Source of the DNA: Devosia submarina
GTDB lineage: Bacteria; Pseudomonadota; Alphaproteobacteria; Rhizobiales; Devosiaceae
Reading direction: 5' to 3'
NCBI RefSeq assembly: GCF_003056345.1
Contig: NZ_PYWB01000008.1
Span: 1-64,000 of the forward strand
DNA length: 64,000 nt
Part shown: in pieces, positions 1-64,000 of the stretch
Position numbering within the stretch: position 1 is the first letter of the stretch
Layout: each line of letters opens with the position of its first letter
Program-made: the position numbers and the translations under genes
The notes under the pieces: model-generated
Told to the model about the DNA's origin: nothing
Databases searched by the model: none
What the model saw: only the letters and a program-made list of their open reading frames with translations

Positions 1-2
1 AG

Positions 3-254
3 GCCAGCGGTAAGATCCCAGGATCAGTCCACGTTCCTCGCGGCATGCTGGAATTTCGTGCGGACGCCTCGACACAGTACCACGACAAGAACCTGACTCA
101 GGATCGACCCGTGATCCTGCATTGCGCCTCAGGTGGACGCTCCGCTCTGGGCGGCAAGACCCTCAAGGATATGGGTTATAAGAACGTCTACAATCTTGGT
201 GGCTTCAAGGACTGGGTAGATGGCGGTGGCGAGGTCGAGAAAGTGTCCAAATAA
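3..254 (+). CDS. Rhodanese-like domain protein, C-terminal part (start lies before the window)
   Basis: The frame is open from base 3, so the gene begins upstream of the window; the first internal ATG (45) is not a credible start because conserved rhodanese sequence (GKIPGSVHVPRGMLEF) precedes and spans it. The active-site loop is visible as HCASGGRSALGG, with Cys as the sulfur-carrying nucleophile, followed by the usual C-terminal GGFKDWVDGGGEVEK. Single-domain rhodaneses move sulfane sulfur from thiosulfate or persulfides to cyanide or thiols. The gene ends in a non-coding stretch and is followed by a decayed fragment on the opposite strand, so its functional context cannot be read from this side. 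Confidence 0.85.
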   Translation, partial: ASGKIPGSVHVPRGMLEFRADASTQYHDKNLTQDRPVILHCASGGRSALGGKTLKDMGYKNVYNLGGFKDWVDGGGEVEKVSK

Positions 255-400
255 CCTTCGCTCCTAACCTGAGGCTTGAGACTCCTGTGAACGAGTGCCT
301 GATGCACCTGCCGAGTGCTGTCTGCAGTGCGCCCTATTGCCGCCGTTCAGCGGCCTAACCGATCTACCCGAAAGCTGCCCTTCGGTCAGACACGTGCAAC

Positions 401-1426
401 CTAGAATGGAGGCTCAATTTGGCCTCCCTGGGCGAATGGACGAAAGCCACTTCGGCCCGACGCGCGGCAACCTGAAAGTATCGGTGCCGCAGGCCGTTTC
501 GACCGCCATGGAGACTCGCCAAGAAACTGCTCATCGGTGAAGCTTCTGGGTTCCCAACTAGATACGTCGAGGGATTTCTTGGCCAGTATCTCGTCAACAA
601 ATCGCTTCAGGAGTGATTTCCGTACCTGTACAGAGTAGATAAAGCGGAATTCCTGCTGGCGCAGCCCGTGTAGGGCTGGTGAACCCTCACCATACCTGTT
701 CTCGGTTGACTGGTGCTCGTAAAGCACCGTCCATTTCTTACCTTGGCCGTCGGTCCTCTGCACCGTCTCTGCGAATTCGGAGTGTGGGTCTGTCGAGAAG
801 GGCCAGTCGGGCAGTTGCGACTCCGTCACGTTCACGAGGGCGATCCATGGGGCGCCAACCCAGTTCTCTGCCCCTGTTTGCTCCAGCGTGGGTTCGCTCA
901 AAACGGGCGTGAGAATTGTGGGGGCAATATCGCGATGGAATCCGATGTCATGTGGATACTTGTAGTGTCGCGGCAGGCTTCCATAATCAGGGTCAAGCCA
1001 GAAGTTATCGGTAAGTCGACACAGTAGCTCATCTAGGGCAAGCCACTGGTATTTTTTTCCGATGCGCTCCGTTCTCGGACGGTCGCGTGAATAGCGCATG
1101 CCGGATGCCCGATCATTGAGGAGTCGACGCTCAGTCCAGCCTAGCTGGTAGGCCCTATTGCCAACCCAGCGCTGTGCCTTACGCGGATCCGAATTTCCGG
1201 GCTTTTTCTTAGTCCTTACCGGCCGATGAATAACCTTCTCTTGCGCCTCGCTTCGATATCGCTCGAGCTCAGCCGGACTAAGTAGCGCCATAAACGCGTC
1301 CTCAGTCGCCTTAACGCGCTTTTGCCAAGCATCCACCGCCGCACGAGAGGGTGGTCTGCGGGTTTCGAATGGAGTGGTTGTTATCCTGGCCCGGTATGGG
1401 TTGGCAATTTTTTCTGAAGCAGAACT
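401..1426 (-). pseudogene. C-terminal fragment of a very large NTPase, probably STAND/Avs-like defence family
   Basis: This frame is open from a stop at 1427–1429 to a stop at 401, about 340 codons. The only obvious start, GTG at 1336, has no good ribosome binding site, and plausible coding sequence (ANPYRARITTTPFETRR) precedes it. Motifs GNRAYQLGWTERR, ERIGKKYQWLALDELLCRL and FHRDIAPTIL match what I remember of the conserved C-terminal region of 1500–2000-residue NTPases in bacterial defence islands; that is recollection, not a search. No P-loop is present, so the NTPase core is missing. After ESPWR near codon 300 the sequence turns low-quality and Arg/Pro-rich, so the far C-terminus may be frameshifted. 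Bases 255–400 downstream hold nothing I recognise. Most likely a dead remnant truncated at the junction with the phage genes on its right. Confidence 0.5.
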
Positions 1427-1527
1427 TCATGCACATCGACATTGGGCCGGCACGTAGCTGGAACGACGGCGCTGGTTCCCGGGATTCTGAGCCATGCCAA
1501 AGGCAATACAGAAAGCCGTCGATCTGA
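1411..1527 (+). pseudogene. Possible tail of a phage endolysin (M15/DUF882-type peptidase)
   Basis: The plus-strand frame ending at 1525–1527 contains QNFMHIDIGPARSWN, which resembles the zinc-ligand His region and C-terminus of phage D-Ala-D-Ala carboxypeptidase-type endolysins (typically F-V/M-H-x-D-x-G-x-x-R-x-W). The rest of the gene is absent: upstream the frame runs into the opposite-strand NTPase fragment. Its end overlaps the holin-like start at 1494 by about 30 bases, as is common in lysis cassettes. The match is short, so this is tentative. Confidence 0.3.
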
Positions 1528-1784
1528 TCGTAAAGGACACTTGGCCGAAGCGCCGGCTGCTCATCTACGTCACCTTGGCTTTCTGTGCCCTGCATATTGC
1601 TGCGGCCATGGGAGCTGCGATCGCTGCCAACGACATGACAGCCGTCCTTAACTTGGCTGGATCTGCCTTCCTGCTCGGCGGCACCACCCTCACGACCTAC
1701 ATCTTTGGCGCCAACAGCGACGACAAAGACAAACGCAAGCACCTGCCAACGGCAACACCGCCCACCACTAAGCAGGGCGAGTGA
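1494..1784 (+). CDS. Small membrane protein, holin-like, of a phage lysis cassette
   Basis: A 96-residue protein with an amphipathic basic N-terminus, two hydrophobic stretches (about residues 22–43 and 46–70, separated by a short AANDMT turn) and a charged, Lys-rich tail (DDKDKRKH). This two-segment layout fits class II holins, which make inner-membrane pores for endolysin release, although no family signature is recognised. Its TGA at 1782–1784 shares its last A with the ATG of the next frame, showing tight translational coupling with the spanin genes. That neighbourhood, not the sequence alone, supports the holin call. I see no phage structural genes in the window, so the cassette is an isolated remnant. 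Confidence 0.55.
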   Translation: MPKAIQKAVDLIVKDTWPKRRLLIYVTLAFCALHIAAAMGAAIAANDMTAVLNLAGSAFLLGGTTLTTYIFGANSDDKDKRKHLPTATPPTTKQGE

Positions 1785-2120
1785 TGCCCAGCATACGTTC
1801 CATTCTGATGTACGGGGCTGGTCTAGCAATCGCCATGCTGCTGGCCTTCATCGCCGTGCAATCCATCCAGCTAGACGCCATTTGAGCGCCGGCTAACCGT
1901 AACCCAAACAGAGCTGGCATCGGAGCGAGCCGCAAATGCTGGCCTGCGCACCGCAATTGCTGAGCTGGAGAGCAACGCTGCGCAGCGCACGGAACGGCAG
2001 ACGGCTGTTTCAGAAGGCAAAGCGGCCATTGCTGCAACATCGAAAGGGCAGGACCGGCCGCTTTCGCCAGCAATGATTGAAGCGTTTCGTGCTGCGGACC
2101 GGATCGGAGATTTGCAATGA
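1784..2120 (+). pseudogene. Inner-membrane spanin (Rz-like), disrupted by one frameshift
   Basis: From ATG 1784 the frame encodes MPSIRSILMYGAGLAIAML and a hydrophobic N-terminal segment, then stops at TGA 1883 after 33 codons. Moving one base forward at about 1880 opens a frame that runs to TGA 2118–2120 and encodes an Ala/Glu-rich, coiled-coil-like segment (TQTELASERAANAGLRTAIA), ending in DRIGDLQ. One N-terminal membrane segment plus a periplasmic coiled coil is the i-spanin architecture. The end overlaps the next start as ATGA, which is typical of Rz/Rz1 pairs. A single-base indel therefore appears to have broken the gene; a sequencing error or programmed shift is possible but there is no obvious slippery site. 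Confidence 0.6.
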
Positions 2121-2362
2121 GGCGCCTTCTGACTTTCGCTGTTGCCGCTGTCCTTTGTCTGGCTGGCTGTGCTCGGCCGCCGATCGCTCCGGCGTCACTC
2201 CTTACATGCCTTGATCAGCCCAAATCCCCGTCTGGAAACGCCGCGGCGATGGACACTCACGGCGCCAACTATGTCGTCGATCTGGCTGCAGCCGGCCAAG
2301 ATTGCCGCTCCAACCTCGGTTCCGTTCGCCGGTTACTAACAGCACCGGAGGCCGGCCGATGA
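2117..2362 (+). CDS. Outer-membrane spanin lipoprotein (Rz1-like)
   Basis: An 81-residue protein starting with the signal peptide MRRLLTFAVAAVLCLAGC, whose LAGC is a good lipobox for acylation at Cys 18, followed by Pro-containing sequence (ARPPIAPASLLTC). Rz1-type o-spanins are short outer-membrane lipoproteins that pair with the inner spanin to fuse the membranes during phage lysis. The start overlaps the upstream i-spanin remnant by ATGA and the end overlaps the next gene by ATGA, so the order holin–Rz–Rz1 is preserved. With its partner frameshifted it is unlikely to work in lysis. Confidence 0.6.
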   Translation: MRRLLTFAVAAVLCLAGCARPPIAPASLLTCLDQPKSPSGNAAAMDTHGANYVVDLAAAGQDCRSNLGSVRRLLTAPEAGR

Positions 2363-2730
2363 GCGCCGACGAGATCAAGGTCTACATCGCAATTGCCGCA
2401 TCTGTTGTGTCCATACTGGTCGCAGTCGGGGGCTTCCTAAAGTTACGATCTGCCATGGCGGTCACTGAAGCTCCGCAGAAGAAACGTGTCGACGATCTTG
2501 AGCAAGACGTCAAAGACCTGCACACGGAGCTCGGTGGCGTAAAGACAGGCTTGGAAGCAGGTATCAGCAAAGTTCAAGACAGCTTAGCAAGCCTGACTCA
2601 CGCCTTGGGCGAAGTGAAGACAAAGGTCAAAATTCTTTTTGACCGCGACGGACGTGATGAAGCTCGTGCTGCAGCAGCGCAGACCTTCGCTGCCAAGCGG
2701 CCTGGCCGGCCGCGAAAGCCGGTGCCCTGA
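2359..2730 (+). CDS. Small membrane-anchored coiled-coil protein of the phage remnant
   Basis: I chose ATG 2359 (MSADEIKVYIAIAASVV) because it overlaps the stop of the spanin lipoprotein as ATGA; a longer frame from 2302 would run through that gene. The 123-residue product has one membrane segment at about residues 6–27, then a heptad-like region (KKRVDDLEQDVKDLHTELGG) and a basic, Ala-rich tail (AAKRPGRPRKPVP). No family is recognised. Proteins of this build are common beside phage lysis genes. It ends in TGATG, sharing one base with the next start. Confidence 0.55.
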   Translation: MSADEIKVYIAIAASVVSILVAVGGFLKLRSAMAVTEAPQKKRVDDLEQDVKDLHTELGGVKTGLEAGISKVQDSLASLTHALGEVKTKVKILFDRDGRDEARAAAAQTFAAKRPGRPRKPVP

Positions 2731-2930
2731 TGGGTATGGGTCAAGGTTTCGGCGACTGGGGATCGGCGGTGCGGCAAGATCCGTCTGCCATCCTGGTGTT
2801 TCAGATCATCCGAGACTACGGCCTCGAGACCTCGCACGAACGCTGGAGCTGTATACATCCAAAGCGGCTCTACTCCTTGTCCCGAAAGGGTCAACGGCAG
2901 CTGGAGCGAAGGCAGGCAAAGGCGTCCTGA
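2730..2930 (+). CDS. Small protein of unknown function, last gene of the phage remnant
   Basis: A 66-residue frame whose ATG shares its A with the stop of the preceding gene. It has no signal peptide or membrane segment; the C-terminus is basic (SLSRKGQRQLERRQAKAS), which could bind nucleic acid, but no domain is recognised. The overlap is the main support that it is translated. Confidence 0.4.
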   Translation: MGMGQGFGDWGSAVRQDPSAILVFQIIRDYGLETSHERWSCIHPKRLYSLSRKGQRQLERRQAKAS

Positions 2931-3454
2931 GCCTCACTCCCATCATGGCACGACGTATTGGGCCATGATCTCGCAAAGGCGCGCTTCTTCCAAAACACTC
3001 AAGACCATGGCGAGGCGTTCCGTTTTTTTACGGAAGCCAAGAAGACGCGGCGGCTGGCTGAGCTCGTGGGCCACAACGTCGACCACCATCCGAACAGGAG
3101 ACCATGTTGACCCAGGCATTCGGCAAGCCGTTTGGTCGCCCAACCGCCCTCAACCGGCGGAGTGTCGACCAGCTTGAGCTGCATTGTGGGGATGAACTTG
3201 AGTGGTGAGGAATCGAGTGCAGATTCAGAGTCCGCGGACTGTCCGCCTTTTTGCGGGGGCTGGGCTTACGCCCGCCATGGATTACTCGTGTACATACTGG
3301 CTGACTCAATTCGCGTGACGAAATTGGTTCCGGCAAGGATCGGAGAGCTTATCCACAGCCCCAATCCTTCACGACCGGTGCAGGCGTGGAAGATTGGACT
3401 TGCGTCCTAAACGCGTCCTAATCCACGCGATGCTACATTGAGATGGAAAAGGCA
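2931..3454 (+). other. Decayed island DNA without a convincing gene
   Basis: Several short frames exist on both strands, none with a start site, operon context or recognisable motif. The minus-strand frame 2943–3143 (MVVDVVAHELSQPPRLLGF) is the most protein-like, but adjoining frames on that strand break within 100–200 bases. I read this as degraded sequence between the phage remnant and the tRNA gene. No integrase is visible although its usual place would be here. Confidence 0.4.
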
Positions 3455-3482
3455 AGGCCGGAAACCTGAGGATTTCCGGCCT
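3455..3482 (-). terminator. Rho-independent terminator of tRNA-Met
   Basis: A perfect 10-bp inverted repeat (AGGCCGGAAA / TTTCCGGCCT) with an 8-base loop, five bases beyond the CCA end of the tRNA gene; on the minus strand it is followed by a modest T-rich run (CCTTTTCC). Confidence 0.75.
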
Positions 3483-3487
3483 AAATT

Positions 3488-3564
3488 TGGTAGCGAAGCC
3501 CAGATTTGAACTGGGGACACACGGATTATGATTCCGCTGCTCTAACCAACTGAGCTACTCCGCC
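3488..3564 (-). tRNA. tRNA-Met (anticodon CAU, elongator type)
   Basis: The minus strand reads GGCGGAGTAGCTCAGTTGGT at its 5' end and folds into a full cloverleaf: acceptor GGCGGAG with CTTCGCT (one G·U at pair 5–68), D-loop AGTTGGTTAGA, anticodon stem GCGGA/TCCGT around loop ATCATAA, and T-arm CCCAG-TTCAAAT-CTGGG. CCA is encoded. The 5' half matches my memory of rhizobial elongator tRNA-Met rather than initiator tRNA (no run of three G:C pairs in the anticodon stem) or tRNA-Ile2. The T-arm and acceptor 3' strand differ from that memory. The 3' end faces the phage remnant, the usual layout for an integrase target. Confidence 0.9.
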
Positions 3565-3643
3565 TCATAGGCAGCTGGGCGAACCCAACGCTGCGACTTA
3601 CTAATTTTACCACGGGTGCGTGTCAAGTCGCTAGAGCCTTGTT

Positions 3644-5095
3644 TCAATGCCGAGCTTCCAATGCTGTGATCGCATCGCGCACCAGCACCAGATCGGCTTC
3701 GAACTTGGCGCGCTCCAGCGCCTGCTTTTCCCGATCAGGAATGCGCAAGAGATAGGAAGGATGGTTTGTCACGTAAAGGGTCGTGCCATCGTCCATGGTG
3801 ATTGGCGCACCACGCAATTTGCTGATGGTTGCCGTTCGGCCAAGAAGGCTTTGAGCCGCCGTTGCACCGAGCGCTACGATCACCTTGGGCTTGACGAACT
3901 CGATTTCGAGATTAAGCCAGAATCGGCAGGCGGTAATCTCCCCCCCATCGGGCTTCTGGTGAATACGTCGCTTGCCGCGCGGCTCGAACTTGAAGTGCTT
4001 GACCGCGTTCGTCACATACACGCGCGAGCGGTTGATACCGACCTTTTCGACAGCCGCGTCCAGCACCTTACCTGCCGGTCCGACAAACGGCTTGCCCGCC
4101 AGATCTTCCTGATCCCCAGGCTGCTCGCCCACAAACATGACTTGGGCATGTTCCGGCCCCTCGCCAAACACTGCCTGCGTGGCATGTTCGTAAAGCGGGC
4201 AACGCCGGCAACCCTGCACCGCGGCGCGGGCATCGGCCAAGGAAACGATCTCGCTTTCGGCTTCGGGCCTTATATCCTCCCGGGCCTTTTGCCGCACATG
4301 CCGCGATGGCGGCAAACTGGCTACGCGCTCAATCATGTCCTGCTCTGCTTCTCGTGCGCCGCGAATAAGGGGAGCAATGAGTTCGGCCTCGGGCAGGTTG
4401 CGCCAATATTTCACCGGCATCTCTGACTTCATCATCGCGACCTTGAGCCGCGCTGGATTGAAGATGGAGGAGAAATACGTCTTCCAATCGGCCTCGACTG
4501 CATCATCCTCGGGCACATCGGATTTCTGGCCGCCGGGACCGAACGCCAGGCTTTCCCCGTCCCAGAACGCCGATGCATAGGGGGTCACAATGGCCCAGAT
4601 CATGCCGGCGAACCGACGCGCGAAGAATGGTGCAGTCATCTCGAGGCAATAGTGCTCTGGCTCAAACCACGCGGCGAACCGCTCAAGCCCAGTGTCGTCC
4701 CGAATGGATCGGAAGCGCACAAAGGCCTTCATCTTGTGGCTGTCGCGGCGCACGGCACTCGCCAGCCGTACAAGGCGGGTAACATCAGGATCGGACGACA
4801 CTTCCAGAATAGATCGATCCGCCTGCAGCCGCCAGAGCAGGCGGTACAGCAAGGCGAAGCGCTCCGGATCGGAATTGGCGATGGCCGTCCGGGCCAGCTC
4901 GATAAAGGCTGGCGGAACCGATCCAACAGGCTGCTTGCCACTCGGAGGCTCGCCATCCCCACCGAACAGGCCAGCATCGGAGGCCGGATCGCGCCACTCC
5001 ACATCTTCGGGCGCAATGCCCGCCTGCAGCAAACCGCGCGCTGCTTTCCGCCATTCCTCGAAATCGTTTAGCGCCTGTAGGGTGATGGTTTGCAT
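3644..5095 (-). CDS. udgX: UdgX-type uracil-DNA glycosylase fused to a DUF4130 domain
   Basis: Residues 1–260 form the DUF4130/TIGR03915 domain (RLLWRLQADR, FVRFRSIRDD, YCLEMTAPFF). Residues 290–483 are a family-4-like uracil-DNA glycosylase with FVGEQPGDQEDLAGKPFVGP, the UdgX insertion loop GKRRIHQKPDGGE (His 379) and NHPSYLLR. In UdgX, the His of KRRIHQ attacks the uracil-bearing sugar and leaves the enzyme covalently bound to DNA. The 4Fe-4S Cys pair is C296/C299, with C390 further on; no fourth Cys is present in the glycosylase domain, so the cluster may use another ligand. Its ATG overlaps the upstream radical SAM stop as TAATG, so the two are co-translated and share a LexA-box promoter. 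The split into two domains is certain; the partner domain's activity is unknown. Confidence 0.92.
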   Translation of the reverse strand: MQTITLQALNDFEEWRKAARGLLQAGIAPEDVEWRDPASDAGLFGGDGEPPSGKQPVGSVPPAFIELARTAIANSDPERFALLYRLLWRLQADRSILEVSSDPDVTRLVRLASAVRRDSHKMKAFVRFRSIRDDTGLERFAAWFEPEHYCLEMTAPFFARRFAGMIWAIVTPYASAFWDGESLAFGPGGQKSDVPEDDAVEADWKTYFSSIFNPARLKVAMMKSEMPVKYWRNLPEAELIAPLIRGAREAEQDMIERVASLPPSRHVRQKAREDIRPEAESEIVSLADARAAVQGCRRCPLYEHATQAVFGEGPEHAQVMFVGEQPGDQEDLAGKPFVGPAGKVLDAAVEKVGINRSRVYVTNAVKHFKFEPRGKRRIHQKPDGGEITACRFWLNLEIEFVKPKVIVALGATAAQSLLGRTATISKLRGAPITMDDGTTLYVTNHPSYLLRIPDREKQALERAKFEADLVLVRDAITALEARH

Positions 5096-6330
5096 TAAAA
5101 CAGGCTAAGTTGCTCCGGTTGGGGCGTCAGCCTGGCGCGCAGGCGGGCATCGTCTGTGAGCCCGCCCGGTGTCCAATCCACCGCTTCGATGAACGGGCGA
5201 ACCTTGTCGATCGATCCAGCGATCCGCGCAACATCATCAAGCCGCAAGCTATGGTGCCGCCGCGTCTGGATCATCTTGTCGATGCTCTTAATGCCAAGCC
5301 CCGGCACGCGCAGCAGCATTTCCCGATCGGCGCGATTAACATCGACTGGGAAGCGATGGCGGTTCTTGAGCGCCCAGGCGAGCTTCGGATCGACTTGCAG
5401 ATCCAGCAGCCCCCCTTCCCCGCCCGAGACAATCTCGGGCACATCGAAGCCATAAAAGCGGATCAGCCAATCGGCCTGGTAGAGCCGATGCTCGCGCATG
5501 AGCGGTGGCGGCTTGAGCGGCAGGCGGGAGCTTGAATCGGGAATCGGCGAGAAAGCGGAATAGTAAACCCGGCGCAGCTTGTAGCCCGAATAAAGCCCCG
5601 CAGCCCGGTGCAAAATTGCGCCATCGTCAGCACCATCAGCGCCCACGATCATCTGTGTGGATTGGCCTGCCGGTGCAAATTTTTCCGGCTTTGCCTTGGC
5701 CTTTTTCTCCGGCTCGGCTTCATCCAGCTTGCCGCGGACGCGAGCCATGGCGGTGCGAATTTCGCTCGGGTTTTTTTCGGGCGCGAGATCGGCAAGGCCG
5801 ATGTCGGTGGGCATTTCGATGTTGGTGGAGAGCCGGTCCGCCCAGCGGCCGGCTTCGGCAAGGAGTTCGGGCGCGGCGTTGGGGATGAGCTTGAGGTGGA
5901 TATAGCCAGCAAATTTGTGCACCTCGCGCAGGGTGCGCGCGACGCGGACCAGTTCCTCCATTGTATAGTCGGGCGAACGGATAATGCCCGAGGACAGGAA
6001 CAGGCCTTCGATGTAATTTCGCTTGTAAAAATCAAGGGTTAGCTGCACCACCTCTTCCACGGAAAAGCGAGCGCGCTGCACGTTGGACGACGAGCGATTG
6101 ACGCAGTAAACGCAGTCATAAACGCAGAAATTGGTCAGCAGGATCTTGAGCAGGCTGATGCAGCGACCGTCTGGCGCATAGGAGTGGCAGATGCCGCTGC
6201 CCTCGGTTGACCCTATGCCGCCAGTGCCCGCGCTGGAGCGTTTTTCCGTCCCGCTTGAAGCGCAGGAGGCGTCGTATTTGGCAGCGTCAGACAGGATAGC
6301 GAGCTTGCGGCGGAGTGACAGAACGGTCAT
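5095..6330 (-). CDS. Radical SAM protein linked to UdgX (putative DNA modification/repair)
   Basis: The family (TIGR03916) is known to travel with UdgX–DUF4130 proteins; its reaction is not established. The protein has the cluster motif CVYDCVYC (CxxxCxxC) for the 4Fe-4S centre that cleaves S-adenosylmethionine, the barrel motif LFLSSGIIRSPDYTMEELV, and a C-terminal helix-hairpin-helix (LLRVPGLGIKSIDKMIQTRR) that fits DNA binding. I chose ATG 6330 (MTVLSLRRKLAIL) instead of ATG 6345, because the latter lies inside the LexA box and would place the operator within the gene. First gene of the two-gene operon ending with udgX. Confidence 0.9.
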   Translation of the reverse strand: MTVLSLRRKLAILSDAAKYDASCASSGTEKRSSAGTGGIGSTEGSGICHSYAPDGRCISLLKILLTNFCVYDCVYCVNRSSSNVQRARFSVEEVVQLTLDFYKRNYIEGLFLSSGIIRSPDYTMEELVRVARTLREVHKFAGYIHLKLIPNAAPELLAEAGRWADRLSTNIEMPTDIGLADLAPEKNPSEIRTAMARVRGKLDEAEPEKKAKAKPEKFAPAGQSTQMIVGADGADDGAILHRAAGLYSGYKLRRVYYSAFSPIPDSSSRLPLKPPPLMREHRLYQADWLIRFYGFDVPEIVSGGEGGLLDLQVDPKLAWALKNRHRFPVDVNRADREMLLRVPGLGIKSIDKMIQTRRHHSLRLDDVARIAGSIDKVRPFIEAVDWTPGGLTDDARLRARLTPQPEQLSLF

Positions 6331-6335
6331 TAAGT

Positions 6336-6350
6336 GTTCACCCATTGTTC
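6336..6350 (-). promoter_or_regulatory. LexA (SOS) box GTTC-N7-GTTC
   Basis: The plus strand has GTTC at 6336–6339 and again at 6347–6350, seven bases apart, a perfect alphaproteobacterial SOS operator. It ends six bases upstream of the chosen radical SAM start, where a repressor would block transcription of the radical SAM–udgX operon after DNA damage is absent. A divergent effect on the VOC gene (start 6547) is less likely at that distance. Confidence 0.75.
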
Positions 6351-6546
6351 ACTTTGACACTAACCTAAGCGCTTTAAAGTGCACACCAAAAAAGACATGT
6401 CTCGACAGATCGTGAAGCGTTCCGCTCTCCGTGGATTGTTCAGCTAAACGCACCAGTTTGTCGCTATTGTCCACCTCTTCCTCCCCATGCGTTTCCACTA
6501 CATTGTTCTCAACAACGGCGCACAGCGCCAGACAGGAGACACGATC

Positions 6547-7497
6547 ATGACGCTCGAACTTGGAGGCATTCACCACCTCACGGCAGTGACGGCCGAGGCA
6601 AAGAAGAATCTGGCATTTTATACCCAAACCCTGGGCATGCGGTTGATCAAGAAGACCGTGAATCAGGACGACACCACGGCCTATCACCTGTTCTATGGTG
6701 ATGGCGTGGCCTCCCCTGGCGCCGACCTCACCTTCTTCGACTTCGATGCCGCCCGCGAGCAGCGTGGCAATCACACGGTGAGCCGCACCGGTCTGCGTGT
6801 CGACAGCGAAGAGAGCCTGAACTGGTGGAAGAACCATTTGCAGACGCACAATGTCGGCACCTCGGCCATCAAGGAGCGCAATGGTCATCTCTCCCTCGAC
6901 TTCGAGGATTTCGAGGGCCAGCGCTTTCGGCTGGTGACAGACAGCGCCAACAAGGTCGTGCCCTGGGCCAAGTCGCCCGTACCGGCCGAGCGACAGATCA
7001 TCGGGCTTGGACCGATTTCGTTGGCCGTGCCACGGCTGGAACCGACCGAGGCGATGCTGACGCAGGTGATGAACATGCGAAAGGTGCGCTCTTATCCAGC
7101 AGCTAACGGGATGGCAGAAACCCATGTCTTCGAGATGGGTCCGGGCGGTCCGGCTGCAGAGCTGCATGTGGTAGTTGATCCCAGCGTCAAGCCAGCGCGG
7201 CCCGGCGCGGGCGGCGTGCACCACGTCGCCTTCCGCACGCCCGACCAGGACAGCTTGCGCGAGTGGATCCGGCACACCCAAAAGTTCGGCATCCGCTCCA
7301 GCGGGGAAGTCGAGCGGTTCTATTTCACCTCGCTCTACTTCCGCGAGCCCAATGGCATCCTGTTCGAGATCGCGACGGACGTCCCCGGCTTTGCCGCCGA
7401 CGAGCCGATGGAATCCCTGGGCGAAACCCTGTCCCTGCCGCCTTTCCTGGAAAGCCGCCGGGCCAGCATTGAGGCCAATCTCAAGCCTCTGGTTTAA
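6547..7497 (+). CDS. VOC-family ring-cleaving dioxygenase-like protein
   Basis: I chose ATG 6547 (MTLELGGIHHLTAVT), preceded by AGGAGA; an upstream in-frame ATG at 6487 has no ribosome binding site. The product of 316 residues has two vicinal-oxygen-chelate modules: GGIHHLTAVTAEAKKNLAFY…LGMRLIKKTVNQDD at the N-terminus and GAGGVHHVAFRTPDQDSLREW near residue 215. Metal ligands fit His of GIHHLT, His of GVHHVA and the Glu in GILFEIATD. This layout matches the MhqO/glyoxalase-type hydroquinone-linked dioxygenases; substrate cannot be read from sequence. It stands alone, divergent from the SOS operon and followed by a hairpin. Confidence 0.85.
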   Translation: MTLELGGIHHLTAVTAEAKKNLAFYTQTLGMRLIKKTVNQDDTTAYHLFYGDGVASPGADLTFFDFDAAREQRGNHTVSRTGLRVDSEESLNWWKNHLQTHNVGTSAIKERNGHLSLDFEDFEGQRFRLVTDSANKVVPWAKSPVPAERQIIGLGPISLAVPRLEPTEAMLTQVMNMRKVRSYPAANGMAETHVFEMGPGGPAAELHVVVDPSVKPARPGAGGVHHVAFRTPDQDSLREWIRHTQKFGIRSSGEVERFYFTSLYFREPNGILFEIATDVPGFAADEPMESLGETLSLPPFLESRRASIEANLKPLV

Positions 7498-7522
7498 GAA
7501 GAGCGTAATCCCTAGAAGTCGT

Positions 7523-7547
7523 GAACGGCGCCACCCCGGCGCCGTTC
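7523..7547 (+). terminator. GC-rich hairpin between the VOC gene and a membrane-protein gene
   Basis: Perfect 10-bp arms GAACGGCGCC and GGCGCCGTTC around the loop ACCCC, 25 bases after the VOC stop. There is no T-run, so it may stabilise the mRNA end or be a weak terminator. Confidence 0.5.
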
Positions 7548-7563
7548 ATGCTTGGGGAGCATC

Positions 7564-7875
7564 ATGGCCGCCATCATCAAAACGATTATCGGCTCGGTGC
7601 CCCATCTTCTGCTCGGGGCGGCCCTGCTGCTTTATGTGCCCTGGACGCTGGGCATTCCCGGCACGCCAGATGCCGACTATGCGGATGGCTGGTATATCGG
7701 GTTCTACGGGATCAACTTCTTTATCGCTGTTTATGCCATTCTGGGCGTGCTCGGCGTTATTTCGCGCTTCAACTGGCTCCCCATTCCTTTTCGCTGGATC
7801 AGGCTAGGGCTCTGGTGCAGCGCCGGCGCCTTTGCACTTGCCATGGCAATCGCCATCTACGCCGTCCTTAATTGA
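7564..7875 (+). CDS. Small integral membrane protein of unknown function
   Basis: ATG 7564 (MAAIIKTIIGSVPHLLLGAA) has GGGGAG seven bases upstream and is preferred to a TTG at 7552. The 103-residue protein has three hydrophobic segments, about residues 8–27, 44–66 and 78–101, with short polar loops (PGTPDADYADGW; FRWIRLG). No family motif is recognised. It converges with the VWA gene; the two 3' ends overlap by 8 bases, so readthrough would make antisense RNA. Confidence 0.7.
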   Translation: MAAIIKTIIGSVPHLLLGAALLLYVPWTLGIPGTPDADYADGWYIGFYGINFFIAVYAILGVLGVISRFNWLPIPFRWIRLGLWCSAGAFALAMAIAIYAVLN

Positions 7876-9895
7876 CGGCAGGCACTGCATCGGGCTTCAG
7901 CGCCTTGGCCGTTTGCACCAATTGCAAAAATTCGTTGCGATAGCCGCTTTCATCCGTGCCGCGGCCAGATCGCGCCAGCGCAGCAATGGCGTCCCAGCTC
8001 ATTTCGCCGCTGTAATTGCTTCCTCGCAGTTTCTGCCCAAAGGCGGCAATGGCTGCAGCGAAGCGCATGTCATCGCTTGCTTGAGCGATATCGGAATGGA
8101 CCATGTCGGACGTAATGGGCTGCTCGATGAGTTGGCTGACCTCACTCTGGGGCAGCTTGTAGCGCAGACGAAGGAACGCCCATTCCCCCGAGCGTGCAAT
8201 GGGTTGGCTGGCGGAACCATAGCGCAGCGGATCAACCAGTTCGCCACCAGATCCAACAGGCGTGATTTCATAAAGCGCGGTGACACTGTGGCCTGCACCG
8301 ATGTCGCCAGCATCGACCTTGTCATTGTTGAAATCCTCGCGGTTGAGGGCCCGCGTCTCATAGCCGATCAACCGGTACTCGCTGACCATTGCCGGGTTGA
8401 ACTCCACCTGGATCTTGACGTCCTTGGCAATCATTTCGAGCGTGCCGCCAATCTCCTGGACGAGCACCTTCTGGGCCTCGCGGAAATCGCTGATGTAGCT
8501 GGCATTGCCGTTCCCGTTCTGCGCCAGCGCCTGCATGGTATCATCGCCCAGATTGCCCCGCCCGAAGCCAAGTACGGACAAAGTGATGCCACTGTCGCGC
8601 CTGGCCTTGATGAAGTCCTCGAGCTGTTCGGGGTCCTCGATCCCGACATTGAAGTCGCCATCGGTGGCCAGGATCACCCGATTGGTGCCATCAGCAACCT
8701 TGTGCTGTTCAGCAAGGCGATAGGCCAGCTCGATCCCGTCGGCGCCAGCAGTGCTGCCGCCGGCCCATAGATTGTCCAGCGCTTGGAGGATCGTCGCCTT
8801 GTTCGTGGCCGCGGTGGGCTCCAGCGCCACGCCAGCCGACCCGGCATAGGTCACAATCGATATGGTGTCATTGGCCGAGAGTTGATCAAGCAAAAGCGCA
8901 AAGGCGCGTTTCAGCAACGGCAGCTTGTCCGGTTCATCCATGGACCCTGACGTATCGATCAGGAACACCAGATTAGCCGGCTTGTCTTCCCCAGCGGGAG
9001 GGACATGGCCCTTGATTCCAATCTGCAGCAATTGCGTCCGCGTATTCCACGGCGTGGGATAGATCGCAATGGTCGGCTGGAAAGGCACAGCAGCGTCTTG
9101 GGCAGCCGGATAGTCATAGGGGAAATAGTTGATCATCTCCTCGATGCGCACGGCGTCTGGCTCGGGCAAGAAGCCGTCTTCCAGCATGCTGCGCATATAG
9201 GAATAGCTCGCCGTATCCACATCGATCGAAAAGGTGGAGACGGGCTCCTCGGCCACGAGCTTGAGACGCTGTTCCTCAAAAGAGGTGAACTGATCGCCGG
9301 CAGGCAGGGGCGGCACTACCACCATGTCGCTCATTGGCGCAAAGCTGGTCGTTGGCACTTCCATGGCCGCCCCACCCTGGCTCAGCATGGGTGCGGGTGC
9401 GACCGGAGGTGGTGGCGCCGGCATGGATTCCATCATCGCGGCGCTGTCGGCCGCAGTTCCAATCTCGCTTTCCAATGGCTCTGGCGCGGCGGGTGCCTGG
9501 GTCCGACTGTCCTGCGGCTGCTTGGCGAGGTCCTGGCGAGGTGGAGGTACCTGCGCGGGGGCTGGCGCAGTCGTTTCGCTGATCGGCGAGGGCACCTGGG
9601 TCATCGATGTGGTGAGATAAAGCTGATAGCCAAGTGGCAGCACAAGCAATGCAATAGCCGCTGTGCCGATAGGCAGACGCATATCCATGATCGTTTTCCC
9701 TCCGGGGAAGTTGATGATGGATTTAAGACGCCGGCCCCAAGGATTTCCTTTGGGAGCATTGACGGTTTTTGCGGCTGAATTCTCGAACGCTGCCATTCCC
9801 GCAGCCAAGGCGGCCTGGCGCGCTTCAGCTCGCGCTGGCGGCACGCTTGTGTCCTTGAGGCGGTTCAGCGGATCGCCGGGCATGTCATTGCTCAT
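7868..9895 (-). CDS. Membrane-anchored von Willebrand factor A protein (YfbK family)
   Basis: A 675-residue protein: an N-terminal cytoplasmic segment (1–73), one membrane span at about 74–94 (TAAIALLVLPLGYQLYL), a Pro/Ala/Gln-rich linker to about 200, then the YfbK-type N-terminal region (VSTFSIDVDTASYSYMRSML), a VWA domain with the metal-binding motif DTSGS at 314–318 (NLVFLIDTSGSMDEPDKL), and the C-terminal YfbK domain. VWA domains bind protein partners through a divalent metal. The start overlaps the end of the ECF sigma gene as ATGA, so the two are coupled. The topology, a short cytoplasmic head and a large periplasmic sensor, resembles a transmembrane anti-sigma factor; this role is inference. 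Confidence 0.9.
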   Translation of the reverse strand: MSNDMPGDPLNRLKDTSVPPARAEARQAALAAGMAAFENSAAKTVNAPKGNPWGRRLKSIINFPGGKTIMDMRLPIGTAAIALLVLPLGYQLYLTTSMTQVPSPISETTAPAPAQVPPPRQDLAKQPQDSRTQAPAAPEPLESEIGTAADSAAMMESMPAPPPPVAPAPMLSQGGAAMEVPTTSFAPMSDMVVVPPLPAGDQFTSFEEQRLKLVAEEPVSTFSIDVDTASYSYMRSMLEDGFLPEPDAVRIEEMINYFPYDYPAAQDAAVPFQPTIAIYPTPWNTRTQLLQIGIKGHVPPAGEDKPANLVFLIDTSGSMDEPDKLPLLKRAFALLLDQLSANDTISIVTYAGSAGVALEPTAATNKATILQALDNLWAGGSTAGADGIELAYRLAEQHKVADGTNRVILATDGDFNVGIEDPEQLEDFIKARRDSGITLSVLGFGRGNLGDDTMQALAQNGNGNASYISDFREAQKVLVQEIGGTLEMIAKDVKIQVEFNPAMVSEYRLIGYETRALNREDFNNDKVDAGDIGAGHSVTALYEITPVGSGGELVDPLRYGSASQPIARSGEWAFLRLRYKLPQSEVSQLIEQPITSDMVHSDIAQASDDMRFAAAIAAFGQKLRGSNYSGEMSWDAIAALARSGRGTDESGYRNEFLQLVQTAKALKPDAVPAVN

Positions 9896-10464
9896 AGCAA
9901 GCCCCTCAGGGTTTTGCGTGCCTCATGCACATGAAACGACACGGTGGCTTCCTTGATGTTCATGATTTCGGCGGCTGCTGCATGGCTCAGCTCTTCGGCA
10001 TAAACCAGCAAGACCGCGTCGCGCTGCTTTTCCGGCAGTCGGCGCACCGCTGCCCAGAGCTGCTTGCTGGTCGCGGCTTCTTCCTGGTCCGCTGGATGCT
10101 CGTCGGGTGTTATTTGCCGCAAGGCATCAACATGGCGTCCTCGCCGCTGGCGCGACCGCTGAAGATCGCGAACGGCATTGAGCGTGATGCGATACACCCA
10201 GCTCGAAAAAGCACTGCGCCCATCAAAGCCCGCAATGGCCTGCCCCAGCTTGATGCAGACATCCTGCGCCACGTCCTCGGCATCATCGCCATTGCCGCAC
10301 CATTTCCAGGCCGTGCGGTAAATGCGCTCGTAATGCTGTTCCAGCAACAGGGCGAAAGCCTGCCCATCGCCATTGCGCGCGCGCACCACCAGCGCCTGCG
10401 TGATGGCCTGTGCATGGTCGATCGTTTCTGCGGCAGTCCCATCCATCGCCGGCGCATGCACCAC
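9892..10464 (-). CDS. ECF RNA polymerase sigma factor
   Basis: 190 residues with region 2 (RIYRTAWKWCGNGDDAEDVA, then QDVCIKL and FSSWVYRITLNAVRDLQR) and region 4 (LPEKQRDAVLLVYAEELSHA, AAEIMNIKEATVSFHVHEARKTL), the helix-turn-helix for the −35 element. A start at the second Met (10446) is also possible. It is the first gene of a two-gene operon with the VWA protein and is divergent from a small membrane-protein gene at 10554. ECF factors are normally held by a co-transcribed anti-sigma factor; the only partner here is the VWA protein. Confidence 0.92.
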   Translation of the reverse strand: MVHAPAMDGTAAETIDHAQAITQALVVRARNGDGQAFALLLEQHYERIYRTAWKWCGNGDDAEDVAQDVCIKLGQAIAGFDGRSAFSSWVYRITLNAVRDLQRSRQRRGRHVDALRQITPDEHPADQEEAATSKQLWAAVRRLPEKQRDAVLLVYAEELSHAAAAEIMNIKEATVSFHVHEARKTLRGLL

Positions 10465-10553
10465 AAGCTTACCTTTGGCCCGATCTTAGTGGTAAGACGA
10501 GCCGGCCAGGCCAATCCTTTGGCTGGAGCGAAGAATATTTAAAGGCCAATAGC

Positions 10554-10754
10554 ATGGACGATCCCAAACAAAGCCCCTTTGCGCTGAACCGCGGCCGCGT
10601 GCTGATCCTGGCCTTGGGTCTGTTGATCGTGCTGATCACCATATCCATGTGGCATGGCGGCATTGATTCTTATCAGGCGCTGCGCGCGGCCAATGCGGAA
10701 GCGACAACTGCGGCACCGGGGCAGAACCCTGCCAGCCAAACGCCGGCCGAGTAG
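10554..10754 (+). CDS. Small single-span membrane protein
   Basis: 66 residues: a cytoplasmic head with basic residues (MDDPKQSPFALNRGR), one membrane span at about 17–35 (LILALGLLIVLITISMW) and a short Ala/Thr-rich tail. No family is recognised. It faces the ECF sigma gene across 89 bases, so it could be a target of that sigma factor. The ribosome binding site is weak (AAAGG), and the longer frame from 10410 lies inside the sigma gene on the other strand. Confidence 0.6.
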   Translation: MDDPKQSPFALNRGRVLILALGLLIVLITISMWHGGIDSYQALRAANAEATTAAPGQNPASQTPAE

Positions 10755-10765
10755 CGCCCTGGCTC

Positions 10766-10851
10766 GTCACCCTCGGGCGAAGACCCGAGGGCTCTTTACT
10801 TAATGCACGCCGGGCAAGTGCAGTGCCCTCGGGTCTGCGTCCGAGGGTGAC
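10766..10851. repeat. Dispersed paired-palindrome repeat (CCCTCGGG type)
   Basis: Two palindromes in opposite order, TCACCCTCGGGCGAAGACCC followed by GAGGGCTC, and GCCCTCGGGTCTGCGTCCGA followed by GGGTGAC, separated by about 30 bases. The same module recurs at about 40348–40435 and 57662–57748. It behaves like an alphaproteobacterial intergenic palindromic (BIME-like) element. Confidence 0.8.
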
Positions 10852-10879
10852 AATCTGATGAAGGCTGATCTCTTGGTGC

Positions 10880-12031
10880 TTAAGCAGCAAACACCTGCGG
10901 CACGGCTTCCGCGATGAACCCGCCGCCCCAAACCTCCGATGTGGCGGTATCATCCGCATAGAAGACGCAGGCCTGCCCCGGCGAGATGCCATACTCGCCT
11001 GACACCAGCGTCACGAACACCTCGCCATCGCGCTGCTGGATCACCGCCGGCTGTGGCCCGCGCGTGGAGCGCACCTTGACCTCGACCGGCGCACCATTGC
11101 CCGCCGACATTTCGGCCAATGGTCGGGCGCCGAGCCAGTTCACATCGCGCAGACGCACGGTGTGGGTCTTGAGCGCTTCGCGGGGCCCTACGATGACCCG
11201 GCTTGTCTTGTGCTCGAGCTTGATCACGTAGAGCGGCTCGGCGGCCGCAACGCCCAGGCCCTTGCGCTGGCCGATCGTGTAATTGACGATGCCATTGTGG
11301 GTGCCGAGCACACGGCCATCGAGGTGAACGATCTCGCCCGTGGCGACTGCCTCGGGATGCATCTTGCGGATGATGTCTGCGTATCTGCCCTGCGGCACGA
11401 AGCAGATGTCCTGCGAATCATGCTTTTCGGCGATCTCCAGGCCCATCTCGCGCGCCAGCGCACGCACTTCGGCCTTCCCCATGCCACCCAAGGGGAAGCG
11501 CAGATAGTCGAGCTGCTCCTGCGTGGTGGCGAACAGGAAATAGGTCTGGTCGCGTTCGGCATCGACAGGTCGGAACAATTGCCGCCTTCCGTTCTCGCCC
11601 AGGCGCGACTGCACATAATGTCCTGTTGCCAGCGCATCGGCGCCCAGATCCTGCGCCACGGCCATCAAATCCACGAACTTGACGCTCTGGTTGCAGGCAA
11701 TGCACGGCACTGGCGTTTCGCCCTGCTGATAGGCATTGGCAAAGGGGGCAATCACCGACTTCTTGAAGCGCTCTTCATAATCGAGCACGTAATGGGGAAT
11801 GCCCAGAGTCGCGGCAACCCGGCGCGCATCATGGATGTCCTGCCCAGCGCAGCAGGCCCCTTTGCGGAACGTCGCTTCGCCGTGATCGTAAAGCTGGAGC
11901 GTTACCCCCACCACGTCATAGCCCTGGCGGGCAAGCAGGCCGGCAACGACCGATGAATCCACGCCTCCGGACATCGCGACAACAATGCGCGTGTCTTCGG
12001 GGCGCTTGGCAATATCAAGCGAGTTCAGCAT
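10880..12031 (-). CDS. mnmA: tRNA-specific 2-thiouridylase MnmA
   Basis: MnmA puts sulfur on C2 of the wobble uridine of tRNA-Glu, -Gln and -Lys, using ATP. The PP-loop motif is [20 protein letters not shown], the catalytic Cys lies in [13 protein letters not shown], and the second conserved Cys in [10 protein letters not shown]. Start ATG 12031 ([15 protein letters not shown]) has AAGGAAA just upstream; a frame extending to 12190 has no support and lacks homologous sequence. Length (383 residues) is normal for the family. It stands alone on the minus strand, divergent from the fliK promoter. Confidence 0.96.
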
Positions 12032-12245
12032 TTTTCCTTTGTATCCGGTTGGGTTCAAGGGCCAGCGGATGAATGGCGGCGTTTTACGCCGATAAGGAGT
12101 TATGGGCAACAGCGACGCAACCCGGCAAGTCTTGCCGGTCAAACCCGCCTTTGTTGCCGTGAGTTGATAGGGCGCAGGGGCTTTTGCCATTAACGGGTAA
12201 AGCTAAGGGCATGAGAACAGGCGCTATTTTCCTGCGGGTCTGACT

Positions 12246-12260
12246 TGGCACCGCGCTTGC
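12246..12260 (+). promoter_or_regulatory. Sigma-54 promoter of fliK
   Basis: TGGCAC at 12246–12251, five bases, then TTGC at 12257–12260: a perfect −24/−12 element, 40 bases before the fliK start. The flagellar sigma-54 activator FlbD is encoded at 19702, so the signal fits late flagellar transcription of fliK-flgD. Confidence 0.8.
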
Positions 12261-12299
12261 ATCCCCTTTGGGGAATATCCTTATGACGGGTGCAGGCAA

Positions 12300-13799
12300 T
12301 TGGCATCACATCTCACGATCACGAGCGGCGCGGCCCCAAGCACTGGTTCTGCGCGCCCATTCAATGGGCAGGCCCCTGGCTCGGATAAGGACACCGAAGC
12401 ACCAAACGCCTTTGCCGCATTGCTGGGTCTTGCCGGGATGGAGAGCGAAACGCCCGCGGCCGACGCCGTTGAGCCCTTCTCTGCTGTTGCGCCTGGCGCC
12501 GAGCAATTGCCCGCTGAACATCCCGATGCCTTGGCTGCTGCACTCAACGCCGTGCTGCCACTGGCCGATGCTCCGGAGACCGACGCCAAGCAATTGCTCA
12601 ACGAGCTGCTGGCGAGCCTGACCGATCTCAAGACCAAGCTGGATGCCGGCGAGCCGCTTGATGCGGCGTTTCTGGAGGAGCTTAACGGGCAGCTGGATGC
12701 GCTGGGCGAGGCGCTCGGCATCGACCTTGCTGCCGTCCCTGCCCTTCAAGACCTTGCGGCCCTGCTGAAGGCTCCTGTGCCAGAGGACGCAAGCCTTGCC
12801 AGCAGGCTTTCGGCCGGTATCGCCCCGCTCGCAAGCTTGCTGATCGAGGGCAATGGGACGTCCGAGCCACATGCAGCGGCCCTTGGCAAGCAAGTGGGGG
12901 AAAAGCTGGGGGCTTTGCTGGCCGCTCTCGAAAACGGCGCAATCCCGCAGGATAAGCTCGCTCAGCTTGGCCTTTCTGCCGAGGCTGATCCGAACCTCAA
13001 GCTCGCCATCGCCAAATTGATGGCGACAATGGACAAGCCGGACGCGTCACCGGCCACGCCGGTCCTCGCCAAGCCTGAGCTGCAGCTCAGCGAGCCCGTG
13101 CTGACCGGCAAGGCTTCGGAAGCCCCTGTTGAGCCTGCGCCCGGAGCAAGCCTCGAAACCCCGCCGGTCCTTGCATCGGACGGGCAGGATCCAAACGCGG
13201 GCGACAGGAATGACGGCAAGCCGGCCGATCACAAGGCCGCAGCCACCGTGATCGCAGTGGGTGCGGCTGAGGCCAATTCCGAGCCGCAATCGGCACCGGG
13301 GCCGCAGCCCGCCGCTCGCGCCGAGATTGTGGCAGCGCCGCGCGTGGTGCAGACCGGGTACCAGACCAGCCAGCAGCAGCTGAACCTTCCTCAGATCGCA
13401 TTTGAGCTGGCGCGGCAGACAAGTGAAGGCAATACGCGCTTCCAGATCCGCCTTGATCCCGCAGAACTGGGGCGGATCGATGTGCAGCTCGACATCGACA
13501 AGTCGGGCCAGGTCAATGCTCGCCTCGTGGTAGAAAAAGCCGAAACGCTGGATCTGATGCAGCGCGATCAGCGCGGGCTGGAAAAGGCGCTCCATCAGGC
13601 AGGGCTCGACAGCGCGAAAACCAATCTTGAATTCTCACTCAAGCAAAACAATGGCGGGGATTCGCAGCAGCAGGGCCGCAATGGCAATGGGCGCCAGGCG
13701 CAAGGCAACAACGGACTTGCCGAAAGCAGCGACGTGCCGCCCACCATCAACCTTTATCGCGCGAGCCTTTCGGCCAGCGGCGTCAACATTCTCGCCTAG
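12300..13799 (+). CDS. fliK: Flagellar hook-length control protein FliK
   Basis: FliK measures the growing hook and switches the export gate to filament substrates. The C-terminal hook-length domain is clear: QIAFELARQTSEGNTRFQIR, LDPAELGRIDVQLDIDKSGQ, then VNARLVVEKAETLDLMQRDQ. The N-terminal 330 residues are Ala/Pro/Glu-rich and poorly conserved, as usual in FliK. The start is uncertain: no in-frame ATG precedes the conserved part, and TTG 12300 is the best codon after GCAGG. It lies behind a sigma-54 promoter and 12 bases before flgD. Confidence 0.88.
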   Translation: MASHLTITSGAAPSTGSARPFNGQAPGSDKDTEAPNAFAALLGLAGMESETPAADAVEPFSAVAPGAEQLPAEHPDALAAALNAVLPLADAPETDAKQLLNELLASLTDLKTKLDAGEPLDAAFLEELNGQLDALGEALGIDLAAVPALQDLAALLKAPVPEDASLASRLSAGIAPLASLLIEGNGTSEPHAAALGKQVGEKLGALLAALENGAIPQDKLAQLGLSAEADPNLKLAIAKLMATMDKPDASPATPVLAKPELQLSEPVLTGKASEAPVEPAPGASLETPPVLASDGQDPNAGDRNDGKPADHKAAATVIAVGAAEANSEPQSAPGPQPAARAEIVAAPRVVQTGYQTSQQQLNLPQIAFELARQTSEGNTRFQIRLDPAELGRIDVQLDIDKSGQVNARLVVEKAETLDLMQRDQRGLEKALHQAGLDSAKTNLEFSLKQNNGGDSQQQGRNGNGRQAQGNNGLAESSDVPPTINLYRASLSASGVNILA

Positions 13800-13811
13800 G
13801 GAGCACCAGCC

Positions 13812-14498
13812 ATGGCCACGATCGAAAGCATCGCCGCTGCCAGCAACAGCAAGGTCGCCCAGTCTCGCGCAACCATTGCGGACAATTTCGACACCTTTCT
13901 CAATATCCTGACGACGCAGCTGAAGAACCAGAACCCGCTGGACCCGCTCGACACCAACCAGTTCACCCAGCAGTTGGTGCAGTTCACGGGTGTGGAACAG
14001 CAGCTCAAGACCAATGAGTTCCTGGAAACGCTGATGCTCTCGACCCAGAACACCGCCAAGTCCGAGGCCGTGAGCTATATCGGCAAGCAGGTGACGGCAT
14101 CGGGCCGGACGGGCGAGCTCACCGACGACAAGGCCGTGTTCTGGGCCTATGACGCCGAGGCCGCCGTTGCCAATGCTACCGTCACCATCAAGAATGCCAG
14201 CGGCAGCGTAGTGTATACGGAAACCGGATCGCTCAATGCCGGCCCCGGCACGTTCCGCTGGGACGGCAAGACCAGCGACAACAACGTCGCTCCCAACGGC
14301 ACCTATACGATCGAGATCAAGGGCACCAATCTGAGCGGCAACAACATCGCTGTCAGCACCTCCTCGGTGGGCGTGGTGACGGGCGTCGACTTCACAGGCG
14401 ATGTGCCGATCCTGACCGTTGGCAATCGCAAGGTCGCCATCACGGACGTCACCGATGTGCGCGTGCCCTCGTCCGAGCCGGCAAGTCCAGCCAGCTGA
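13812..14498 (+). CDS. flgD: Flagellar hook-capping protein FlgD
   Basis: FlgD caps the hook and guides hook-protein assembly. The conserved N-terminus is visible: FDTFLNILTTQLKNQNPLDP, then NQFTQQLVQFTGVEQQLKTN, followed by a two-domain beta-rich middle (AYDAEAAVANATVTIKNASG; GTFRWDGKTSDNNVAPNGTY). The start has AGGGAG 11 bases upstream. 228 residues, a normal length. It follows fliK directly and is closed by a terminator. Confidence 0.95.
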   Translation: MATIESIAAASNSKVAQSRATIADNFDTFLNILTTQLKNQNPLDPLDTNQFTQQLVQFTGVEQQLKTNEFLETLMLSTQNTAKSEAVSYIGKQVTASGRTGELTDDKAVFWAYDAEAAVANATVTIKNASGSVVYTETGSLNAGPGTFRWDGKTSDNNVAPNGTYTIEIKGTNLSGNNIAVSTSSVGVVTGVDFTGDVPILTVGNRKVAITDVTDVRVPSSEPASPAS

Positions 14499-14532
14499 AC
14501 CGGCTGATACGACACAGTTTTCCACATCGGCA

Positions 14533-14557
14533 GGCGCCCTCCCATGGGCGCTTTTTA
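14533..14557 (+). terminator. Terminator after flgD
   Basis: Stem GCGCCC/GGGCGC with loop TCCCAT followed by TTTTTA, 35 bases after the flgD stop. Confidence 0.75.
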
Positions 14558-14612
14558 CTTCAGGAAGTTGAATCCAATTGCTTGAAATTCAACGTCATTC
14601 TTAACCTGTTGT

Positions 14613-14627
14613 CCATTTCCCCTTAGC
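14613..14627 (+). promoter_or_regulatory. Near-consensus CtrA box upstream of sciP
   Basis: TTAG-N7-TTAA (one mismatch to TTAA-N7-TTAA), 61 bases before the sciP start. A GAATC (GANTC, CcrM-type methylation site) sits at 14570–14574. Both fit cell-cycle-timed sciP expression. Confidence 0.5.
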
Positions 14628-14688
14628 TGAATTTTAAGGCCGCTGCCCTACTCTCTTCCTCATATGGTCAGGTTGAGTAGAGAGTAAA

Positions 14689-14967
14689 ATGACCGTACAA
14701 ATGCGTCCACGCGTTAAGTACGTTATCGGACCGGACGGAAGTCCGCTCACGATTGCAGACCTTCCCCCCGCCAATACGCGGAGGTGGGTCATCCGCCGTA
14801 AAGCCGAAGTCGTCGCAGCAGTGCGCGGCGGTCTGCTCAGCCTCGAAGAGGCCTGCGATCGCTACACGCTGAGCGTCGATGAATTCCTCAACTGGCAGGC
14901 CGCCATCGACAAACATGGCCTGGCCGGTCTGCGGACCACCTGGATACAGCATTACCGCGAAGGGTGA
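14689..14967 (+). CDS. sciP: SciP, inhibitor of CtrA (DUF1153)
   Basis: 92 residues with the family core KYVIGPDGSPLTIADLPPAN, RRWVIRRKAEVVAAVRGGLL, SLEEACDRYTLSVDEFLNWQ and HGLAGLRTT. In Caulobacter SciP is a helix-turn-helix protein that binds CtrA and blocks its activation of flagellar and other promoters, and sciP lies near the fliF operon as here. A CtrA-like box and a GANTC site precede it. Length and sequence are normal. Strong assignment; only the local regulation is inferred. Confidence 0.95.
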   Translation: MTVQMRPRVKYVIGPDGSPLTIADLPPANTRRWVIRRKAEVVAAVRGGLLSLEEACDRYTLSVDEFLNWQAAIDKHGLAGLRTTWIQHYREG

Positions 14968-14989
14968 GACACGACGGGCCTAGCCCGGC

Positions 14990-15012
14990 AAATCGCTCCA
15001 GTGGAGCGATTT
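14990..15012 (+). repeat. Palindrome after sciP
   Basis: Near-perfect inverted repeat AAATCGCTCCA/TGGAGCGATTT, 23 bases after the sciP stop, without a T-run. Confidence 0.5.
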
Positions 15013-15068
15013 GAGTGTCGAACGCCCTGAGCGCGAGCAAAGGGCCGGTAAGCTCCAGCAAGAAATCA

Positions 15069-15098
15069 AACCCGCCAGCGCAAGCCGGCGGGTTTTTT
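15069..15098 (+). terminator. Strong terminator after sciP
   Basis: Stem AACCCGCC/GGCGGGTT with a 10-base loop and TTTTTTG tail. Confidence 0.8.
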
Positions 15099-15109
15099 GT
15101 TTGGCGGGC

Positions 15110-15206
15110 AATGCCATTCACCCTTCGACAAGCCCAGGATGAGGTTCAGCGGCTCACCGCGTCTGCAACAGACCTCATGGTGAGCCTGTCCAACCACGAG
15201 ATCGTG
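15110..15206. repeat. Dispersed repeat of the 'CCTCATGGTGAGCCTGTC' type
   Basis: Contains CTTCGACAAGCCCAGGATGA near 15124 and CTCATGGTGAGCCTGTCCAA near 15174. A similar unit lies at about 40220–40315 (AGTGAGCCTGTCGAACTACG; GGTTCGACAGGCTTACC). This is a widespread intergenic family in this order. Confidence 0.65.
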
Positions 15207-15210
15207 CCCC

Positions 15211-15828
15211 CTACGGCGTCTCCGCCCCCATCCACCTTGCTCCCGCTTCACGGCCCATCAAGCGCTCGTAGTAAGCCTGCACCGCCGCATAATCCGGCTT
15301 CTCTGCCGGCACGCTCATCCAGCGGTGGATCGACAAGCCCAGAGCGATGTCGGCAATGGTGAACTCGTCGCCCACAACGTACGGCGCTCCCTTAGCCAAT
15401 TGCCCTTCAAGGATCTCCATCTTGGCGCCCCAACGCTGCATGGATTGCGCGATCCTGTCCGGATCGTCATAACCCGGCGTCTTGCGGATCAGGGCGTTGA
15501 CGGCATAGCCCCAGGGCGGATTGAGCTCGGACGCCTGCCAGCCCAGCCATTGCAGCGCCAGCGCGCGTGATTCCAGATGCTGGGGCAAGAGCACGCCTTC
15601 GCGCTCGGCCAGGTAAACCAGGATCGCGTTGCTTTCCCAAAGCACGAACTCCCCCTCGATCAGCACCGGCACCTGTCCATTGGGATTGAGCCGGAGGAAC
15701 TCGGGCACCTTGGGATCGCGGATCGGCATGCCCCAATCTTCGCGCTCGTAGCGCAGGTTCAACTCGTCGAGCGCCCACAAAACCTTGCGCACATTGATCG
15801 ACGTCACACGGCCCAGAATTTGGAGCAT
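15211..15828 (-). CDS. Glutathione S-transferase
   Basis: A 205-residue enzyme with the thioredoxin-fold N-terminus LGRVTSINVRKVLWALDELN, the cis-Pro region NPNGQVPVLIEGEFVLWESN and helix AILVYLAEREG, and the all-alpha C-terminal half ending in WMSVPAEKPDYAAVQAYYER. Such enzymes conjugate glutathione to electrophiles; substrate cannot be read here. ATG 15828 starts the conserved fold; an upstream ATG at 15912 adds 28 unsupported residues and reaches the fliF promoter region. It interrupts the flagellar cluster on the opposite strand. Confidence 0.9.
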   Translation of the reverse strand: MLQILGRVTSINVRKVLWALDELNLRYEREDWGMPIRDPKVPEFLRLNPNGQVPVLIEGEFVLWESNAILVYLAEREGVLLPQHLESRALALQWLGWQASELNPPWGYAVNALIRKTPGYDDPDRIAQSMQRWGAKMEILEGQLAKGAPYVVGDEFTIADIALGLSIHRWMSVPAEKPDYAAVQAYYERLMGREAGARWMGAETP

Positions 15829-15893
15829 CACCTGTTTCCCTCTTTGTCCTGCCAGGCAGTTTCTGCCGCAAATTTGCAAAGTGCAACGGGAGG

Positions 15894-15908
15894 TTAAGAC
15901 AATGTTTA
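15894..15908 (+). promoter_or_regulatory. CtrA-box-like site upstream of fliF
   Basis: TTAA-N7-TTTA, one mismatch to TTAA-N7-TTAA, 80 bases before the fliF start and in the gap shared with the divergent GST gene. The fliF promoter is a classic CtrA target in Caulobacter. Confidence 0.5.
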
Positions 15909-15988
15909 CCATATGCTAGGTAATTTTTGCCCACCAGCCGAAGCCTCCCCTGCTTCGCGCTGGCCACACCTGAAACGAGTACCCCCGC

Positions 15989-17617
15989 GTGGACAATCTG
16001 ACCCAGCTCATCAACCGCATTGGATTGCCGCGCCTGGCCGCGATGGCAGTAGTCGCGGTGCTGATGCTGGGTTTCTTCGCCTTTCTGATGTTGCGGGCGC
16101 AGACCCCCAATCTGGCCCCGCTTTATACCGGCCTGTCGCTGGAGGATTCTTCCGCGATCGTCGCCGAGCTGCAAACGCAGAACGTGCCCTTCGAATTGCG
16201 CGGCGAAGGCGACACAATCCTGGTTCCCCGCGACCAGATCACCACCCTGCGCATGAACCTTGCCGGCTCCGGCCTGCCCCAGCGTGGGCAGGTCGGCTAC
16301 GAGATCTTTGACGAACAGTCGACGCTCGGCGCCACTAGCTTTGTGCAGAACATCAACAATGTTCGGGCTCTCGAAGGCGAGCTCGCCCGCACCATCACTT
16401 CGCTCAACCGCATCAAATCGGCGCGCGTTCACCTCGTCCTGCCCGAACGTGAACTGTTCCGTCGCGAACGCAAGGACCCATCTGCATCCATCGTCCTTTC
16501 CGTGCGTGGCCAGCTGTCCGCCAGCGAAATCCGCGCCGTGCAGCACCTTGTGGCCTCGGCCATTGAAGGACTGACACCCATGCGCGTGTCGATCGTGGAC
16601 GACCAGGGCAATCTGCTGGCCTCCGGCACCGAAAACGAGCAGGGTGCCCTCGCCGGCGAAGCCGATGAGCGCACGCTTGGCTATGAAAATCGCCTGCGCA
16701 CCCGCGTGGAAGACATGCTGGCCAATATCGTCGGCGCCGGCCGCGCCCGCGTCGAAGTGGCCGCCGAGATCGACTACAACCGCTCCACCACAACCGAAGA
16801 GCGCTTCGACCCTGAAGGCCAGGTGGTCCGCTCCACCCAAACGCGCGAATCGCAGAACCTGACCAATGGTGCCGATGGCCAGGTCAGCGTGGCCAATGAA
16901 CTGCCCGGCGCCTCGCAAAACGCCAGCGCTGGCCCAACCGACCAGGGTAGCTCCACCGAAGAAGTCACCAATTACGAGATATCAAAGACCACGCAGACCG
17001 CCGTCACCGAAGCGGGCGCCGTCAAGCGCCTCTCGGTCGCCGTGGTCGTGGACGGCGTCTACACAACTGACGGGGAAGGCAACAGCGTCTACGCCCCCCG
17101 TTCCGCCGAAGAGATCGCACAGATCCAGACACTGGTGCGCTCGGCCGTGGGCTATTCGGAAAATCGGGGCGACTCTGTCCAGGTGGTGAACCTCCAGTTT
17201 GCCGAGCGCCCCGATGTGGCCGCGGCCGGCACCGACGCCAATGGCGGTCTGCTTGATTTCACCCGCGACGACCTCATGAACGGCGCCGAAATGGCCGTTA
17301 CCCTGCTGATCGCCCTGGCGCTGGTGTTCTTTGTCATGCGCCCGCTGCTTAAAAAGGTGCTGACGCCCGAGCCCAAGCCCCTCGCCCTGCCCACCGCGGC
17401 CGAGCTCGGCAACCATGGCGTCCTTTCCGCCGACGGTCAGGTCATCGCCGACCAAAGCGAGCAAGAGCCGCACGACAAGACCCCTGCCTGGGTCGCGAAC
17501 GCCAAATCCATGGGCGAAACCCAGCTCCAGACGCTCAAAACCGTTGGCACGCTGGTTGAAGAAAACCCCCGCCAGGCCGCACTGATCGTGCGCGACTGGC
17601 TCAGTAACGCAGCGTAG
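15989..17617 (+). CDS. fliF: Flagellar MS-ring protein FliF
   Basis: FliF forms the inner-membrane MS ring on which the motor and export gate are built. A membrane span at about 17–37 ([18 protein letters not shown]), the YscJ/FliF ring domain ([60 protein letters not shown]), a Ser/Asn-rich periplasmic middle with [20 protein letters not shown], a second span near 430–450 and a FliG-binding C-terminus are all present. The start is GTG 15989 with a weak Shine–Dalgarno sequence. First of six tightly spaced genes. Confidence 0.95.
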
Positions 17618-17622
17618 TCGCC

Positions 17623-18690
17623 ATGTCCCTTGTCCCGCAATCCACCCAAGATCCCAGTGCCAAGCAGCTCGTTGTTGGCGACGCCGCCAACCAGCGCACG
17701 CTCACGGGCGACGAAAAAGCCGCCGCGCTCCTGCTGGCGCTGGGCCCGGACTACGGCAAGCCCATCTTCGACGAACTGGACGAAATCGAGGTGAAGCAGC
17801 TGAGCCGCGCCATGGTTCGCCTTGGCCCGATCACCCAGGAAATGCTCGACGACCTGATGATCGAGTTCGTCACCACCATTTCGTCCAACGGCTCGCTTTC
17901 GGGCAATACCGATTCCACCGAACGCCTGCTGCTCAGCTTCCTGCCGCAGGAAAAGGTCGATTCCATCATGGAAGAGATCCGGGGGCCTGCTGGCCGCAAC
18001 ATGTGGGAGAAGCTCTCCAACGTCCAAGCCGACGTGCTGGCCGCCTATCTCAAGAACGAATACCCCCAAACAATCGCCGTGGTGCTCTCCAAGATCGCCA
18101 CCGAACATGCCTCCAAGGTCCTGGCCGTCCTGCCGGAGGAACTCGCCATGGATGTGGTCCAGCGCATGCTGGGCCTTGATCCCGTTCAAAAGGAAATTCT
18201 GGAGAAGATCGAAACCACGCTGCGCACCGAGTTCATGTCGACACTCAACACCTCCAAGCGCCGCGACAGCCATGAGCAGATGGCCGAAATCTTCAACAGC
18301 TTTGATCGCCAGACCGAAGCCCGTTTCATCACGACGCTGGAAGAACACAATCGCGACGATGCCGAGCGCATCAAGGCGCTGATGTTCACCTTCGAGGATC
18401 TGGGCAAGCTTGAAGCCTCCGCGATCCAGACCCTGCTCACCAAGATGGACAAAAAGGAACTCGCCATGGCGCTCAAGGGCGCCAATGATGGCCTCAAGGA
18501 AATCTTCTTCAGCAACATGTCGGCCCGCACCGCCAAATTGCTCAGGGATGACATGGAGGCAATGGGCCCCGTCCGCCTCAAGGACGTGGACGAGGCGCAG
18601 GGGCGCATGGTGTCTACCGCCAAGGATCTGGCTGCCAAGGGCGAGATCATGATCCTCAAGAGCAAGTCCGACGATCAGATGGTGGCATGA
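17623..18690 (+). CDS. fliG: Flagellar motor switch protein FliG
   Basis: FliG is the torque-generating rotor protein between FliF and FliM/FliN. Conserved middle and C-terminal armadillo-like helices are seen ([60 protein letters not shown]), and the C-terminal torque helix carries charged residues ([20 protein letters not shown]). 355 residues, a normal length. Five bases after fliF; its stop overlaps the fliH start as ATGA. Confidence 0.95.
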
Positions 18691-19346
18691 TGGCGCAAAT
18701 TGCACGCTTCACCTTTGATCTTGATCTGGGCGAGCGCACCGCCGTGCCCGTCGCGCCGCCCAAGCCCACCGTGCCCGAGGAAGTGGTTGCCCAACTCGTT
18801 GCGCAAGCGCGCGAGGATGCCTATGCCGAAGGCCTGGCCGCCGGTGAGCGCAACGCAACCTCCATGGCCGCCCAGACCCTGGCGGCTGCGGCGGGCATGC
18901 TGGCGACGCAAACCGCCGAGATGGCAGCAGCGCTGGATGATGCAACGCTCAAGGCCCAGCGCGAGGCGATCGAGCTGGCCGCCAGCATCGGGCGCAAGCT
19001 CGCCCTGCATCTTCTTGCCCGTTATCCAAGCACCGAACTCGATGCCCTGATCGCCGAGTGCATGCAAAGCATCGGGGGAGTGCCGCATCTGGTGGTGCGC
19101 TGCCATACCGATATTGCCGACGAAATCCGCGATATCGCCACTGCCCATATGCAGACCTCTGGCTTTTCCGGCCGGCTGATTGTCATGGGCGACCCCGATA
19201 TACGGCTGGGCGATGGCAAGCTCGAATGGGTCGATGGCGGCCTTGTCCGCGACATCGGCGAAATCTCAAAGAACATCGATCGCAAGATCACGGCCTTTCT
19301 TGCCGCTTCGCGCGGACAAGCCGAACTAGGGGAGAGCGAGCATTGA
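18687..19346 (+). CDS. fliH: FliH/FlbE-like flagellar export regulator
   Basis: 219 residues in the position of fliH (flbE in Caulobacter) between fliG and fliN. FliH holds the export ATPase FliI and links it to the C ring. The sequence has an Ala-rich helical region ([40 protein letters not shown]) and a C-terminal domain ([30 protein letters not shown]) typical of alphaproteobacterial FliH. The family is divergent, so the call rests partly on gene order. Overlaps fliG and fliN by 4 bases each. Confidence 0.85.
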
Positions 19347-19690
19347 GCGCTTCCGGACCCGACGACATTTCCACGCGTGAAGACATGAATCTTGAAGAAA
19401 TGACCGCCGGCGGGCGCGGCTCTGCCCCTGAAACCTATGTCGAGCGGACCGCCGCCGATCTGGAAGCTGTGTTCGATGTTCCCGTGCGCATCTCGGTGGT
19501 TCTTGGGCGTACCAAGATGCCGGTCAGCGCGCTGCTCAAGCTCGATACGGGCACCGTGATCGAACTCGACCGCCAAGTTGGCGAGGCCGTCGAAATCTTT
19601 ATCAACGAGCGCCTCGTGGCGCGCGGTGAAATCGTGCTGGTCGATGGCAAGCTCGGCGTCACCATGACTGAAATCATCAAGCCACAATAA
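19343..19690 (+). CDS. fliN: Flagellar motor switch protein FliN
   Basis: The C-terminal surface-presentation domain is clear: VFDVPVRISVVLGRTKMPVS, LLKLDTGTVIELDRQVGEAV, EIFINERLVARGEIVLVDGK, LGVTMTEII. FliN is a C-ring protein that receives switching signals and helps dock FliH. The start is probably TTG 19343, which overlaps the fliH stop and has GGGGAG 8–13 bases upstream; ATG 19385 is the alternative and would shorten it by 14 residues. Confidence 0.93.
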   Translation: MSASGPDDISTREDMNLEEMTAGGRGSAPETYVERTAADLEAVFDVPVRISVVLGRTKMPVSALLKLDTGTVIELDRQVGEAVEIFINERLVARGEIVLVDGKLGVTMTEIIKPQ

Positions 19691-19701
19691 GGGAGGCGAG
19701 G

Positions 19702-21069
19702 ATGCGTCTGCTGATCATCGGGGCCCTTGAGGGTCAACTGAGCGAAGCCACCATGATGGCGATGAATGGCGGGGCCAAGGTCGCCCATGCGCCATCCGTC
19801 GAGATTGCGCTGGCCGCCCTGCGCGCCGGGCGCGGTGCCGACCTCCTTCTTTGCGATGTGGTGATGGACATTGCCGCCCTGATTGCGGGCCTTGAAGCCG
19901 AGCGCATCGCCATTCCCGTCGTGGCCTGTGGGGTCGAGGCCAATGCCGCGGCTGCCGTCAACGCCATTCGCGCCGGCGCCAAGGAATATATCCCCCTGCC
20001 CCCCGACGCCGAACTGATCGCCGCCGTTATCGCGGCCGTTGCGCGCGACAGCTCCGACTTCCTGTTCCGCGACCCTGCCATGGAGCGCGTGGTCCGCATG
20101 GCCGACCAGGTCGCCCCATCCGACGCCTCGATCCTGATCACCGGCGAGTCGGGCACCGGCAAGGAAGTGATTGCCAAATACGTTCATGCCCGCTCCAAGC
20201 GGTCCAACAAGCCGTTCATTTCGGTCAATTGCGCCGCTATTCCCGAGGCGCTGCTGGAGTCCGAACTTTTCGGGCACGAAAAGGGCGCCTTCACCGGCGC
20301 CGTGGCGCGCCGCATCGGCAAGTTCGAGGAAGCATCGGGCGGCACGCTGCTGCTGGACGAAATCTCAGAAATGGATGTGCGCCTGCAGGCCAAGCTCCTG
20401 CGCGCCATTCAGGAGCGGTTGATCGATCGCGTCGGCGGCGGCAAGCCCGTGCCGGTGGATATCCGCATCCTGGCGACCTCCAACCGCAATCTCAGCGAAG
20501 CCGTGCGCGAAGGGACTTTCCGAGAGGATCTGCTGTTCCGCCTCAACGTCATCAATCTGAAGCTCCCCGCCTTGCGCGATCGCCCCGGCGACATCCTGGC
20601 GCTGTCGGAGCATTTCGTTGCCAAATACGCCAAGGCCAACGGCCTGCCGAGCCGCATGCTCTCGCCCGACGCCTGCGAAGCTTTGCTGAAAGCGCCATGG
20701 CCGGGGAACGTGCGCGAACTGGAAAACACGCTCCACCGCGCCGTGCTGCTGTCATCGGGTACCGTGATCGGCCCCGACGCGATCGTTCTCCCCGACGGCA
20801 TGGGGCTCTCCGAAGTGGCCGCCGCAAGCTCGCTTTCGGCGCAGTTGGCCCAAACCGCCCAGACCATGTCGGCAGCGCTCGTTGGCCGCACCGTGGCCGA
20901 TGTGGAGCGCGATTTGATTCTTGATACGCTTGATCACACCCTGGGCAACCGCACCCATGCGGCCAATATCCTGGGCATCTCCATCCGCACGCTGCGCAAC
21001 AAGCTCAACCAATATGCCGATGAAGGCACGCGCATCCCCGAGCCCGGCGAACGCCGGAACGTGGCCTAA
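19702..21069 (+). CDS. flbD: Sigma-54-dependent flagellar transcription factor FlbD
   Basis: An NtrC-type activator: a receiver-like N-terminus (1–115) that keeps an Asp in LLLCDVVMD but departs from the usual pocket, an AAA+ sigma-54 activation domain with Walker A GESGTGKE, GAFTGA contact loop and GGTLLLDEISEMD Walker B, and a Fis-type helix-turn-helix (GNRTHAANILGISIRTLRNK). In Caulobacter FlbD switches on late flagellar genes and represses fliF. The order fliG-fliH-fliN-flbD-flhA is the same here, and a perfect sigma-54 promoter stands before fliK. GGGAGG precedes the ATG. Confidence 0.93.
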   Translation: MRLLIIGALEGQLSEATMMAMNGGAKVAHAPSVEIALAALRAGRGADLLLCDVVMDIAALIAGLEAERIAIPVVACGVEANAAAAVNAIRAGAKEYIPLPPDAELIAAVIAAVARDSSDFLFRDPAMERVVRMADQVAPSDASILITGESGTGKEVIAKYVHARSKRSNKPFISVNCAAIPEALLESELFGHEKGAFTGAVARRIGKFEEASGGTLLLDEISEMDVRLQAKLLRAIQERLIDRVGGGKPVPVDIRILATSNRNLSEAVREGTFREDLLFRLNVINLKLPALRDRPGDILALSEHFVAKYAKANGLPSRMLSPDACEALLKAPWPGNVRELENTLHRAVLLSSGTVIGPDAIVLPDGMGLSEVAAASSLSAQLAQTAQTMSAALVGRTVADVERDLILDTLDHTLGNRTHAANILGISIRTLRNKLNQYADEGTRIPEPGERRNVA

Positions 21070-21076
21070 CCACTAA

Positions 21077-23215
21077 ATGACCGACCTCCCCACCGGCCAG
21101 CACGCCAAGTTCAAGATCCCCACCCCCGCTTCGGTGGTCGATCTGCTTCGTTCCGGCGATATCGCGCTTGCCACAGGCGTGATGAGCCTGATCGTCATCC
21201 TGATCGTGCCCATGCCGGCGCTGCTGGTGGACGCGCTTCTTGCCATCTCGATCGTTTTTTCCGTGATGATCCTGATGACGGCGCTGTTTATCCAGAAGCC
21301 GCTCGAATTCTCGTCCTTCCCGACGGTGCTTTTAATCGCCACCATGCTGCGGCTGGGCCTCAACCTTGCTACCACCCGCCTGATCCTGAGCGAGGGCCAC
21401 AATGGCACCGCCGCTGCGGGTCACGTCATCGAGGCCTTCGGCAATTTCGTCACGCGCGGAAATTTCGTGATCGGTGTCGTCGTGTTCATCATCCTCGTGA
21501 TCGTGAACTTCATCGTCATCACCAAGGGTTCTGGCCGAATTGCTGAAGTCGCCGCACGCTTCAGCCTCGACGCCATGCCGGGCAAGCAAATGGCCATCGA
21601 CGCCGACCTTTCTGCGGGTTTGATCGACGAAGACACTGCCAAGAAGCGCCGCGCGGAACTGGAAGGCGAAAGCGCCTTTTTCGGCAATATGGACGGCGCC
21701 TCCAAATTCGTGCGCGGCGACGCCATTGCCGGCCTCATCATCACCTTCATCAATGTGTCCGCCGGCATTCTGATCGGCGTCATGCAGGAAGGCCTGAGCT
21801 TTGGCGAAGCGGCCAATGTTTATACCCTGCTCACCATTGGCGATGGTCTCGTTTCCCAGATCCCCGCCCTGATCGTTTCCACGGCAGCAGGTATCCTTGT
21901 TTCGAAATCCGGCGTGGCGGGTTCGGCCGACAAGGCCCTTTCGGCCCAGTTCACCGGCTATCCGCGGGCACTGGGCATGTCAGCGGCCGTAATGGGCGCG
22001 CTGGCATTTCTTCCCGGCATGCCCTTTATTCCCTTCATGGCCCTGGCCGGTGGTGTTGGCTATGTCGCCTGGCGCGCTGCCCGCACCAAGGACGAAACCA
22101 AGGCCAGCGATGCCGTCGCAGCCCTCGCCAAGGCCGCGACACAACCCGGCACGCCTGGCGCCACACCGCCCGGCGAGGCTCCCATCACCGATTCGCTCAA
22201 GATCGACGAACTCAAGCTCGAACTGGGCTATGGCCTGCTGGCGCTGGTCAAGGAAGACGAAAGCGGCTCCGACCGCCTCACCGAGCAAATCAAGGCGCTG
22301 CGCCGCCAGCTGGCAACCGAACTCGGCTTCATCATGCCGCCCGTGCGCATCCTCGACAACATGCAGCTCGAGCCTAATGCCTACAAGGTCCGCATCAAGG
22401 AAGTGGAAGCCGGTGCCGGCGAGATCTATGCCAATTTGCTGATGGTCATGGACCCCTATGGCAACAAGATCGACCTGCCGGGCCACCACACCACTGAGCC
22501 CACTTTCGGCCTCCCCGCTACCTGGATCGAACCGGCGCTGCGCGACGAAGCCGAACTGCGCGGCCTTTCCATCATTGATCCCTCGACCGTTATTTCCACG
22601 CACCTCACCGAAGTGCTCAAAACCAATGTCGCGGACCTGCTGAGCTATTCCAACGTGCAATCGCTCCTCTCCGGCCTGCCCAAGGAGCAGCAAAAGCTCG
22701 TGGAAGACATCGTGCCGGGCCTGATCACCGTATCGGGCGTGCAGCGCGTGCTGCAGGCGCTGCTCAATGAGCGCATCTCCATCCGCGACCTCTCGACCAT
22801 TCTTGAAGCCATGGCCGAGATCGCGGCGCCCGGCCGATCCGTGCAGACCATTGCCGAACACGTCCGCTCGCGCCTCGCGCGCCAGCTTTGCGCCGCAAAT
22901 CTGGGGCCAGATGGCAATCTGCCGCTCCTGACCCTTTCGCCCCAATGGGAGCGCGACTTTGCTGAAGCCATGGTGGGCGATGGCGAGAACCGGCACCTGG
23001 CCATGGCGCCATCGCGCCTGCAGCAATTCATCAGCGCCGTGCAACAGGCCTTTGAGCGCGCCGCCCAGATGGGCGAACTGCCCGTGCTGATCACCTCTCC
23101 CGGCATCCGCCCCCATGTGCGCTCCATCATCGAGCGCTTCCGGCCCCAGACCGTGGTGATGAGCCAGAACGAGGTCCATTCCCGCGTCCGCCTCAAGACG
23201 GTGGGCAGTGTCTAG
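21077..23215 (+). CDS. flhA: Flagellar export gate protein FlhA
   Basis: FlhA is the central inner-membrane subunit of the flagellar type III export gate. Eight hydrophobic spans fill residues 25–330, with the FHIPEP-family loop (SFPTVLLIATMLRLGLNLAT; FVIGVVVFIILVIVNFIVIT; GSGRIAEVAARFSLDAMPGK). The cytoplasmic domain follows from about 370 (LKLELGYGLLALVKEDESGS). 712 residues, a normal length. Seven bases after flbD, and it closes the fliF operon. Confidence 0.96.
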   Translation: MTDLPTGQHAKFKIPTPASVVDLLRSGDIALATGVMSLIVILIVPMPALLVDALLAISIVFSVMILMTALFIQKPLEFSSFPTVLLIATMLRLGLNLATTRLILSEGHNGTAAAGHVIEAFGNFVTRGNFVIGVVVFIILVIVNFIVITKGSGRIAEVAARFSLDAMPGKQMAIDADLSAGLIDEDTAKKRRAELEGESAFFGNMDGASKFVRGDAIAGLIITFINVSAGILIGVMQEGLSFGEAANVYTLLTIGDGLVSQIPALIVSTAAGILVSKSGVAGSADKALSAQFTGYPRALGMSAAVMGALAFLPGMPFIPFMALAGGVGYVAWRAARTKDETKASDAVAALAKAATQPGTPGATPPGEAPITDSLKIDELKLELGYGLLALVKEDESGSDRLTEQIKALRRQLATELGFIMPPVRILDNMQLEPNAYKVRIKEVEAGAGEIYANLLMVMDPYGNKIDLPGHHTTEPTFGLPATWIEPALRDEAELRGLSIIDPSTVISTHLTEVLKTNVADLLSYSNVQSLLSGLPKEQQKLVEDIVPGLITVSGVQRVLQALLNERISIRDLSTILEAMAEIAAPGRSVQTIAEHVRSRLARQLCAANLGPDGNLPLLTLSPQWERDFAEAMVGDGENRHLAMAPSRLQQFISAVQQAFERAAQMGELPVLITSPGIRPHVRSIIERFRPQTVVMSQNEVHSRVRLKTVGSV

Positions 23216-23217
23216 CC

Positions 23218-23517
23218 ATGGGCAAGGTCTTTCTTGATGGCCATCTCCAAGTGCCACCCGAAAGCATCGAAGCGGTCCTTGCAGCATTGCCCGAGCATAC
23301 CCGGCTCACCCGCGCCGAACCGGGCTGCCTGCACTTCGAGGTAAGGCAGAGCAGCGAGGATCCCACCCGCTTTCTCGTCTCGGAGATTTTTATCGCCGAA
23401 GACGCCTTTGACGCCCATCAACAGCGGGCCCGCGCATCTGACTGGGCTAAGGTCACTGCCGGCATGCCGCGCCACTACAACATCCGCTGCAGCGACGACG
23501 GCAACGCAACCGGCTGA
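23218..23517 (+). CDS. Antibiotic biosynthesis monooxygenase-type (ABM) protein
   Basis: 99 residues of the ABM dimeric alpha-beta fold: VFLDGHLQVPPESIEAVLAA, RAEPGCLHFEVRQSSEDPTR, FLVSEIFIAEDAFDAHQQ, ending in RHYNIRC. These small enzymes are often quinol or heme-linked oxygenases; the substrate is not predictable. It begins two bases after the flhA stop, so it rides on the flagellar operon although no flagellar role is known. Confidence 0.82.
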   Translation: MGKVFLDGHLQVPPESIEAVLAALPEHTRLTRAEPGCLHFEVRQSSEDPTRFLVSEIFIAEDAFDAHQQRARASDWAKVTAGMPRHYNIRCSDDGNATG

Positions 23518-23529
23518 CCTCGACCCCGA

Positions 23530-24234
23530 CTATTCCGGCCGTTTAGGAATATCGAGCCCGCGCTGCACAGCGGCGCGGGCAAGGCCCCGCTCCAGCCAAG
23601 CCGGTACCGCCTTGAGGCTCCTATAATCCACCAGATCGGCCGCGCCATAGAATTCCACGATAGCGCGCACCCAACCAAGGCACGCTATGTCAGCAATGGA
23701 ATATTCGTCCATCAGCCACTCGCGCCTCTCAAGTCGGGTTTCCAGAACACCCAGCACCCGCTTTGATTCCGCGGCATAGCGGTCGCGCGGCCGCTTGTCT
23801 TCGTAATCCTTGCCGGCAAACTTGTGGAAGAACCCCAGCTGCCCGAACATCGGCCCGATGGAAGCCATCTGGAACATGACCCACTGGATCGTCTGGTAGC
23901 GCCGGGCCGGATCAGCCGAAAGAAGCTGACCTGATTTTTCAGCGAGATAGATCAGGATCGCGCCTGATTCAAACAACTCCAGCGGCTTCCCACCCGGACC
24001 ATTGGGGTCAATGATTGCGGGGATCTTGCCATTGGGATTGAGCGCCAGGAAATCCGGCCCCCAGGTCTCGTTCTTGGTGATGTTCACCAGATGGGCCTCA
24101 TAGGGTAGGCCGGTTTCCTCCAGCATGATCGAAACCTTGACGCCATTGGGCGTCGGGAAGGAATAAAGCTGAATGATTTCGGGATTCTGCGCCGGCCAGC
24201 GCTGGGCGACGGGAAACTGGGAAAAATCGGCCAT
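23530..24234 (-). CDS. Glutathione S-transferase, YghU/nu-class-like
   Basis: 234 residues with the nu-class N-terminus IIQLYSFPTPNGVKVSIMLE, substrate-side motifs NPNGKIPAIIDPNGPGGKPL and LFESGAILIYLAEKSGQLL, and the helical half (MFGQLGFFHKFAGKDYEDKR). The PTPNG segment is typical of YghU-like enzymes, which reduce disulfide-bonded glutathione or organic hydroperoxides. ATG 24234 has GGAG upstream; the frame reaching 24300 is not needed. Converges with the ABM gene. Confidence 0.9.
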   Translation of the reverse strand: MADFSQFPVAQRWPAQNPEIIQLYSFPTPNGVKVSIMLEETGLPYEAHLVNITKNETWGPDFLALNPNGKIPAIIDPNGPGGKPLELFESGAILIYLAEKSGQLLSADPARRYQTIQWVMFQMASIGPMFGQLGFFHKFAGKDYEDKRPRDRYAAESKRVLGVLETRLERREWLMDEYSIADIACLGWVRAIVEFYGAADLVDYRSLKAVPAWLERGLARAAVQRGLDIPKRPE

Positions 24235-24407
24235 TGATTTTGCTCCAAAAGAGAAAGCCTGCCGCCGGCACTCGGGCGGGCAAATCGGCGGCGCACTCAA
24301 ATCGGGATGGGACGCCGCGGCTGAACATGGCGGCGCACTGTCCTCTATTCAAGCCAAGGAACAGCGCCAGCTTTCGTGCATTGTCTCAATCCACCACGGG
24401 GCTGATC

Positions 24408-25466
24408 ATGAAGTTATTTGTCTGCGATCATTGCGGCAACACGATTTACTTCGAGAACGCCCTCTGCGAGCGCTGCGGCCACCAGCTCGGCTATATTCCC
24501 GAAAAGAATGCCCTGGTTTCCCTGGTGTGCGATGGGCAGACATGGTCCTCGCCGGCATATCCCGGAGAGAACTATGTATTTTGCGACAATGCCAAGCATG
24601 CAGCCTGCAATTGGCTGGTCTCCGCCGAACCGGGGGGCAATATCTTCTGCGCCGCGTGCCGGCACAATGAAACCATTCCTGCCTTAGGCCATCCGCTGAA
24701 CCTGGAACGTTGGCAGACCATAGAGCGGGCCAAAAAGCGCCTGTTCTATTCCCTTCTGCGGCTTGGCCTGCCGCTCCAGACCCGCATTGAAGACCCAGAG
24801 CACGGCCTGTCCTTTCGTTTCCTGGCGGATGAGCCGGAGCAAGGGGGTGCGGTGATGACGGGCCACGAAAACGGCATCATCACCATTGCCCTGGTGGAAG
24901 CTGACGATGCAGAGCGCGAAAGCCGCCGCACCAGCATGGGCGAGCCCTACCGAACCTTGCTCGGCCACTTTCGACACGAAATCGCCCATCATTATTGGGA
25001 TCTGCTGGTGGAAGGCAAAGCACCGCTGCAGCGTTTCCGCCAACTGTTTGGCGACGAAACGGCAGATTACGGGCAGGCTCTGCAAAATCACTACGCCAAT
25101 GGGGCTCCGGTCGGCTGGCCGCAGAACTTCATCAGCGCCTATGCCACCTCGCACCCCTGGGAAGATTTCGCCGAAACCTTTGCCCATTATCTTCACATCA
25201 CCGACACAGTGGAAATGGCGGCAGCCTTTGGCGTGCAGGCCCGCCCCAGCACCGGTGATCGCAGCCTGTCCGTCCGGGTGAACTTCGACCCCTATACGGC
25301 GTCCGATGCGCAGACCCTGGTCAACAACTGGATCCCGCTGGCCTCCATGCTCAACAATCTCAACCGCGCCATGGGGCATCCTGACGCTTACCCCTTCGTG
25401 CTGTCGCCGGCCGTAGTGGAGAAGCTGGGGTTTATTCACGAGCTGGTGCATGGGGTCCGGGCCTAA
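24408..25466 (+). CDS. Putative zinc-binding metallopeptidase (DUF2248-type)
   Basis: 352 residues. The N-terminal zinc ribbon is CDHCG…CERCG (residues 6–23), followed by two further Cys pairs, at about 60–67 and 81–84. The metallopeptidase motif HEIAHHYWD (190–198) supplies two His and the Glu, and HPWEDFAETFAHYLHITD a third ligand. Family members are annotated as putative zinc metallopeptidases of unknown substrate. I chose ATG 24408 (MKLFVCDHC); an upstream in-frame ATG at 24234 overlaps the divergent GST start. It stands alone. Confidence 0.88.
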   Translation: MKLFVCDHCGNTIYFENALCERCGHQLGYIPEKNALVSLVCDGQTWSSPAYPGENYVFCDNAKHAACNWLVSAEPGGNIFCAACRHNETIPALGHPLNLERWQTIERAKKRLFYSLLRLGLPLQTRIEDPEHGLSFRFLADEPEQGGAVMTGHENGIITIALVEADDAERESRRTSMGEPYRTLLGHFRHEIAHHYWDLLVEGKAPLQRFRQLFGDETADYGQALQNHYANGAPVGWPQNFISAYATSHPWEDFAETFAHYLHITDTVEMAAAFGVQARPSTGDRSLSVRVNFDPYTASDAQTLVNNWIPLASMLNNLNRAMGHPDAYPFVLSPAVVEKLGFIHELVHGVRA

Positions 25467-25512
25467 GTGAGGGTCCTTCCCAAGCACTGTCTCCTTCCGC
25501 TATCCTCCTCCC

Positions 25513-25968
25513 ATGCCTATCACCATCCTTCAGGTCCCCTCCTTTTCCACCCTCTGCAACGCTGCCTTTGCCTTGCGGCGGGAAGTCTTTGTCTGGGAGC
25601 AAAAAGTTCCCGAGGCTGAAGAGCACGATGCGGATGACTTCACGGCCACCCATTTCGTGGCTGTTGCCGAAGGCGAAGTGGTGGGTACGCTGCGCCTCAT
25701 CTTCAAGCCCGAGCATGTCAAGATCGGCCGGGTTGCTGTCCGGCAAACTTTTCGTGGCCGGGGCATCGCCAGGCTCATGATCGAAGCAGCGATGGACCAT
25801 GCCCGCGCGCAGGGCCAGGACCGGTTTTACCTCACAGCGCAATCGGACAAGTTGGCCATGTATGAAAAGCTCGGCTTTGCAGCTTTTGGCCCCGAATTCA
25901 CCGACGGCGGCATGCCGCACCGTGCCATGCGCAGCTATGACCGTGAAAGCGCCGAGTTAACCAATTAG
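25513..25968 (+). CDS. GNAT-family N-acetyltransferase
   Basis: 151 residues with the acetyl-CoA pyrophosphate loop V-R-Q-T-F-R-G-R-G-I-A (about residues 76–86), the preceding strand VKIGRVAV, and the C-terminal QGQDRFYLTAQSDKLAMYEK then LGFAAFG. Closest in feel to ElaA-like acyltransferases. Transfers acetyl from acetyl-CoA to an amine; substrate unknown. Its stop codon lies within the TTAG of a CtrA-like site. Confidence 0.88.
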   Translation: MPITILQVPSFSTLCNAAFALRREVFVWEQKVPEAEEHDADDFTATHFVAVAEGEVVGTLRLIFKPEHVKIGRVAVRQTFRGRGIARLMIEAAMDHARAQGQDRFYLTAQSDKLAMYEKLGFAAFGPEFTDGGMPHRAMRSYDRESAELTN

Positions 25969-25979
25969 CCTGTGCTTAA
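25965..25979 (+). promoter_or_regulatory. CtrA-box-like site between a GNAT gene and a structured region
   Basis: TTAG-N7-TTAA, the same form as the site before sciP. One mismatch to the full box. Confidence 0.35.
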
Positions 25980-26021
25980 GCCTATTTCGGTGCACCATCT
26001 GGACGACCACGATAGGTACGA

Positions 26022-26136
26022 TATTGTCGCCCACACTGGGCAGTTCGCGACGTAAATTGGCGCGGTGCCCAGAATAATAATCCGCCAGGGAGGCGGGAAA
26101 GGCCGGCCTCGTTCTGCGAGAGCCGGCCTTTTATTT
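26022..26136 (+). ncRNA. Possible small RNA ending in a strong terminator
   Basis: A 300-base gap has no reading frame but is rich in inverted repeats: GTCGC…GCGAC around CCCACACTGGG near 26025–26050, GGCGCGGTGCC near 26059, CCGCC…GGCGG near 26082–26095, then AAAGGCCGGC/GCCGGCCTTT (26098–26131) with a TTATTT tail. The terminator is 130 bases from the GNAT stop, too far for a simple gene end. I know no Rfam family that it matches. Confidence 0.35.
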
Positions 26137-26168
26137 GCGCCAAAAATGTGATGTCGCGAAACCTTCGC

Positions 26169-26193
26169 GGAACGGTTCGCACACCATGGCGTT
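26169..26193 (+). promoter_or_regulatory. EcfG (general stress) promoter of a PRC-barrel gene
   Basis: GGAAC at 26169, exactly 16 bases, then CGTT at 26190: a perfect alphaproteobacterial sigma-EcfG promoter, about 90 bases before the ATG at 26284. Confidence 0.75.
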
Positions 26194-26283
26194 ACCAGTT
26201 CATCAGGACCGTGCGGTGCGCGACCGGCAAAGTTTTGTACCGCAAGTCCCGTCCATAAGAACAATGAACCAATGGAGCCTATA

Positions 26284-26973
26284 ATGATCCGCACACTCTT
26301 GGCTACTACAGCTATTGCAGCTCTGATGTCCACGGGCGCCATCGCTCAGGACGCTACGCCTGTGCAGGACACCGATGCACCTGCAACAACCGAAATGGCG
26401 CCAGCTGATCCCAACGCTCCGGCTGCTCCAGCAGCTCCTGCCGCGGAAACGGCGACTCCAGCTGCTCCTGCCCCTACTGCTGAGGCACCAGAGCCTGTGG
26501 AAGCCGAGCCAGGTGCAGCTCAGGCCCAGCTTCAGGGTTTTGAGATGTCCGCCGGCTACACCGCCGTCGACAGCGACAATCTTGCTTCCGAGCTGATCGA
26601 TCAGCCCGTCTATTCGTCTGCTGGCGATGATGCCGAAGAAATCGGCAATATCACGGACGTCGTGTTCAACCAGGAAGGCCAGATGACGGCCGTCGTGATC
26701 GGCGTGGGCGGTTTCCTGGGCCTTGGCGAGAAGTCCGTGGCCGTTCCCTTTGAGGAGCTCCAGTTCGTGATCGCTGCCGACAACACTGAACGTTGGGTTG
26801 TCGAAACCACCGCAGAGGCTCTTGAAGGCGCGCCGGAATTCGTCTGGGAAGAAGATGAACCGGTTGACGCAGGCGACACCATGGCTCCGGCCGATGGCGG
26901 CGCGATGGCTCCCGCTGAGGGTGGGGCAATGGCCCCGGCTGAGGGCGGCGCAATGGCTCCCGCAACCAACTAA
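26284..26973 (+). CDS. Exported PRC-barrel domain protein with Ala/Pro-rich arms
   Basis: A signal peptide (MIRTLLATTAIAALMSTGAI-AQ) precedes an Ala/Pro/Thr-rich linker (about 24–85), one PRC-barrel domain (LIDQPVYSSAGDDAEEIGNI, VVIGVGGFLGLGEKSVAVPF) and a tail of repeats of GGAMAPAE. PRC barrels are small beta-barrels found in ribosome and photosynthetic-reaction-centre partners and in many exported stress proteins of this order. ATG 26284 has GGAG six bases upstream. A perfect EcfG promoter stands before it, and a terminator closes it. The paralogue at 27046 shares the VVIGVGGFLG core. Role unknown. Confidence 0.87.
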   Translation: MIRTLLATTAIAALMSTGAIAQDATPVQDTDAPATTEMAPADPNAPAAPAAPAAETATPAAPAPTAEAPEPVEAEPGAAQAQLQGFEMSAGYTAVDSDNLASELIDQPVYSSAGDDAEEIGNITDVVFNQEGQMTAVVIGVGGFLGLGEKSVAVPFEELQFVIAADNTERWVVETTAEALEGAPEFVWEEDEPVDAGDTMAPADGGAMAPAEGGAMAPAEGGAMAPATN

Positions 26974-26996
26974 TCCGCAAGGATTGCCACAACGAG

Positions 26997-27022
26997 GGCC
27001 AGCCTTAGGGCTGGCCTTTTTT
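26997..27022 (+). terminator. Terminator after the first PRC-barrel gene
   Basis: Stem GGCCAGCC/GGCTGGCC, loop TTAG, then TTTTTT. Confidence 0.85.
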
Positions 27023-27045
27023 GCATGTACGACTTCCGGAGATCC

Positions 27046-27981
27046 ATGATGCGGCTATTCACCCTCCTTTCAACCCTTGCGCTTTTGGCTGCAGCACCTG
27101 CCCTAGGGCAGGGCACATCGGGCGTCGGCACAGGCGGGGGATCAACGCAATTGGAGCAGAGCGGCCTCACGCCTCCCACCGTGCTCTCGCAAGGCTTTAC
27201 GGCCGACGGCACTGATATCCTGGTCACCCAATTGCTGGGGCAGACCGTTTATTCGTCCACCGCCGATAACGCCGAGGAAATCGGCACCATCAACGACATG
27301 GTCGTGACTGCGGGCCAAGGGCTTTCAGCCGTGGTAATCGGCGTGGGCGGCTTTCTGGGCGTTGGCTCCAAGGACGTTGCGGTCGACTTCAGCCAACTCG
27401 AATGGGCTGAACGCGAGGATGGCTCGCGCCGCTGGGTGCTTGCGGCTACCGCCGAATCCCTCGCCGATGCCCCGGCCTTTATCTGGGGCGAAAGCGAAGA
27501 GACTACGGGCGAACCAGCTCTTACGCCTGAAGAGGAAGAAGAACAGCTCGTCGACGGTGACCCCAATGCCGCCCCGATCGATCCGGCCCTCACGACCGAC
27601 CAGCCCGAAGCACAGGGTACTCCTTCCGCACTTGACCGGAGTGGCTTTTCCGAGTTCGACGAAACCGGCCTCACGGCCGAACAACTGCGCGGCATTGGCG
27701 TTTATGGCATCAATGACGAGCTGATCGGCAGCATCGGTGATGTCCTGACCAACCAGGATGGCAGCTTCGATGCCGTAATCGTCGACGTTGGCGGCTTCCT
27801 TGGCCTGGGCGCCAAGCCCGTTGCGGTGGGGTTCGACAATCTCACCTTTTCAGCCGACACCTTCGGCAACCGCTATTTATTCCTCAACACCACGCGCGAG
27901 CAGCTCGAAGCGCAAACGGAATACGACCCGCAGACCTATCAGGCGGAGCGGAACCAGCAGCGTATGGTGATTAGCCCCTGA
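27046..27981 (+). CDS. Exported protein with two PRC-barrel domains
   Basis: A signal peptide (MMRLFTLLSTLALLAAAPAL then GQG) is followed by a first barrel (LLGQTVYSSTADNAEEIGTI; AVVIGVGGFLGVGSKDVAVD), an acidic linker (TPEEEEEQLVDGD) and a second barrel (GVYGINDELIGSIGDVLTNQ; FDAVIVDVGGFLGLGAKPVA). The first barrel is close to the single barrel in the gene before it, pointing to tandem duplication. Two ATGs (27046 and 27049) follow GGAG; I use the first. It lies after the terminator of its neighbour, so it probably has its own promoter, which I did not find. Confidence 0.87.
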   Translation: MMRLFTLLSTLALLAAAPALGQGTSGVGTGGGSTQLEQSGLTPPTVLSQGFTADGTDILVTQLLGQTVYSSTADNAEEIGTINDMVVTAGQGLSAVVIGVGGFLGVGSKDVAVDFSQLEWAEREDGSRRWVLAATAESLADAPAFIWGESEETTGEPALTPEEEEEQLVDGDPNAAPIDPALTTDQPEAQGTPSALDRSGFSEFDETGLTAEQLRGIGVYGINDELIGSIGDVLTNQDGSFDAVIVDVGGFLGLGAKPVAVGFDNLTFSADTFGNRYLFLNTTREQLEAQTEYDPQTYQAERNQQRMVISP

Positions 27982-27994
27982 GGGATTGGCGCGT

Positions 27995-28175
27995 GCCCCA
28001 AGGGAGCCTAAGGCCGCCCAACAAACACCGGCGCCTCCCCCGGACTTGATCCGGGGGTCTCTTGCCGCTTGTGCCAGATGAAGAGTGACCCGCGGATCAA
28101 GTCCGCGGGAAGCGGCTGTGGGCGGACAATTGGTTCCAATCGTCACCCCGGGGTCAACCCGCGGGCGCCTCACGT
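27995..28175. repeat. Dispersed palindromic repeat cluster (GGACTTGATCCGGGGG type)
   Basis: Holds CCCCGGACTTGATCCGGGGG, CCGCTTGTGCC, a facing palindrome ACCCGCGGATCAAGTCCGCGG near 28090 and a CACCCCGGGGTCAACCCGCGG near 28143. A decayed copy of the first part recurs at 33904–33985. Confidence 0.75.
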
Positions 28176-28205
28176 TCTGTGCCGCAAGGCCAAATGGCCC
28201 GCATT

Positions 28206-28619
28206 CTACTGCCGCGAAAACCTCAAGCGGGCAATCTCGTCGTAGTCGGCCTGCTCGGCCTTGTTCTGCTCGTCCCGGTCGCGCTGATGTTCGCGCTGGT
28301 CTAGCAATTCCACCTTCTTGAGATCCTCCAGCGCCTCGGCCAGCGCATCCTGGGCTGTCTCGAGCTTGCTGCGCATGTCATTGGCTGATGCCAGCAGATT
28401 ATCGCGCCGGGTAATCGCGGCCTTGGCAAAGGTGGAATAGGCGAAATGCGCCACGTCCGAAATACCGGTCTTGGTCTGCTCGATTTCGATCTGCTGGTCG
28501 AGTTCGGCTGCCATGCGCTCGAAATCACGGACCATCATTTCGATCTGCGCAACCTGCCGGCGCTTCTCGTCCACCTGGAACTTCTTGAGCCGAATGAGGC
28601 TCTCGCTGCGCGATTTCAA
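28206..28619 (-). CDS. fliJ: Flagellar export chaperone FliJ
   Basis: 137 residues, almost all helical and charged (LIRLKKFQVDEKRRQVAQIE; RRDNLLASANDMRSKLETAQ), forming the coiled-coil hairpin of FliJ. FliJ couples the FliI ATPase ring to the FlhA gate. It follows fliI by 52 bases on the same strand, the normal fliI-fliJ order. FliJ proteins are weakly conserved, so the neighbour is part of the evidence. Confidence 0.87.
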   Translation of the reverse strand: MKSRSESLIRLKKFQVDEKRRQVAQIEMMVRDFERMAAELDQQIEIEQTKTGISDVAHFAYSTFAKAAITRRDNLLASANDMRSKLETAQDALAEALEDLKKVELLDQREHQRDRDEQNKAEQADYDEIARLRFSRQ

Positions 28620-28671
28620 GACCTGTACTCCTTACACACCAAGTCAGTTCCGGGGCCCATACACGGCCCCA

Positions 28672-30000
28672 TCAGCCTGCCGCGCCCGCCTCGGCCACGA
28701 TCGCCTCGAGCATTTTATAGCCCTCGGCGATCGTTGTCGTTTCTTCCCGGCTCTGGCTTAAAAAAGCCTCAAGTTGCGGGTTGATAGCGATCGCGCGGTC
28801 CACTTTCGGATCTGACCCTTTCCGGTAAGCCCCCAGCCGGATCAGTTCCTCCATGTCCGAATAGATGGACATGAGCTCTCGCGCCTTTTGCAAGGTGGGC
28901 CGGAAATCAACCGGCACACACCCAGGCATGGTGCGCGAAATGGACCGGAGCACATTGACGGCGGGGTAACGTCCCCGTTCGGCAATGCCACGCTCCATCA
29001 CAATGTGCCCGTCAAGAATCCCGCGCACGGCATCCGCAATGGGCTCATTGTGGTCATCACCTTCCACCAAAACGGTAAAAAGTCCGGTAACAGAACCGGT
29101 AGAAGGCGTTCCAGGTCCGGCACGCTCCAAAAGGCGCGGCAACTCGGTAAAGACGGTTGGCGGATAGCCCTTTGCAGTCGGCGGCTCCCCAATGGCGAGG
29201 CCGATCTCGCGTTGCGCCATGGCAAAGCGGGTCAGGCTATCCATCATGCAAAGAACGCGTTTGCCCTGGTCGCGGAAATATTCGCTCAAAGCCAGCGACA
29301 TGTAAGCCGCCTGCCGCCGCATCAGCGCCGCCTCGTCCGAGGTCGCGACCACCACCACGGCATTGGCGAGCCCCGCCTCACCGAGATATTCCTGGATGAA
29401 CTCGTGCACCTCGCGGCCGCGCTCGCCGATCAGCCCGATCACGGCCACATCCACATTGGTGTTGCGCGCCAGCATGCTCATCAGCACCGACTTGCCCACG
29501 CCCGAGCCGGCAAAGATGCCCAGGCGCTGCCCCTCGCACACGGTGGTAAAGGTATTAAGGCACCGCACGCCCAGATCCAGCGGATCGCCCACGCGGACCC
29601 GGTCATGCGCCAGCAGAGGGTTCTGCCGCAAGGGGTAAGGCGTCGCGCCGCGCGGCAATGGCCCCTTGCCATCGATCGGTTCGCCATTGGCATTGACCAC
29701 ACGCCCGAGCCAACCCTCCGAAGGAAAGGCCGAGCCGTCATTGCGCTGGAACACCGCCTTGCAGCCCAGCCGCACCCCGCCCAATTGCCCGAATGGCAAG
29801 CACAGGGCATGCCCGTCCTTGAAGCCGATGATCTCGGCCGCGACCTGCTCGTCGTTGACCGTATCGATCTGCACGCGGCCGCCCACGCGAAGCTCGCGCA
29901 CCGGACCCACGATCTCGATCAGCAGCCCTTGCACCGACTTGACGCGGCCATAGACCTCCACATCGTCGATCGCCTCGATTGCCGATATAAGCGCCTTCAT
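28672..30000 (-). CDS. fliI: Flagellum-specific ATPase FliI
   Basis: 442 residues with Walker A AGSGVGKS ([20 protein letters not shown]), Walker [21 protein letters not shown] and the flagellar ATPase signature [20 protein letters not shown]. FliI energises export of flagellar subunits with FliH and FliJ. Start ATG 30000 ([20 protein letters not shown]) faces the ctrA gene across a 420-base gap that contains a CtrA-like site about 80 bases upstream on this strand. Confidence 0.96.
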
Positions 30001-30420
30001 CGGTCAGCATCCGTTTACTGCAATGGCTAAACTATGGTTTCCCGACGGCCATTATCGGGAACAATCTCGAATCAGATGGTAACCGATCCTTAAGGTAAAA
30101 GCGCTATTCCAGGCACTGGAGCACTCCGTCCGCTGCTTTGCGCCGACCCTGCTCCAAACCCTTGCCAGACATTGCATTGCCTGAGTCCGCAGAGTCGTTT
30201 ATGCGGCCAACTTAAACCATTTTCTTAAGAAAAATAAATAAGATTAACCGTTATTTTTCAATGTGTTAGACTTAATTCATCCTAACGTCGTTTGCGTATT
30301 GCCCAACTGAATTAAACTTTGTTAACTATTTGGACTTAGGGTTCAGTCATATCCAGTAGGGTTGGCGTGGGCAGGCCAGGTCCCACGGTTCCAGCAGGAA
30401 CGAATGACAAGGGGAATAAA
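30001..30420. promoter_or_regulatory. Divergent fliI/ctrA control region
   Basis: AT-rich and without a reading frame. It holds GTAA-N7-TTAA at 30079–30093 (reads TTAA-N7-TTAC on the fliI strand), a shorter-spaced TTAA-N6-TTAA at 30312–30325 about 95 bases before ctrA, and GANTC sites at 30069, 30183 and 30192. The pattern fits CtrA autoregulation and methylation-timed ctrA transcription as known in Caulobacter; the exact start sites are not visible. Confidence 0.6.
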
Positions 30421-31128
<708 letters not shown>

Positions 31129-31162
31129 TCCCCTTCAGGACCCTTTGTCATCAACCATTTGC

Positions 31163-31197
31163 CCCCGCGTGACACCGTCACGCGGGGCTTTCGTTTT
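31163..31197 (+). terminator. Terminator of ctrA
   Basis: 10-bp stem CCCCGCGTGA/TCACGCGGGG, loop CACCG, with a TTTCGTTTT tail. Confidence 0.85.
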
Positions 31198-31225
31198 CCC
31201 CATTCTACAGGCTGCGCAAGAGCCC

Positions 31226-31250
31226 GGAACTGACCCCGGGCACAGGCGTT
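31226..31250 (+). promoter_or_regulatory. EcfG (general stress) promoter of a coiled-coil gene
   Basis: GGAAC at 31226, 16 bases, CGTT at 31247: a perfect sigma-EcfG promoter ending 33 bases before the ATG at 31284. Confidence 0.8.
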
Positions 31251-31283
31251 ATCGATGCGAGGTATTTTGGGGGATAATCAGCC

Positions 31284-32426
31284 ATGTCAGACCTGTCGCA
31301 GCGCCTGCGCGAGCCGCTCGTGATCATCATTCTCGTGATCGCCGTGGCCGGCTGGCTGGCCTTTTTCGCCATGTGGATCAATTCGGCGAGCCAATCGGGA
31401 CAGCAACAGGAGACCATCGCAACCCTTACCGCCGAGCGCGATGATGTTACCCAGCGCCTTGCCGCGCAGGAAGAGGCGCAAGGCCAGTTAACTGACCTGC
31501 AGGCACAGATCGCCACTGCCCAGCAGGACCTTGCCGCCAATACGGCATCGCTGGAAACCGTGCGCAATGACCTAACAGCACGCCAGGCTGAACTTGAAGC
31601 CCTGACCGGCGACCTCGAGGCCCGCCGCACCGAAACAGCCACGCTGCAGCAGGAGGCGGAAGCCGCCACCCAGCAGACAGCCGAGCTCACCGGACGGCAA
31701 GAGGAGCTGCAAGCGCAAATCGACACTGCCAACCAGCAGCTGACCGATATTGGCGCTCGCCTTGAAGAAGCCCGCCAGATCGAAGCCGCAGCAGCTTCCA
31801 ATGCAGCCCAGCTGACCAGCGAGGCAGCAACGGCAACCAGCAATCTGGCCGATCTTCAGAGCCGGCTGCAAAGCACACGCGAACAGCTGACCACCGCCCA
31901 GGGGCAGATGACCGATCTTGCCGCCCAGACGCAGGCGGCGGGCGCTGACCTCCAGACTCTCCAGCAACAGGTCGCCGACCTGCAGACCCGCCGGGACCAG
32001 CTGACCGCCGAAGTGCAGAACTATCAGGACCAGCGCAACCAGCTGCAGCCCCAGGTTGATGAGCTCAGCCGCACCATTACCCAGCGCGGTGAAGAACTCA
32101 CGGCCCTTGAACAGCGCATTGCTGGCGCAATCGCCACCGCCGACACCATGGGCCGCTACACGGTTGCGGGCGAAGGCGAGGCTCAAGGGCTGGCCTTGAG
32201 CCTGGACCCTGCCGGCAAGTTCACCCTCACAGGTCGCGGCAACCGTTCGGTTTCCGGCGACTACGTCCTGACCGAAACCGAGCTGCAGCTCACTAATGCG
32301 CAAGGCGCGGTGGGCAATGCGCAATTCCCCATGACCTGCCCCATCGCCAATAACGACAACGGCTTCACCATAGGCGATGCCCCTGGTTGCGCCCTGTCCG
32401 GCCTGCAGTTCGACCGCGCCCCGTAA
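31284..32426 (+). CDS. Membrane-anchored coiled-coil protein with a beta-rich end domain
   Basis: 380 residues: a membrane span at 12–30 (VIIILVIAVAGWLAFFAM), a Gln/Ala/Glu-rich coiled coil from about 38 to 285 (for example TATLQQEAEAATQQTAELTG), then a compact C-terminal domain of about 90 residues (MGRYTVAGEGEAQGLALSLD) with two Cys near its end (MTCPIANNDNGF…PGCAL) that could form a disulfide in the periplasm. I recognise no family. A perfect EcfG promoter precedes it, so it is likely made in stress and stationary phase. The coiled coil should span part of the periplasm. Confidence 0.8.
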   Translation: MSDLSQRLREPLVIIILVIAVAGWLAFFAMWINSASQSGQQQETIATLTAERDDVTQRLAAQEEAQGQLTDLQAQIATAQQDLAANTASLETVRNDLTARQAELEALTGDLEARRTETATLQQEAEAATQQTAELTGRQEELQAQIDTANQQLTDIGARLEEARQIEAAAASNAAQLTSEAATATSNLADLQSRLQSTREQLTTAQGQMTDLAAQTQAAGADLQTLQQQVADLQTRRDQLTAEVQNYQDQRNQLQPQVDELSRTITQRGEELTALEQRIAGAIATADTMGRYTVAGEGEAQGLALSLDPAGKFTLTGRGNRSVSGDYVLTETELQLTNAQGAVGNAQFPMTCPIANNDNGFTIGDAPGCALSGLQFDRAP

Positions 32427-32579
32427 GTTAGGCGTCCCGGACCACCTCACCCACACGCGATGTTACCCCGGCCTTGAGCCGGGGCCCATCCCGAGATGTC
32501 GCCGCCCACCGGGCCCGTCGAACACCACCTGGGAGGCAGAACCATTGCCTTTCCGCCACGGCCCTGCTTTTCTGCTGCC

Positions 32580-33860
32580 ATGGCCGCAGCAAACAATGTC
32601 CAACGCACCATCACCGATGTTTGGAAAACCGAGCAGCCTCGGCTGATCGCTAGCCTCACGCGCATGGTGCGCGATATCACACTGGCCGAGGAGCTGGCGC
32701 AGGACGCGCTGGTCATCGCGCTCAAGAACTGGCCCCAAGCCGGCGTGCCGCACAATCCTGGCGCCTGGCTCATGCAAACTGCCAAGCGCCGCGCAATCGA
32801 CCTCTTTCGTCACCGCAAGATGGCGGCCGAGAAGCTCGCGCAGGTCGGCCACATCATCGAAACTGATAGGCTCGACCACGAAGCCGATCTGCACGACGCC
32901 CTCGACGATGACGTCGGTGACGATCTCCTGCGCCTGATCTTCACCGCCTGCCACCCGATCCTGCCGGCCGAGTCCCGGGTCGCGCTGACCCTACGCCTGC
33001 TTGGCGGGCTTACCACAGAAGAAATTGCCCGCGCTTTCCTTGCTGCCGAACCCACGATCAGCCAGCGGATCGTGCGTGCCAAGAAAACCATTGCCGAAGC
33101 CGGCATCCCCTTTGAAGTGCCGCGCGGCCCTGAACGTGCCGAGCGTCTCGCGTCCGTGCTGGGCGTGCTCTACCTCATCTTCAACGAAGGCTATTCCGCG
33201 ACATCGGGCGATGACTGGATCCGCCCACAGCTCTGCGACGAAGCTATCCGCCTCGGCCGCATCCTGATGCGGCTGTCCCCCGATGACAGCGAGGTTCATG
33301 CCCTTGTTGCCCTCATGGAAATCCAGGCCTCCCGCAATGCGGCGCGAACCGATCGGGAGGGCCAACCGATTCTTTTGGGCGATCAGGATCGCTCCAGATG
33401 GGACCACGCGCAAATCAGTTCTGGCCTGGCGGCCCTCGACGAGGCCATAAGGCGCGGCGGCGAGGATCAGCCCTACGCCCTTCAGGCAGCCATTGCGGCC
33501 TGTCATGCGCGGGCAAGGAGCACGGCCGAGACCGACTGGAACCGGATCGCGGGGCTTTATGCCCGCTTGAACCAGCAGACCCCCTCCCCCGTGGTCGAGC
33601 TCAACCGTGCCGTAGCGATATCCATGGCCCAAGGTCCGGCCGCTGGGCTTGCTGTGATCGACGGCATCAAAAACAATTCCGCGCTCAGAAACTATCACCT
33701 GCTCTATGGCGTCCGTGGTGATTTGCTGAGCAAGCTGGGCCGCTATGCCGAAGCGTCACAGGAATTCAGACGCGCGTCAGAACTCACCCGCAACCAGCGT
33801 GAGCGGGCGTATCTCACCGCGCGAGCGGAGGAAAATAGCAGGGATCAACCAGCGCCCTAG
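32580..33860 (+). CDS. ECF42-type RNA polymerase sigma factor with C-terminal extension
   Basis: About 426 residues from ATG 32580 (MAAANNVQRTITDVWKTEQP). Sigma region 2 (LIASLTRMVRDITLAEELAQ, KRRAIDLFRHRK) and region 4 (LLGGLTTEEIARAFLAAEPT) are followed by the long C-terminal DUF6596-type domain (GVLYLIFNEGYSAT; YHLLYGVRGDLLSKLGRY) with TPR-like helices. That extension marks the ECF42 group, which is regulated by its own C-terminus and usually sits beside a DGPF/YCII gene; none is visible here. A GTP-free upstream frame to 32496 adds low-value sequence. Confidence 0.9.
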   Translation: MAAANNVQRTITDVWKTEQPRLIASLTRMVRDITLAEELAQDALVIALKNWPQAGVPHNPGAWLMQTAKRRAIDLFRHRKMAAEKLAQVGHIIETDRLDHEADLHDALDDDVGDDLLRLIFTACHPILPAESRVALTLRLLGGLTTEEIARAFLAAEPTISQRIVRAKKTIAEAGIPFEVPRGPERAERLASVLGVLYLIFNEGYSATSGDDWIRPQLCDEAIRLGRILMRLSPDDSEVHALVALMEIQASRNAARTDREGQPILLGDQDRSRWDHAQISSGLAALDEAIRRGGEDQPYALQAAIAACHARARSTAETDWNRIAGLYARLNQQTPSPVVELNRAVAISMAQGPAAGLAVIDGIKNNSALRNYHLLYGVRGDLLSKLGRYAEASQEFRRASELTRNQRERAYLTARAEENSRDQPAP

Positions 33861-33903
33861 AGCCGCTAGGTAGATTATCCGCTCGAGCCCGCCCCACCAC
33901 AAT

Positions 33904-33985
33904 TGCCCCAGACCTGATCCGGGGTTACGCTCCGCTTGTGCCGTGTGGAGGAGGACGCGCGGATCAAGTCCGCGGAAACCGGGCA
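33904..33985. repeat. Second copy of the GGACTTGATCCGGGG-type repeat
   Basis: Shares with 28034–28115 the order (A)CCTGATCCGGGG, CCGCTTGTGCC, then GCGCGGATCAAGTCCGCGG. Diverged in the spacer. Confidence 0.65.
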
Positions 33986-33995
33986 AGCCTCGCCT

Positions 33996-34355
33996 CTAAG
34001 CGGCAGCCTCGAATTTGGCTTCCAGAATAGCCCGGTCAAACGGCTTCATCATATAATCGCTGGCGCCTGCCTTGAGCGCCATGGCGATGGTGCCGATGTC
34101 GTTTTCAACCGTGCAATAAACGACCCAGGGCTTTTCCCCGCCGACATAGCCGCGCAGGAGCTTGAGGAATTCCAGCCCGCTCAGGATGGGCATGCTCCAG
34201 TCCAGAAGGATGGCGTCGGGCATTTCCTGGCGGCATTTATCGAACGCTTCCTGCCCGTCTTCGGCCTCCTCGACAATATAGTCCATGTCTTCCAGGATGC
34301 GCCGTGCGACTTTGCGCACGACGGTGGAGTCATCGACGATCAAGCAGGATTTCAT
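33996..34355 (-). CDS. Single-domain response regulator (CheY-like)
   Basis: 119 residues, a receiver only: acidic pocket IVDDS, phospho-acceptor Asp 52 (AILLDWSMPILSGLEFLKLL), Thr/Ser of VVYCTVENDI and Lys of MMKPFDRAILEAKF. It has no output domain. It lies 69 bases downstream of chpT on the same strand, so it may be fed by the same phosphorelay or act in chemotaxis; I cannot tell which. Confidence 0.9.
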   Translation of the reverse strand: MKSCLIVDDSTVVRKVARRILEDMDYIVEEAEDGQEAFDKCRQEMPDAILLDWSMPILSGLEFLKLLRGYVGGEKPWVVYCTVENDIGTIAMALKAGASDYMMKPFDRAILEAKFEAAA

Positions 34356-34424
34356 CGTACCCGGTTCCGCAGAGGCTGACGCAGGAACCGATCATACCAG
34401 CGACATCCTACGGATTGGTTAGCG

Positions 34425-35117
34425 TCAAGCAGACACTTCGACAGCACTCTCTTCGGCCACCTTGGGATTGGCCGTGAAAAAGAACTTGCCGTCTTCGATC
34501 CCAATGGCGAGTTCCATTGCTGTCATGCGGGCAAGCAGCCCCGTATAGAACGGCTGTATGCCCCGCGCGTCGACGGCGCCTTCTTCGGGCATTCCCGACA
34601 AAAGGCCCGCGGCACCCGATGGCACAAGCGTTTTTTGCCGCTTTTCCGGATCGCTCTTGGAGCTGAACTCAAACTTTTCGCTCCCCGCCTCGCCCGAAAT
34701 CGACGCCGTCACCAGCCCGCCGCGCGGCACGGACATGGCTGCAATCAGCAGCATGTTCATGAAGAGCTTGGCCTTGTGCTTGGGAAGAAGGATAAGCGGC
34801 ACATTCCATTCAAGATCGGCTTTTTCGATCTCGAACAGGATGCGCGCCACGCGCTCGCATTCACGCGTGTCGATGTCGGTACCGGCTGTCGAGGAGGCGC
34901 CATAGGCCAGGCGCGCAAATTCGAGCTTGGCGCGGCTCTGCTTGGCGGCGCTGGCGATCAGGTCGCGCGCGCCCTCGGCCATTTCGCCCTGGTTGGGGTC
35001 AGCCAGAACTTCAAGGCCATTACCGATCGCACCAATGGGGTTGATCAGATCGTGGCAAACCCGGCTGCACAGCATCGCCGCAAGATCGGTTGCCTGGAGC
35101 TCGATAATATCGGCCAT
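34425..35117 (-). CDS. chpT: Histidine phosphotransferase ChpT
   Basis: 230 residues. The dimerisation helix holds the phospho-acceptor His 22 in LAAMLCSRVCHDLINPIGAI, followed by GNGLEVLADP; the second half is a degenerate, non-ATP-binding HATPase-like fold (LILLPKHKAKLFMNMLLIAA; GLLARMTAMELAIGIEDGKF). ChpT passes phosphate from CckA to CtrA and CpdR. GGAGA precedes the ATG. It sits 4 kb from ctrA, with a receiver gene after it. Confidence 0.92.
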   Translation of the reverse strand: MADIIELQATDLAAMLCSRVCHDLINPIGAIGNGLEVLADPNQGEMAEGARDLIASAAKQSRAKLEFARLAYGASSTAGTDIDTRECERVARILFEIEKADLEWNVPLILLPKHKAKLFMNMLLIAAMSVPRGGLVTASISGEAGSEKFEFSSKSDPEKRQKTLVPSGAAGLLSGMPEEGAVDARGIQPFYTGLLARMTAMELAIGIEDGKFFFTANPKVAEESAVEVSA

Positions 35118-35211
35118 GGGAAAATCTCCGTAGGGCGGTGCACCGCCAGAATCAATTTGGGTCCGACCTTAAAGGCACATGGTTTAAAGTGAGCCTAAAA
35201 AACCCGACCCG

Positions 35212-35712
35212 TCAGTTCACCGATAGCTGCCTGGACAATTCGGGCCACTTCTCCGCTCCCGTGCGCGCCGCAGCATCAGGCGCAAGCAGGAACGCCTCGC
35301 GGTTCGCGGCTGAATAAAACAGATAAAGCCGCTCCTTGAACACAGCGTAGATCCGCGCATCGCTGTCGGCCACAAAACCGCGCGAAACGCCCATCCCGTC
35401 ATGCCCACCATATTGAGGGGCATAAACTTCGGGCGCTCGCTGGAACACATCGCGATTGGCCGCGCTCGCGAAATGCCAGGGCACATTCTGCCAAACCAAT
35501 TCAAAATCAGCCCGGCCGGGAAGCGGCGCCGGTTCGGTAAAATAGCTCACCGGATCATAGCCCGAAATGGCAATGCCGGTGAGCGGGTCGGTGACGATCA
35601 ACGTCACCACCGATTGCGCCCGCACCGGCGCGATTGCGGCACAAACCATGCCAAAAACGGGCAAAACAAAGGCGAGCATGGTTAAGATTTGTTTAGAGGT
35701 TTGCGTCATCAT
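35212..35712 (-). CDS. Exported YHS-domain protein
   Basis: From the paired ATGs at 35712/35709 (MMTQTSKQILTMLAFVLPVF) the protein has a signal peptide ending near VRAQS and a YHS-type domain (GIAISGYDPVSYFTEPAPLP; FELVWQNVPWHFASAANRDV; YAPQYGGHDGMGVSRGFVAD). YHS domains often bind metals, but no Cys ligands are present here. The frame continues upstream to 36108, through the DUF1134 gene on the other strand, so that extension is rejected. Divergent from the DUF1134 gene. Confidence 0.87.
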   Translation of the reverse strand: MMTQTSKQILTMLAFVLPVFGMVCAAIAPVRAQSVVTLIVTDPLTGIAISGYDPVSYFTEPAPLPGRADFELVWQNVPWHFASAANRDVFQRAPEVYAPQYGGHDGMGVSRGFVADSDARIYAVFKERLYLFYSAANREAFLLAPDAAARTGAEKWPELSRQLSVN

Positions 35713-35817
35713 TGATCCAATGATCGGCAGGACGGGCATCGGGATTTGCCGGGGCAAAGCTAGTCGCCAAGCCTTAACGAGCCCGTAACCACCGCCTTGC
35801 TGCCGGAGGAGATCCAG

Positions 35818-36387
35818 ATGATCAAGCGCCTTGCCATTCTCGTCACGCTGCTGGCAGCCATTGTTGCACCCCTGCCCACGGCTTTTGCCCAAGGCTCGCT
35901 GAGCGAAACCTATTCGGGCGAAGAGCTGGTCGAAAGTGGCCGCGAATTCTTCGGAAGCGCCTCGCAGGGCCTGGCGTCCCTCGTTGAACGCGCGGTGAGC
36001 GAATTCGGGCTGCCCAATGGCTATATCTTGGGCGAAGATGCCGGCGGCGCCCTTTTTGCGGGTGCTCGCTATGGCGAAGGCACGGTTTATACCCGCAATG
36101 CCGGCCAATATGCCGTTTACTGGCAGGGCCCGTCCCTGGGCTTCGACGTCGGCGGCGATGGCTCCAAGGTCATGATGCTGGTCTACAATCTCAACCAGAT
36201 CGGCGACGTCCTGGGCCGCTATGCCGGCGTCAATGGTTCGGCTTATGTGGTGGGTGGCTTTGGCATGACGGTGATCAAGCGCGGCCCGGTCGTGATGGTC
36301 CCCATCCGCTCGGGCGTCGGCGCCCGCCTTGGAGTCAATATCGGCTACCTCAACTTCACCAACGAGCCCACCTGGAACCCCTTCTAG
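35818..36387 (+). CDS. Exported DUF1134 protein
   Basis: 189 residues: signal peptide MIKRLAILVTLLAAIVAPLP (to about TAFAQG), then the DUF1134 core (FGLPNGYILGEDAGGALFAG; RYGEGTVYTRNAGQYAVYWQ; GPSLGFDVGGDGSKVMMLVY), Gly-rich and ending in GYLNFTNEPTWNPF. The family is conserved in this order, probably envelope-associated, without known activity. GAGGAG precedes ATG 35818. Confidence 0.88.
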   Translation: MIKRLAILVTLLAAIVAPLPTAFAQGSLSETYSGEELVESGREFFGSASQGLASLVERAVSEFGLPNGYILGEDAGGALFAGARYGEGTVYTRNAGQYAVYWQGPSLGFDVGGDGSKVMMLVYNLNQIGDVLGRYAGVNGSAYVVGGFGMTVIKRGPVVMVPIRSGVGARLGVNIGYLNFTNEPTWNPF

Positions 36388-36578
36388 GCCTCAAAAGCCA
36401 TTGATGCATTGTTGACACGCCTGTGAAATAACAGCCGCGCTCACGCATAGGATTTGGCCCGATCTGGCCTGCTCATGCGTTAGGGATAGTGGCTGGCGAA
36501 GACGGCGATGGGCCGCCTGAGCTGCCGGAAAATTGCAAAACCCGCGCCTGTCTGCTGCGCGGTGCTGGAGTTCGGCAG

Positions 36579-37526
36579 ATGCTGATCGAAAACATGATGT
36601 ATTTCGCGATGGGCGTGCTGGTGGCGGGGCTTCTGGCCCTGATCATCCTGCCGGCCGTCTGGAAGCGGGCGGTGCGCCTGACCAAGCGCCGCATCGAAGC
36701 CGCGACTCCCATCACCATGGCCGAGTTCCGGGCCGACAAGGATCAGCTCCGCGCCGAGTTCGCCCTCACCACCCGGCGCCTTGAAGTCAACATCGAGACC
36801 CTGCGCGCCAAGCTCACCGAAAGCCTCGCCGAGGTCAACCAGAAGCGCGCCGACATTGCCACGCTACAGGCCGAGCGCGACGGGCATTTGCGCCAGATCG
36901 CCGAGCTTGAAAAGCAGCATGGCGAACTGCGCGACCGCGTCGCCCAACTGGAGCGAGAAGCTGCCGAACAGCTGGAAGGCGCCAACCAGGCGAGCGCCGA
37001 AAATGCGGTGGCCCTGGCCGACATGCCCGAAGCGGCTGATGGGGAAAACGGAGCCAAGAACGTCGACGGCGATGATCTTGTGATTGCCCAGGCGCGCATC
37101 GCCAGCGCCGAAAGCCGCCTCAATGCCCTTCTCTCCGAAACCGGAAGCACGGTCGAGATCAGCGCCGGCGGCGCCGAACAGCCCCTCGCTGACAAGCTGA
37201 CGCAGGAAGCCGAGCTCGAAAGCCTGCGCAATAAGGTCGCCAATGTGGAAAGCTCCATCCTGGCCGATTGGGACACCGACCGGCTAGAAGAAGCCGCTAT
37301 GCGCGACAGGCTTAAGGACATCGCCGGCAGCGTTAGCCGGCTGGTTTATGCCGCGGAAACCGAAACGCCCGTCCACACCAACGAAGGCGAAAGTCTGTTT
37401 GACCGCGTGCAGCGCTTTGCCGATACGGGTGATTTCACCGACGTCCCAGCCAAACCCGCCCGGAGCGAACGCAAGGGCGGCGTTTCGGACCGCATGGCCG
37501 CGATCCGGGAAATTCAGGGGCGTTAG
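36579..37526 (+). CDS. Membrane-anchored coiled-coil protein of unknown function
   Basis: 315 residues from ATG 36579 (MLIENMMYFAMGVLVAGLLA), which has GGAG 8 bases upstream; a GTG at 36489 is the alternative. One membrane span at about 7–27 is followed by a basic stop-transfer segment (WKRAVRLTKRR) and a long coiled coil (ALTTRRLEVNIETLRAKLTE; QAERDGHLRQIAELEKQHGE) to about residue 150, then a charged C-terminal part. Layout suggests a cytoplasmic coiled coil tethered to the inner membrane. Conserved in related genomes as far as I recall, with no assigned role. Confidence 0.78.
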   Translation: MLIENMMYFAMGVLVAGLLALIILPAVWKRAVRLTKRRIEAATPITMAEFRADKDQLRAEFALTTRRLEVNIETLRAKLTESLAEVNQKRADIATLQAERDGHLRQIAELEKQHGELRDRVAQLEREAAEQLEGANQASAENAVALADMPEAADGENGAKNVDGDDLVIAQARIASAESRLNALLSETGSTVEISAGGAEQPLADKLTQEAELESLRNKVANVESSILADWDTDRLEEAAMRDRLKDIAGSVSRLVYAAETETPVHTNEGESLFDRVQRFADTGDFTDVPAKPARSERKGGVSDRMAAIREIQGR

Positions 37527-37529
37527 CCC

Positions 37530-37880
37530 CTACTCCCCGATCACCACACTGCGCGTCAGCTCGCCACTGGCCTGGTCAAACAAAGCAAGCGTCGTCACCC
37601 CGTTCATGCTATAGGTCACGTTGATCGCCCCCTCGCTGACCACGGCCGAGATCACTTCCGCCCCGGCGGGCACCGAAACGATCTCCGCCACCGCAGGCGG
37701 CGGTGCGTCGCGCATCACCCGATAGACAAGGGCGAAGGCAATCGCCATAAAGCCCAGCAACAGGATGCCGATCGATATCCCGAATGAACGGCGCGCCTTG
37801 CTGAACACGGCCAGCGCCTCGGGGGATAAAGGCTCGTCCGCTTTGGGGCCGCCGGGCCCGGTCTCGTTAGGATTGCTCAT
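37530..37880 (-). CDS. Small membrane protein (DUF6476-like) divergent from rluD
   Basis: 116 residues: a cytoplasmic head (MSNPNETGPGGPKADEPLSP), one span at about 33–53 (SFGISIGILLLGFMAIAFAL) and a short periplasmic beta-rich tail (VSVPAGAEVISAVVSEGAIN). Its ATG (37880–37878) and the ATG of the pseudouridine synthase (37879–37881) overlap by two bases on opposite strands. I see no Shine–Dalgarno sequence before it. Function unknown; the family name is a guess. Confidence 0.68.
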   Translation of the reverse strand: MSNPNETGPGGPKADEPLSPEALAVFSKARRSFGISIGILLLGFMAIAFALVYRVMRDAPPPAVAEIVSVPAGAEVISAVVSEGAINVTYSMNGVTTLALFDQASGELTRSVVIGE

Positions 37881-38907
37881 GGCCGAAAATACCGCATTGG
37901 AGTTCGAGGGCGACGAAGTTGAACTCGTCGTCGATAGCGAAATGGCCGGCGGTCGGCTCGACGCCACCCTGGCAAAGGCCCACACCGTTTTAAGCCGCAA
38001 CCGGATCAAGGATCTGATCCTGTCCGGCGCCGTCACCATCGACGGCCAAACCGTCAGCGAGCCCAAATACCGGCTTAACGCCGGCGAGACAATCATTCTT
38101 CTTGCCCCGCCGCCTGAAGATGCCGAGCCCCATCCCGAGAATATCCCGCTCGACATCCTTTACGAGGACGACCAGTTGATCGTCGTCAACAAGCCTGTCG
38201 GCATGGTTGTTCACCCTGCCCCCGGCTCGCCCAACGGTACGCTGGTCAATGCGCTGCTTTATCATTGCGGCGATAGCCTCGTGGGCATTGGTGGCGTCAA
38301 GCGCCCCGGCATCGTCCATCGCCTGGATCGCGACACATCCGGTGTCATGGTGGCGGCCAAGACTGAGACGGCGCATAGGCACCTTTCCGAGCAATTCGCC
38401 GACCATGGCCGCACCGGCCCACTCCATCGCGCCTATATCGCTTTTGTTTGGGGCTCCACCGAAACCGGCAAGGGCAGTATCGACGCCCCGCTCGGGCGCG
38501 ACCAGAACAATCGCCTCAAGCAGGCCGTGCGCAAGGATGGCCGCGAAGCCATCACCCACTATTTTGTCGAGCAGCGTTTCGGTGATGCCGGCTGGGACAT
38601 TACGCGCGTCCAGTGTCACCTTGAAACCGGCCGCACCCACCAGATCCGCGTCCACATGGCCCATATCGGCCATCCCCTGGTGGCCGATGCCGTTTATGCT
38701 TCAGGTTACGCTACCAAGATCAACAAATTGCCTCCTGATGTCGTCGGGCCTATCCAGTCGCTCGGTCGCCAAGCCCTTCATGCGGCCGAGCTGGGCTTCG
38801 AACATCCTGTCACGCAAGAAGAAATGTTCTTCGAGGCTCCCCTGCCGCCGGACCTTCAAGCACTCCAGGATGCGCTTGAAGGCTACAACAAGGCTTTTGC
38901 CCGCTAG
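37879..38907 (+). CDS. rluD: RluA-family 23S rRNA pseudouridine synthase (RluD-like)
   Basis: 342 residues. An N-terminal S4 domain (LSRNRIKDLILSGAVTIDGQ) and the RluA catalytic domain with the Asp-containing HRLDRDTSGVMVAAKT motif, PVGMVVHPAPG and the C-terminal GRTHQIRVHMAHIGHPLVAD. Isomerises uridines in the helix 69 loop of 23S rRNA if truly RluD. ATG 37879 has TAGGA upstream and starts the S4 domain. Its start overlaps the divergent small membrane gene. Confidence 0.92.
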   Translation: MAENTALEFEGDEVELVVDSEMAGGRLDATLAKAHTVLSRNRIKDLILSGAVTIDGQTVSEPKYRLNAGETIILLAPPPEDAEPHPENIPLDILYEDDQLIVVNKPVGMVVHPAPGSPNGTLVNALLYHCGDSLVGIGGVKRPGIVHRLDRDTSGVMVAAKTETAHRHLSEQFADHGRTGPLHRAYIAFVWGSTETGKGSIDAPLGRDQNNRLKQAVRKDGREAITHYFVEQRFGDAGWDITRVQCHLETGRTHQIRVHMAHIGHPLVADAVYASGYATKINKLPPDVVGPIQSLGRQALHAAELGFEHPVTQEEMFFEAPLPPDLQALQDALEGYNKAFAR

Positions 38908-39185
38908 CGATTCACCGCATGGTGAATGAACCCGAGGGTCTACATGGGCGTAGAGTGTATTGAGTGCACGCTAAGGCCCTGAGCAAGCCTTGCGTATTTG
39001 TAACCATTTTGGCGATCCGGTGCTCTTACATTCGCCAAATTGCCGATTATATATTCATCGTAGTTTGCCGATGGGTTGGATGGACCGCGGCGAAGCTAGC
39101 TACCCTCGAGGGGTACCGGAGCGGCTGTGGGGTACTGCCGTTCCTTGACCGGCCTGCTTGGGGGAACATGAAAGGGGTGCAATAA

Positions 39186-40055
39186 ATGGCCCAGACCAAT
39201 CTTCCAGTCCTCTCAGCCGAAGGCGGCCTCAGCCGCTATCTTCAGGAAATCCGCAAGTTCCCGATGCTGGAACCGGATGAAGAATTCATGCTGGCCAAGC
39301 GCTACAAGGAACACGCCGATCCGGGCGCTGCCCAGAAGCTGATCACCTCGCATTTGCGTCTCGTGGCCAAGATCGCGATGGGGTATCGCGGCTATGGCCT
39401 GCCTATTTCTGAAGTCATTTCGGAGGGCAATGTCGGCCTCATGCATGCCGTTAAGCGCTTCGAGCCTGATAAGGGCTTCCGCTTGGCAACCTATGCCATG
39501 TGGTGGATCCGCGCTGCAATCCAGGAATATGTCCTGCGCTCCTGGAGCCTGGTCAAGATCGGCACGACTGCCGCCCAGAAGCGTCTGTTCTTCAACCTGC
39601 GCAAGGTGAAGGGCCAGATTGCTGCCCTGGACGACGGATCGCTCCATCCAGACCAGATCAAGCAGATCGCGACTACGCTCAACGTCACCGAAGACGACGT
39701 TGTTTCTATGAACGCGCGCCTGTCCGGTGACGCCTCGCTCAACTCGCCCATGCGAGCCGACGAAGGCTCTTCCGAATGGCAGGACTGGCTCGTGGATGAC
39801 ACGCCGAGCGCCGAAACCAGGCTGGGCGAGAGCGAGGAATACAGCGAACGCATGGGCCTGCTCAACAACGCCATGGACGTGCTGAACGATCGCGAACGCG
39901 CCATCTTCCATGCCCGTCGCCTCCAGGAGAATCCATCAACCCTGGAAGAACTGGCCCAGCAATACGACGTCAGCCGCGAACGCATTCGCCAGATCGAAGT
40001 GCGCGCCTTTGAAAAAGTGCAAGACGCCGTCAAGGAAGCCGCCCGCGCCAACTAG
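39186..40055 (+). CDS. rpoH: Heat-shock sigma factor RpoH (sigma-32)
   Basis: 289 residues. Region 2 (LITSHLRLVAKIAMGYRGYG; EGNVGLMHAVKRFEPDKGFR; LATYAMWWIRAAIQEYVLRS), the RpoH box (QKRLFFNLRKVKGQIAALDD) and region 4 (LEELAQQYDVSRERIRQIEV) are all present. It directs heat-shock and protein-quality genes. AAGGGG precedes the ATG and a strong terminator follows. The 278-base gap upstream should hold its promoter; I find no clear motif in it. Confidence 0.96.
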   Translation: MAQTNLPVLSAEGGLSRYLQEIRKFPMLEPDEEFMLAKRYKEHADPGAAQKLITSHLRLVAKIAMGYRGYGLPISEVISEGNVGLMHAVKRFEPDKGFRLATYAMWWIRAAIQEYVLRSWSLVKIGTTAAQKRLFFNLRKVKGQIAALDDGSLHPDQIKQIATTLNVTEDDVVSMNARLSGDASLNSPMRADEGSSEWQDWLVDDTPSAETRLGESEEYSERMGLLNNAMDVLNDRERAIFHARRLQENPSTLEELAQQYDVSRERIRQIEVRAFEKVQDAVKEAARAN

Positions 40056-40075
40056 GCCGGGATTAAATGATACCG

Positions 40076-40103
40076 AAGGCGGGCCCAGTGCCCGCCTTTT
40101 TTG
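40076..40103 (+). terminator. Terminator of rpoH
   Basis: Stem AAGGCGGGC/GCCCGCCTT, loop CCAGT, and a TTTTTTG tail. Confidence 0.88.
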
Positions 40104-40139
40104 TTGCGAGAGGCTAGTGCGGACCACTCACGAGAGGGC

Positions 40140-40344
40140 CGGCATCATCTCGCCCCGCCACCAATCGCCACCCTTGGGCCTGACCCGAGGGCTCTGCCCT
40201 TCGCCGCCGCCAAGCTTCCTCAAGGCCTCATAGTGAGCCTGTCGAACTACGAGGCCGAACGAGTAGCAACCTCATGTGCCACGCCTTCCTGGTTCGACAG
40301 GCTTACCATAAGGGCCACTGCGTAACCGAAGCCCTCACCCACTC
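40140..40344. repeat. Repeat-rich intergenic stretch before copy A
   Basis: Holds a CTTGGGCCTGACCCGAGGG palindrome, and AGTGAGCCTGTCGAACTACG with the facing GGTTCGACAGGCTTACC unit, related to 15110–15206. No gene. Confidence 0.6.
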
Positions 40345-40953
40345 ATTGTCACCCTCGGGCTTGACCCGAGGGCTCTGCACTTTACCAGCGTCCCGCAAGG
40401 GCAGTCCCCTCGGGTCAAGCCCGAGGATGACGATCGGAGGTATGGCACCATCCCACCCCACCCACAATGTCACCCCGGGCTCGACCCGGGGCCGATCCCG
40501 AGATCCCACCCCAGCCGCAAGGTGGTTCAGACGGTCCACCTCCACCCACCCAACCACCTCAGGATGGATCCCGGGTCGAGCCCGGGATGACACCGAGGCT
40601 GTGGCTGATCCGGTGAACTGATGTTCCTCCACCTCTCAGGGGGAGGCTAGGTGGGGGTCCCATCCCCACGCACAGCATAAAGATATCCCCCTTCTCCCCC
40701 CACCATTCCCGTGCGCTAATCTCTCCCCACTGCCTTCACCAACCAGCGGGTCGCGCGAACCGGCTTGTGAAGGGGCAGATGGGGCGGGGATGTCGCGATC
40801 CCCGTAGGACGGCGGAAGTGATTGTGGGGGCTATTGAAGCCCTTCGTCCAGAGTCGCGCCGGGATCAGCCTAAAATCCCATCTGATGTGGCGAGGCTTTG
40901 TCTCACTACACTAAACTACCTCCGAGGCAGGGCCTCGCCACATCAACGCTGTT
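40345..40953 (+). repeat. Composite intergenic element, copy A
   Basis: The same modules in the same order occur on the minus strand at 57146–57750 (copy B): a paired CCCTCGGG palindrome; CACCCCGGGCTCGACCCGGGG; ATGGATCCCGGGTCGAGCCC; a GGGGGAGGCTAGGTGGGGGTC unit; AGATATCCCCCTTCTCCCCC; and a core of about 215 bases (40741–40953) that is almost identical between copies. The core ends in a 13-bp inverted repeat, GATGTGGCGAGGC (40884–40896) and GCCTCGCCACATC (40932–40944). The 62-codon frame in the core (40767–40955) lacks any coding support. The gap is a dispersed element between rpoH and thiN. Confidence 0.85.
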
Positions 40954-40968
40954 GATCACCGCACGGCT

Positions 40969-41724
40969 TCATGCCCAGGCGGCGCTTTGGCTCGCCTCAA
41001 TCAAATCCCAGAGCCGCTCGCGGCGCAGGATCAGCAGCCATGGCGTTCGGTCCGACGGCAAGATTTCGACCCGTCCGCCTACCCCTTCATTAGACGTGCC
41101 GATCAACCCACCCGGCTCCAGTGTCAATCCGTCCATGGGGTAAAACAAGCCATGTGAACGCTCGAACCGGATCGGCTGGAGGGGGTGGATCGAAACCCGC
41201 TCGCGCTGGTCAGCTCCGAAGACTATCGGGCCGACCACAGCCAGCGCCACATCCACCTCATCCACCAGCAACAGCCGCCGCTTAGGCGCGTACTGCAGCA
41301 CTGCGCTCAGCGCCGCCAGCGTGTGGTCCAGCCGCTTGCCGGTCATGCCCAAAGCCAGCGTCACCGGCGCCTTTGTGGAATAAAGCGCCTTCTGGAAATC
41401 GGTCGTGATCTGCTCTGGAAGGTGGATCACCTGCGTCCGCCGCTCCCAGGCCATGCGGTCGACCAGCGAATCGAGATCCCCGATGATCGCCTTGGGCACA
41501 AGACCTGCGGCCCCGATCGTGTCTCCGCCGCCATCGGCGCCCACCAACGCCACGCCGCGCTGGTCGAGTTCCACCAGCAACGCCTGGTCCACAGCGCCAC
41601 CGCCCACTATGGCGAGCGGTGTGTCAAAAGCGAGGATCGGCCCATCCGCTGCCGCTACGGAAGTCTCTTGCACTGCAATACAGCTCTCATTAGATGTGGG
41701 GCGTCTCGCTGGGGTGTTCCGCAC
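40969..41724 (-). CDS. thiN: Thiamine diphosphokinase ThiN
   Basis: ThiN transfers pyrophosphate from ATP to thiamine. The family core is seen: ALVGADGGGDTIGAAGLVPK, AIIGDLDSLVDRM, TDFQKALYSTKAPVTLALGM and TGKRLDHTLAALSAV. Other diphosphokinases start close to FDTPLAIVGGG, so the annotated ATG (41724) adds about 30 residues that are poorly supported; a GTG near 41675 is an alternative. The 5' end overlaps the TPP riboswitch on the other strand, so thiN is divergent from, and not controlled by, that riboswitch. Confidence 0.92.
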   Translation of the reverse strand: MRNTPARRPTSNESCIAVQETSVAAADGPILAFDTPLAIVGGGAVDQALLVELDQRGVALVGADGGGDTIGAAGLVPKAIIGDLDSLVDRMAWERRTQVIHLPEQITTDFQKALYSTKAPVTLALGMTGKRLDHTLAALSAVLQYAPKRRLLLVDEVDVALAVVGPIVFGADQRERVSIHPLQPIRFERSHGLFYPMDGLTLEPGGLIGTSNEGVGGRVEILPSDRTPWLLILRRERLWDLIEASQSAAWA

Positions 41725-41790
41725 ATGTGCGGAGCTGAGAATTACCCATTGAACCTGAACCAGGTCATGCTGGCGGAGGAAGTTCGAGAT
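41703..41790 (+). promoter_or_regulatory. TPP riboswitch (THI element)
   Basis: P1 is TCTCG (41704–41708) with CGAGA (41785–41789). Between them are GGGGTG, a variable hairpin TCCGCACATGTGCGGA, the conserved GCTGAGA, ACCC and GAACCTGA segments and a final GGAGGAAG. It binds thiamine pyrophosphate and turns off the downstream genes when TPP is plentiful. thiB starts 77 bases further on. Confidence 0.93.
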
Positions 41791-41867
41791 GGCAAGTGCG
41801 TCTCGATGCGCCCGGCCATTGACACCAGCCCTTCACTCATGACCGCAACCATTGAAGGGATTGACCC

Positions 41868-42875
41868 ATGGTCAAATCTGGATCCATTGCGCTTGCGGTC
41901 CTTCTTGGATTGTTCGCTGCGCCAACTGTCGCCCAGGACGCACCCAAGCTCACCATCTATACCTATGACGGCTTTGCCGCCGAATGGGGCCCCGGCCCTG
42001 GCCTCAAGGCAGGCTTTGAAGCCATTTGCGGTGGCTGCACGGTGGATTTCATTGCGGCCGACAGCTCCATCGGCACCCTGCGCCGCGTGCAGCTCGAAGG
42101 CGAAACAACCGAAGCCGACCTCATTGTCGGTCTCGACACCGCCATTGCCGGCGAAGCCCGCGCCACCGGCCTCTTTGCCGAGCACGGGCTTGATCTCACC
42201 GGCCTGACCCTGCCGACCGAGTGGACGGACGCGACCTTCGTGCCGGTTGACTACGCCCACTTCGCCTTTGTCTACGATACAGACACGGTCACGACCCCGC
42301 CCAAATCGTTCGAAGAGCTGATCGCCCTCCCCGAGGACTTCAAGATCGTTGTGCAGGACCCACGCTCGGCCACCCCCGGCCTTGGGCTCGTGCTCTGGAT
42401 CGCCGCTGCATATGGCGACCGTGCTCCTGAAATCTGGGCTGGCCTCAAGCCTCATATCCTCACCGTCACACGCGACTGGAGCGAGAGCTACAACCTCTTC
42501 CTTGAAGGGGAGGCCGACATGGCGCTGAGCTACACGACCTCGCCCGCCTACCACATCGTCTCGGAGGACGATCAAACCATCCACGCCGCCTTGTTTGAGG
42601 AGGGCCACCTCGCCCAGACCGAAGTTGCCGGCATGCTCAAGTCCTCGGACCAGCCGGAATTGGCTCGCCAGTTCCTCGACTATCTCGCCTCGGCCGAGGG
42701 TCAAAAGATCATCCCCACCACCAACTGGATGTTTCCGGTAACCGACCTCGGCGCCGATCTGGACCCGGCCTTTGCTGGCCTGCCACAGCCCGAAAAGACC
42801 CTCACGGTCAGCGACGAAGAGATCGCCGCCAATTCCCAGCGCTGGATCGACGAAATGCTGACAGCCGTTCAGTAA
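41868..42875 (+). CDS. thiB: Thiamine ABC transporter, periplasmic binding protein ThiB
   Basis: 335 residues: signal peptide MVKSGSIALAVLLGLFAAPT (to VAQD), then the binding fold with LTIYTYDGFAAEWGPGPGLK, VDFIAADSSIGTLRRVQLEG, ADLIVGLDTAIAGEARATGL and TRDWSESYNLFLEGEADMAL. Binds thiamine or its phosphates for the ThiP–ThiQ transporter. First gene after the TPP riboswitch; GAAGGG precedes its ATG. Confidence 0.95.
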   Translation: MVKSGSIALAVLLGLFAAPTVAQDAPKLTIYTYDGFAAEWGPGPGLKAGFEAICGGCTVDFIAADSSIGTLRRVQLEGETTEADLIVGLDTAIAGEARATGLFAEHGLDLTGLTLPTEWTDATFVPVDYAHFAFVYDTDTVTTPPKSFEELIALPEDFKIVVQDPRSATPGLGLVLWIAAAYGDRAPEIWAGLKPHILTVTRDWSESYNLFLEGEADMALSYTTSPAYHIVSEDDQTIHAALFEEGHLAQTEVAGMLKSSDQPELARQFLDYLASAEGQKIIPTTNWMFPVTDLGADLDPAFAGLPQPEKTLTVSDEEIAANSQRWIDEMLTAVQ

Positions 42876-42958
42876 GGCACAAGAATGTCGGCATGCACAA
42901 AACGGCACCTCCCCCTCGTAGGGGGAGGATGGGAGGAGCTGGCGAGAGCCACGACATC

Positions 42959-44557
42959 ATGGCAGGTCGCATGCTGACCCTTCCCCACCGCCCATTCCGC
43001 ATCGCCGCTGCCGTCGCTCTCGCCGTCGCCATCACCGTCCTGATCGCGCTGGTGCTCTGGGCCATCCTCGCCGCGGCAACCGAAGCCAGCGGCACTTCAC
43101 GCGTCGACATTCCCCATTTGCTGCGGATGACCTCCATTCAGGCCGGTCTTACCACGATACTTTCCCTCGCAGTCGGCACGGCCCTCGCCTGGTCCCTCAA
43201 CCGCCTTCGCTTCCCAGGACGCGACCTCCTGGTCGGACTGTTCGCCTCTGCCATCGTCACCCCCGGCATGGTGGTCGCCTTCGGGCTCCTTGCCATCTGG
43301 GGTCGCAATGGCTGGATCAACCAGGCCAGCAATGCCCTGTTTGGTGTCTCCATCGGCAATCCAGCCTTCGGCCTTTCTGGCATCCTCTTCGCCCATGTCG
43401 TCCTCGACGCGGCCTTCGCCGCGCGCATCCTCCTGGCGCGTCTTGATGCTATCCCGACCAACCGGCTCAAGACCGGACAGTCCCTTGCCCTTACGGCCTG
43501 GCAGCGGTTCGCCCTGATCGACTGGCCTGCCCTGCGCGGCAGCATTCCGGGTATTGGCGCCATCATCTTCCTCCTGGCGTTTACAAGCTTTCCCATCGTG
43601 TTGCTCCTGGGTGGCGGGCCCGCCAATCAGACGCTTGAGGTGGCTATCTACGCCGCCGTCCGCCAGGACTTCGACCTCAGTGGCGCTGTTCGCCTGGCAG
43701 CAACGCAGATCGCGGTCTGCTCTGTCGTCATTCTCATCGCCTCGGCCCTTGCTCCGGTGCCAACAAGCTTCGGCGCTTCGGCGTCGCCACTCTGGCGCGA
43801 CTCAACCGCGGCCCGGATGCTGCAATCCCTGGTCCTCGCCATTGCGACCCTGGGCTTCGTCGCGCCGCTTCTATCCGTTTTGATCGATGGATTTGGCAGC
43901 ATAGGTCGCGTTCTTGCACAGCCGACATTCTGGTGGGCCACCGTGACCAGTCTCGCCGTCGGCAGCGCTTCCGCCCTCCTCACCCTGGTGCTGGCGCTGG
44001 CTCTGGCCATGGGCCGGGGGGCAACAGGAAACAAACCGCTGCGGACGCTTTTGGGCATGCCCGCCTTCGCCTACCTCGCCGTTCCCGCCGTGGTGCTCTC
44101 GCTTGGCTTTTTCCTGCTGGTCCGCTCCCTGGGCGCTGCCCCCGCACAAGCCGCACCCTTCGTGGTGATTGTGGCCAACAGCCTCCTCGCCCTCCCCTTT
44201 GCCATAGCGACCCTGGGGCCTCCGCTTGAGGCCATTACGCGCGGCCGGGGCAAGCTCATGCGCTCGCTTGGTCTTTCCGGCTGGCGGCAGTTCCGCTTGG
44301 TGGAGCTGCCCCTGATTGGCCGGGACCTCGGGGTCATGCTGGCGCTTGCCTTCTGCTTCTCGCTCGGCGACCTTGGCGTAATTGCACTCTTCGGCACGCA
44401 GGATTTACAGACCCTGCCACTGATGATGTTCCGCGCCATGGGCTCCTACCGCAACAATGATGCCGGAGCGATCGCCGCTATCCTGCTGATCGGCACCGTC
44501 CTGGCCTTTGCCGGCCTGCCTAAACTCTTTGGAAAAATCGCCGATGCTGCACGTTGA
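42959..44557 (+). CDS. thiP: Thiamine ABC transporter permease ThiP
   Basis: A long two-module permease with about 12 membrane spans and two EAA-type loops (LTAWQRFALIDWPALRGSIP; LGLSGWRQFRLVELPLIGRD), as in the fused ThiP of enteric bacteria. I use ATG 42959 (MAGRMLTLPHRPFRIAAAVA); ATG 42971 is an alternative and the longer frame to 42893 lies in a palindromic spacer. The stop overlaps the thiQ start by 14 bases. It passes substrate from ThiB through the inner membrane. Confidence 0.93.
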   Translation: MAGRMLTLPHRPFRIAAAVALAVAITVLIALVLWAILAAATEASGTSRVDIPHLLRMTSIQAGLTTILSLAVGTALAWSLNRLRFPGRDLLVGLFASAIVTPGMVVAFGLLAIWGRNGWINQASNALFGVSIGNPAFGLSGILFAHVVLDAAFAARILLARLDAIPTNRLKTGQSLALTAWQRFALIDWPALRGSIPGIGAIIFLLAFTSFPIVLLLGGGPANQTLEVAIYAAVRQDFDLSGAVRLAATQIAVCSVVILIASALAPVPTSFGASASPLWRDSTAARMLQSLVLAIATLGFVAPLLSVLIDGFGSIGRVLAQPTFWWATVTSLAVGSASALLTLVLALALAMGRGATGNKPLRTLLGMPAFAYLAVPAVVLSLGFFLLVRSLGAAPAQAAPFVVIVANSLLALPFAIATLGPPLEAITRGRGKLMRSLGLSGWRQFRLVELPLIGRDLGVMLALAFCFSLGDLGVIALFGTQDLQTLPLMMFRAMGSYRNNDAGAIAAILLIGTVLAFAGLPKLFGKIADAAR

Positions 44558-45182
44558 AGATCTCCGATTTATCCACCCCGGTCAGCCCTTGGAGTATTGT
44601 TTCAACTTCACTGGCCAGGCTGGTGAAGTGACCGCCATCTCGGGCGCAAGCGGATCGGGAAAATCGACCTTGCTGGATCTTATCGCCGGTTTCCTCGAAC
44701 CTCGATCGGGCCAGATCAAGCTCGACGGTGCTGACCTGGCGTCGCTTCCACCCGAGCGGCGCCCGATCTCGCTCCTGCTCCAGTCAGAAAGCCTTTTTGA
44801 ACATTTAAGTGCCGGTCGCAACATTGCTTTGGGCCTGCCACCTCGCACAGCCAAGGAGATCATCCGCCAGAAGGTTGACCAGGCGCTTGGAGAAGTCGGC
44901 TTGAGCGGCGTTGAGCATCAAATCGCTGCGACTCTCTCGGGCGGGCAAAAGCAACGTGTAGCCTTGGCGCGCACGCTGTTGCGCGATCGGCCCGTTCTGC
45001 TGCTGGACGAGCCGTTTTCAGCGCTAGACGACGAGACTCGCGGCACGATCCGGGACTTGGTTGGCGTACTCACACGGAGTCATGGCTGGTACACAATTCT
45101 GGTAAGCCATCATGCCGACGATGTGGAGCAACTCGCTCAAAGGCGCTACCGCCTCGACGAGGGACGGCTTGAACTCTACTGA
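44544..45182 (+). CDS. thiQ: Thiamine ABC transporter ATP-binding protein ThiQ
   Basis: 212 residues with Walker A SGASGSGKSTLLDLIAGFLE, Q-loop LLLQSES, signature LSGGQKQRVALARTLLRDRP, Walker B VLLLDEPFSALDD and the H-loop VSHHADDV. Energises thiamine uptake with ThiB and ThiP. The start lies within thiP, so translation is coupled. Its stop overlaps the convergent 45176 gene by 7 bases. Confidence 0.94.
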   Translation: MLHVEDLRFIHPGQPLEYCFNFTGQAGEVTAISGASGSGKSTLLDLIAGFLEPRSGQIKLDGADLASLPPERRPISLLLQSESLFEHLSAGRNIALGLPPRTAKEIIRQKVDQALGEVGLSGVEHQIAATLSGGQKQRVALARTLLRDRPVLLLDEPFSALDDETRGTIRDLVGVLTRSHGWYTILVSHHADDVEQLAQRRYRLDEGRLELY

Positions 45183-47128
45183 GCCCAAGCCGTGAACACC
45201 TCGTCAAACATGGTCTGAGCTTCTTCGTCTTTTTCCAGCGTAATAATCGCATTCCGGCCTGTGCCATAAACCACGGCCAGATCCATCCACTTCCGGCTCC
45301 CGAGCAGATCGGCATTAGTAGCCAGATCATTGGGTGAAGCACTGAGGGCGAACAGGAACGAATTGCCGACGACGCGCGCCGAAGCACCAACCAGCGGCGT
45401 TCCGGGCACCAATTCCTCGTCCTTGAGCAACACCCCAGGCAGATTGGCGATGGTGCCGCCGATAAAGGTATCGCTGACGTCGAAATCCACTTCCATCAAA
45501 TGGCTAGCGGGCAAGCTCGGGTCTGAATTTTTTCGAATGGTGACCTGCACCCCAAGATTGCGCGCAGGAATACTGGCATCGCCTACAATGGTAGGCAGAC
45601 CTAATTCATCCTCGCCCTTGGTCCATTCAATCGTGCCCGAGAAAGGCACAGCACCCGTGCGGCCATCAGCGCTGGCCTCGAGCAACAGAGACTGGCTACC
45701 GGCGAGAACCGCCGGATCAACGGAAGCCGCAGGGTCGGCCGCATCAACCAAGGCGGCATCGCCGCCGGGCAGACGCTCCTCACCCTTGGGATCGCTCGAG
45801 GCGCTAATATCGGGCAACACGCTTGGTACGGCTCCAGGCGGCGCCGGCTGCGGCGTGGGTGCCAGGCGCTCCTCGGTCTGGAGGCTCTCAAGTGTGGATG
45901 CAGGTGTAGGCTCGGGCGCGGTGGCCGTATTGCCTGGACCATCCACTGGCACCGAGTCTTCCGGCTGGGCTGGATCGAGGGTGGGAGTTGTGCTGGGAGA
46001 TACCGCAGCAGTTTCGGTGACGGGTTCCGCCTGCCCGAACATCTGGTCCAGATTGATATAGCCTTCGCGCCAGGCCCAGAATCCAGCGCCACCAGCACCC
46101 AGCAGCAAGACGGCGAAAACAATAAGGAAAATGGTCACCCCGGCGCCGGAGCGTGGTGCTGTTGGAGCGGCGGCGACCACCGACGCATCGGGCTCGGCAG
46201 GTATGGGCGCCTTGGGTGCCGCAAACATGCGGGTGGCGGCCTCGTGGGCGCTTTCAGTTGGCTCGCTTGTCTCTCCCCGGGCCTCGCGGTCCAGAGTTTC
46301 AATAGCGCGCTCAATAACGCTTTCTGCTTCGCTCGGATCAGGTTGCGGGCTTTCGAGCTCCACCTCTCGCACAGTAGACAGAGCCGTTTCCGCAGGTTGC
46401 GTTCCCGGCAAGATCAGGGGAACAACATCCTGTTGCCGCGCCACGGCCTGGTTGCGCCCGACCGCAGGCTGCAGCAAATCGCGTCGCGGCTCAAAGGCTG
46501 GAACATTTGCCGGTGCATCGGCACTTCGAGGTTTGGCAGCAATCAGCGAGGTCGGACCGCTCTTGACGACGCTGATCGGTCCACGCAGCTCAGTCTTCGG
46601 ACCAATAATCGGCTCAGGCGGCGCTTGGACTGGCTCGTCGACCGCAACCACGCTTGTTCCAGACGCCTCGGCGGCTTGAGCAATGATGTCTTCGATCGAC
46701 ACGACCTTTTCGGCCTGCGCGGGAGCAGGTTCCGGGGCCGGTGCGTCTGCTTGCGGAAGCTCAGCCGGCGCAACTGCCTCCGTTTCTTGCGGTGCAGGTT
46801 CTGCGCTGGCCGTCACGGGCGGGATCAAGGGAGCCTTGAGCGTCTCAGACGGGCTGGTTGGGGGCTTTACGGCAAAGCGCTGCGTAAGACCTGCGTCCCG
46901 GCCGAGCGAAATGATCGCTTCGCTCGCTTCCTGCTCAACCTGGCGGATGCAATCTTCGAGCTGCAGCCGATGTTGCGTGATATCCCGCGCCGGCAGTGGC
47001 GGTTGAATCGCACGCAATTGCCCGACCAGAGCTGAACGCGCCTTCTCGTAAACTGCACGACGTGCAGCCCCGTTATTTTCCGGCAGCGCGGAGATGGCCC
47101 GGCGCAACAGCTCTTTGTAGTCCGCCAT
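45176..47128 (-). CDS. Large single-span membrane protein with a Pro/Ala-rich region
   Basis: 650 residues in three parts: an N-terminal helical domain of about 85 residues (RRAISALPENNGAARRAVYE; ARSALVGQLRAIQPPLPARD; LEDCIRQVEQEASEAIISLG), a Pro/Ala/Glu-rich cytoplasmic stretch to 328, one membrane span at 330–352 (VTIFLIVFAVLLLGAGGAGF), then a periplasmic low-complexity linker and a C-terminal beta-rich domain from about 485 (GAVPFSGTIEWTKGEDELGL). I know this layout as a conserved unnamed protein of the order; no enzymatic motif is visible. It is upstream-adjacent to purA on the same strand but 48 bases separate them. Confidence 0.82.
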   Translation of the reverse strand: MADYKELLRRAISALPENNGAARRAVYEKARSALVGQLRAIQPPLPARDITQHRLQLEDCIRQVEQEASEAIISLGRDAGLTQRFAVKPPTSPSETLKAPLIPPVTASAEPAPQETEAVAPAELPQADAPAPEPAPAQAEKVVSIEDIIAQAAEASGTSVVAVDEPVQAPPEPIIGPKTELRGPISVVKSGPTSLIAAKPRSADAPANVPAFEPRRDLLQPAVGRNQAVARQQDVVPLILPGTQPAETALSTVREVELESPQPDPSEAESVIERAIETLDREARGETSEPTESAHEAATRMFAAPKAPIPAEPDASVVAAAPTAPRSGAGVTIFLIVFAVLLLGAGGAGFWAWREGYINLDQMFGQAEPVTETAAVSPSTTPTLDPAQPEDSVPVDGPGNTATAPEPTPASTLESLQTEERLAPTPQPAPPGAVPSVLPDISASSDPKGEERLPGGDAALVDAADPAASVDPAVLAGSQSLLLEASADGRTGAVPFSGTIEWTKGEDELGLPTIVGDASIPARNLGVQVTIRKNSDPSLPASHLMEVDFDVSDTFIGGTIANLPGVLLKDEELVPGTPLVGASARVVGNSFLFALSASPNDLATNADLLGSRKWMDLAVVYGTGRNAIITLEKDEEAQTMFDEVFTAWAQ

Positions 47129-47176
47129 TGGTTACTTGATACTCACGATTTCAGCGACGTGTTGTAACAAAAAAAT

Positions 47177-48466
47177 TCAGTCTTGGAATGGGTCAACCAC
47201 GAGGATGGTGTCGAGCCGCTCCGGGCTCGTCGACAGCATGGCCACCGGCGCCCCGATCTGCTCCTCGATATAGCGGACATATTTGACCGCCTGGGCCGGA
47301 AGATCCGCCCAGCTACGCGCTCCGGCTGTCGTTTGCGACCAGCCTTCAAGCGTTTCATAGATCGGCTTAACCCGGGCCTGTGCTCCCATTGAGGCAGGCA
47401 GATAATCTATGCGTGATCCATCAAGCTCGTAGCCGACACATACCTTGATCTCCTTGAGGCCATCCAGCACGTCGAGCTTGGTCAAGGCGATACCCGAAAT
47501 GCCCGAGGTCTTGACCGTCTGGCGAACCAGCACGGCATCGAACCAGCCACAGCGGCGCGGACGACCTGTGTTGACGCCGACTTCGCGACCAACGCTGGCG
47601 AGATGCTGGCCAATTTCATCATCGAGTTCGCAGGGGAAGGGGCCTTCACCCACACGGGTTGTGTAGGCCTTGGTGATGCCCAGCACATAGCCGATAGCCG
47701 TCGGTCCCAAACCCGAACCTGCCGCGGCTTGCCCCGCAACAGTGTTGGACGAGGTCACAAAGGGATAGGTGCCATGGTCGTTGTCGAGCAAGGCGCCCTG
47801 GGCTCCTTCGAACAGAATGCGCGCACCAGCCTTGCGCTTGTCGTCGAGCACCTTCCAAACCTGATCCATGAACGGCAGGATCTCGTCGGCCACTTCCGTA
47901 AGCTCGTCATAGATCTTCTGCGCTTCGATCTCGACCAGCCCCATGCCGCGACGAAGGGCATTATGGTGGGTGAGCAGACGCTCAATCTTGACCATCAGTG
48001 TGTCTGGTTCGCTTAGATCGATCAGCCGAATGGCGCGGCGACCAACCTTGTCCTCATAAGCCGGACCAATGCCGCGCTTGGTGGTGCCAATCTTGAGGCC
48101 TGAATTTGAATCCTCGCGGATGGCATCTAGCTCCCGATGCAGCGACAGGATCAGCGGCGCATTGTCGGCAATGCGCAGGATTTCGGGCGTAATCTCTACC
48201 CCCTGCCCGCGCAGCTTGGCCATTTCCTGAACGAAATGGTGAGGATCAACAACTACGCCATTGCCGATAACCGAGAGTTTGCCCTGCACAAGGCCTGACG
48301 GCAGCAAGGCGAGTTTGTAACTTACCCCATCAATGACCAGCGTGTGCCCGGCATTGTGGCCGCCATGGTAGCGCACCACAACGTCGGCGCGCTCCGAGAG
48401 CCAGTCAACGATCTTGCCCTTGCCCTCGTCACCCCATTGCGAGCCGACGACAACCACGTTAGCCAT
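47177..48466 (-). CDS. purA: Adenylosuccinate synthetase PurA
   Basis: 429 residues with the GTP loop [20 protein letters not shown], catalytic His of [27 protein letters not shown]-like segment ([13 protein letters not shown]) and the C-terminal [20 protein letters not shown]. PurA makes adenylosuccinate from IMP and aspartate using GTP. It ends 26 bases downstream before the start region of the 650-residue membrane gene. Confidence 0.97.
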
Positions 48467-48620
48467 ATAATTTCTCTCCAGACAGGCGCGACATAGAGGT
48501 CCGGCGATGGTGCCGCACCCTATTTAAATCGGACAAATGCCTTCCCGGCCCGCTCCGGGAATGTTGGATCGGGGCCGAATAACTGCTAAGTCCGACTGTC
48601 CTTACATCACCAAGGCCGAT

Positions 48621-49565
48621 ATGACCAAGCCGCTCGTGGCCGAAAATCACGGCTTAATTGCCCGCCTGCTCAATCAACCTTATTTGCTGCTGATCCTGGC
48701 GCCCCTGTTCTGGGGTGGAAACGTGGTCGCCGCAAAGCTCGTGGTTGGGGAAATCGACCCTTTCCTCTTGCTGGCAACGCGTTGCGTCGGCGCGACCCTC
48801 TTCATCCTGCCCTTTTCCTGGCGGTTCCTTGCCGCCGACTGGCCAGTGATCCGGCGTACATGGCCCTTGGTGATGGGGTATGGCGCGCTCGGCTATGCGC
48901 TTTACAATGTTCTGCTTTATGTCGGCCTCACCACCACAACCGCCGTCAATTCGTCCATTGAAACGGGCGCCCTGCCCATGATGATTCTGCTGGCCAATTT
49001 TATCGTGTTCCGGGTGCGGGCGAACTGGCTGCAGATCCTGGGCGTGATCATCGCCATCTCGGGGGTCATGCTTACAGCGACCCATGGCAATCCGGCGCGG
49101 CTTCTGACCCTGGACATCAACATTGGCGATGGTTTCGTGCTGCTCGCCTGCCTCACCTATACCGCCTATACCCTGGCCCTGAAATTTCGCCCGCAGATCC
49201 ATATGATGAGCTTCATGGCCGTGGCATTCACCGGTGCGGCGATCACCGGGGTCGTCATGCTGCAGATGTTCGGACCCGGTATTGGCAGCTTCGCGGAACT
49301 TCCGGCCATGTCGCCGCGCGTGTGGGCCGTGCTGGTTTATGTGATGATCTTTCCATCCATGTTCAGCCAGGTTTTCTATGCCCGTGGGGTGGAGCTGGTG
49401 GGGCCCAATCGTGCTGCGCCCAGCCATAATCTAATCCCGGTTTTCGGCGCGCTCGGCTCGGTGATCATCCTCGGTGAAAGCTTGCATCTGTATCATTACG
49501 CTGCAGCCGCCATCATCATCGGCGGCATCGTTCTTGCCGAATGGGCTGCGCGGCGACTTAAATAA
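48621..49565 (+). CDS. DMT-superfamily (EamA) transporter
   Basis: 314 residues with ten hydrophobic segments in two EamA repeats; typical motifs are LAPLFWGGNVVAAKLVVGEI, MGYGALGYALYNVLLYVGLT, ALPMMILLANFIVFRVRANW and a second repeat ending PVFGALGSVIILGESLHLYH. Members export amino acids or other small metabolites. ATG 48621 has AAGG upstream; the frame from 48537 has no support. It lies between purA and the serA terminator; the proximity to serA suggests, but does not show, an amino-acid substrate. Confidence 0.9.
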   Translation: MTKPLVAENHGLIARLLNQPYLLLILAPLFWGGNVVAAKLVVGEIDPFLLLATRCVGATLFILPFSWRFLAADWPVIRRTWPLVMGYGALGYALYNVLLYVGLTTTTAVNSSIETGALPMMILLANFIVFRVRANWLQILGVIIAISGVMLTATHGNPARLLTLDINIGDGFVLLACLTYTAYTLALKFRPQIHMMSFMAVAFTGAAITGVVMLQMFGPGIGSFAELPAMSPRVWAVLVYVMIFPSMFSQVFYARGVELVGPNRAAPSHNLIPVFGALGSVIILGESLHLYHYAAAAIIIGGIVLAEWAARRLK

Positions 49566-49590
49566 AAAAGGCCGGCGCAGCGCACCGGCC
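49564..49590 (-). terminator. Terminator of serA (and of the convergent DMT gene)
   Basis: Stem GGCCGG/CCGGCC with a 9-base loop; on the minus strand it is followed by TTTTTTATTT. It lies between the two convergent stops. Confidence 0.75.
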
Positions 49591-49611
49591 CCTCTCGGCA
49601 TGTTTACGGCC

Positions 49612-51195
49612 TTAGAAGCGCAGGGCTTTGGCCTGCTTGACGCCTTCCAGCGCCGCGATTTCGGCCAATTGTGCTTCGGTCAGCGTACCGTCAATGGAGA
49701 CCAAGGCAATGGCGTCCGCGCCGATATCTGCACGGCCCAAATTGAAGTTGGCAATGTTGATGCCAAGCTTGCCCAAAAGCGTGCCCAGGCGACCAATATG
49801 GCCGGGCTTATCCTCGTTCGTGACATAAAGCATGGACGGGGTCAGTTCCGCTTCCATGTTGATGTTCTTGACCTGGATGATGCGCGGCTTGCCATTGGCG
49901 AACAGCGTTCCGGCAAGGCTGCGCTCCTGACGTTCCGTTGTTACCGTCAGTCGCACATAGCCTTCATAGGCACCCTGCTGGTTGCGCGTGGTCGTCTCGA
50001 CCACGATGCCCCGATCCTTGGCGATCTGCGGCGCCGAAACCATGTTGATGTCGCCCAGCAAAGGCTTCAAGACGCCGTTGATCGCAGCCGCGATCATTGG
50101 CTTGACGTTGAGCTGGGCGACATTGCCCTCGAACTCAACCCGGATACCGGTGATCGCCGTTTCGGTGAGTTGTCCGGCAAAGGAGCCAAGTGCCTCGGAC
50201 AGTTTCACCCATGGCGTGAGCAGGGGCGCTTCTTCGGCAGAGATGGATGGGAAGTTCAGCGCATTGGTGATCTCGCCAGTCATCAAATAAGCCGAGATCT
50301 GCTCGGCAACCTGCAGGGCCACATTTTCCTGCGCCTCAGTGGTCGAGGCACCCAGATGCGGCGTGCAAATCACGTTGGGCAGTTCGAACAGGGGATTGTT
50401 CTGCGCTGGCTCTTCCAGGAACACGTCGAGCGCAGCACCCGCAACCTGGCCGGACTTGAGCGCGTCATAGAGGGCTGCTTCATCGATCAGGCCGCCGCGG
50501 GCGCAATTGATGATGCGTACGCCCTTTTTGGTCTTCTTGAGAGCCTCGGCATTGATGATGTTGCGGGTAGCGTCGATCAACGGCGTATGGAGCGTGATGA
50601 AGTCGGCGCGCGCCAGAAGTTCGTCCAGCTCAACCTTTTCCACGCCCAGCGTTTGCGCCCGCTCCGGCGTAAGGAATGGATCAAAGGCGATAACCTTCAT
50701 GCGCAGGCCAAGGGCCCGGTCGGCCACGATCGAGCCGATATTGCCTGCGCCGATCAGGCCCAGCGTCTTGTTGGTGACCTCGACGCCCATGAAGCGGTTC
50801 TTCTCCCACTTCGAAGCGCGGGTCGAAGCATCGGCTTCGGGCAATTGGCGTGCCAGGGCCATCATCATGGCGATGGCGTGTTCCGCAGTTGTGATGGAAT
50901 TACCAAAGGGGGTATTCATCACGATGATCCCCTTCTTGGTGGCGGCGGGGATATCGACATTGTCGACGCCGATGCCGGCGCGGCCAATGACCTTGAGATT
51001 GCTTGCAGCGGCGATGATCTTTTCGGTCACCTTGGTAGCCGAGCGGATAGCCAGGCCATCATATTGGCCGATGACTTCAAGAAGCTTGTCCTTGTCTTTT
51101 CCAAGATCGGGAAGGTAGTCGACGTCAACGCCGTTGTCCTTGAAGATCTGGACGGCAGTTGGGCTGAGCTTGTCGGAAACGAGAACCTTGGGCAT
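49612..51195 (-). CDS. serA: D-3-phosphoglycerate dehydrogenase SerA
   Basis: SerA oxidises 3-phosphoglycerate with NAD, the first step of serine synthesis. The Rossmann fold has GLIGAGNIGSIVADRALGLR, the catalytic region INCARGGLIDEAALYDALKS and HLGASTTEAQENVA; the ASB domain and a C-terminal ACT domain (MLYVTNEDKPGHIGRLGTLL) follow. 527 residues, the long type. It follows serC on the same strand, 89 bases on, so the two are probably one operon. Confidence 0.96.
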   Translation of the reverse strand: MPKVLVSDKLSPTAVQIFKDNGVDVDYLPDLGKDKDKLLEVIGQYDGLAIRSATKVTEKIIAAASNLKVIGRAGIGVDNVDIPAATKKGIIVMNTPFGNSITTAEHAIAMMMALARQLPEADASTRASKWEKNRFMGVEVTNKTLGLIGAGNIGSIVADRALGLRMKVIAFDPFLTPERAQTLGVEKVELDELLARADFITLHTPLIDATRNIINAEALKKTKKGVRIINCARGGLIDEAALYDALKSGQVAGAALDVFLEEPAQNNPLFELPNVICTPHLGASTTEAQENVALQVAEQISAYLMTGEITNALNFPSISAEEAPLLTPWVKLSEALGSFAGQLTETAITGIRVEFEGNVAQLNVKPMIAAAINGVLKPLLGDINMVSAPQIAKDRGIVVETTTRNQQGAYEGYVRLTVTTERQERSLAGTLFANGKPRIIQVKNINMEAELTPSMLYVTNEDKPGHIGRLGTLLGKLGINIANFNLGRADIGADAIALVSIDGTLTEAQLAEIAALEGVKQAKALRF

Positions 51196-51284
51196 AGCGC
51201 CCTCCTTGTGTTCGCTGCGCCTGTAAAGGCTTGCGAATGGAATTTGGGTGAAGTGAATGGCGCGGCAGCGCCATTCAAAATGGC

Positions 51285-52466
51285 CTAGGCAGCTGCCTTG
51301 AGCGCCTGGAGCTCTTCAGCGAAAGCCCAATCAAGCCATGGCATCAGCGCTGCGAGATCGGATGCTTCGATCGTGCACCCTGCCCAGATGCGCAGGCCCG
51401 AAGGGGCGTCCTTGTAGGCGCCGATGTCATAGGCCGCGCCGAGCTTGTCGAGGCGCGAAACCATAGCCTTGGCGAACGCGGCCTGTGCAGCATCGTCCAG
51501 CACGGTGACCGCCGGATCAACAATCGAGAAGCAAACCGATGTGTTGGAGCGGTTGGCCGGGTCCTTTGCAAGGAAATCGACCCAATCGGTCTTGGCGACC
51601 CAATCAGCGAGCACCTTGAAATTGGCATCGGCCCGCGCCTGCATGGCCGAGAGCCCGCCAATGGACTTGCCCCATTCCATGGCATCAATCGCGTCTTCGA
51701 TACAGATCATAGAGGGCGTATTGATGGTTGCGGCCTGGAACACTTCCTCGAGCAGCTTGCCGGCCTTGGTGAGGCGGAAGATCTTGGGCAAGGGGCGATC
51801 GGGCTTGAAAGTCTCTAGCCGCTCCACAGCTCGGGGGGACAGGATCAGCACGCCATGAGCCGCTTCACCACCCAGCGCCTTCTGCCAGGAGAAGGTCACC
51901 ACATCGAGCTTGGGGAAATCGAGATCTTGAGCGAAGGCGGCAGAAGTCGCATCGCAGATGGTCAGACCCTTACGGTCAGCCTTGATCCAGTCTGCGTTGG
52001 GGACGCGCACGCCCGATGTAGTACCATTCCATGTGAACACTACGTCACGGTCGGTATCGACCTGCGCAAGGTCGGGAAGCTCCCCATAGGGTGCCTTGAT
52101 GATGCGGACGTCTTGGAGCTTGAGCTGCTTGGCGACGTCGGTAACCCACCCTTCCCCAAATGACTCCCAAGCCAGCATGTCGACGCCCCGCTCTCCCAGC
52201 ATGGACCACATGGCCGTTTCCACCGCACCTGTGTCCGAAGCCGGCACAATACCGATCCGGTAGTCAGCGGGGACTTGGAGCAATTCGCGTGTAAGATCGA
52301 TTGCTTGCTGGATGCGCGCCTTGCCGGGCTTGGAGCGGTGCGAACGGCCGACCAGCGCATTGCTCAGCGCTTCAACGGTCCATCCGGGACGCTTGGCACA
52401 TGGGCCCGACGAAAAATTGGGGTTAGCCGGTTTTACCGCCGGTGCGGTTTGGGGCGTATCAGCCAT
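51285..52466 (-). CDS. serC: Phosphoserine aminotransferase SerC
   Basis: SerC turns 3-phosphohydroxypyruvate plus glutamate into phosphoserine using pyridoxal phosphate. 393 residues of the class V type: [37 protein letters not shown], catalytic Lys in [20 protein letters not shown], and [20 protein letters not shown]. The call fits its position before serA and the leader RNA upstream. The start is at ATG 52466, with GGGAGGGT about 14 bases before it. Confidence 0.95.
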
Positions 52467-52540
52467 CTTCAGCGACCCTCCCAGGTCTATGCGTCTCGCG
52501 TTAGGGCGAGATGTCCTGAGATGGGAAATACAGCGACAGG
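52467..52540 (-). promoter_or_regulatory. Probable serC leader RNA
   Basis: The minus strand upstream of serC has a stable hairpin, GCGAGAT/GTCTCGC-type (arms 52506–52512 and 52493–52499), just before GGGAGGGTCGC, the ribosome binding region, and GAGATGTCCTGAGAT further up. An unnamed-ligand 'serC' RNA motif is known directly before serC in Rhizobiales; this fits it by position and shape, but I cannot confirm a covariance match. Confidence 0.5.
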
Positions 52541-52611
52541 CCCATTCCCGTCAATGGGTGCGGAACGAGCACCGTAAAGAAAGTCCTTGCGGCCTCATGC
52601 GTGAAAAGGAA

Positions 52612-52634
52612 ATCGGCGCCACCAGGGCGCCGAT
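52612..52634 (-). terminator. Terminator of the beta-barrel gene
   Basis: 9-bp arms ATCGGCGCC and GGCGCCGAT, loop ACCAG; on the minus strand it runs into TTTCCTTTT. Confidence 0.8.
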
Positions 52635-52657
52635 CGATGAGCAAGCGGGGATATTGC

Positions 52658-53398
52658 TTAGTTGAAGCGGTAGCGGACGGTGCCGCGCACTTCGTGCAGC
52701 CAGTTGTTGTCAGCCGACACCGAGCCAGGGGCTGCCGCACCATTGCTGACTTCGGCAATATAGACGCCGCGGTAGCCAATGTCGGTGACTACCGACCCAA
52801 AGTCATAGCCAACGCCAGCCATTGCTGCAGCAGCTAAGCTTGTATTGGTGCCCGACGGAACATCGTCGCCTGTGGGTGCAGAGACTTCGATCCGGTTGAA
52901 GGCCGCACCGGCACCAGCGCCAACATAGCCAAATGCACCACCGGCAGCACCATAGCCGTATTCGCCGCCAAGCGAGAAGTCATAGTAGACGTTGGCAAGA
53001 GCAATGGTTGAACGCAGATTGGCCGAATAGTTGCCGAGACCAGAGGGGCTGGAGAGCTCAATGCCTTCATTGTTGATGTAGTCGACGGTCACGTCAGCAC
53101 GCAGACCGGTTCCGGTTTCATAGCCGAAGCCGGCGCCAACGCTATAGCCATACCCCATTTCTTCAAAGGGGAACGTGGTTTCGACGGGGCTGCAACCGAT
53201 ACATTCGTAGCCTTCGCCCTCTTCCGTCCACAGGCCGTTGAATGCAGCGCTGCCGCGCAGGTAGAAAGAGCCCTGGACGCCGTAGTCGACTTCCGGGATT
53301 TCGATTACCGGTGGGTATTTGGGGAAGTCGGCGGCGATTGCCTGACCGGCGATGAGAGTGGCTCCTGCCACCATAACCGCAGCGATGAGCTTGCGCAT
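52658..53398 (-). CDS. Outer-membrane beta-barrel protein (porin-like)
   Basis: 246 residues: signal peptide MRKLIAAVMVAGATLIAGQA (to about AIAAD), then alternating beta strands typical of small outer-membrane barrels (GYSVGAGFGYETGTGLRADV; GAFGYVGAGAGAAFNRIEVS; NNWLHEVRGTVRYRFN), ending in Phe-Asn and with Gly/Tyr-rich turns. Similar proteins in rhizobia are annotated as outer-membrane proteins of the Omp25/OmpA-barrel type. ATG 53398 starts the signal peptide. A perfect CtrA box lies about 60 bases upstream. Confidence 0.87.
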   Translation of the reverse strand: MRKLIAAVMVAGATLIAGQAIAADFPKYPPVIEIPEVDYGVQGSFYLRGSAAFNGLWTEEGEGYECIGCSPVETTFPFEEMGYGYSVGAGFGYETGTGLRADVTVDYINNEGIELSSPSGLGNYSANLRSTIALANVYYDFSLGGEYGYGAAGGAFGYVGAGAGAAFNRIEVSAPTGDDVPSGTNTSLAAAAMAGVGYDFGSVVTDIGYRGVYIAEVSNGAAAPGSVSADNNWLHEVRGTVRYRFN

Positions 53399-53458
53399 GA
53401 ATAAGTCCTTTGGTTGCCACGACACCAGTCGATTGGGGACGAATATGCGCCTAGTTCC

Positions 53459-53473
53459 TTAAAGCCCGCTTAA
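53459..53473 (-). promoter_or_regulatory. Perfect CtrA box upstream of the beta-barrel gene
   Basis: TTAA at 53459, seven bases, TTAA at 53470, followed by C: a full TTAA-N7-TTAAC site, 61–75 bases before the start codon at 53398. The region has several other TTAA groups. Confidence 0.7.
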
Positions 53474-53541
53474 CCTAAACGCTTAACCCTAATAACCTTC
53501 TTCAGCGTTTTACTTGCCGCTTTGCCTAAGCGGCAAGTTGC

Positions 53542-54885
53542 TCAAGCAACGTCCAAGATTGCAGCTTCAATCTGGCCAACAACTGTTGAGACAAGTGCAG
53601 CATCATCTGCCTCGCCCATGACCCGGATCACGGGCTCGGTCCCTGAGGCGCGAACCACGAGCCGGCCACCCTGCCCTAGCATGGCTTGAGCGTCGGCGAT
53701 GGCCGCGATGACCTGCTTGTGCTCGAGCGGCTTGCCGGCCTTGAACTTCACACTGCGAAGCAATTGCGGCACCTTGGCGAAGCGCGAGCAGATTTCCGAT
53801 ACCGGGCGTTCCTGCTGCTTGAGCACGGACAGCAGCTGCAGCGCCGCCACCAGCCCGTCTCCCGTTGTGGTGAAATCGGACAGGATGATGTGGCCCGACT
53901 GCTCGCCGCCAACATTGAAGCCTTTGGCGCGCATGGCTTCGAGTACATAGCGATCACCAACCTGGGTGCGCTCCAGGGTGAGCCCCAACGAGCTCAGATA
54001 ACGCTCAAGGCCCAGATTGGACATGACAGTAGCGACAATGCCCCCGCCCTGCAGCATTTCGCGCTGTAACCAGCTTTCGGCGATCACCGCCATGAACTGG
54101 TCGCCATCGACTACATTGCCTTTTTCATCGATGATGATGACGCGATCAGCGTCCCCATCTAGGGCAATGCCGATATCGGCACGCATCTCACGCACCTTGG
54201 CGGAAACGGCTTCGGGGGCAGTAGAGCCCACCTTGTGGTTGATATTGTAGCCGTCCGGCTCGACACCGATGGTGATGACCTCGGCACCCAGTTCCCACAA
54301 TGCGATGGGCGCAACCTTGTAGGCAGCGCCATTGGCGCAATCGAGCACGACGCGCAGCCCGGACAGGTCGATGTTTCGTGGCAAGGTGCGCTTGGCATAT
54401 TCGATATAGCGCGTGCGGGCTTCCTCGTCGCGATGAGCGCGGCCGATCTGCATGCCATGCGCCAGAAGCGAACGGCTGTCGCCATCGATCAGTCGCTCGA
54501 TATCGGCTTCGACCTCGTCCGAAAGCTTGTAGCCATCCGGACGGAACAGCTTGATGCCATTGTCGTCATAAGGATTGTGCGAGGCCGAAATCATCACACC
54601 GAGGTCGGCACGCAGCGAGCGGGTGAGCATGGCAACGGCGGGGGTGGGCATAGGGCCGAGGAGGTAAACATCCATGCCTACGGCGGTGAAACCAGCGGTC
54701 AGGGCAGTTTCGATCATGTAGCCGGAGCGGCGCGTATCCTTGCCGATCACCACGCGATTGCGATGCTCGCCACGAACAAATCTCTTGCCGGCGGCCATGC
54801 CGATTTTCATGGCGAGTTCGGGCGTCAGCTTGTCGCCATTGGCGAGTCCACGAATCCCGTCGGTGCCGAAATATTTCCTGGCCAT
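53542..54885 (-). CDS. glmM: Phosphoglucosamine mutase GlmM
   Basis: 447 residues. [20 protein letters not shown], the phospho-Ser loop [20 protein letters not shown] (catalytic Ser 102), the metal loop [20 protein letters not shown] and the C-terminal [18 protein letters not shown] are all present. GlmM turns glucosamine-6-phosphate into glucosamine-1-phosphate for peptidoglycan and LPS. It follows ftsH on the same strand, the common ftsH-glmM order. Confidence 0.97.
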
Positions 54886-54975
54886 GGTGAGCCTCTCCTG
54901 TGACCGCTGCCCGTTAGCTTAGCGCCGAAGCGTTAAGAGGGATTTTCGGCGAAATAGCGGATAAGTGGAGAGAAC

Positions 54976-55003
54976 GAAAGGGCCGCCTTGCGGCGACCCT
55001 TTC
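54976..55003 (-). terminator. Hairpin between ftsH and glmM
   Basis: GAAAGGG/CCCTTTC closing an inner CGCC/GGCG stem, 17 bases after the ftsH stop. It lacks a T-run on the minus strand, so it may only slow readthrough to glmM. Confidence 0.5.
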
Positions 55004-55019
55004 AATCTTTCTCGTGGGC

Positions 55020-56948
<1,929 letters not shown>

Positions 56949-57145
56949 TAAAATTCTGTCCCGGAGAAGCCGGCCAACAAGCCGGTACGTGCGCCGAATG
57001 TATGCCCGGCAATAGGGCGTTACAAGGGCAAGACCTGCGGTCCTTTGCCATTGCCGTCCAGCCTTATTGTCACGTTTGGGTTAATACGGGATGGAATCGG
57101 AGGTTCCACAAAGGCGTGCAGAAGCGCCGCCCCTTGTGCGTTTTG

Positions 57146-57750
57146 AACAGCGTTGATGTGGCGAGGCCCTGCCTCGGAGGTAGATAGTGTAGTGAGACAA
57201 AGCCTCGCCACATCAGATGGGATTTTAGGCTGATCCCGGCGCGACTCTGGACGAGAGGCGTCAATAGCCCCCACAATCACTTCCGCCGTCCTACGGGGAT
57301 CGCGACATCCCCGCCCCATCTGCCCCTTCACAAGCCGGTTCGCGCGACCCGCTGGTTAGTGAAGGCAGTGACGGGAGATTAGCGCAGGGGAATGGTGGGG
57401 GGAGAAGGGGGATATCTTTGTCCCTGTGCGTGGGAGAGGACCCCCACCTAGCCTCCCCCTGGGAGGGGGAGGGACTGGTGCGGTGGATTAGCCACACGCA
57501 CCGTGTCATCCCGGGCCTGACCCGGGATCCATCCTGAGATGGTGCGTTGGTGGAGGTGGTCCGTTCTGACCACGTTGCGGCTGGGAGGGAACTCGGGATG
57601 GGCCCCGGGTCGAGCCCGGGGTGACATCGGGGGTGGGGTGAGATGGTGCCACTTCCCCGGTCGTCATCCTCGGGCTTGACCCGAGGAGACTGCACTTGCG
57701 GAGCAATTGTTAAGTATAGAGCCCTCGGGTCAAGCCCGAGAGTGACAATT
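57146..57750 (-). repeat. Composite intergenic element, copy B (inverted relative to copy A)
   Basis: On the minus strand it carries, in order, the same modules as 40345–40953: the paired CCCTCGGG palindrome (about 57662–57748), the CCCCGGGCTCGACCCGGGG and ATCCCGGGTCAGGCCCGGGA palindromes, the GGGGGAGGCTAGGTGGGGGTC unit, and the near-identical core (57146–57360). Over the core I count only a few differences, including TATCTACC in place of TAAACTACC. The 13-bp inverted repeat is at 57155–57167 and 57202–57214. The gap of 856 bases between tilS and ftsH otherwise holds no gene; the 103-codon frame at 57020–57331 is not supported. Confidence 0.85.
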
Positions 57751-57804
57751 GATGGGTTGGCAAGATGGTGCGATAGCCCGGTCCCCCTTGGGCCGGCCCC
57801 ACCC

Positions 57805-59079
57805 TCAATCGATCAGCAGCTGCACCTTGATGCGCTCATCAAATGACCAGCCGCCGAGAGACAGCACGCCGCCAGCCGAATCACGCACGATGGGGGCGGT
57901 GCGGATGGCTTCGGCGGGGGCGGTGACTTTGAAGCCCAGGAAATCTTCGAGCCGGTGGCGGGGGAGGTAGTCGGCGACGCTGGCGGTAAGGTCGGCGTGG
58001 TCGGAGCCGTTGATGATCAGGAATCGCTCGTCCCAGATGAGTTCGCTATTGGGGCGCAAGATCGCGTCGGGGGGCGCGGTGCGGCCGGGTTCGCGGGCAA
58101 TGGCGACGGCATTGCCCTTGAGGCGCACGACGCAGCCCAGAACCGTGGTGGATTTGGGCAGGCTCCCCTCGGCAATCTGCTGGCGGAGCCGTTCGACCTG
58201 ACCCAGGGCGCGCGGCTTTTGGCGGCCGCCGACGATGTTAAGAACCCGGCTGAGGAGCCTTGTGGAAATGGCGGGGCTCAGGGCCGCGAAAGATTCCAGC
58301 TCGATGCGGGCCGAACCAAAGCCGTCAAGGCGAACAAGTTCAACAAAGCAATGGTCGGCCATTTGCGCGATGGCGGCATCCGCTTCGCCGATGCGTTCGG
58401 CAAACGAGGCCAGCGCTGCGGCGTCGAGGCCAAGTTCTGTGAGCATGGGCATGGCCTGGCGCCAGCGCACCCGCTCGTAGTGTAGATCGCTATTGGACGG
58501 GTCTTCTGCCGGGGTGAGGCCAGCATCGATCACGAGGCTACGCAAGGCTGCGGGATCCACAGGAAGAAGGGGGCGGAAAATCTTGACGCCGTCGATCTCG
58601 GACCAAGGCATCATGCCTTTTAGGCCCTCAATGCCGCTGCCATGGGCCATGCGCATAAGGACCGTTTCGGCCTGGTCTTGCACATGGTGGGCGGTGAGCA
58701 AGACGCCAATGCCGTCGGCGGCCATGGCCTGACCAATCAGGCGGTAACGAGCGCTGCGGGCAGCTTCCTGCACGCCGGTGTGAGGCTTGCTGCCGGACCA
58801 GCGTAACCCCGTCGCCTCAAGGCCCAATTGTTGGGCAAGTTGGAGCACCAGGGCAACCTCCCCGGCGGCCTCGGGACGAAGGCCATGATCGAGGGAATAA
58901 ACATGGAGGCGCGGCTTGGCGGCAAGCGTGTCGGCCCAGCGCTTGACCAGCAGCATCAAAGCGAGGCTATCAGCGCCACCGGAAACGGCAAGGGCAAGCG
59001 CGGGCGCGCTACGGACCGGCGCAAAGAGCCGTTCGAGATCGGCGGGGTTCTCGAGGTCAAAGCTCAGGCGGGTGGGCAT
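57805..59079 (-). CDS. tilS: tRNA(Ile)-lysidine synthase TilS
   Basis: 424 residues. The PP-loop is ALAVSGGADSLALMLLVKRW, with LHVYSLDHGLRPEAAGEVAL, ARYRLIGQAMAADGIGVLLT and HHVQDQAETVLMRMAHGSGI. TilS puts lysine on the wobble C of tRNA-Ile2 so it reads AUA. Its start overlaps the end of cpoB by 16 bases, the usual cpoB-tilS coupling. Confidence 0.95.
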   Translation of the reverse strand: MPTRLSFDLENPADLERLFAPVRSAPALALAVSGGADSLALMLLVKRWADTLAAKPRLHVYSLDHGLRPEAAGEVALVLQLAQQLGLEATGLRWSGSKPHTGVQEAARSARYRLIGQAMAADGIGVLLTAHHVQDQAETVLMRMAHGSGIEGLKGMMPWSEIDGVKIFRPLLPVDPAALRSLVIDAGLTPAEDPSNSDLHYERVRWRQAMPMLTELGLDAAALASFAERIGEADAAIAQMADHCFVELVRLDGFGSARIELESFAALSPAISTRLLSRVLNIVGGRQKPRALGQVERLRQQIAEGSLPKSTTVLGCVVRLKGNAVAIAREPGRTAPPDAILRPNSELIWDERFLIINGSDHADLTASVADYLPRHRLEDFLGFKVTAPAEAIRTAPIVRDSAGGVLSLGGWSFDERIKVQLLID

Positions 59080-60020
59080 GAAGCATTGGCCTTCTCCCGG
59101 GCGAGGCGTGCGGAAATTTCCGGCTCGAGATCGGGATAATTGGCGTCTACCTGGGCCAGGGTGCGGCAGGCCACGTCACGCTCCCCTACTCCGGCCAGCG
59201 AAACACCGAGCTTGAGCAGCAATTCGGGAGCCACATCGCTGTCGGTTTTTTGCTGGTAGGCCTTGAGCAGCACATCGGCAGCTTCGTTATAGGCCTGACG
59301 CTGGAGGAGCGCCTCACCCAGAAGATTTGCCGCGTCCTGCGCCTGGGGATTGTCTGGATAAAGCGAAAGGAACTGGCTGAACTGATCCTCGGCAAAGGCA
59401 TAGTCGCCACTGGCCAAGGCATCGGCGCCGGCGGCGAATTGTGCATCGGCATCCGCGTCGCCGCTGCTTGCGCTTTGGGGATTGTAGTTGAGATCAATCG
59501 GCTGGCCGGTGGCAAGGTCAACGCCGCCCGCAGCACCCGTGCCGACCAGGGGATCGGCCGAATTGCCAAGGTCGCCAGCCGGTGCGCTGCCATCATCAAA
59601 GGTGGGGTCGAACTCGGCCTCGCCCGGCAGGGGCTGTACGCCCTGAGGTGGAATTTCCGTTTCGGGGACAGCCTGGGGCTGTGGCGTGGACGCGGGTTGC
59701 GCCGGGGTGGGGGCGCTTGAGCCGCCTTCAAGGGCCTTGAGGCGCGCTTCATAGGCTTGCGTGGTACTGGTCAGCAGCTCCTGCATCTGCGTGAGCTGGA
59801 AGGTGAGGCCTTCCACCTGGCCATTGACGCTGCGCAATTGCTCCTCGAGCTGCTGGACGCGAACCACGAGCTGTGCGGCATCGCCCTGCCCTGCTTGTTG
59901 TGCGGCGGGCGCGGACTCGGTGGACGGGAACTTAAACAATTGCGCCTGGGCAGGCATGGACACGCCGAGCGCCAATACAGCGGCGAGCGCAAGCGCCTTG
60001 CGGCCGCCATCGAATTTCAT
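59064..60020 (-). CDS. cpoB: Tol-Pal associated periplasmic protein CpoB (YbgF)
   Basis: 318 residues: signal peptide MKFDGGRKALALAAVLALGV (to about PAQAQ), a coiled coil (LVVRVQQLEEQLRSVNGQVE; GLTFQLTQMQELLTSTTQAY), a Pro-rich linker and C-terminal TPR repeats (YAFAEDQFSQFLSLYPDNPQ; NLLGEALLQRQAYNEAADVL). CpoB links peptidoglycan synthesis to the Tol system at the division site. ATG 60020 follows two possible earlier codons. Confidence 0.93.
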   Translation of the reverse strand: MKFDGGRKALALAAVLALGVSMPAQAQLFKFPSTESAPAAQQAGQGDAAQLVVRVQQLEEQLRSVNGQVEGLTFQLTQMQELLTSTTQAYEARLKALEGGSSAPTPAQPASTPQPQAVPETEIPPQGVQPLPGEAEFDPTFDDGSAPAGDLGNSADPLVGTGAAGGVDLATGQPIDLNYNPQSASSGDADADAQFAAGADALASGDYAFAEDQFSQFLSLYPDNPQAQDAANLLGEALLQRQAYNEAADVLLKAYQQKTDSDVAPELLLKLGVSLAGVGERDVACRTLAQVDANYPDLEPEISARLAREKANASCPPA

Positions 60021-60112
60021 GCTGAACAATTACGAGCCTCCGACAATCTCGCAAGGGCGAGAGCCACCGATTTGTGGAAGCCAGCCAATAGCGGCAAATT
60101 TTGGTCAAAACA

Positions 60113-60146
60113 AAGCGCCCGGGCCAATTGGTGGCTCCGGGCGCTT
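60113..60146 (-). terminator. Terminator between pal and cpoB
   Basis: Perfect 10-bp arms AAGCGCCCGG and CCGGGCGCTT; on the minus strand a TTTGTTTTG tail follows. It suggests partial separation of pal from cpoB. Confidence 0.75.
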
Positions 60147-60204
60147 CGGGTCCAGCTTGCGCTGGCTGGTAGCGGCGGCGCGGGAGGGCGCCACCGGGTT
60201 TTCC

Positions 60205-60705
60205 TTACTGCACGACCGTGACGGCGCGGCGGTTCTGCGACCAGCAGGAGATGTCGTTACAGATCGCGACGGGGCGTTCCTTGCCAAAGCTCTGCGAGGT
60301 GATGCGCTGCTGGTTGACGCCGCGCGAGACCAGATAGTTGACCACCACCGAAGCACGGCGGGCGCCCAGGGCGATATTGTATTCGCGGGTGCCGCGCTCG
60401 TCGGCATGGCCTTCGATCATGATGCGGTAGTTCTGGTACTGGTTGAGCCAGGAAGCCTGCTTGTCGAGGGTTGCCATAGCTTCGGGGGTCAGCGAACTGG
60501 AGTCGGTGGTGAAGAACACGCGGTCGCCGACCGACACGAGGAATTCCTGCTGGCTGCCGGGGGCACCGCCGCCCGGGCCAATATTGCCGACGCCGGTCAT
60601 GCCGACATTGCTGTTGGGCGTGCGCGAACAGGCCGCCACGACCACGACGAAAAGCAGCATCGCGGCAGCGCGCAATACAGTGTTAAGGGGTGCGGTGATG
60701 ACCAC
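60205..60705 (-). CDS. pal: Peptidoglycan-associated lipoprotein Pal
   Basis: 166 residues: signal peptide and lipobox MLLFVVVVAAC (Cys 26), a short linker, then an OmpA-like peptidoglycan-binding domain (RVFFTTDSSSLTPEAMATLD; MIEGHADERGTREYNIALGA; SQSFGKERPVAICNDISCWS). Pal tethers the outer membrane to peptidoglycan and binds TolB. Confidence 0.96.
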   Translation of the reverse strand: MVITAPLNTVLRAAAMLLFVVVVAACSRTPNSNVGMTGVGNIGPGGGAPGSQQEFLVSVGDRVFFTTDSSSLTPEAMATLDKQASWLNQYQNYRIMIEGHADERGTREYNIALGARRASVVVNYLVSRGVNQQRITSQSFGKERPVAICNDISCWSQNRRAVTVVQ

Positions 60706-61012
60706 GGTGGAGGCTCCTGAAAGGCAACAATCTTAGGGAGGGTATTTACCGCTCTTAATCTTAAGGCGGGGTTTTCGGTTGTGGTTAATGTTTGCTCAAC
60801 GCGGCTGGAATGTGGCGGAAATGCGGGAGTTTTGCCGCTGATGCAGATGGGCAACAGATGACCACAGGTGGGTGTTAAGGTTAAGCTTGCACACTGCACA
60901 CGACATGAAGGAACGTCATTGCCCGGCTTGTCCGGGCATCCATTCTGCAGTGCAGATGGACCACCCGGACAAGCCGGGTGGTGACGGCTAAACGAAGATC
61001 TCGTGTGAGCGA
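60706..61012. repeat. pal–tolB spacer with a facing CCGGCTTGTCCGGG repeat
   Basis: No reading frame. Near 60918–60990 are CATTGCCCGGCTTGTCCGGG and the facing CACCCGGACAAGCCGGGTGG, a palindromic repeat pair. Near 60740–60895 are TTAA-rich stretches (TTAATCTTAAGG, GTTAAGGTTAAGC), but no TTAA-N7-TTAA. Confidence 0.6.
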
Positions 61013-62323
61013 TTAGCTGCGCAGGCCTGACCATGCTGGGTCGGAGGCGTAGCTTTCAGTGGGAATGGTGAGCAGGTTGCGGCCCCAGATATCGATGCTT
61101 TGCAGCTTGGGGCCGTCATTGCCACCCGGATCCTGGAAGAACATGATGACGCGGCCATTGGGCGCCCAAGTGGGGCCTTCGGCATGGAAGCTCGAATACA
61201 GCATCCGCTCGCCCGAGCCATCGGGGTTCATGACGCCGATGTTGAACTGGCCGCCGGACTGACGGGTAAAGGCGATGAGGTCGCCCTTGGGAGACCAAAC
61301 GGGCGTAGAATAGCTGCCCTGGCCGAAGCTGATGCGGTTGGCGTTACCGCCACCCGAGCTCATCATGTAGATCTGGGGCGAGCCGCCGCGGTCGCTTTCG
61401 AAGATGATGCGCGAGCCATCGGGCGAATAGGAGGGGCCGGTGTCAATCGCGGCGCCCGAGGTCAGCTGATAGGGCTGCCCGCCGCCGGCGCTTACGGCAT
61501 AGATATTCGTCGCGCCGCCCTGCTCCACCGAGAAGGCAACCGTGCCGCCATCGGGTGAAAAGCGGGGGGCAAAGGTCATGGCACCAACATTGGCGAGGCG
61601 CTGCTGGCGACCGGTCGACAGCTGGAGCAGATAAACCTGCGGATTGCCATCGGCGAAGTTCATATAGGTGACCATGTCGCCATTGGGCGAAAACCGCGGG
61701 GTAAGCGCCATGGTGCTGCCGTCGGTGAGGTACTGCACATTGGCGCCGTCCTGGTCCATGATGGCCAGGCGCCGCACGCGATTGGCCTTGGGACCGCTCT
61801 CGGCAGTGTAGATGACGCGCGTGTCGAAATAGCCCGAGCCGCCGGTCAGCGAGGAATAGATCGCGTCCGAAATGATATGCGCGACACGGCGGGAGGAGTT
61901 GGGATCGGTGTTGTAGCTTTGGCCCACGACCTGCGCACCCTGGCGCGTGTCCCAGACGCGCACGGAGGAAGCTATGGTGCCGCCGCGCTCGACGCTGCCC
62001 ATCACGAGGGCGTCGACATTGACGGTGCGCCAGGTGGCAAAATCGGGCGTTGCATTGACGTCGCCGACCTGAATGGGGAGAGACGCTGCATCGAGCGGCA
62101 GGAACAGACCCGAGCGGCGTAGATTATTGCGCACGATCTCGGCGATCTCACGCCCGAAGCTTGGGTCGGCAGAGGCAAAATCAGGGATGGCGATCGGCAG
62201 GGGCCGGAAATTGGCGCCTTCCACGGTGATGTTGAGCTGGGCGCTGGCCCTGGAGGCCGCGGCCATGGCAATCCCGCCGGCAAGGCCAAGCTTGATGGCG
62301 TTGCGCCGAGTAAGAAGAGTCAT
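61013..62323 (-). CDS. tolB: Tol-Pal periplasmic beta-propeller TolB
   Basis: 436 residues: a signal with a twin Arg (MTLLTRRNAIKLGLAGGIAM), an N-terminal domain (IAIPDFASADPSFGREIAEI) and a six-bladed propeller with WD-like blades (RFSPNGDMVTYMNFADGNPQ; PSYSPDGSRIIFESDRGGSP). TolB cycles between Pal and TolA. ATG 62323 starts the signal peptide; the longer frame to 62344 is not needed. The TRRNAIKLG sequence hints at Tat export. Confidence 0.94.
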   Translation of the reverse strand: MTLLTRRNAIKLGLAGGIAMAAASRASAQLNITVEGANFRPLPIAIPDFASADPSFGREIAEIVRNNLRRSGLFLPLDAASLPIQVGDVNATPDFATWRTVNVDALVMGSVERGGTIASSVRVWDTRQGAQVVGQSYNTDPNSSRRVAHIISDAIYSSLTGGSGYFDTRVIYTAESGPKANRVRRLAIMDQDGANVQYLTDGSTMALTPRFSPNGDMVTYMNFADGNPQVYLLQLSTGRQQRLANVGAMTFAPRFSPDGGTVAFSVEQGGATNIYAVSAGGGQPYQLTSGAAIDTGPSYSPDGSRIIFESDRGGSPQIYMMSSGGGNANRISFGQGSYSTPVWSPKGDLIAFTRQSGGQFNIGVMNPDGSGERMLYSSFHAEGPTWAPNGRVIMFFQDPGGNDGPKLQSIDIWGRNLLTIPTESYASDPAWSGLRS

Positions 62324-62383
62324 TTCAGTCTCCATTCCTGCCATTCACGGACATTGCTGCCACATGAACGTGCTTCCAATAAG

Positions 62384-63625
62384 TCACGGACGCAACGTGA
62401 CGTTGATGTTCTGCCATTGGTCGTAGCTGGCGGCCGACAGCATGCTGTAGGGACCGCAGCCGGCAACGGCGCTGACCGCCTTCTGGGCAATCGTGATCGC
62501 CTCGGGCTGCTGGCTGACCGAGACCAGGCGTGGCACGTCGGCGAGCGAACCATCCTGGTTGAGGCGCATATTGACCGTGACCTCGACGCCGCTGGTCTGC
62601 TCGTTGGGCAGCAGGGCCCAACACTGCTTGATCTTGGCAACAAGCGCGCCGATCTCGGTCTGGCTCAGCGTAGCCGAAGCGCCGGACGTGTCGCCCAGGG
62701 TGGGGGAGCCCCCCTGCCCAGTGGTGGCGCCGGTGCTGTTGTCCCGGTTAATGATCGAGGAGATGTCGTCAGCCAGGGAGGCATCCAGCTGCGCCGGTGC
62801 TGCTCGCTCGGCGGTGCGTTCGGCTTGCTTGGCTTCCTCGGCCTTTTTGCGCTCGGCAGCTTCCGCTGCAGCCTTGGCGTCGGCCACGCGCTTGCGCTCT
62901 TCTTCCTCACGCTTCTTGCGATCGGCTTCGGCGGCAGCAAAGCGCTCGCGCAGCTGAGCAAGATTGCTGGGACGGGCGGCAGGCGCCGGTGCCGCAACCT
63001 GAGGGGTTTCGGGCTCTGCCGGGGTGGGCTCTGGTACTGGCTCAGGCTCGGGCTCTGGTTCCGGCTCGGGTTCTGGTGGAGGAGCGGGGGCGGGTTCAGG
63101 CGCCGGCGTGGGCGTTGCAACAGGGGCCGGCCGCGGAGCAGGCGTTGGTGCTTCGCGTGGCGGTGGAGGTGTGGGTGCAGGTGGAGGAGGCGGCGCTGGT
63201 TGGGGCACGGGCTCGGGTTCAGGCGCCGGCTCGGGTGGCGGAGCAGGCTCCGGAGCAGGCGCTGGTTCGGGCGTGGGCTCGGGCTCCGGTGGGGGAGCAG
63301 CTTCCGGCTCTGGCGCGGAATTGGTGACGGGCGCGGGGGTCGGGATATCGGCTTCAGACGGCTCGGGCTGGTCCTGCTCGGTATTGCCCGTGGGCTGGGC
63401 GAGCTCGGCCGGTTGATCGTCCTCCACAATCGAGGGCGTGTCGGTTTCCACGATCTCGCTGTTCAGCGAGCCCATGCGGATATTGTTGAAATCGCTGATG
63501 GGCACCAAATCCACCGCGATTGCGTTTTCCACCGTGACCATCGGCTCGGCAAAGCCAAGATTGACGAGGCCGATGCCGATCAGGGCAAGGTGGGCAACAA
63601 TCGAAACGGTAACGCCGGTGCGCAT
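62384..63625 (-). CDS. tolA: Tol-Pal trans-envelope protein TolA
   Basis: 413 residues: an N-terminal span (GVTVSIVAHLALIGIGLVNL), a Pro/Glu/Ala-rich middle (blocks such as PEPEPTPEPAPAPEPAPP), a charged helix (AAEADRKKREEEERKRVADA) and a C-terminal TonB-like domain (LVAKIKQCWALLPNEQTSGV; DVPRLVSVSQQPEAITIAQK). TolA uses the TolQR motor to remodel the outer membrane at division. I chose ATG 63625 (MRTGVTVSIVAHL). The repetitive Pro-rich DNA also opens frames on the other strand, which are not genes. Confidence 0.94.
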   Translation of the reverse strand: MRTGVTVSIVAHLALIGIGLVNLGFAEPMVTVENAIAVDLVPISDFNNIRMGSLNSEIVETDTPSIVEDDQPAELAQPTGNTEQDQPEPSEADIPTPAPVTNSAPEPEAAPPPEPEPTPEPAPAPEPAPPPEPAPEPEPVPQPAPPPPPAPTPPPPREAPTPAPRPAPVATPTPAPEPAPAPPPEPEPEPEPEPEPVPEPTPAEPETPQVAAPAPAARPSNLAQLRERFAAAEADRKKREEEERKRVADAKAAAEAAERKKAEEAKQAERTAERAAPAQLDASLADDISSIINRDNSTGATTGQGGSPTLGDTSGASATLSQTEIGALVAKIKQCWALLPNEQTSGVEVTVNMRLNQDGSLADVPRLVSVSQQPEAITIAQKAVSAVAGCGPYSMLSAASYDQWQNINVTLRP

Positions 63626-63635
63626 CGGGCTGACC

Positions 63636-64000
63636 TTACTGGTCCGGCTGCGTGATGAGGCCGATCTTGCTGAAGCCACCGGCCGACAGCAGACCCATGA
63701 CGCGCATCACTGCACCATAATTGGCACTGGTATCGCCGCGCAGGAAGATGCGATCCGCGGCGCCATCAACGCCCATGGCCGTCAATTGCGCCACAAGTTC
63801 TGTTTCCGCCACAGCGTTCTCGCCAATGAAGACCGCGCCTTCAGGCGTTACGCCGACGGTCACCGGATCGGCCTGGTTCGGCATCGCCGCGGCCGAGGAG
63901 GTCGGCAGGTCGATCGGCACGCCAGCCGTCATCATCGGAGCGGCGACCATGAAGATGATCAGCAGCACCAGCATCACGTCCACCATGGGCGTAATGTTGA
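63636..64000 (-). CDS. tolR: Tol-Pal inner-membrane protein TolR (5' end outside the window)
   Basis: ExbD/TolR family: NITPMVDVMLVLLIIFMVAA with the Asp that lines the proton channel, then PIDLPTSSAAAMPNQADPVT and GVTPEGAVFIGENAVAETEL, ending near VMGLLSAGGFSKIGLITQPD. The ATG at 63986 is internal to conserved sequence, so the true start lies beyond base 64000. It ends 10 bases before the tolA start. Confidence 0.95.
   Translation of the reverse strand, partial: NITPMVDVMLVLLIIFMVAAPMMTAGVPIDLPTSSAAAMPNQADPVTVGVTPEGAVFIGENAVAETELVAQLTAMGVDGAADRIFLRGDTSANYGAVMRVMGLLSAGGFSKIGLITQPDQ

What the first reader, a model, noticed from the sequence alone, without database searches (positions are those of the whole stretch)
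3644..6350. SOS-controlled radical SAM–UdgX-DUF4130 repair operon
A perfect LexA box stands six bases before the radical SAM gene, which overlaps the UdgX fusion as TAATG. UdgX is the glycosylase that stays covalently bound to its product, while the radical SAM enzyme and DUF4130 domain have no known reaction. Damage induction plus strict coupling suggests that these two handle the covalent intermediate or a modified uracil.
Basis: partly seen in the sequence, partly recalled or inferred. Interest (0 to 1): 0.55.

Follow-up and report, generated by a model that had tools for sequence, protein, structure and literature searches.

The report
SOS-induced radical-SAM DNA repair operon
Two overlapping bacterial genes, predicted to be switched on by DNA damage, encode a radical-chemistry enzyme that carries a replication-clamp docking signal and a partner protein fused to a uracil-trapping glycosylase; the gene pair and its damage control were known, but the docking signal and the finding that the glycosylase is optional point to what the pair does.

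Summary
The radical SAM gene (TIGR03916) overlaps a DUF4130-UdgX fusion as TAATG. The bare GAAC-N7-GAAC pattern is at chance in this genome. Yet it precedes this gene in 96 of 100 (almost all alphaproteobacterial) loci, against 19 of 2,922 control windows, and lexA, recA and uvrA/ssb here. Outside the class, 16 of 20 loci carry the E. coli-type box. SOS control of this operon is already published.

Handling the UdgX-DNA adduct is not supported as the general role. Radical SAM and DUF4130 occur in the same 22 of 121 order genomes. UdgX is below cut-off genome-wide in 17 other genomes with both; six order genomes have UdgX without the pair. UdgX is an add-on; its cross-linking His is kept in 97 of 98, the exception being a decayed domain.

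The radical SAM protein ends in a beta-clamp-binding peptide (here QLSLF; relaxed form in 99 of 102 tails) that my paper searches did not find described, and has three extra invariant cysteines (134 of 134). Most likely it is a damage-induced, clamp-recruited radical DNA-repair enzyme of unknown substrate.

The parts
6336..6350 (-). LexA operator, direct repeat GAAC-N7-GAAC, 5 bases before the likely start codon
   Evidence: conserved in 96 of 100 loci; same box type before lexA, recA, uvrA/ssb in this genome
5095..6330 (-). radical SAM protein, 411 aa, TIGR03916 (rSAM_link_UDG)
   Evidence: model pLDDT 84.6
6160..6264 (-). region with extra invariant Cys23, Cys48, Cys57 (and His49): candidate ligands of an auxiliary Fe-S cluster (inferred)
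   Evidence: 134 of 134 loci; absent in a divergent paralogue; nearest folds lipoyl synthase and HydE
6103..6126 (-). CX3CX2C radical-SAM cluster motif, aa 69-76
5191..5361 (-). probable ComEA-like helix-hairpin-helix DNA-binding domain, about aa 324-380
   Evidence: profile match to 2duy/8dss, E 0.012-0.019; Pfam HHH_5 and HHH_3 below cut-off
5098..5112 (-). C-terminal beta-clamp-binding motif QLSLF, aa 407-411
   Evidence: relaxed 99 of 102, strict 60 of 102; pLDDT of residues 407-411 below 50; consensus QLxLF / QL(S/D)LF in PMC4549789 and PMC9690074 (passages)
3644..5095 (-). DUF4130-UdgX fusion, 483 aa
4385..5068 (-). DUF4130 / TIGR03915 domain, aa 10-237; fold resembles RecJ/Cdc45-type DHH-DHHA1 proteins (weak)
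   Evidence: model pLDDT 88.1; no sequence support
3683..4381 (-). UdgX domain, aa 239-471
   Evidence: TIGR03914 330.5 bits; phmmer to UdgX crystal structures, E 1.6e-52
3959..3973 (-). UdgX R-loop KRRIH with the cross-linking His
   Evidence: His in 97 of 98 UdgX domains; R-loop KRRIH described in the abstract of PMC10359453 (start of abstract)

Best explanation
This is a LexA-repressed DNA-repair operon whose obligate core is a radical SAM enzyme plus DUF4130. After DNA damage LexA is cleaved and both are made in a coupled way. The radical SAM enzyme binds DNA through its helix-hairpin-helix domain and docks on the replication clamp through its C-terminal QLSLF peptide, so it works at stalled forks, gaps or repair patches. 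There it carries out a radical reaction on a damaged nucleotide or DNA adduct, with DUF4130 as its obligate nucleic-acid-binding partner. In many Proteobacteria UdgX was fused to DUF4130: it excises uracil and stays covalently on the abasic site, capping the site and holding the complex there. Supported by comparison: SOS operators, obligate pairing, the motifs, UdgX being optional. Inferred: clamp binding, a second Fe-S cluster, action on DNA, DUF4130 as a binding partner, and the tethering role of UdgX. The chemical substrate is not determined.
For: SOS operators of unlike sequence in different clades (gram-positive-like boxes seen by eye in L158 and L161), and papers for Bacteroidetes, Verrucomicrobia, Alphaproteobacteria (passages) and Clostridium acetobutylicum (passage). 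rSAM and DUF4130 occur in the same 22 of 121 genomes and are adjacent, with no glycosylase beside them, in Bacteroidota and Bacillota records. Clamp motif in the last 60 residues: strict 60 of 102 against a mean of 0.17 (largest 3) in 500 shuffles; relaxed 99 of 102 against 12.8 (largest 21). Profile match to ComEA HhH. UdgX His kept in 97 of 98. In Xanthomonadaceae-type genomes the operon shares an operator with helicase, recA and uvrA genes.
Against: No experiment here: LexA binding, clamp binding and catalysis are all unproven. The HhH match is weak by sequence (E 0.012). The relaxed clamp motif also occurs elsewhere in 49 of the same 102 proteins (the strict form in none), and in 6 of the 99 tails it lies 15-46 residues from the end, where it may be chance. 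The radical SAM fold is nearest lipoyl synthase and HydE, which do not act on DNA. Sequences are mostly Proteobacteria, so counts are not independent events. 4 of 100 and 4 of 20 loci lack the expected box. Six of the 100 loci have a gap of about 0.3-1.3 kb between the two genes, so translational coupling is not universal. One fused UdgX domain is decayed (L143).
Confidence: 0.5

Rival explanations
1. One reading: the radical SAM enzyme and DUF4130 resolve or process the covalent UdgX-DNA adduct, or act on a modified uracil.
For: Fusion of DUF4130 to UdgX in most of the 100 loci; cross-linking His kept in 97 of 98; in the order, all 22 rSAM+DUF4130 genomes also have UdgX over the cut-off.
Against: 17 rSAM+DUF4130 genomes lack UdgX over the cut-off anywhere (6, 11), and 5 of the 6 and 10 of the 11 still carry a LexA-type box; 6 of 28 UdgX genomes in the order lack the pair. 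PMC10359453 (passage) names RecA-dependent pathways and proteases as possible resolvers.
Confidence: 0.12
2. Plain base-excision view from the literature: an SOS-induced uracil-DNA-glycosylase repair system that deals with nucleotides misinserted by SOS polymerases; the radical SAM gene is accessory.
For: Proposed in PMC8565304 (passages), which speaks of ribonucleotide misincorporation.
Against: The glycosylase is the optional part; the radical SAM + DUF4130 pair persists and mostly keeps SOS boxes without it.
Confidence: 0.1
3. A sulfur-inserting or otherwise base-modifying radical enzyme with two Fe-S clusters, related in chemistry to lipoyl or biotin synthase, which modifies DNA bases during the damage response rather than reversing damage.
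For: Nearest solved folds are lipoyl synthase (Z 17.4, 228 aligned, 3.2 A) and HydE (Z 16.7, 222 aligned, 3.7 A); three further invariant Cys upstream of the radical SAM cluster, 134 of 134.
Against: The spacing of the extra Cys (C-X24-C-X8-C in the window protein) is not the lipoyl synthase spacing as I recall it (CX4CX5C, from memory); many radical SAM enzymes share the core fold (257 chains at Z 8 or more).
Confidence: 0.13
4. Direct reversal of a specific lesion, as spore photoproduct lyase does for a UV product.
For: [quoted passage not shown] probable HhH.
Against: SplB is a different orthologous group (COG1533 versus COG4277 in PMC8565304); spore photoproduct lyase is not among the 50 rows listed, which does not exclude it.
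Confidence: 0.15

Closest known systems
NCBIfam trio TIGR03916 / TIGR03915 / TIGR03914 (rSAM_link_UDG, SAM_7_link_chp, UDG_fam_dom)
   Same: All three models hit over their cut-offs; the short names of the first two record this linkage.
   Different: Nothing in kind; the window is a further member. The clamp motif, extra cysteines and optional nature of UdgX are not in the model names and descriptions shown.
SOS-regulated COG1573-COG4277 operon (Bacteroidetes, Verrucomicrobia, Caulobacter)
   Same: A two-gene operon with a uracil-DNA glycosylase under LexA-type control (PMC8565304, passages; it cites a 2016 Verrucomicrobia and a 2008 Caulobacter paper, neither read here). That COG4277 is the radical SAM gene is my recollection, not a call.
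   Different: Those authors treat it as glycosylase-based base excision; here the obligate unit is radical SAM + DUF4130.
CAC3343-CAC3344 of Clostridium acetobutylicum
   Different: No glycosylase is named in that operon; whether CAC3344 is DUF4130 was not tested here.
UdgX (solved structures 6ail, 6ajo and others; from Mycobacterium smegmatis, by recollection)
   Same: phmmer E 1.6e-52; GEQPG, KRRIH and HPS motifs present.
   Different: The solved proteins are UdgX alone (about 210 residues); here it is fused behind DUF4130.
Spore photoproduct lyase / SplB
   Same: Radical SAM protein linked to DNA damage and to SOS control in several species (PMC8565304, passage).
   Different: Different orthologous group and not in the match lists seen.

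Membership tests
TIGR03916 (rSAM_link_UDG) | Score over the curated cut-off across nearly the full model | tested here: met
   554.5 bits, cut-off 343.5, positions 1-399 of 415
TIGR03916 (rSAM_link_UDG) | Paired with DUF4130/TIGR03915 | tested here: met
   Adjacent here; same 22 of 121 order genomes
UdgX (TIGR03914) | Score over cut-off, GEQPG motif A, KRRIH R-loop with cross-linking His, HPS motif B | tested here: met
   motifs from the start of the abstract of PMC10359453
UdgX (TIGR03914) | Forms a covalent bond with the abasic product | not testable with these tools
   Needs biochemistry
LexA (SOS) regulon | Operator of the organism's own type at the promoter, conserved in relatives | tested here: met
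LexA (SOS) regulon | LexA binding and damage induction | not testable with these tools
   Needs EMSA and expression data
beta-clamp-binding proteins | C-terminal QLxLF-type peptide in a flexible tail | tested here: met
   QLSLF at the very C-terminus; residues 407-411 pLDDT under 50
beta-clamp-binding proteins | Measured binding to the clamp | not testable with these tools
   Needs pull-down or structure
DHH/DHHA1 superfamily (RecJ, Cdc45, NrnA) for DUF4130 | Fold match | tested here: inconclusive
   Foldseek none at E<=0.001; the VIA-align rows are mostly DHH-type proteins but Z is at most 7.8, within the range the tool calls unspecific
DHH/DHHA1 superfamily (RecJ, Cdc45, NrnA) for DUF4130 | Sequence-profile similarity to RecJ or DHHA1 | tested here: not met
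   hhalign probability 0.2%, no better than controls; no DHHA1 hit among 51 members
Spore photoproduct lyase (SplB) | Structural match above other radical SAM enzymes | tested here: inconclusive
   Not among the 50 rows listed; absence there excludes nothing

The most novel reading that the evidence does not exclude
A replication-clamp-targeted radical SAM enzyme: the TIGR03916 protein is recruited to the sliding clamp during the SOS response and, with DUF4130 and a second Fe-S cluster, carries out a radical reaction on damaged DNA at forks or gaps. UdgX is a lineage-specific covalent anchor that pins this complex to uracil-derived abasic sites.
Probability: 0.35. Interest if true: 0.8.

Novelty: new member of a known kind. 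Interest (0 to 1): 0.5.

Why it matters
The radical SAM-DUF4130 pair was found over the cut-off in 22 of 121 order genomes and its radical SAM half in 53 of 299 phylum genomes, yet I know of no reaction for it. Showing that it is the obligate SOS-controlled unit, and that the radical enzyme ends in a clamp-binding peptide, turns a vague 'putative DNA repair' label into tests that can be done now: clamp pull-down, tail deletion, and damage phenotypes in a genome that lacks UdgX. If true, it would add a radical-chemistry enzyme to the clamp-associated repair toolkit and give UdgX a biological setting.

Tried and rejected
Box by itself: rejected as evidence, since the bare pattern is at or below chance in window and genome. 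DUF4130 as a DHH nuclease: the list of structural matches is dominated by DHH-type proteins, but there is no sequence support and Z is below 8. Of the residues conserved in 90 of 90 DUF4130 sequences (R127, F128, P146, R161, W204, R216, P227, E236) none is Asp or His, although D102 and H120 are invariant in the 51 sequences of alignment A4 and kept in 83 and 84 of the 90. I keep the DHH likeness as a weak hint of a nucleic-acid-binding fold. Anti-phage defence: no PADLOC hit for either protein. Viral contigs: two scans with single proteins, which find close relatives only, gave none. Ten phage records hold relatives: eight 'Bacteriophage sp.' records and two labelled Acinetobacter phage. Four of the eight were fetched (L159-L162) and used as sequences; whether they are true phages was not asked. 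Spore photoproduct lyase membership: inconclusive. A divergent paralogue in Gemmatirosa (L061) has the radical SAM cluster but not the extra Cys. Papers: the Verrucomicrobia 2016 paper is not held, and the Caulobacter 2008 paper was seen only as a reference. Searches that showed me no paper on this family and the clamp: 35 papers matched, 20 listed; 6 papers, by family names; only the PMC open library was searched.

Selections and rows dropped before counts. One search parsed 21 of 22 loci; L002 was missed by a pattern and has the box. The clamp count used 102 of 115 parsed sequences, after removing near-duplicates, of 117 loci. The Cys count was first made on sequences picked by a pattern that contains Cys57; one search repeats it on all 134 loci given, without that pattern. 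The DUF4130 conservation set (90) was in part picked by patterns covering residues 125-128 and 226-231, so the conservation of R127, F128, P227 and W231 is in part by selection. The UdgX His count took the 97 of 105 loci with a recognisable motif A; of the other 8, seven have no fused UdgX and L143 has a decayed one without the His, hence 97 of 98. In some searches some loci were missed by pattern; one search covers all 20. In one search L241 shows no DUF4130, but its genome has UdgX over the cut-off near the radical SAM gene, so it is not among the 11 genomes said to lack UdgX. Two of the six alpha genomes without UdgX (L125, L135) are metagenome assemblies and may be incomplete.
Full report
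What is there. The minus strand of 3644-6350 carries a LexA-type direct repeat (6336-6350), a radical SAM gene (5095-6330) and, overlapping by one base as TAATG, a gene for a DUF4130-UdgX fusion (3644-5095). The box stands five bases before the likely ATG, not six; another in-frame ATG at 6345 lies within the box. [quoted passage not shown] The short names rSAM_link_UDG and SAM_7_link_chp record that these genes go together. The closest relative seen, 82% identical, is in a Devosia metagenome-assembled genome, so the host is probably a Devosia or near it (inference).

Is the LexA box real? On its own it proves nothing: GAAC-N7-GAAC occurs once in the window with 1.61 expected and 117 times in the genome against 147 for the reversed control. 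I looked at 10 further genomic sites, chosen by eye for AT-rich spacers. Three of the ten places lie before SOS genes: two boxes before lexA, two between uvrA and ssb, one before recA (names confirmed by family models). The other seven showed no SOS gene that I recognised. In relatives, a 250-nt window ending at an anchor about ten codons inside the gene holds the box in 96 of 100 loci; no other spacing exceeds 5 of 100 for any pattern tried. Control windows of the same size from the same loci hold it in 19 of 2,922 cases. In L158 (Lachnospira eligens plasmid) and L161 (a fecal 'Bacteriophage sp.' record) gram-positive-like sequences such as CGAACAAATGTTT stand upstream; these were seen by eye and not tested. 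Different operators at the same gene in different clades argue for selected damage control.

What is the unit? In 121 genomes of the order, radical SAM (over its cut-off) and DUF4130 are found in exactly the same 22 genomes. UdgX over its cut-off is in 28: those 22 and six more, one of which keeps only short remnants at the operon site. Among the 100 loci, six carry a standalone DUF4130 (PF13566), and their genomes have no UdgX over the cut-off; a Pseudoxanthomonas with a standalone DUF4130 has UdgX at another place. Of 12 genomes outside the class checked because no fusion was seen, 11 have no UdgX over the cut-off, and all 11 have TIGR03915 over its cut-off next to the radical SAM gene; the twelfth does have UdgX. 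Bacteroides, Parabacteroides, Spirosoma, Pusillibacter and Lachnospira plasmid records show radical SAM next to 'TIGR03915 family putative DNA repair protein' with no glycosylase beside them; their chromosomes were not searched. The control genome Bacteroides ihuae has both proteins and no TIGR03914 match (controls). So radical SAM + DUF4130 is the obligate pair and UdgX is optional. The genes are not always contiguous: in six of the 100 loci about 0.3-1.3 kb separates them, and in an Azospirillum plasmid a TnpB-family gene does. Where UdgX is present its cross-linking His is kept in 97 of 98; the exception (L143) has also lost motif A and motif B, that is, a decayed domain.

What does the radical SAM protein carry? 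(1) The CX3CX2C motif. (2) Three further Cys (23, 48, 57) and His49, invariant in 134 of 134 loci and absent in a divergent paralogue; their place upstream of the radical SAM cluster suggests a second cluster (inference). (3) A helix-hairpin-helix region matching ComEA by profile, E 0.012-0.019. (4) A C-terminal tail ending in QLSLF. Across 102 sequences left after removing near-duplicates, the last 60 residues hold Q[LMIF]x[LMFI] in 99 (shuffles: mean 12.8, largest 21 of 102) and the strict Q[LM][SDE]L[FL] in 60 (shuffles: mean 0.17, largest 3). In 93 of the 99 the motif lies within seven residues of the end; in six it lies 15-46 residues away. The strict form occurs nowhere else in these proteins, the relaxed form elsewhere in 49. 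Of the three exceptions two are Xanthomonad tails with QASLF and QADLF. The tail is disordered in the model. This is the published beta-clamp-binding consensus, QLxLF at the C-terminus (PMC4549789, passages; PMC9690074, passages). My searches showed no paper that connects this family with the clamp.

Folds. The radical SAM model (pLDDT 84.6) is nearest lipoyl synthase (4u0o, Z 17.4, 228 aligned, 3.2 A) and HydE (Z 16.7, 222 aligned, 3.7 A); Foldseek itself ranks HydE first. DUF4130 (pLDDT 88.1) gives no Foldseek match at E 0.001 or better. The second-look list is mostly DHH/DHHA1-type proteins (RecJ Z 7.5, 178 aligned, 4.0 A; Cdc45; family II pyrophosphatases), but with Z at most 7.8 and no sequence support. 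Its residues conserved in 90 of 90 are R127, F128, P146, R161, W204, R216, P227 and E236, part of which reflects how sequences were picked; D102 and H120 are nearly as conserved. I read this as binding rather than metal-ion catalysis (inference, weak).

How it probably works. After damage LexA falls off and the pair is made, translationally coupled here. The radical SAM enzyme binds DNA and docks on the clamp, and performs a radical reaction on a lesion with DUF4130's help. In lineages with the fusion, UdgX excises uracil, stays bound, and thereby caps the site and may hold the complex there. Which lesion is acted on is open.

What was known. An SOS-controlled COG1573-COG4277 operon with a uracil-DNA glycosylase is described for Bacteroidetes and attributed to earlier work in Verrucomicrobia and Alphaproteobacteria/Caulobacter (PMC8565304, passages). 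A radical SAM-unknown pair is a putative LexA target in Clostridium acetobutylicum (PMC3828012, passage). DUF4130 is noted beside SplB-like radical SAM proteins and glycosylases (PMC3765255, figure legend). A gene annotated with this name rises on severe desiccation, as recA does, in Acinetobacter (PMC13130816, passages).

A side result. 29 of the 49 lie just upstream of repair genes: 15 HRQ1-like helicases, 10 radical SAM operons (three of them the loci from which the motif was drawn), 2 recA, 1 uvrA, 1 further helicase called Lhr-like by eye; 20 are unassigned. RecA and UvrA are confirmed by family models, while the HRQ1 label rests on helicase domains plus a winged-helix match below its cut-off. 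This looks like an undescribed damage operator (not checked in print beyond) and ties the operon to lesion repair again.

Noticed in passing
Xanthomonadaceae-type loci L247-L295 (e.g. L249, L250, L248, L259): Palindrome GTCTCA-N5-TGAGAC precedes this operon, HRQ1-like helicase, recA and uvrA genes: 29 of 49 sites lie before repair genes. Possible undescribed DNA-damage operator; regulator not sought.
   Followed up: partly
G050 contig C1 4965980-4966266 (L024): Remnant of the operon in a relative: model positions 1-39 of the radical SAM gene lie next to positions 178-230 of UdgX, with a separate UdgX elsewhere, which looks like an internal deletion.
   Followed up: no
L143 (Acetobacter nitrogenifigens), downstream of the radical SAM gene: Fused UdgX-like domain that has lost motif A, the cross-linking His and motif B, while the DUF4130 part in front still matches its family: UdgX decaying behind a kept partner.
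   Followed up: partly
L163 (Azospirillum plasmid): A TnpB-family gene sits between the radical SAM gene and the UdgX fusion on the opposite strand; both parts are kept.
   Followed up: no
window 3488-3564: tRNA-Met gene directly downstream of the operon; the one congener and two other family members in the order sample lack the radical SAM gene, so local gain or loss at this spot is possible.
   Followed up: no
L061 (Gemmatirosa plasmid) 2497-4098: A divergent relative of the radical SAM protein with an HhH-like region and a QLSLW near its end (by eye) but without the three extra Cys; the next ORF on that strand is not DUF4130-like by eye. Possibly a separate clamp-associated radical SAM family.
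   Followed up: partly
window 7868-10464 (-): Neighbouring ORFs read by eye only: a von Willebrand-type membrane protein with an upstream sigma-factor-like gene; I saw nothing that links them to the operon.
   Followed up: no
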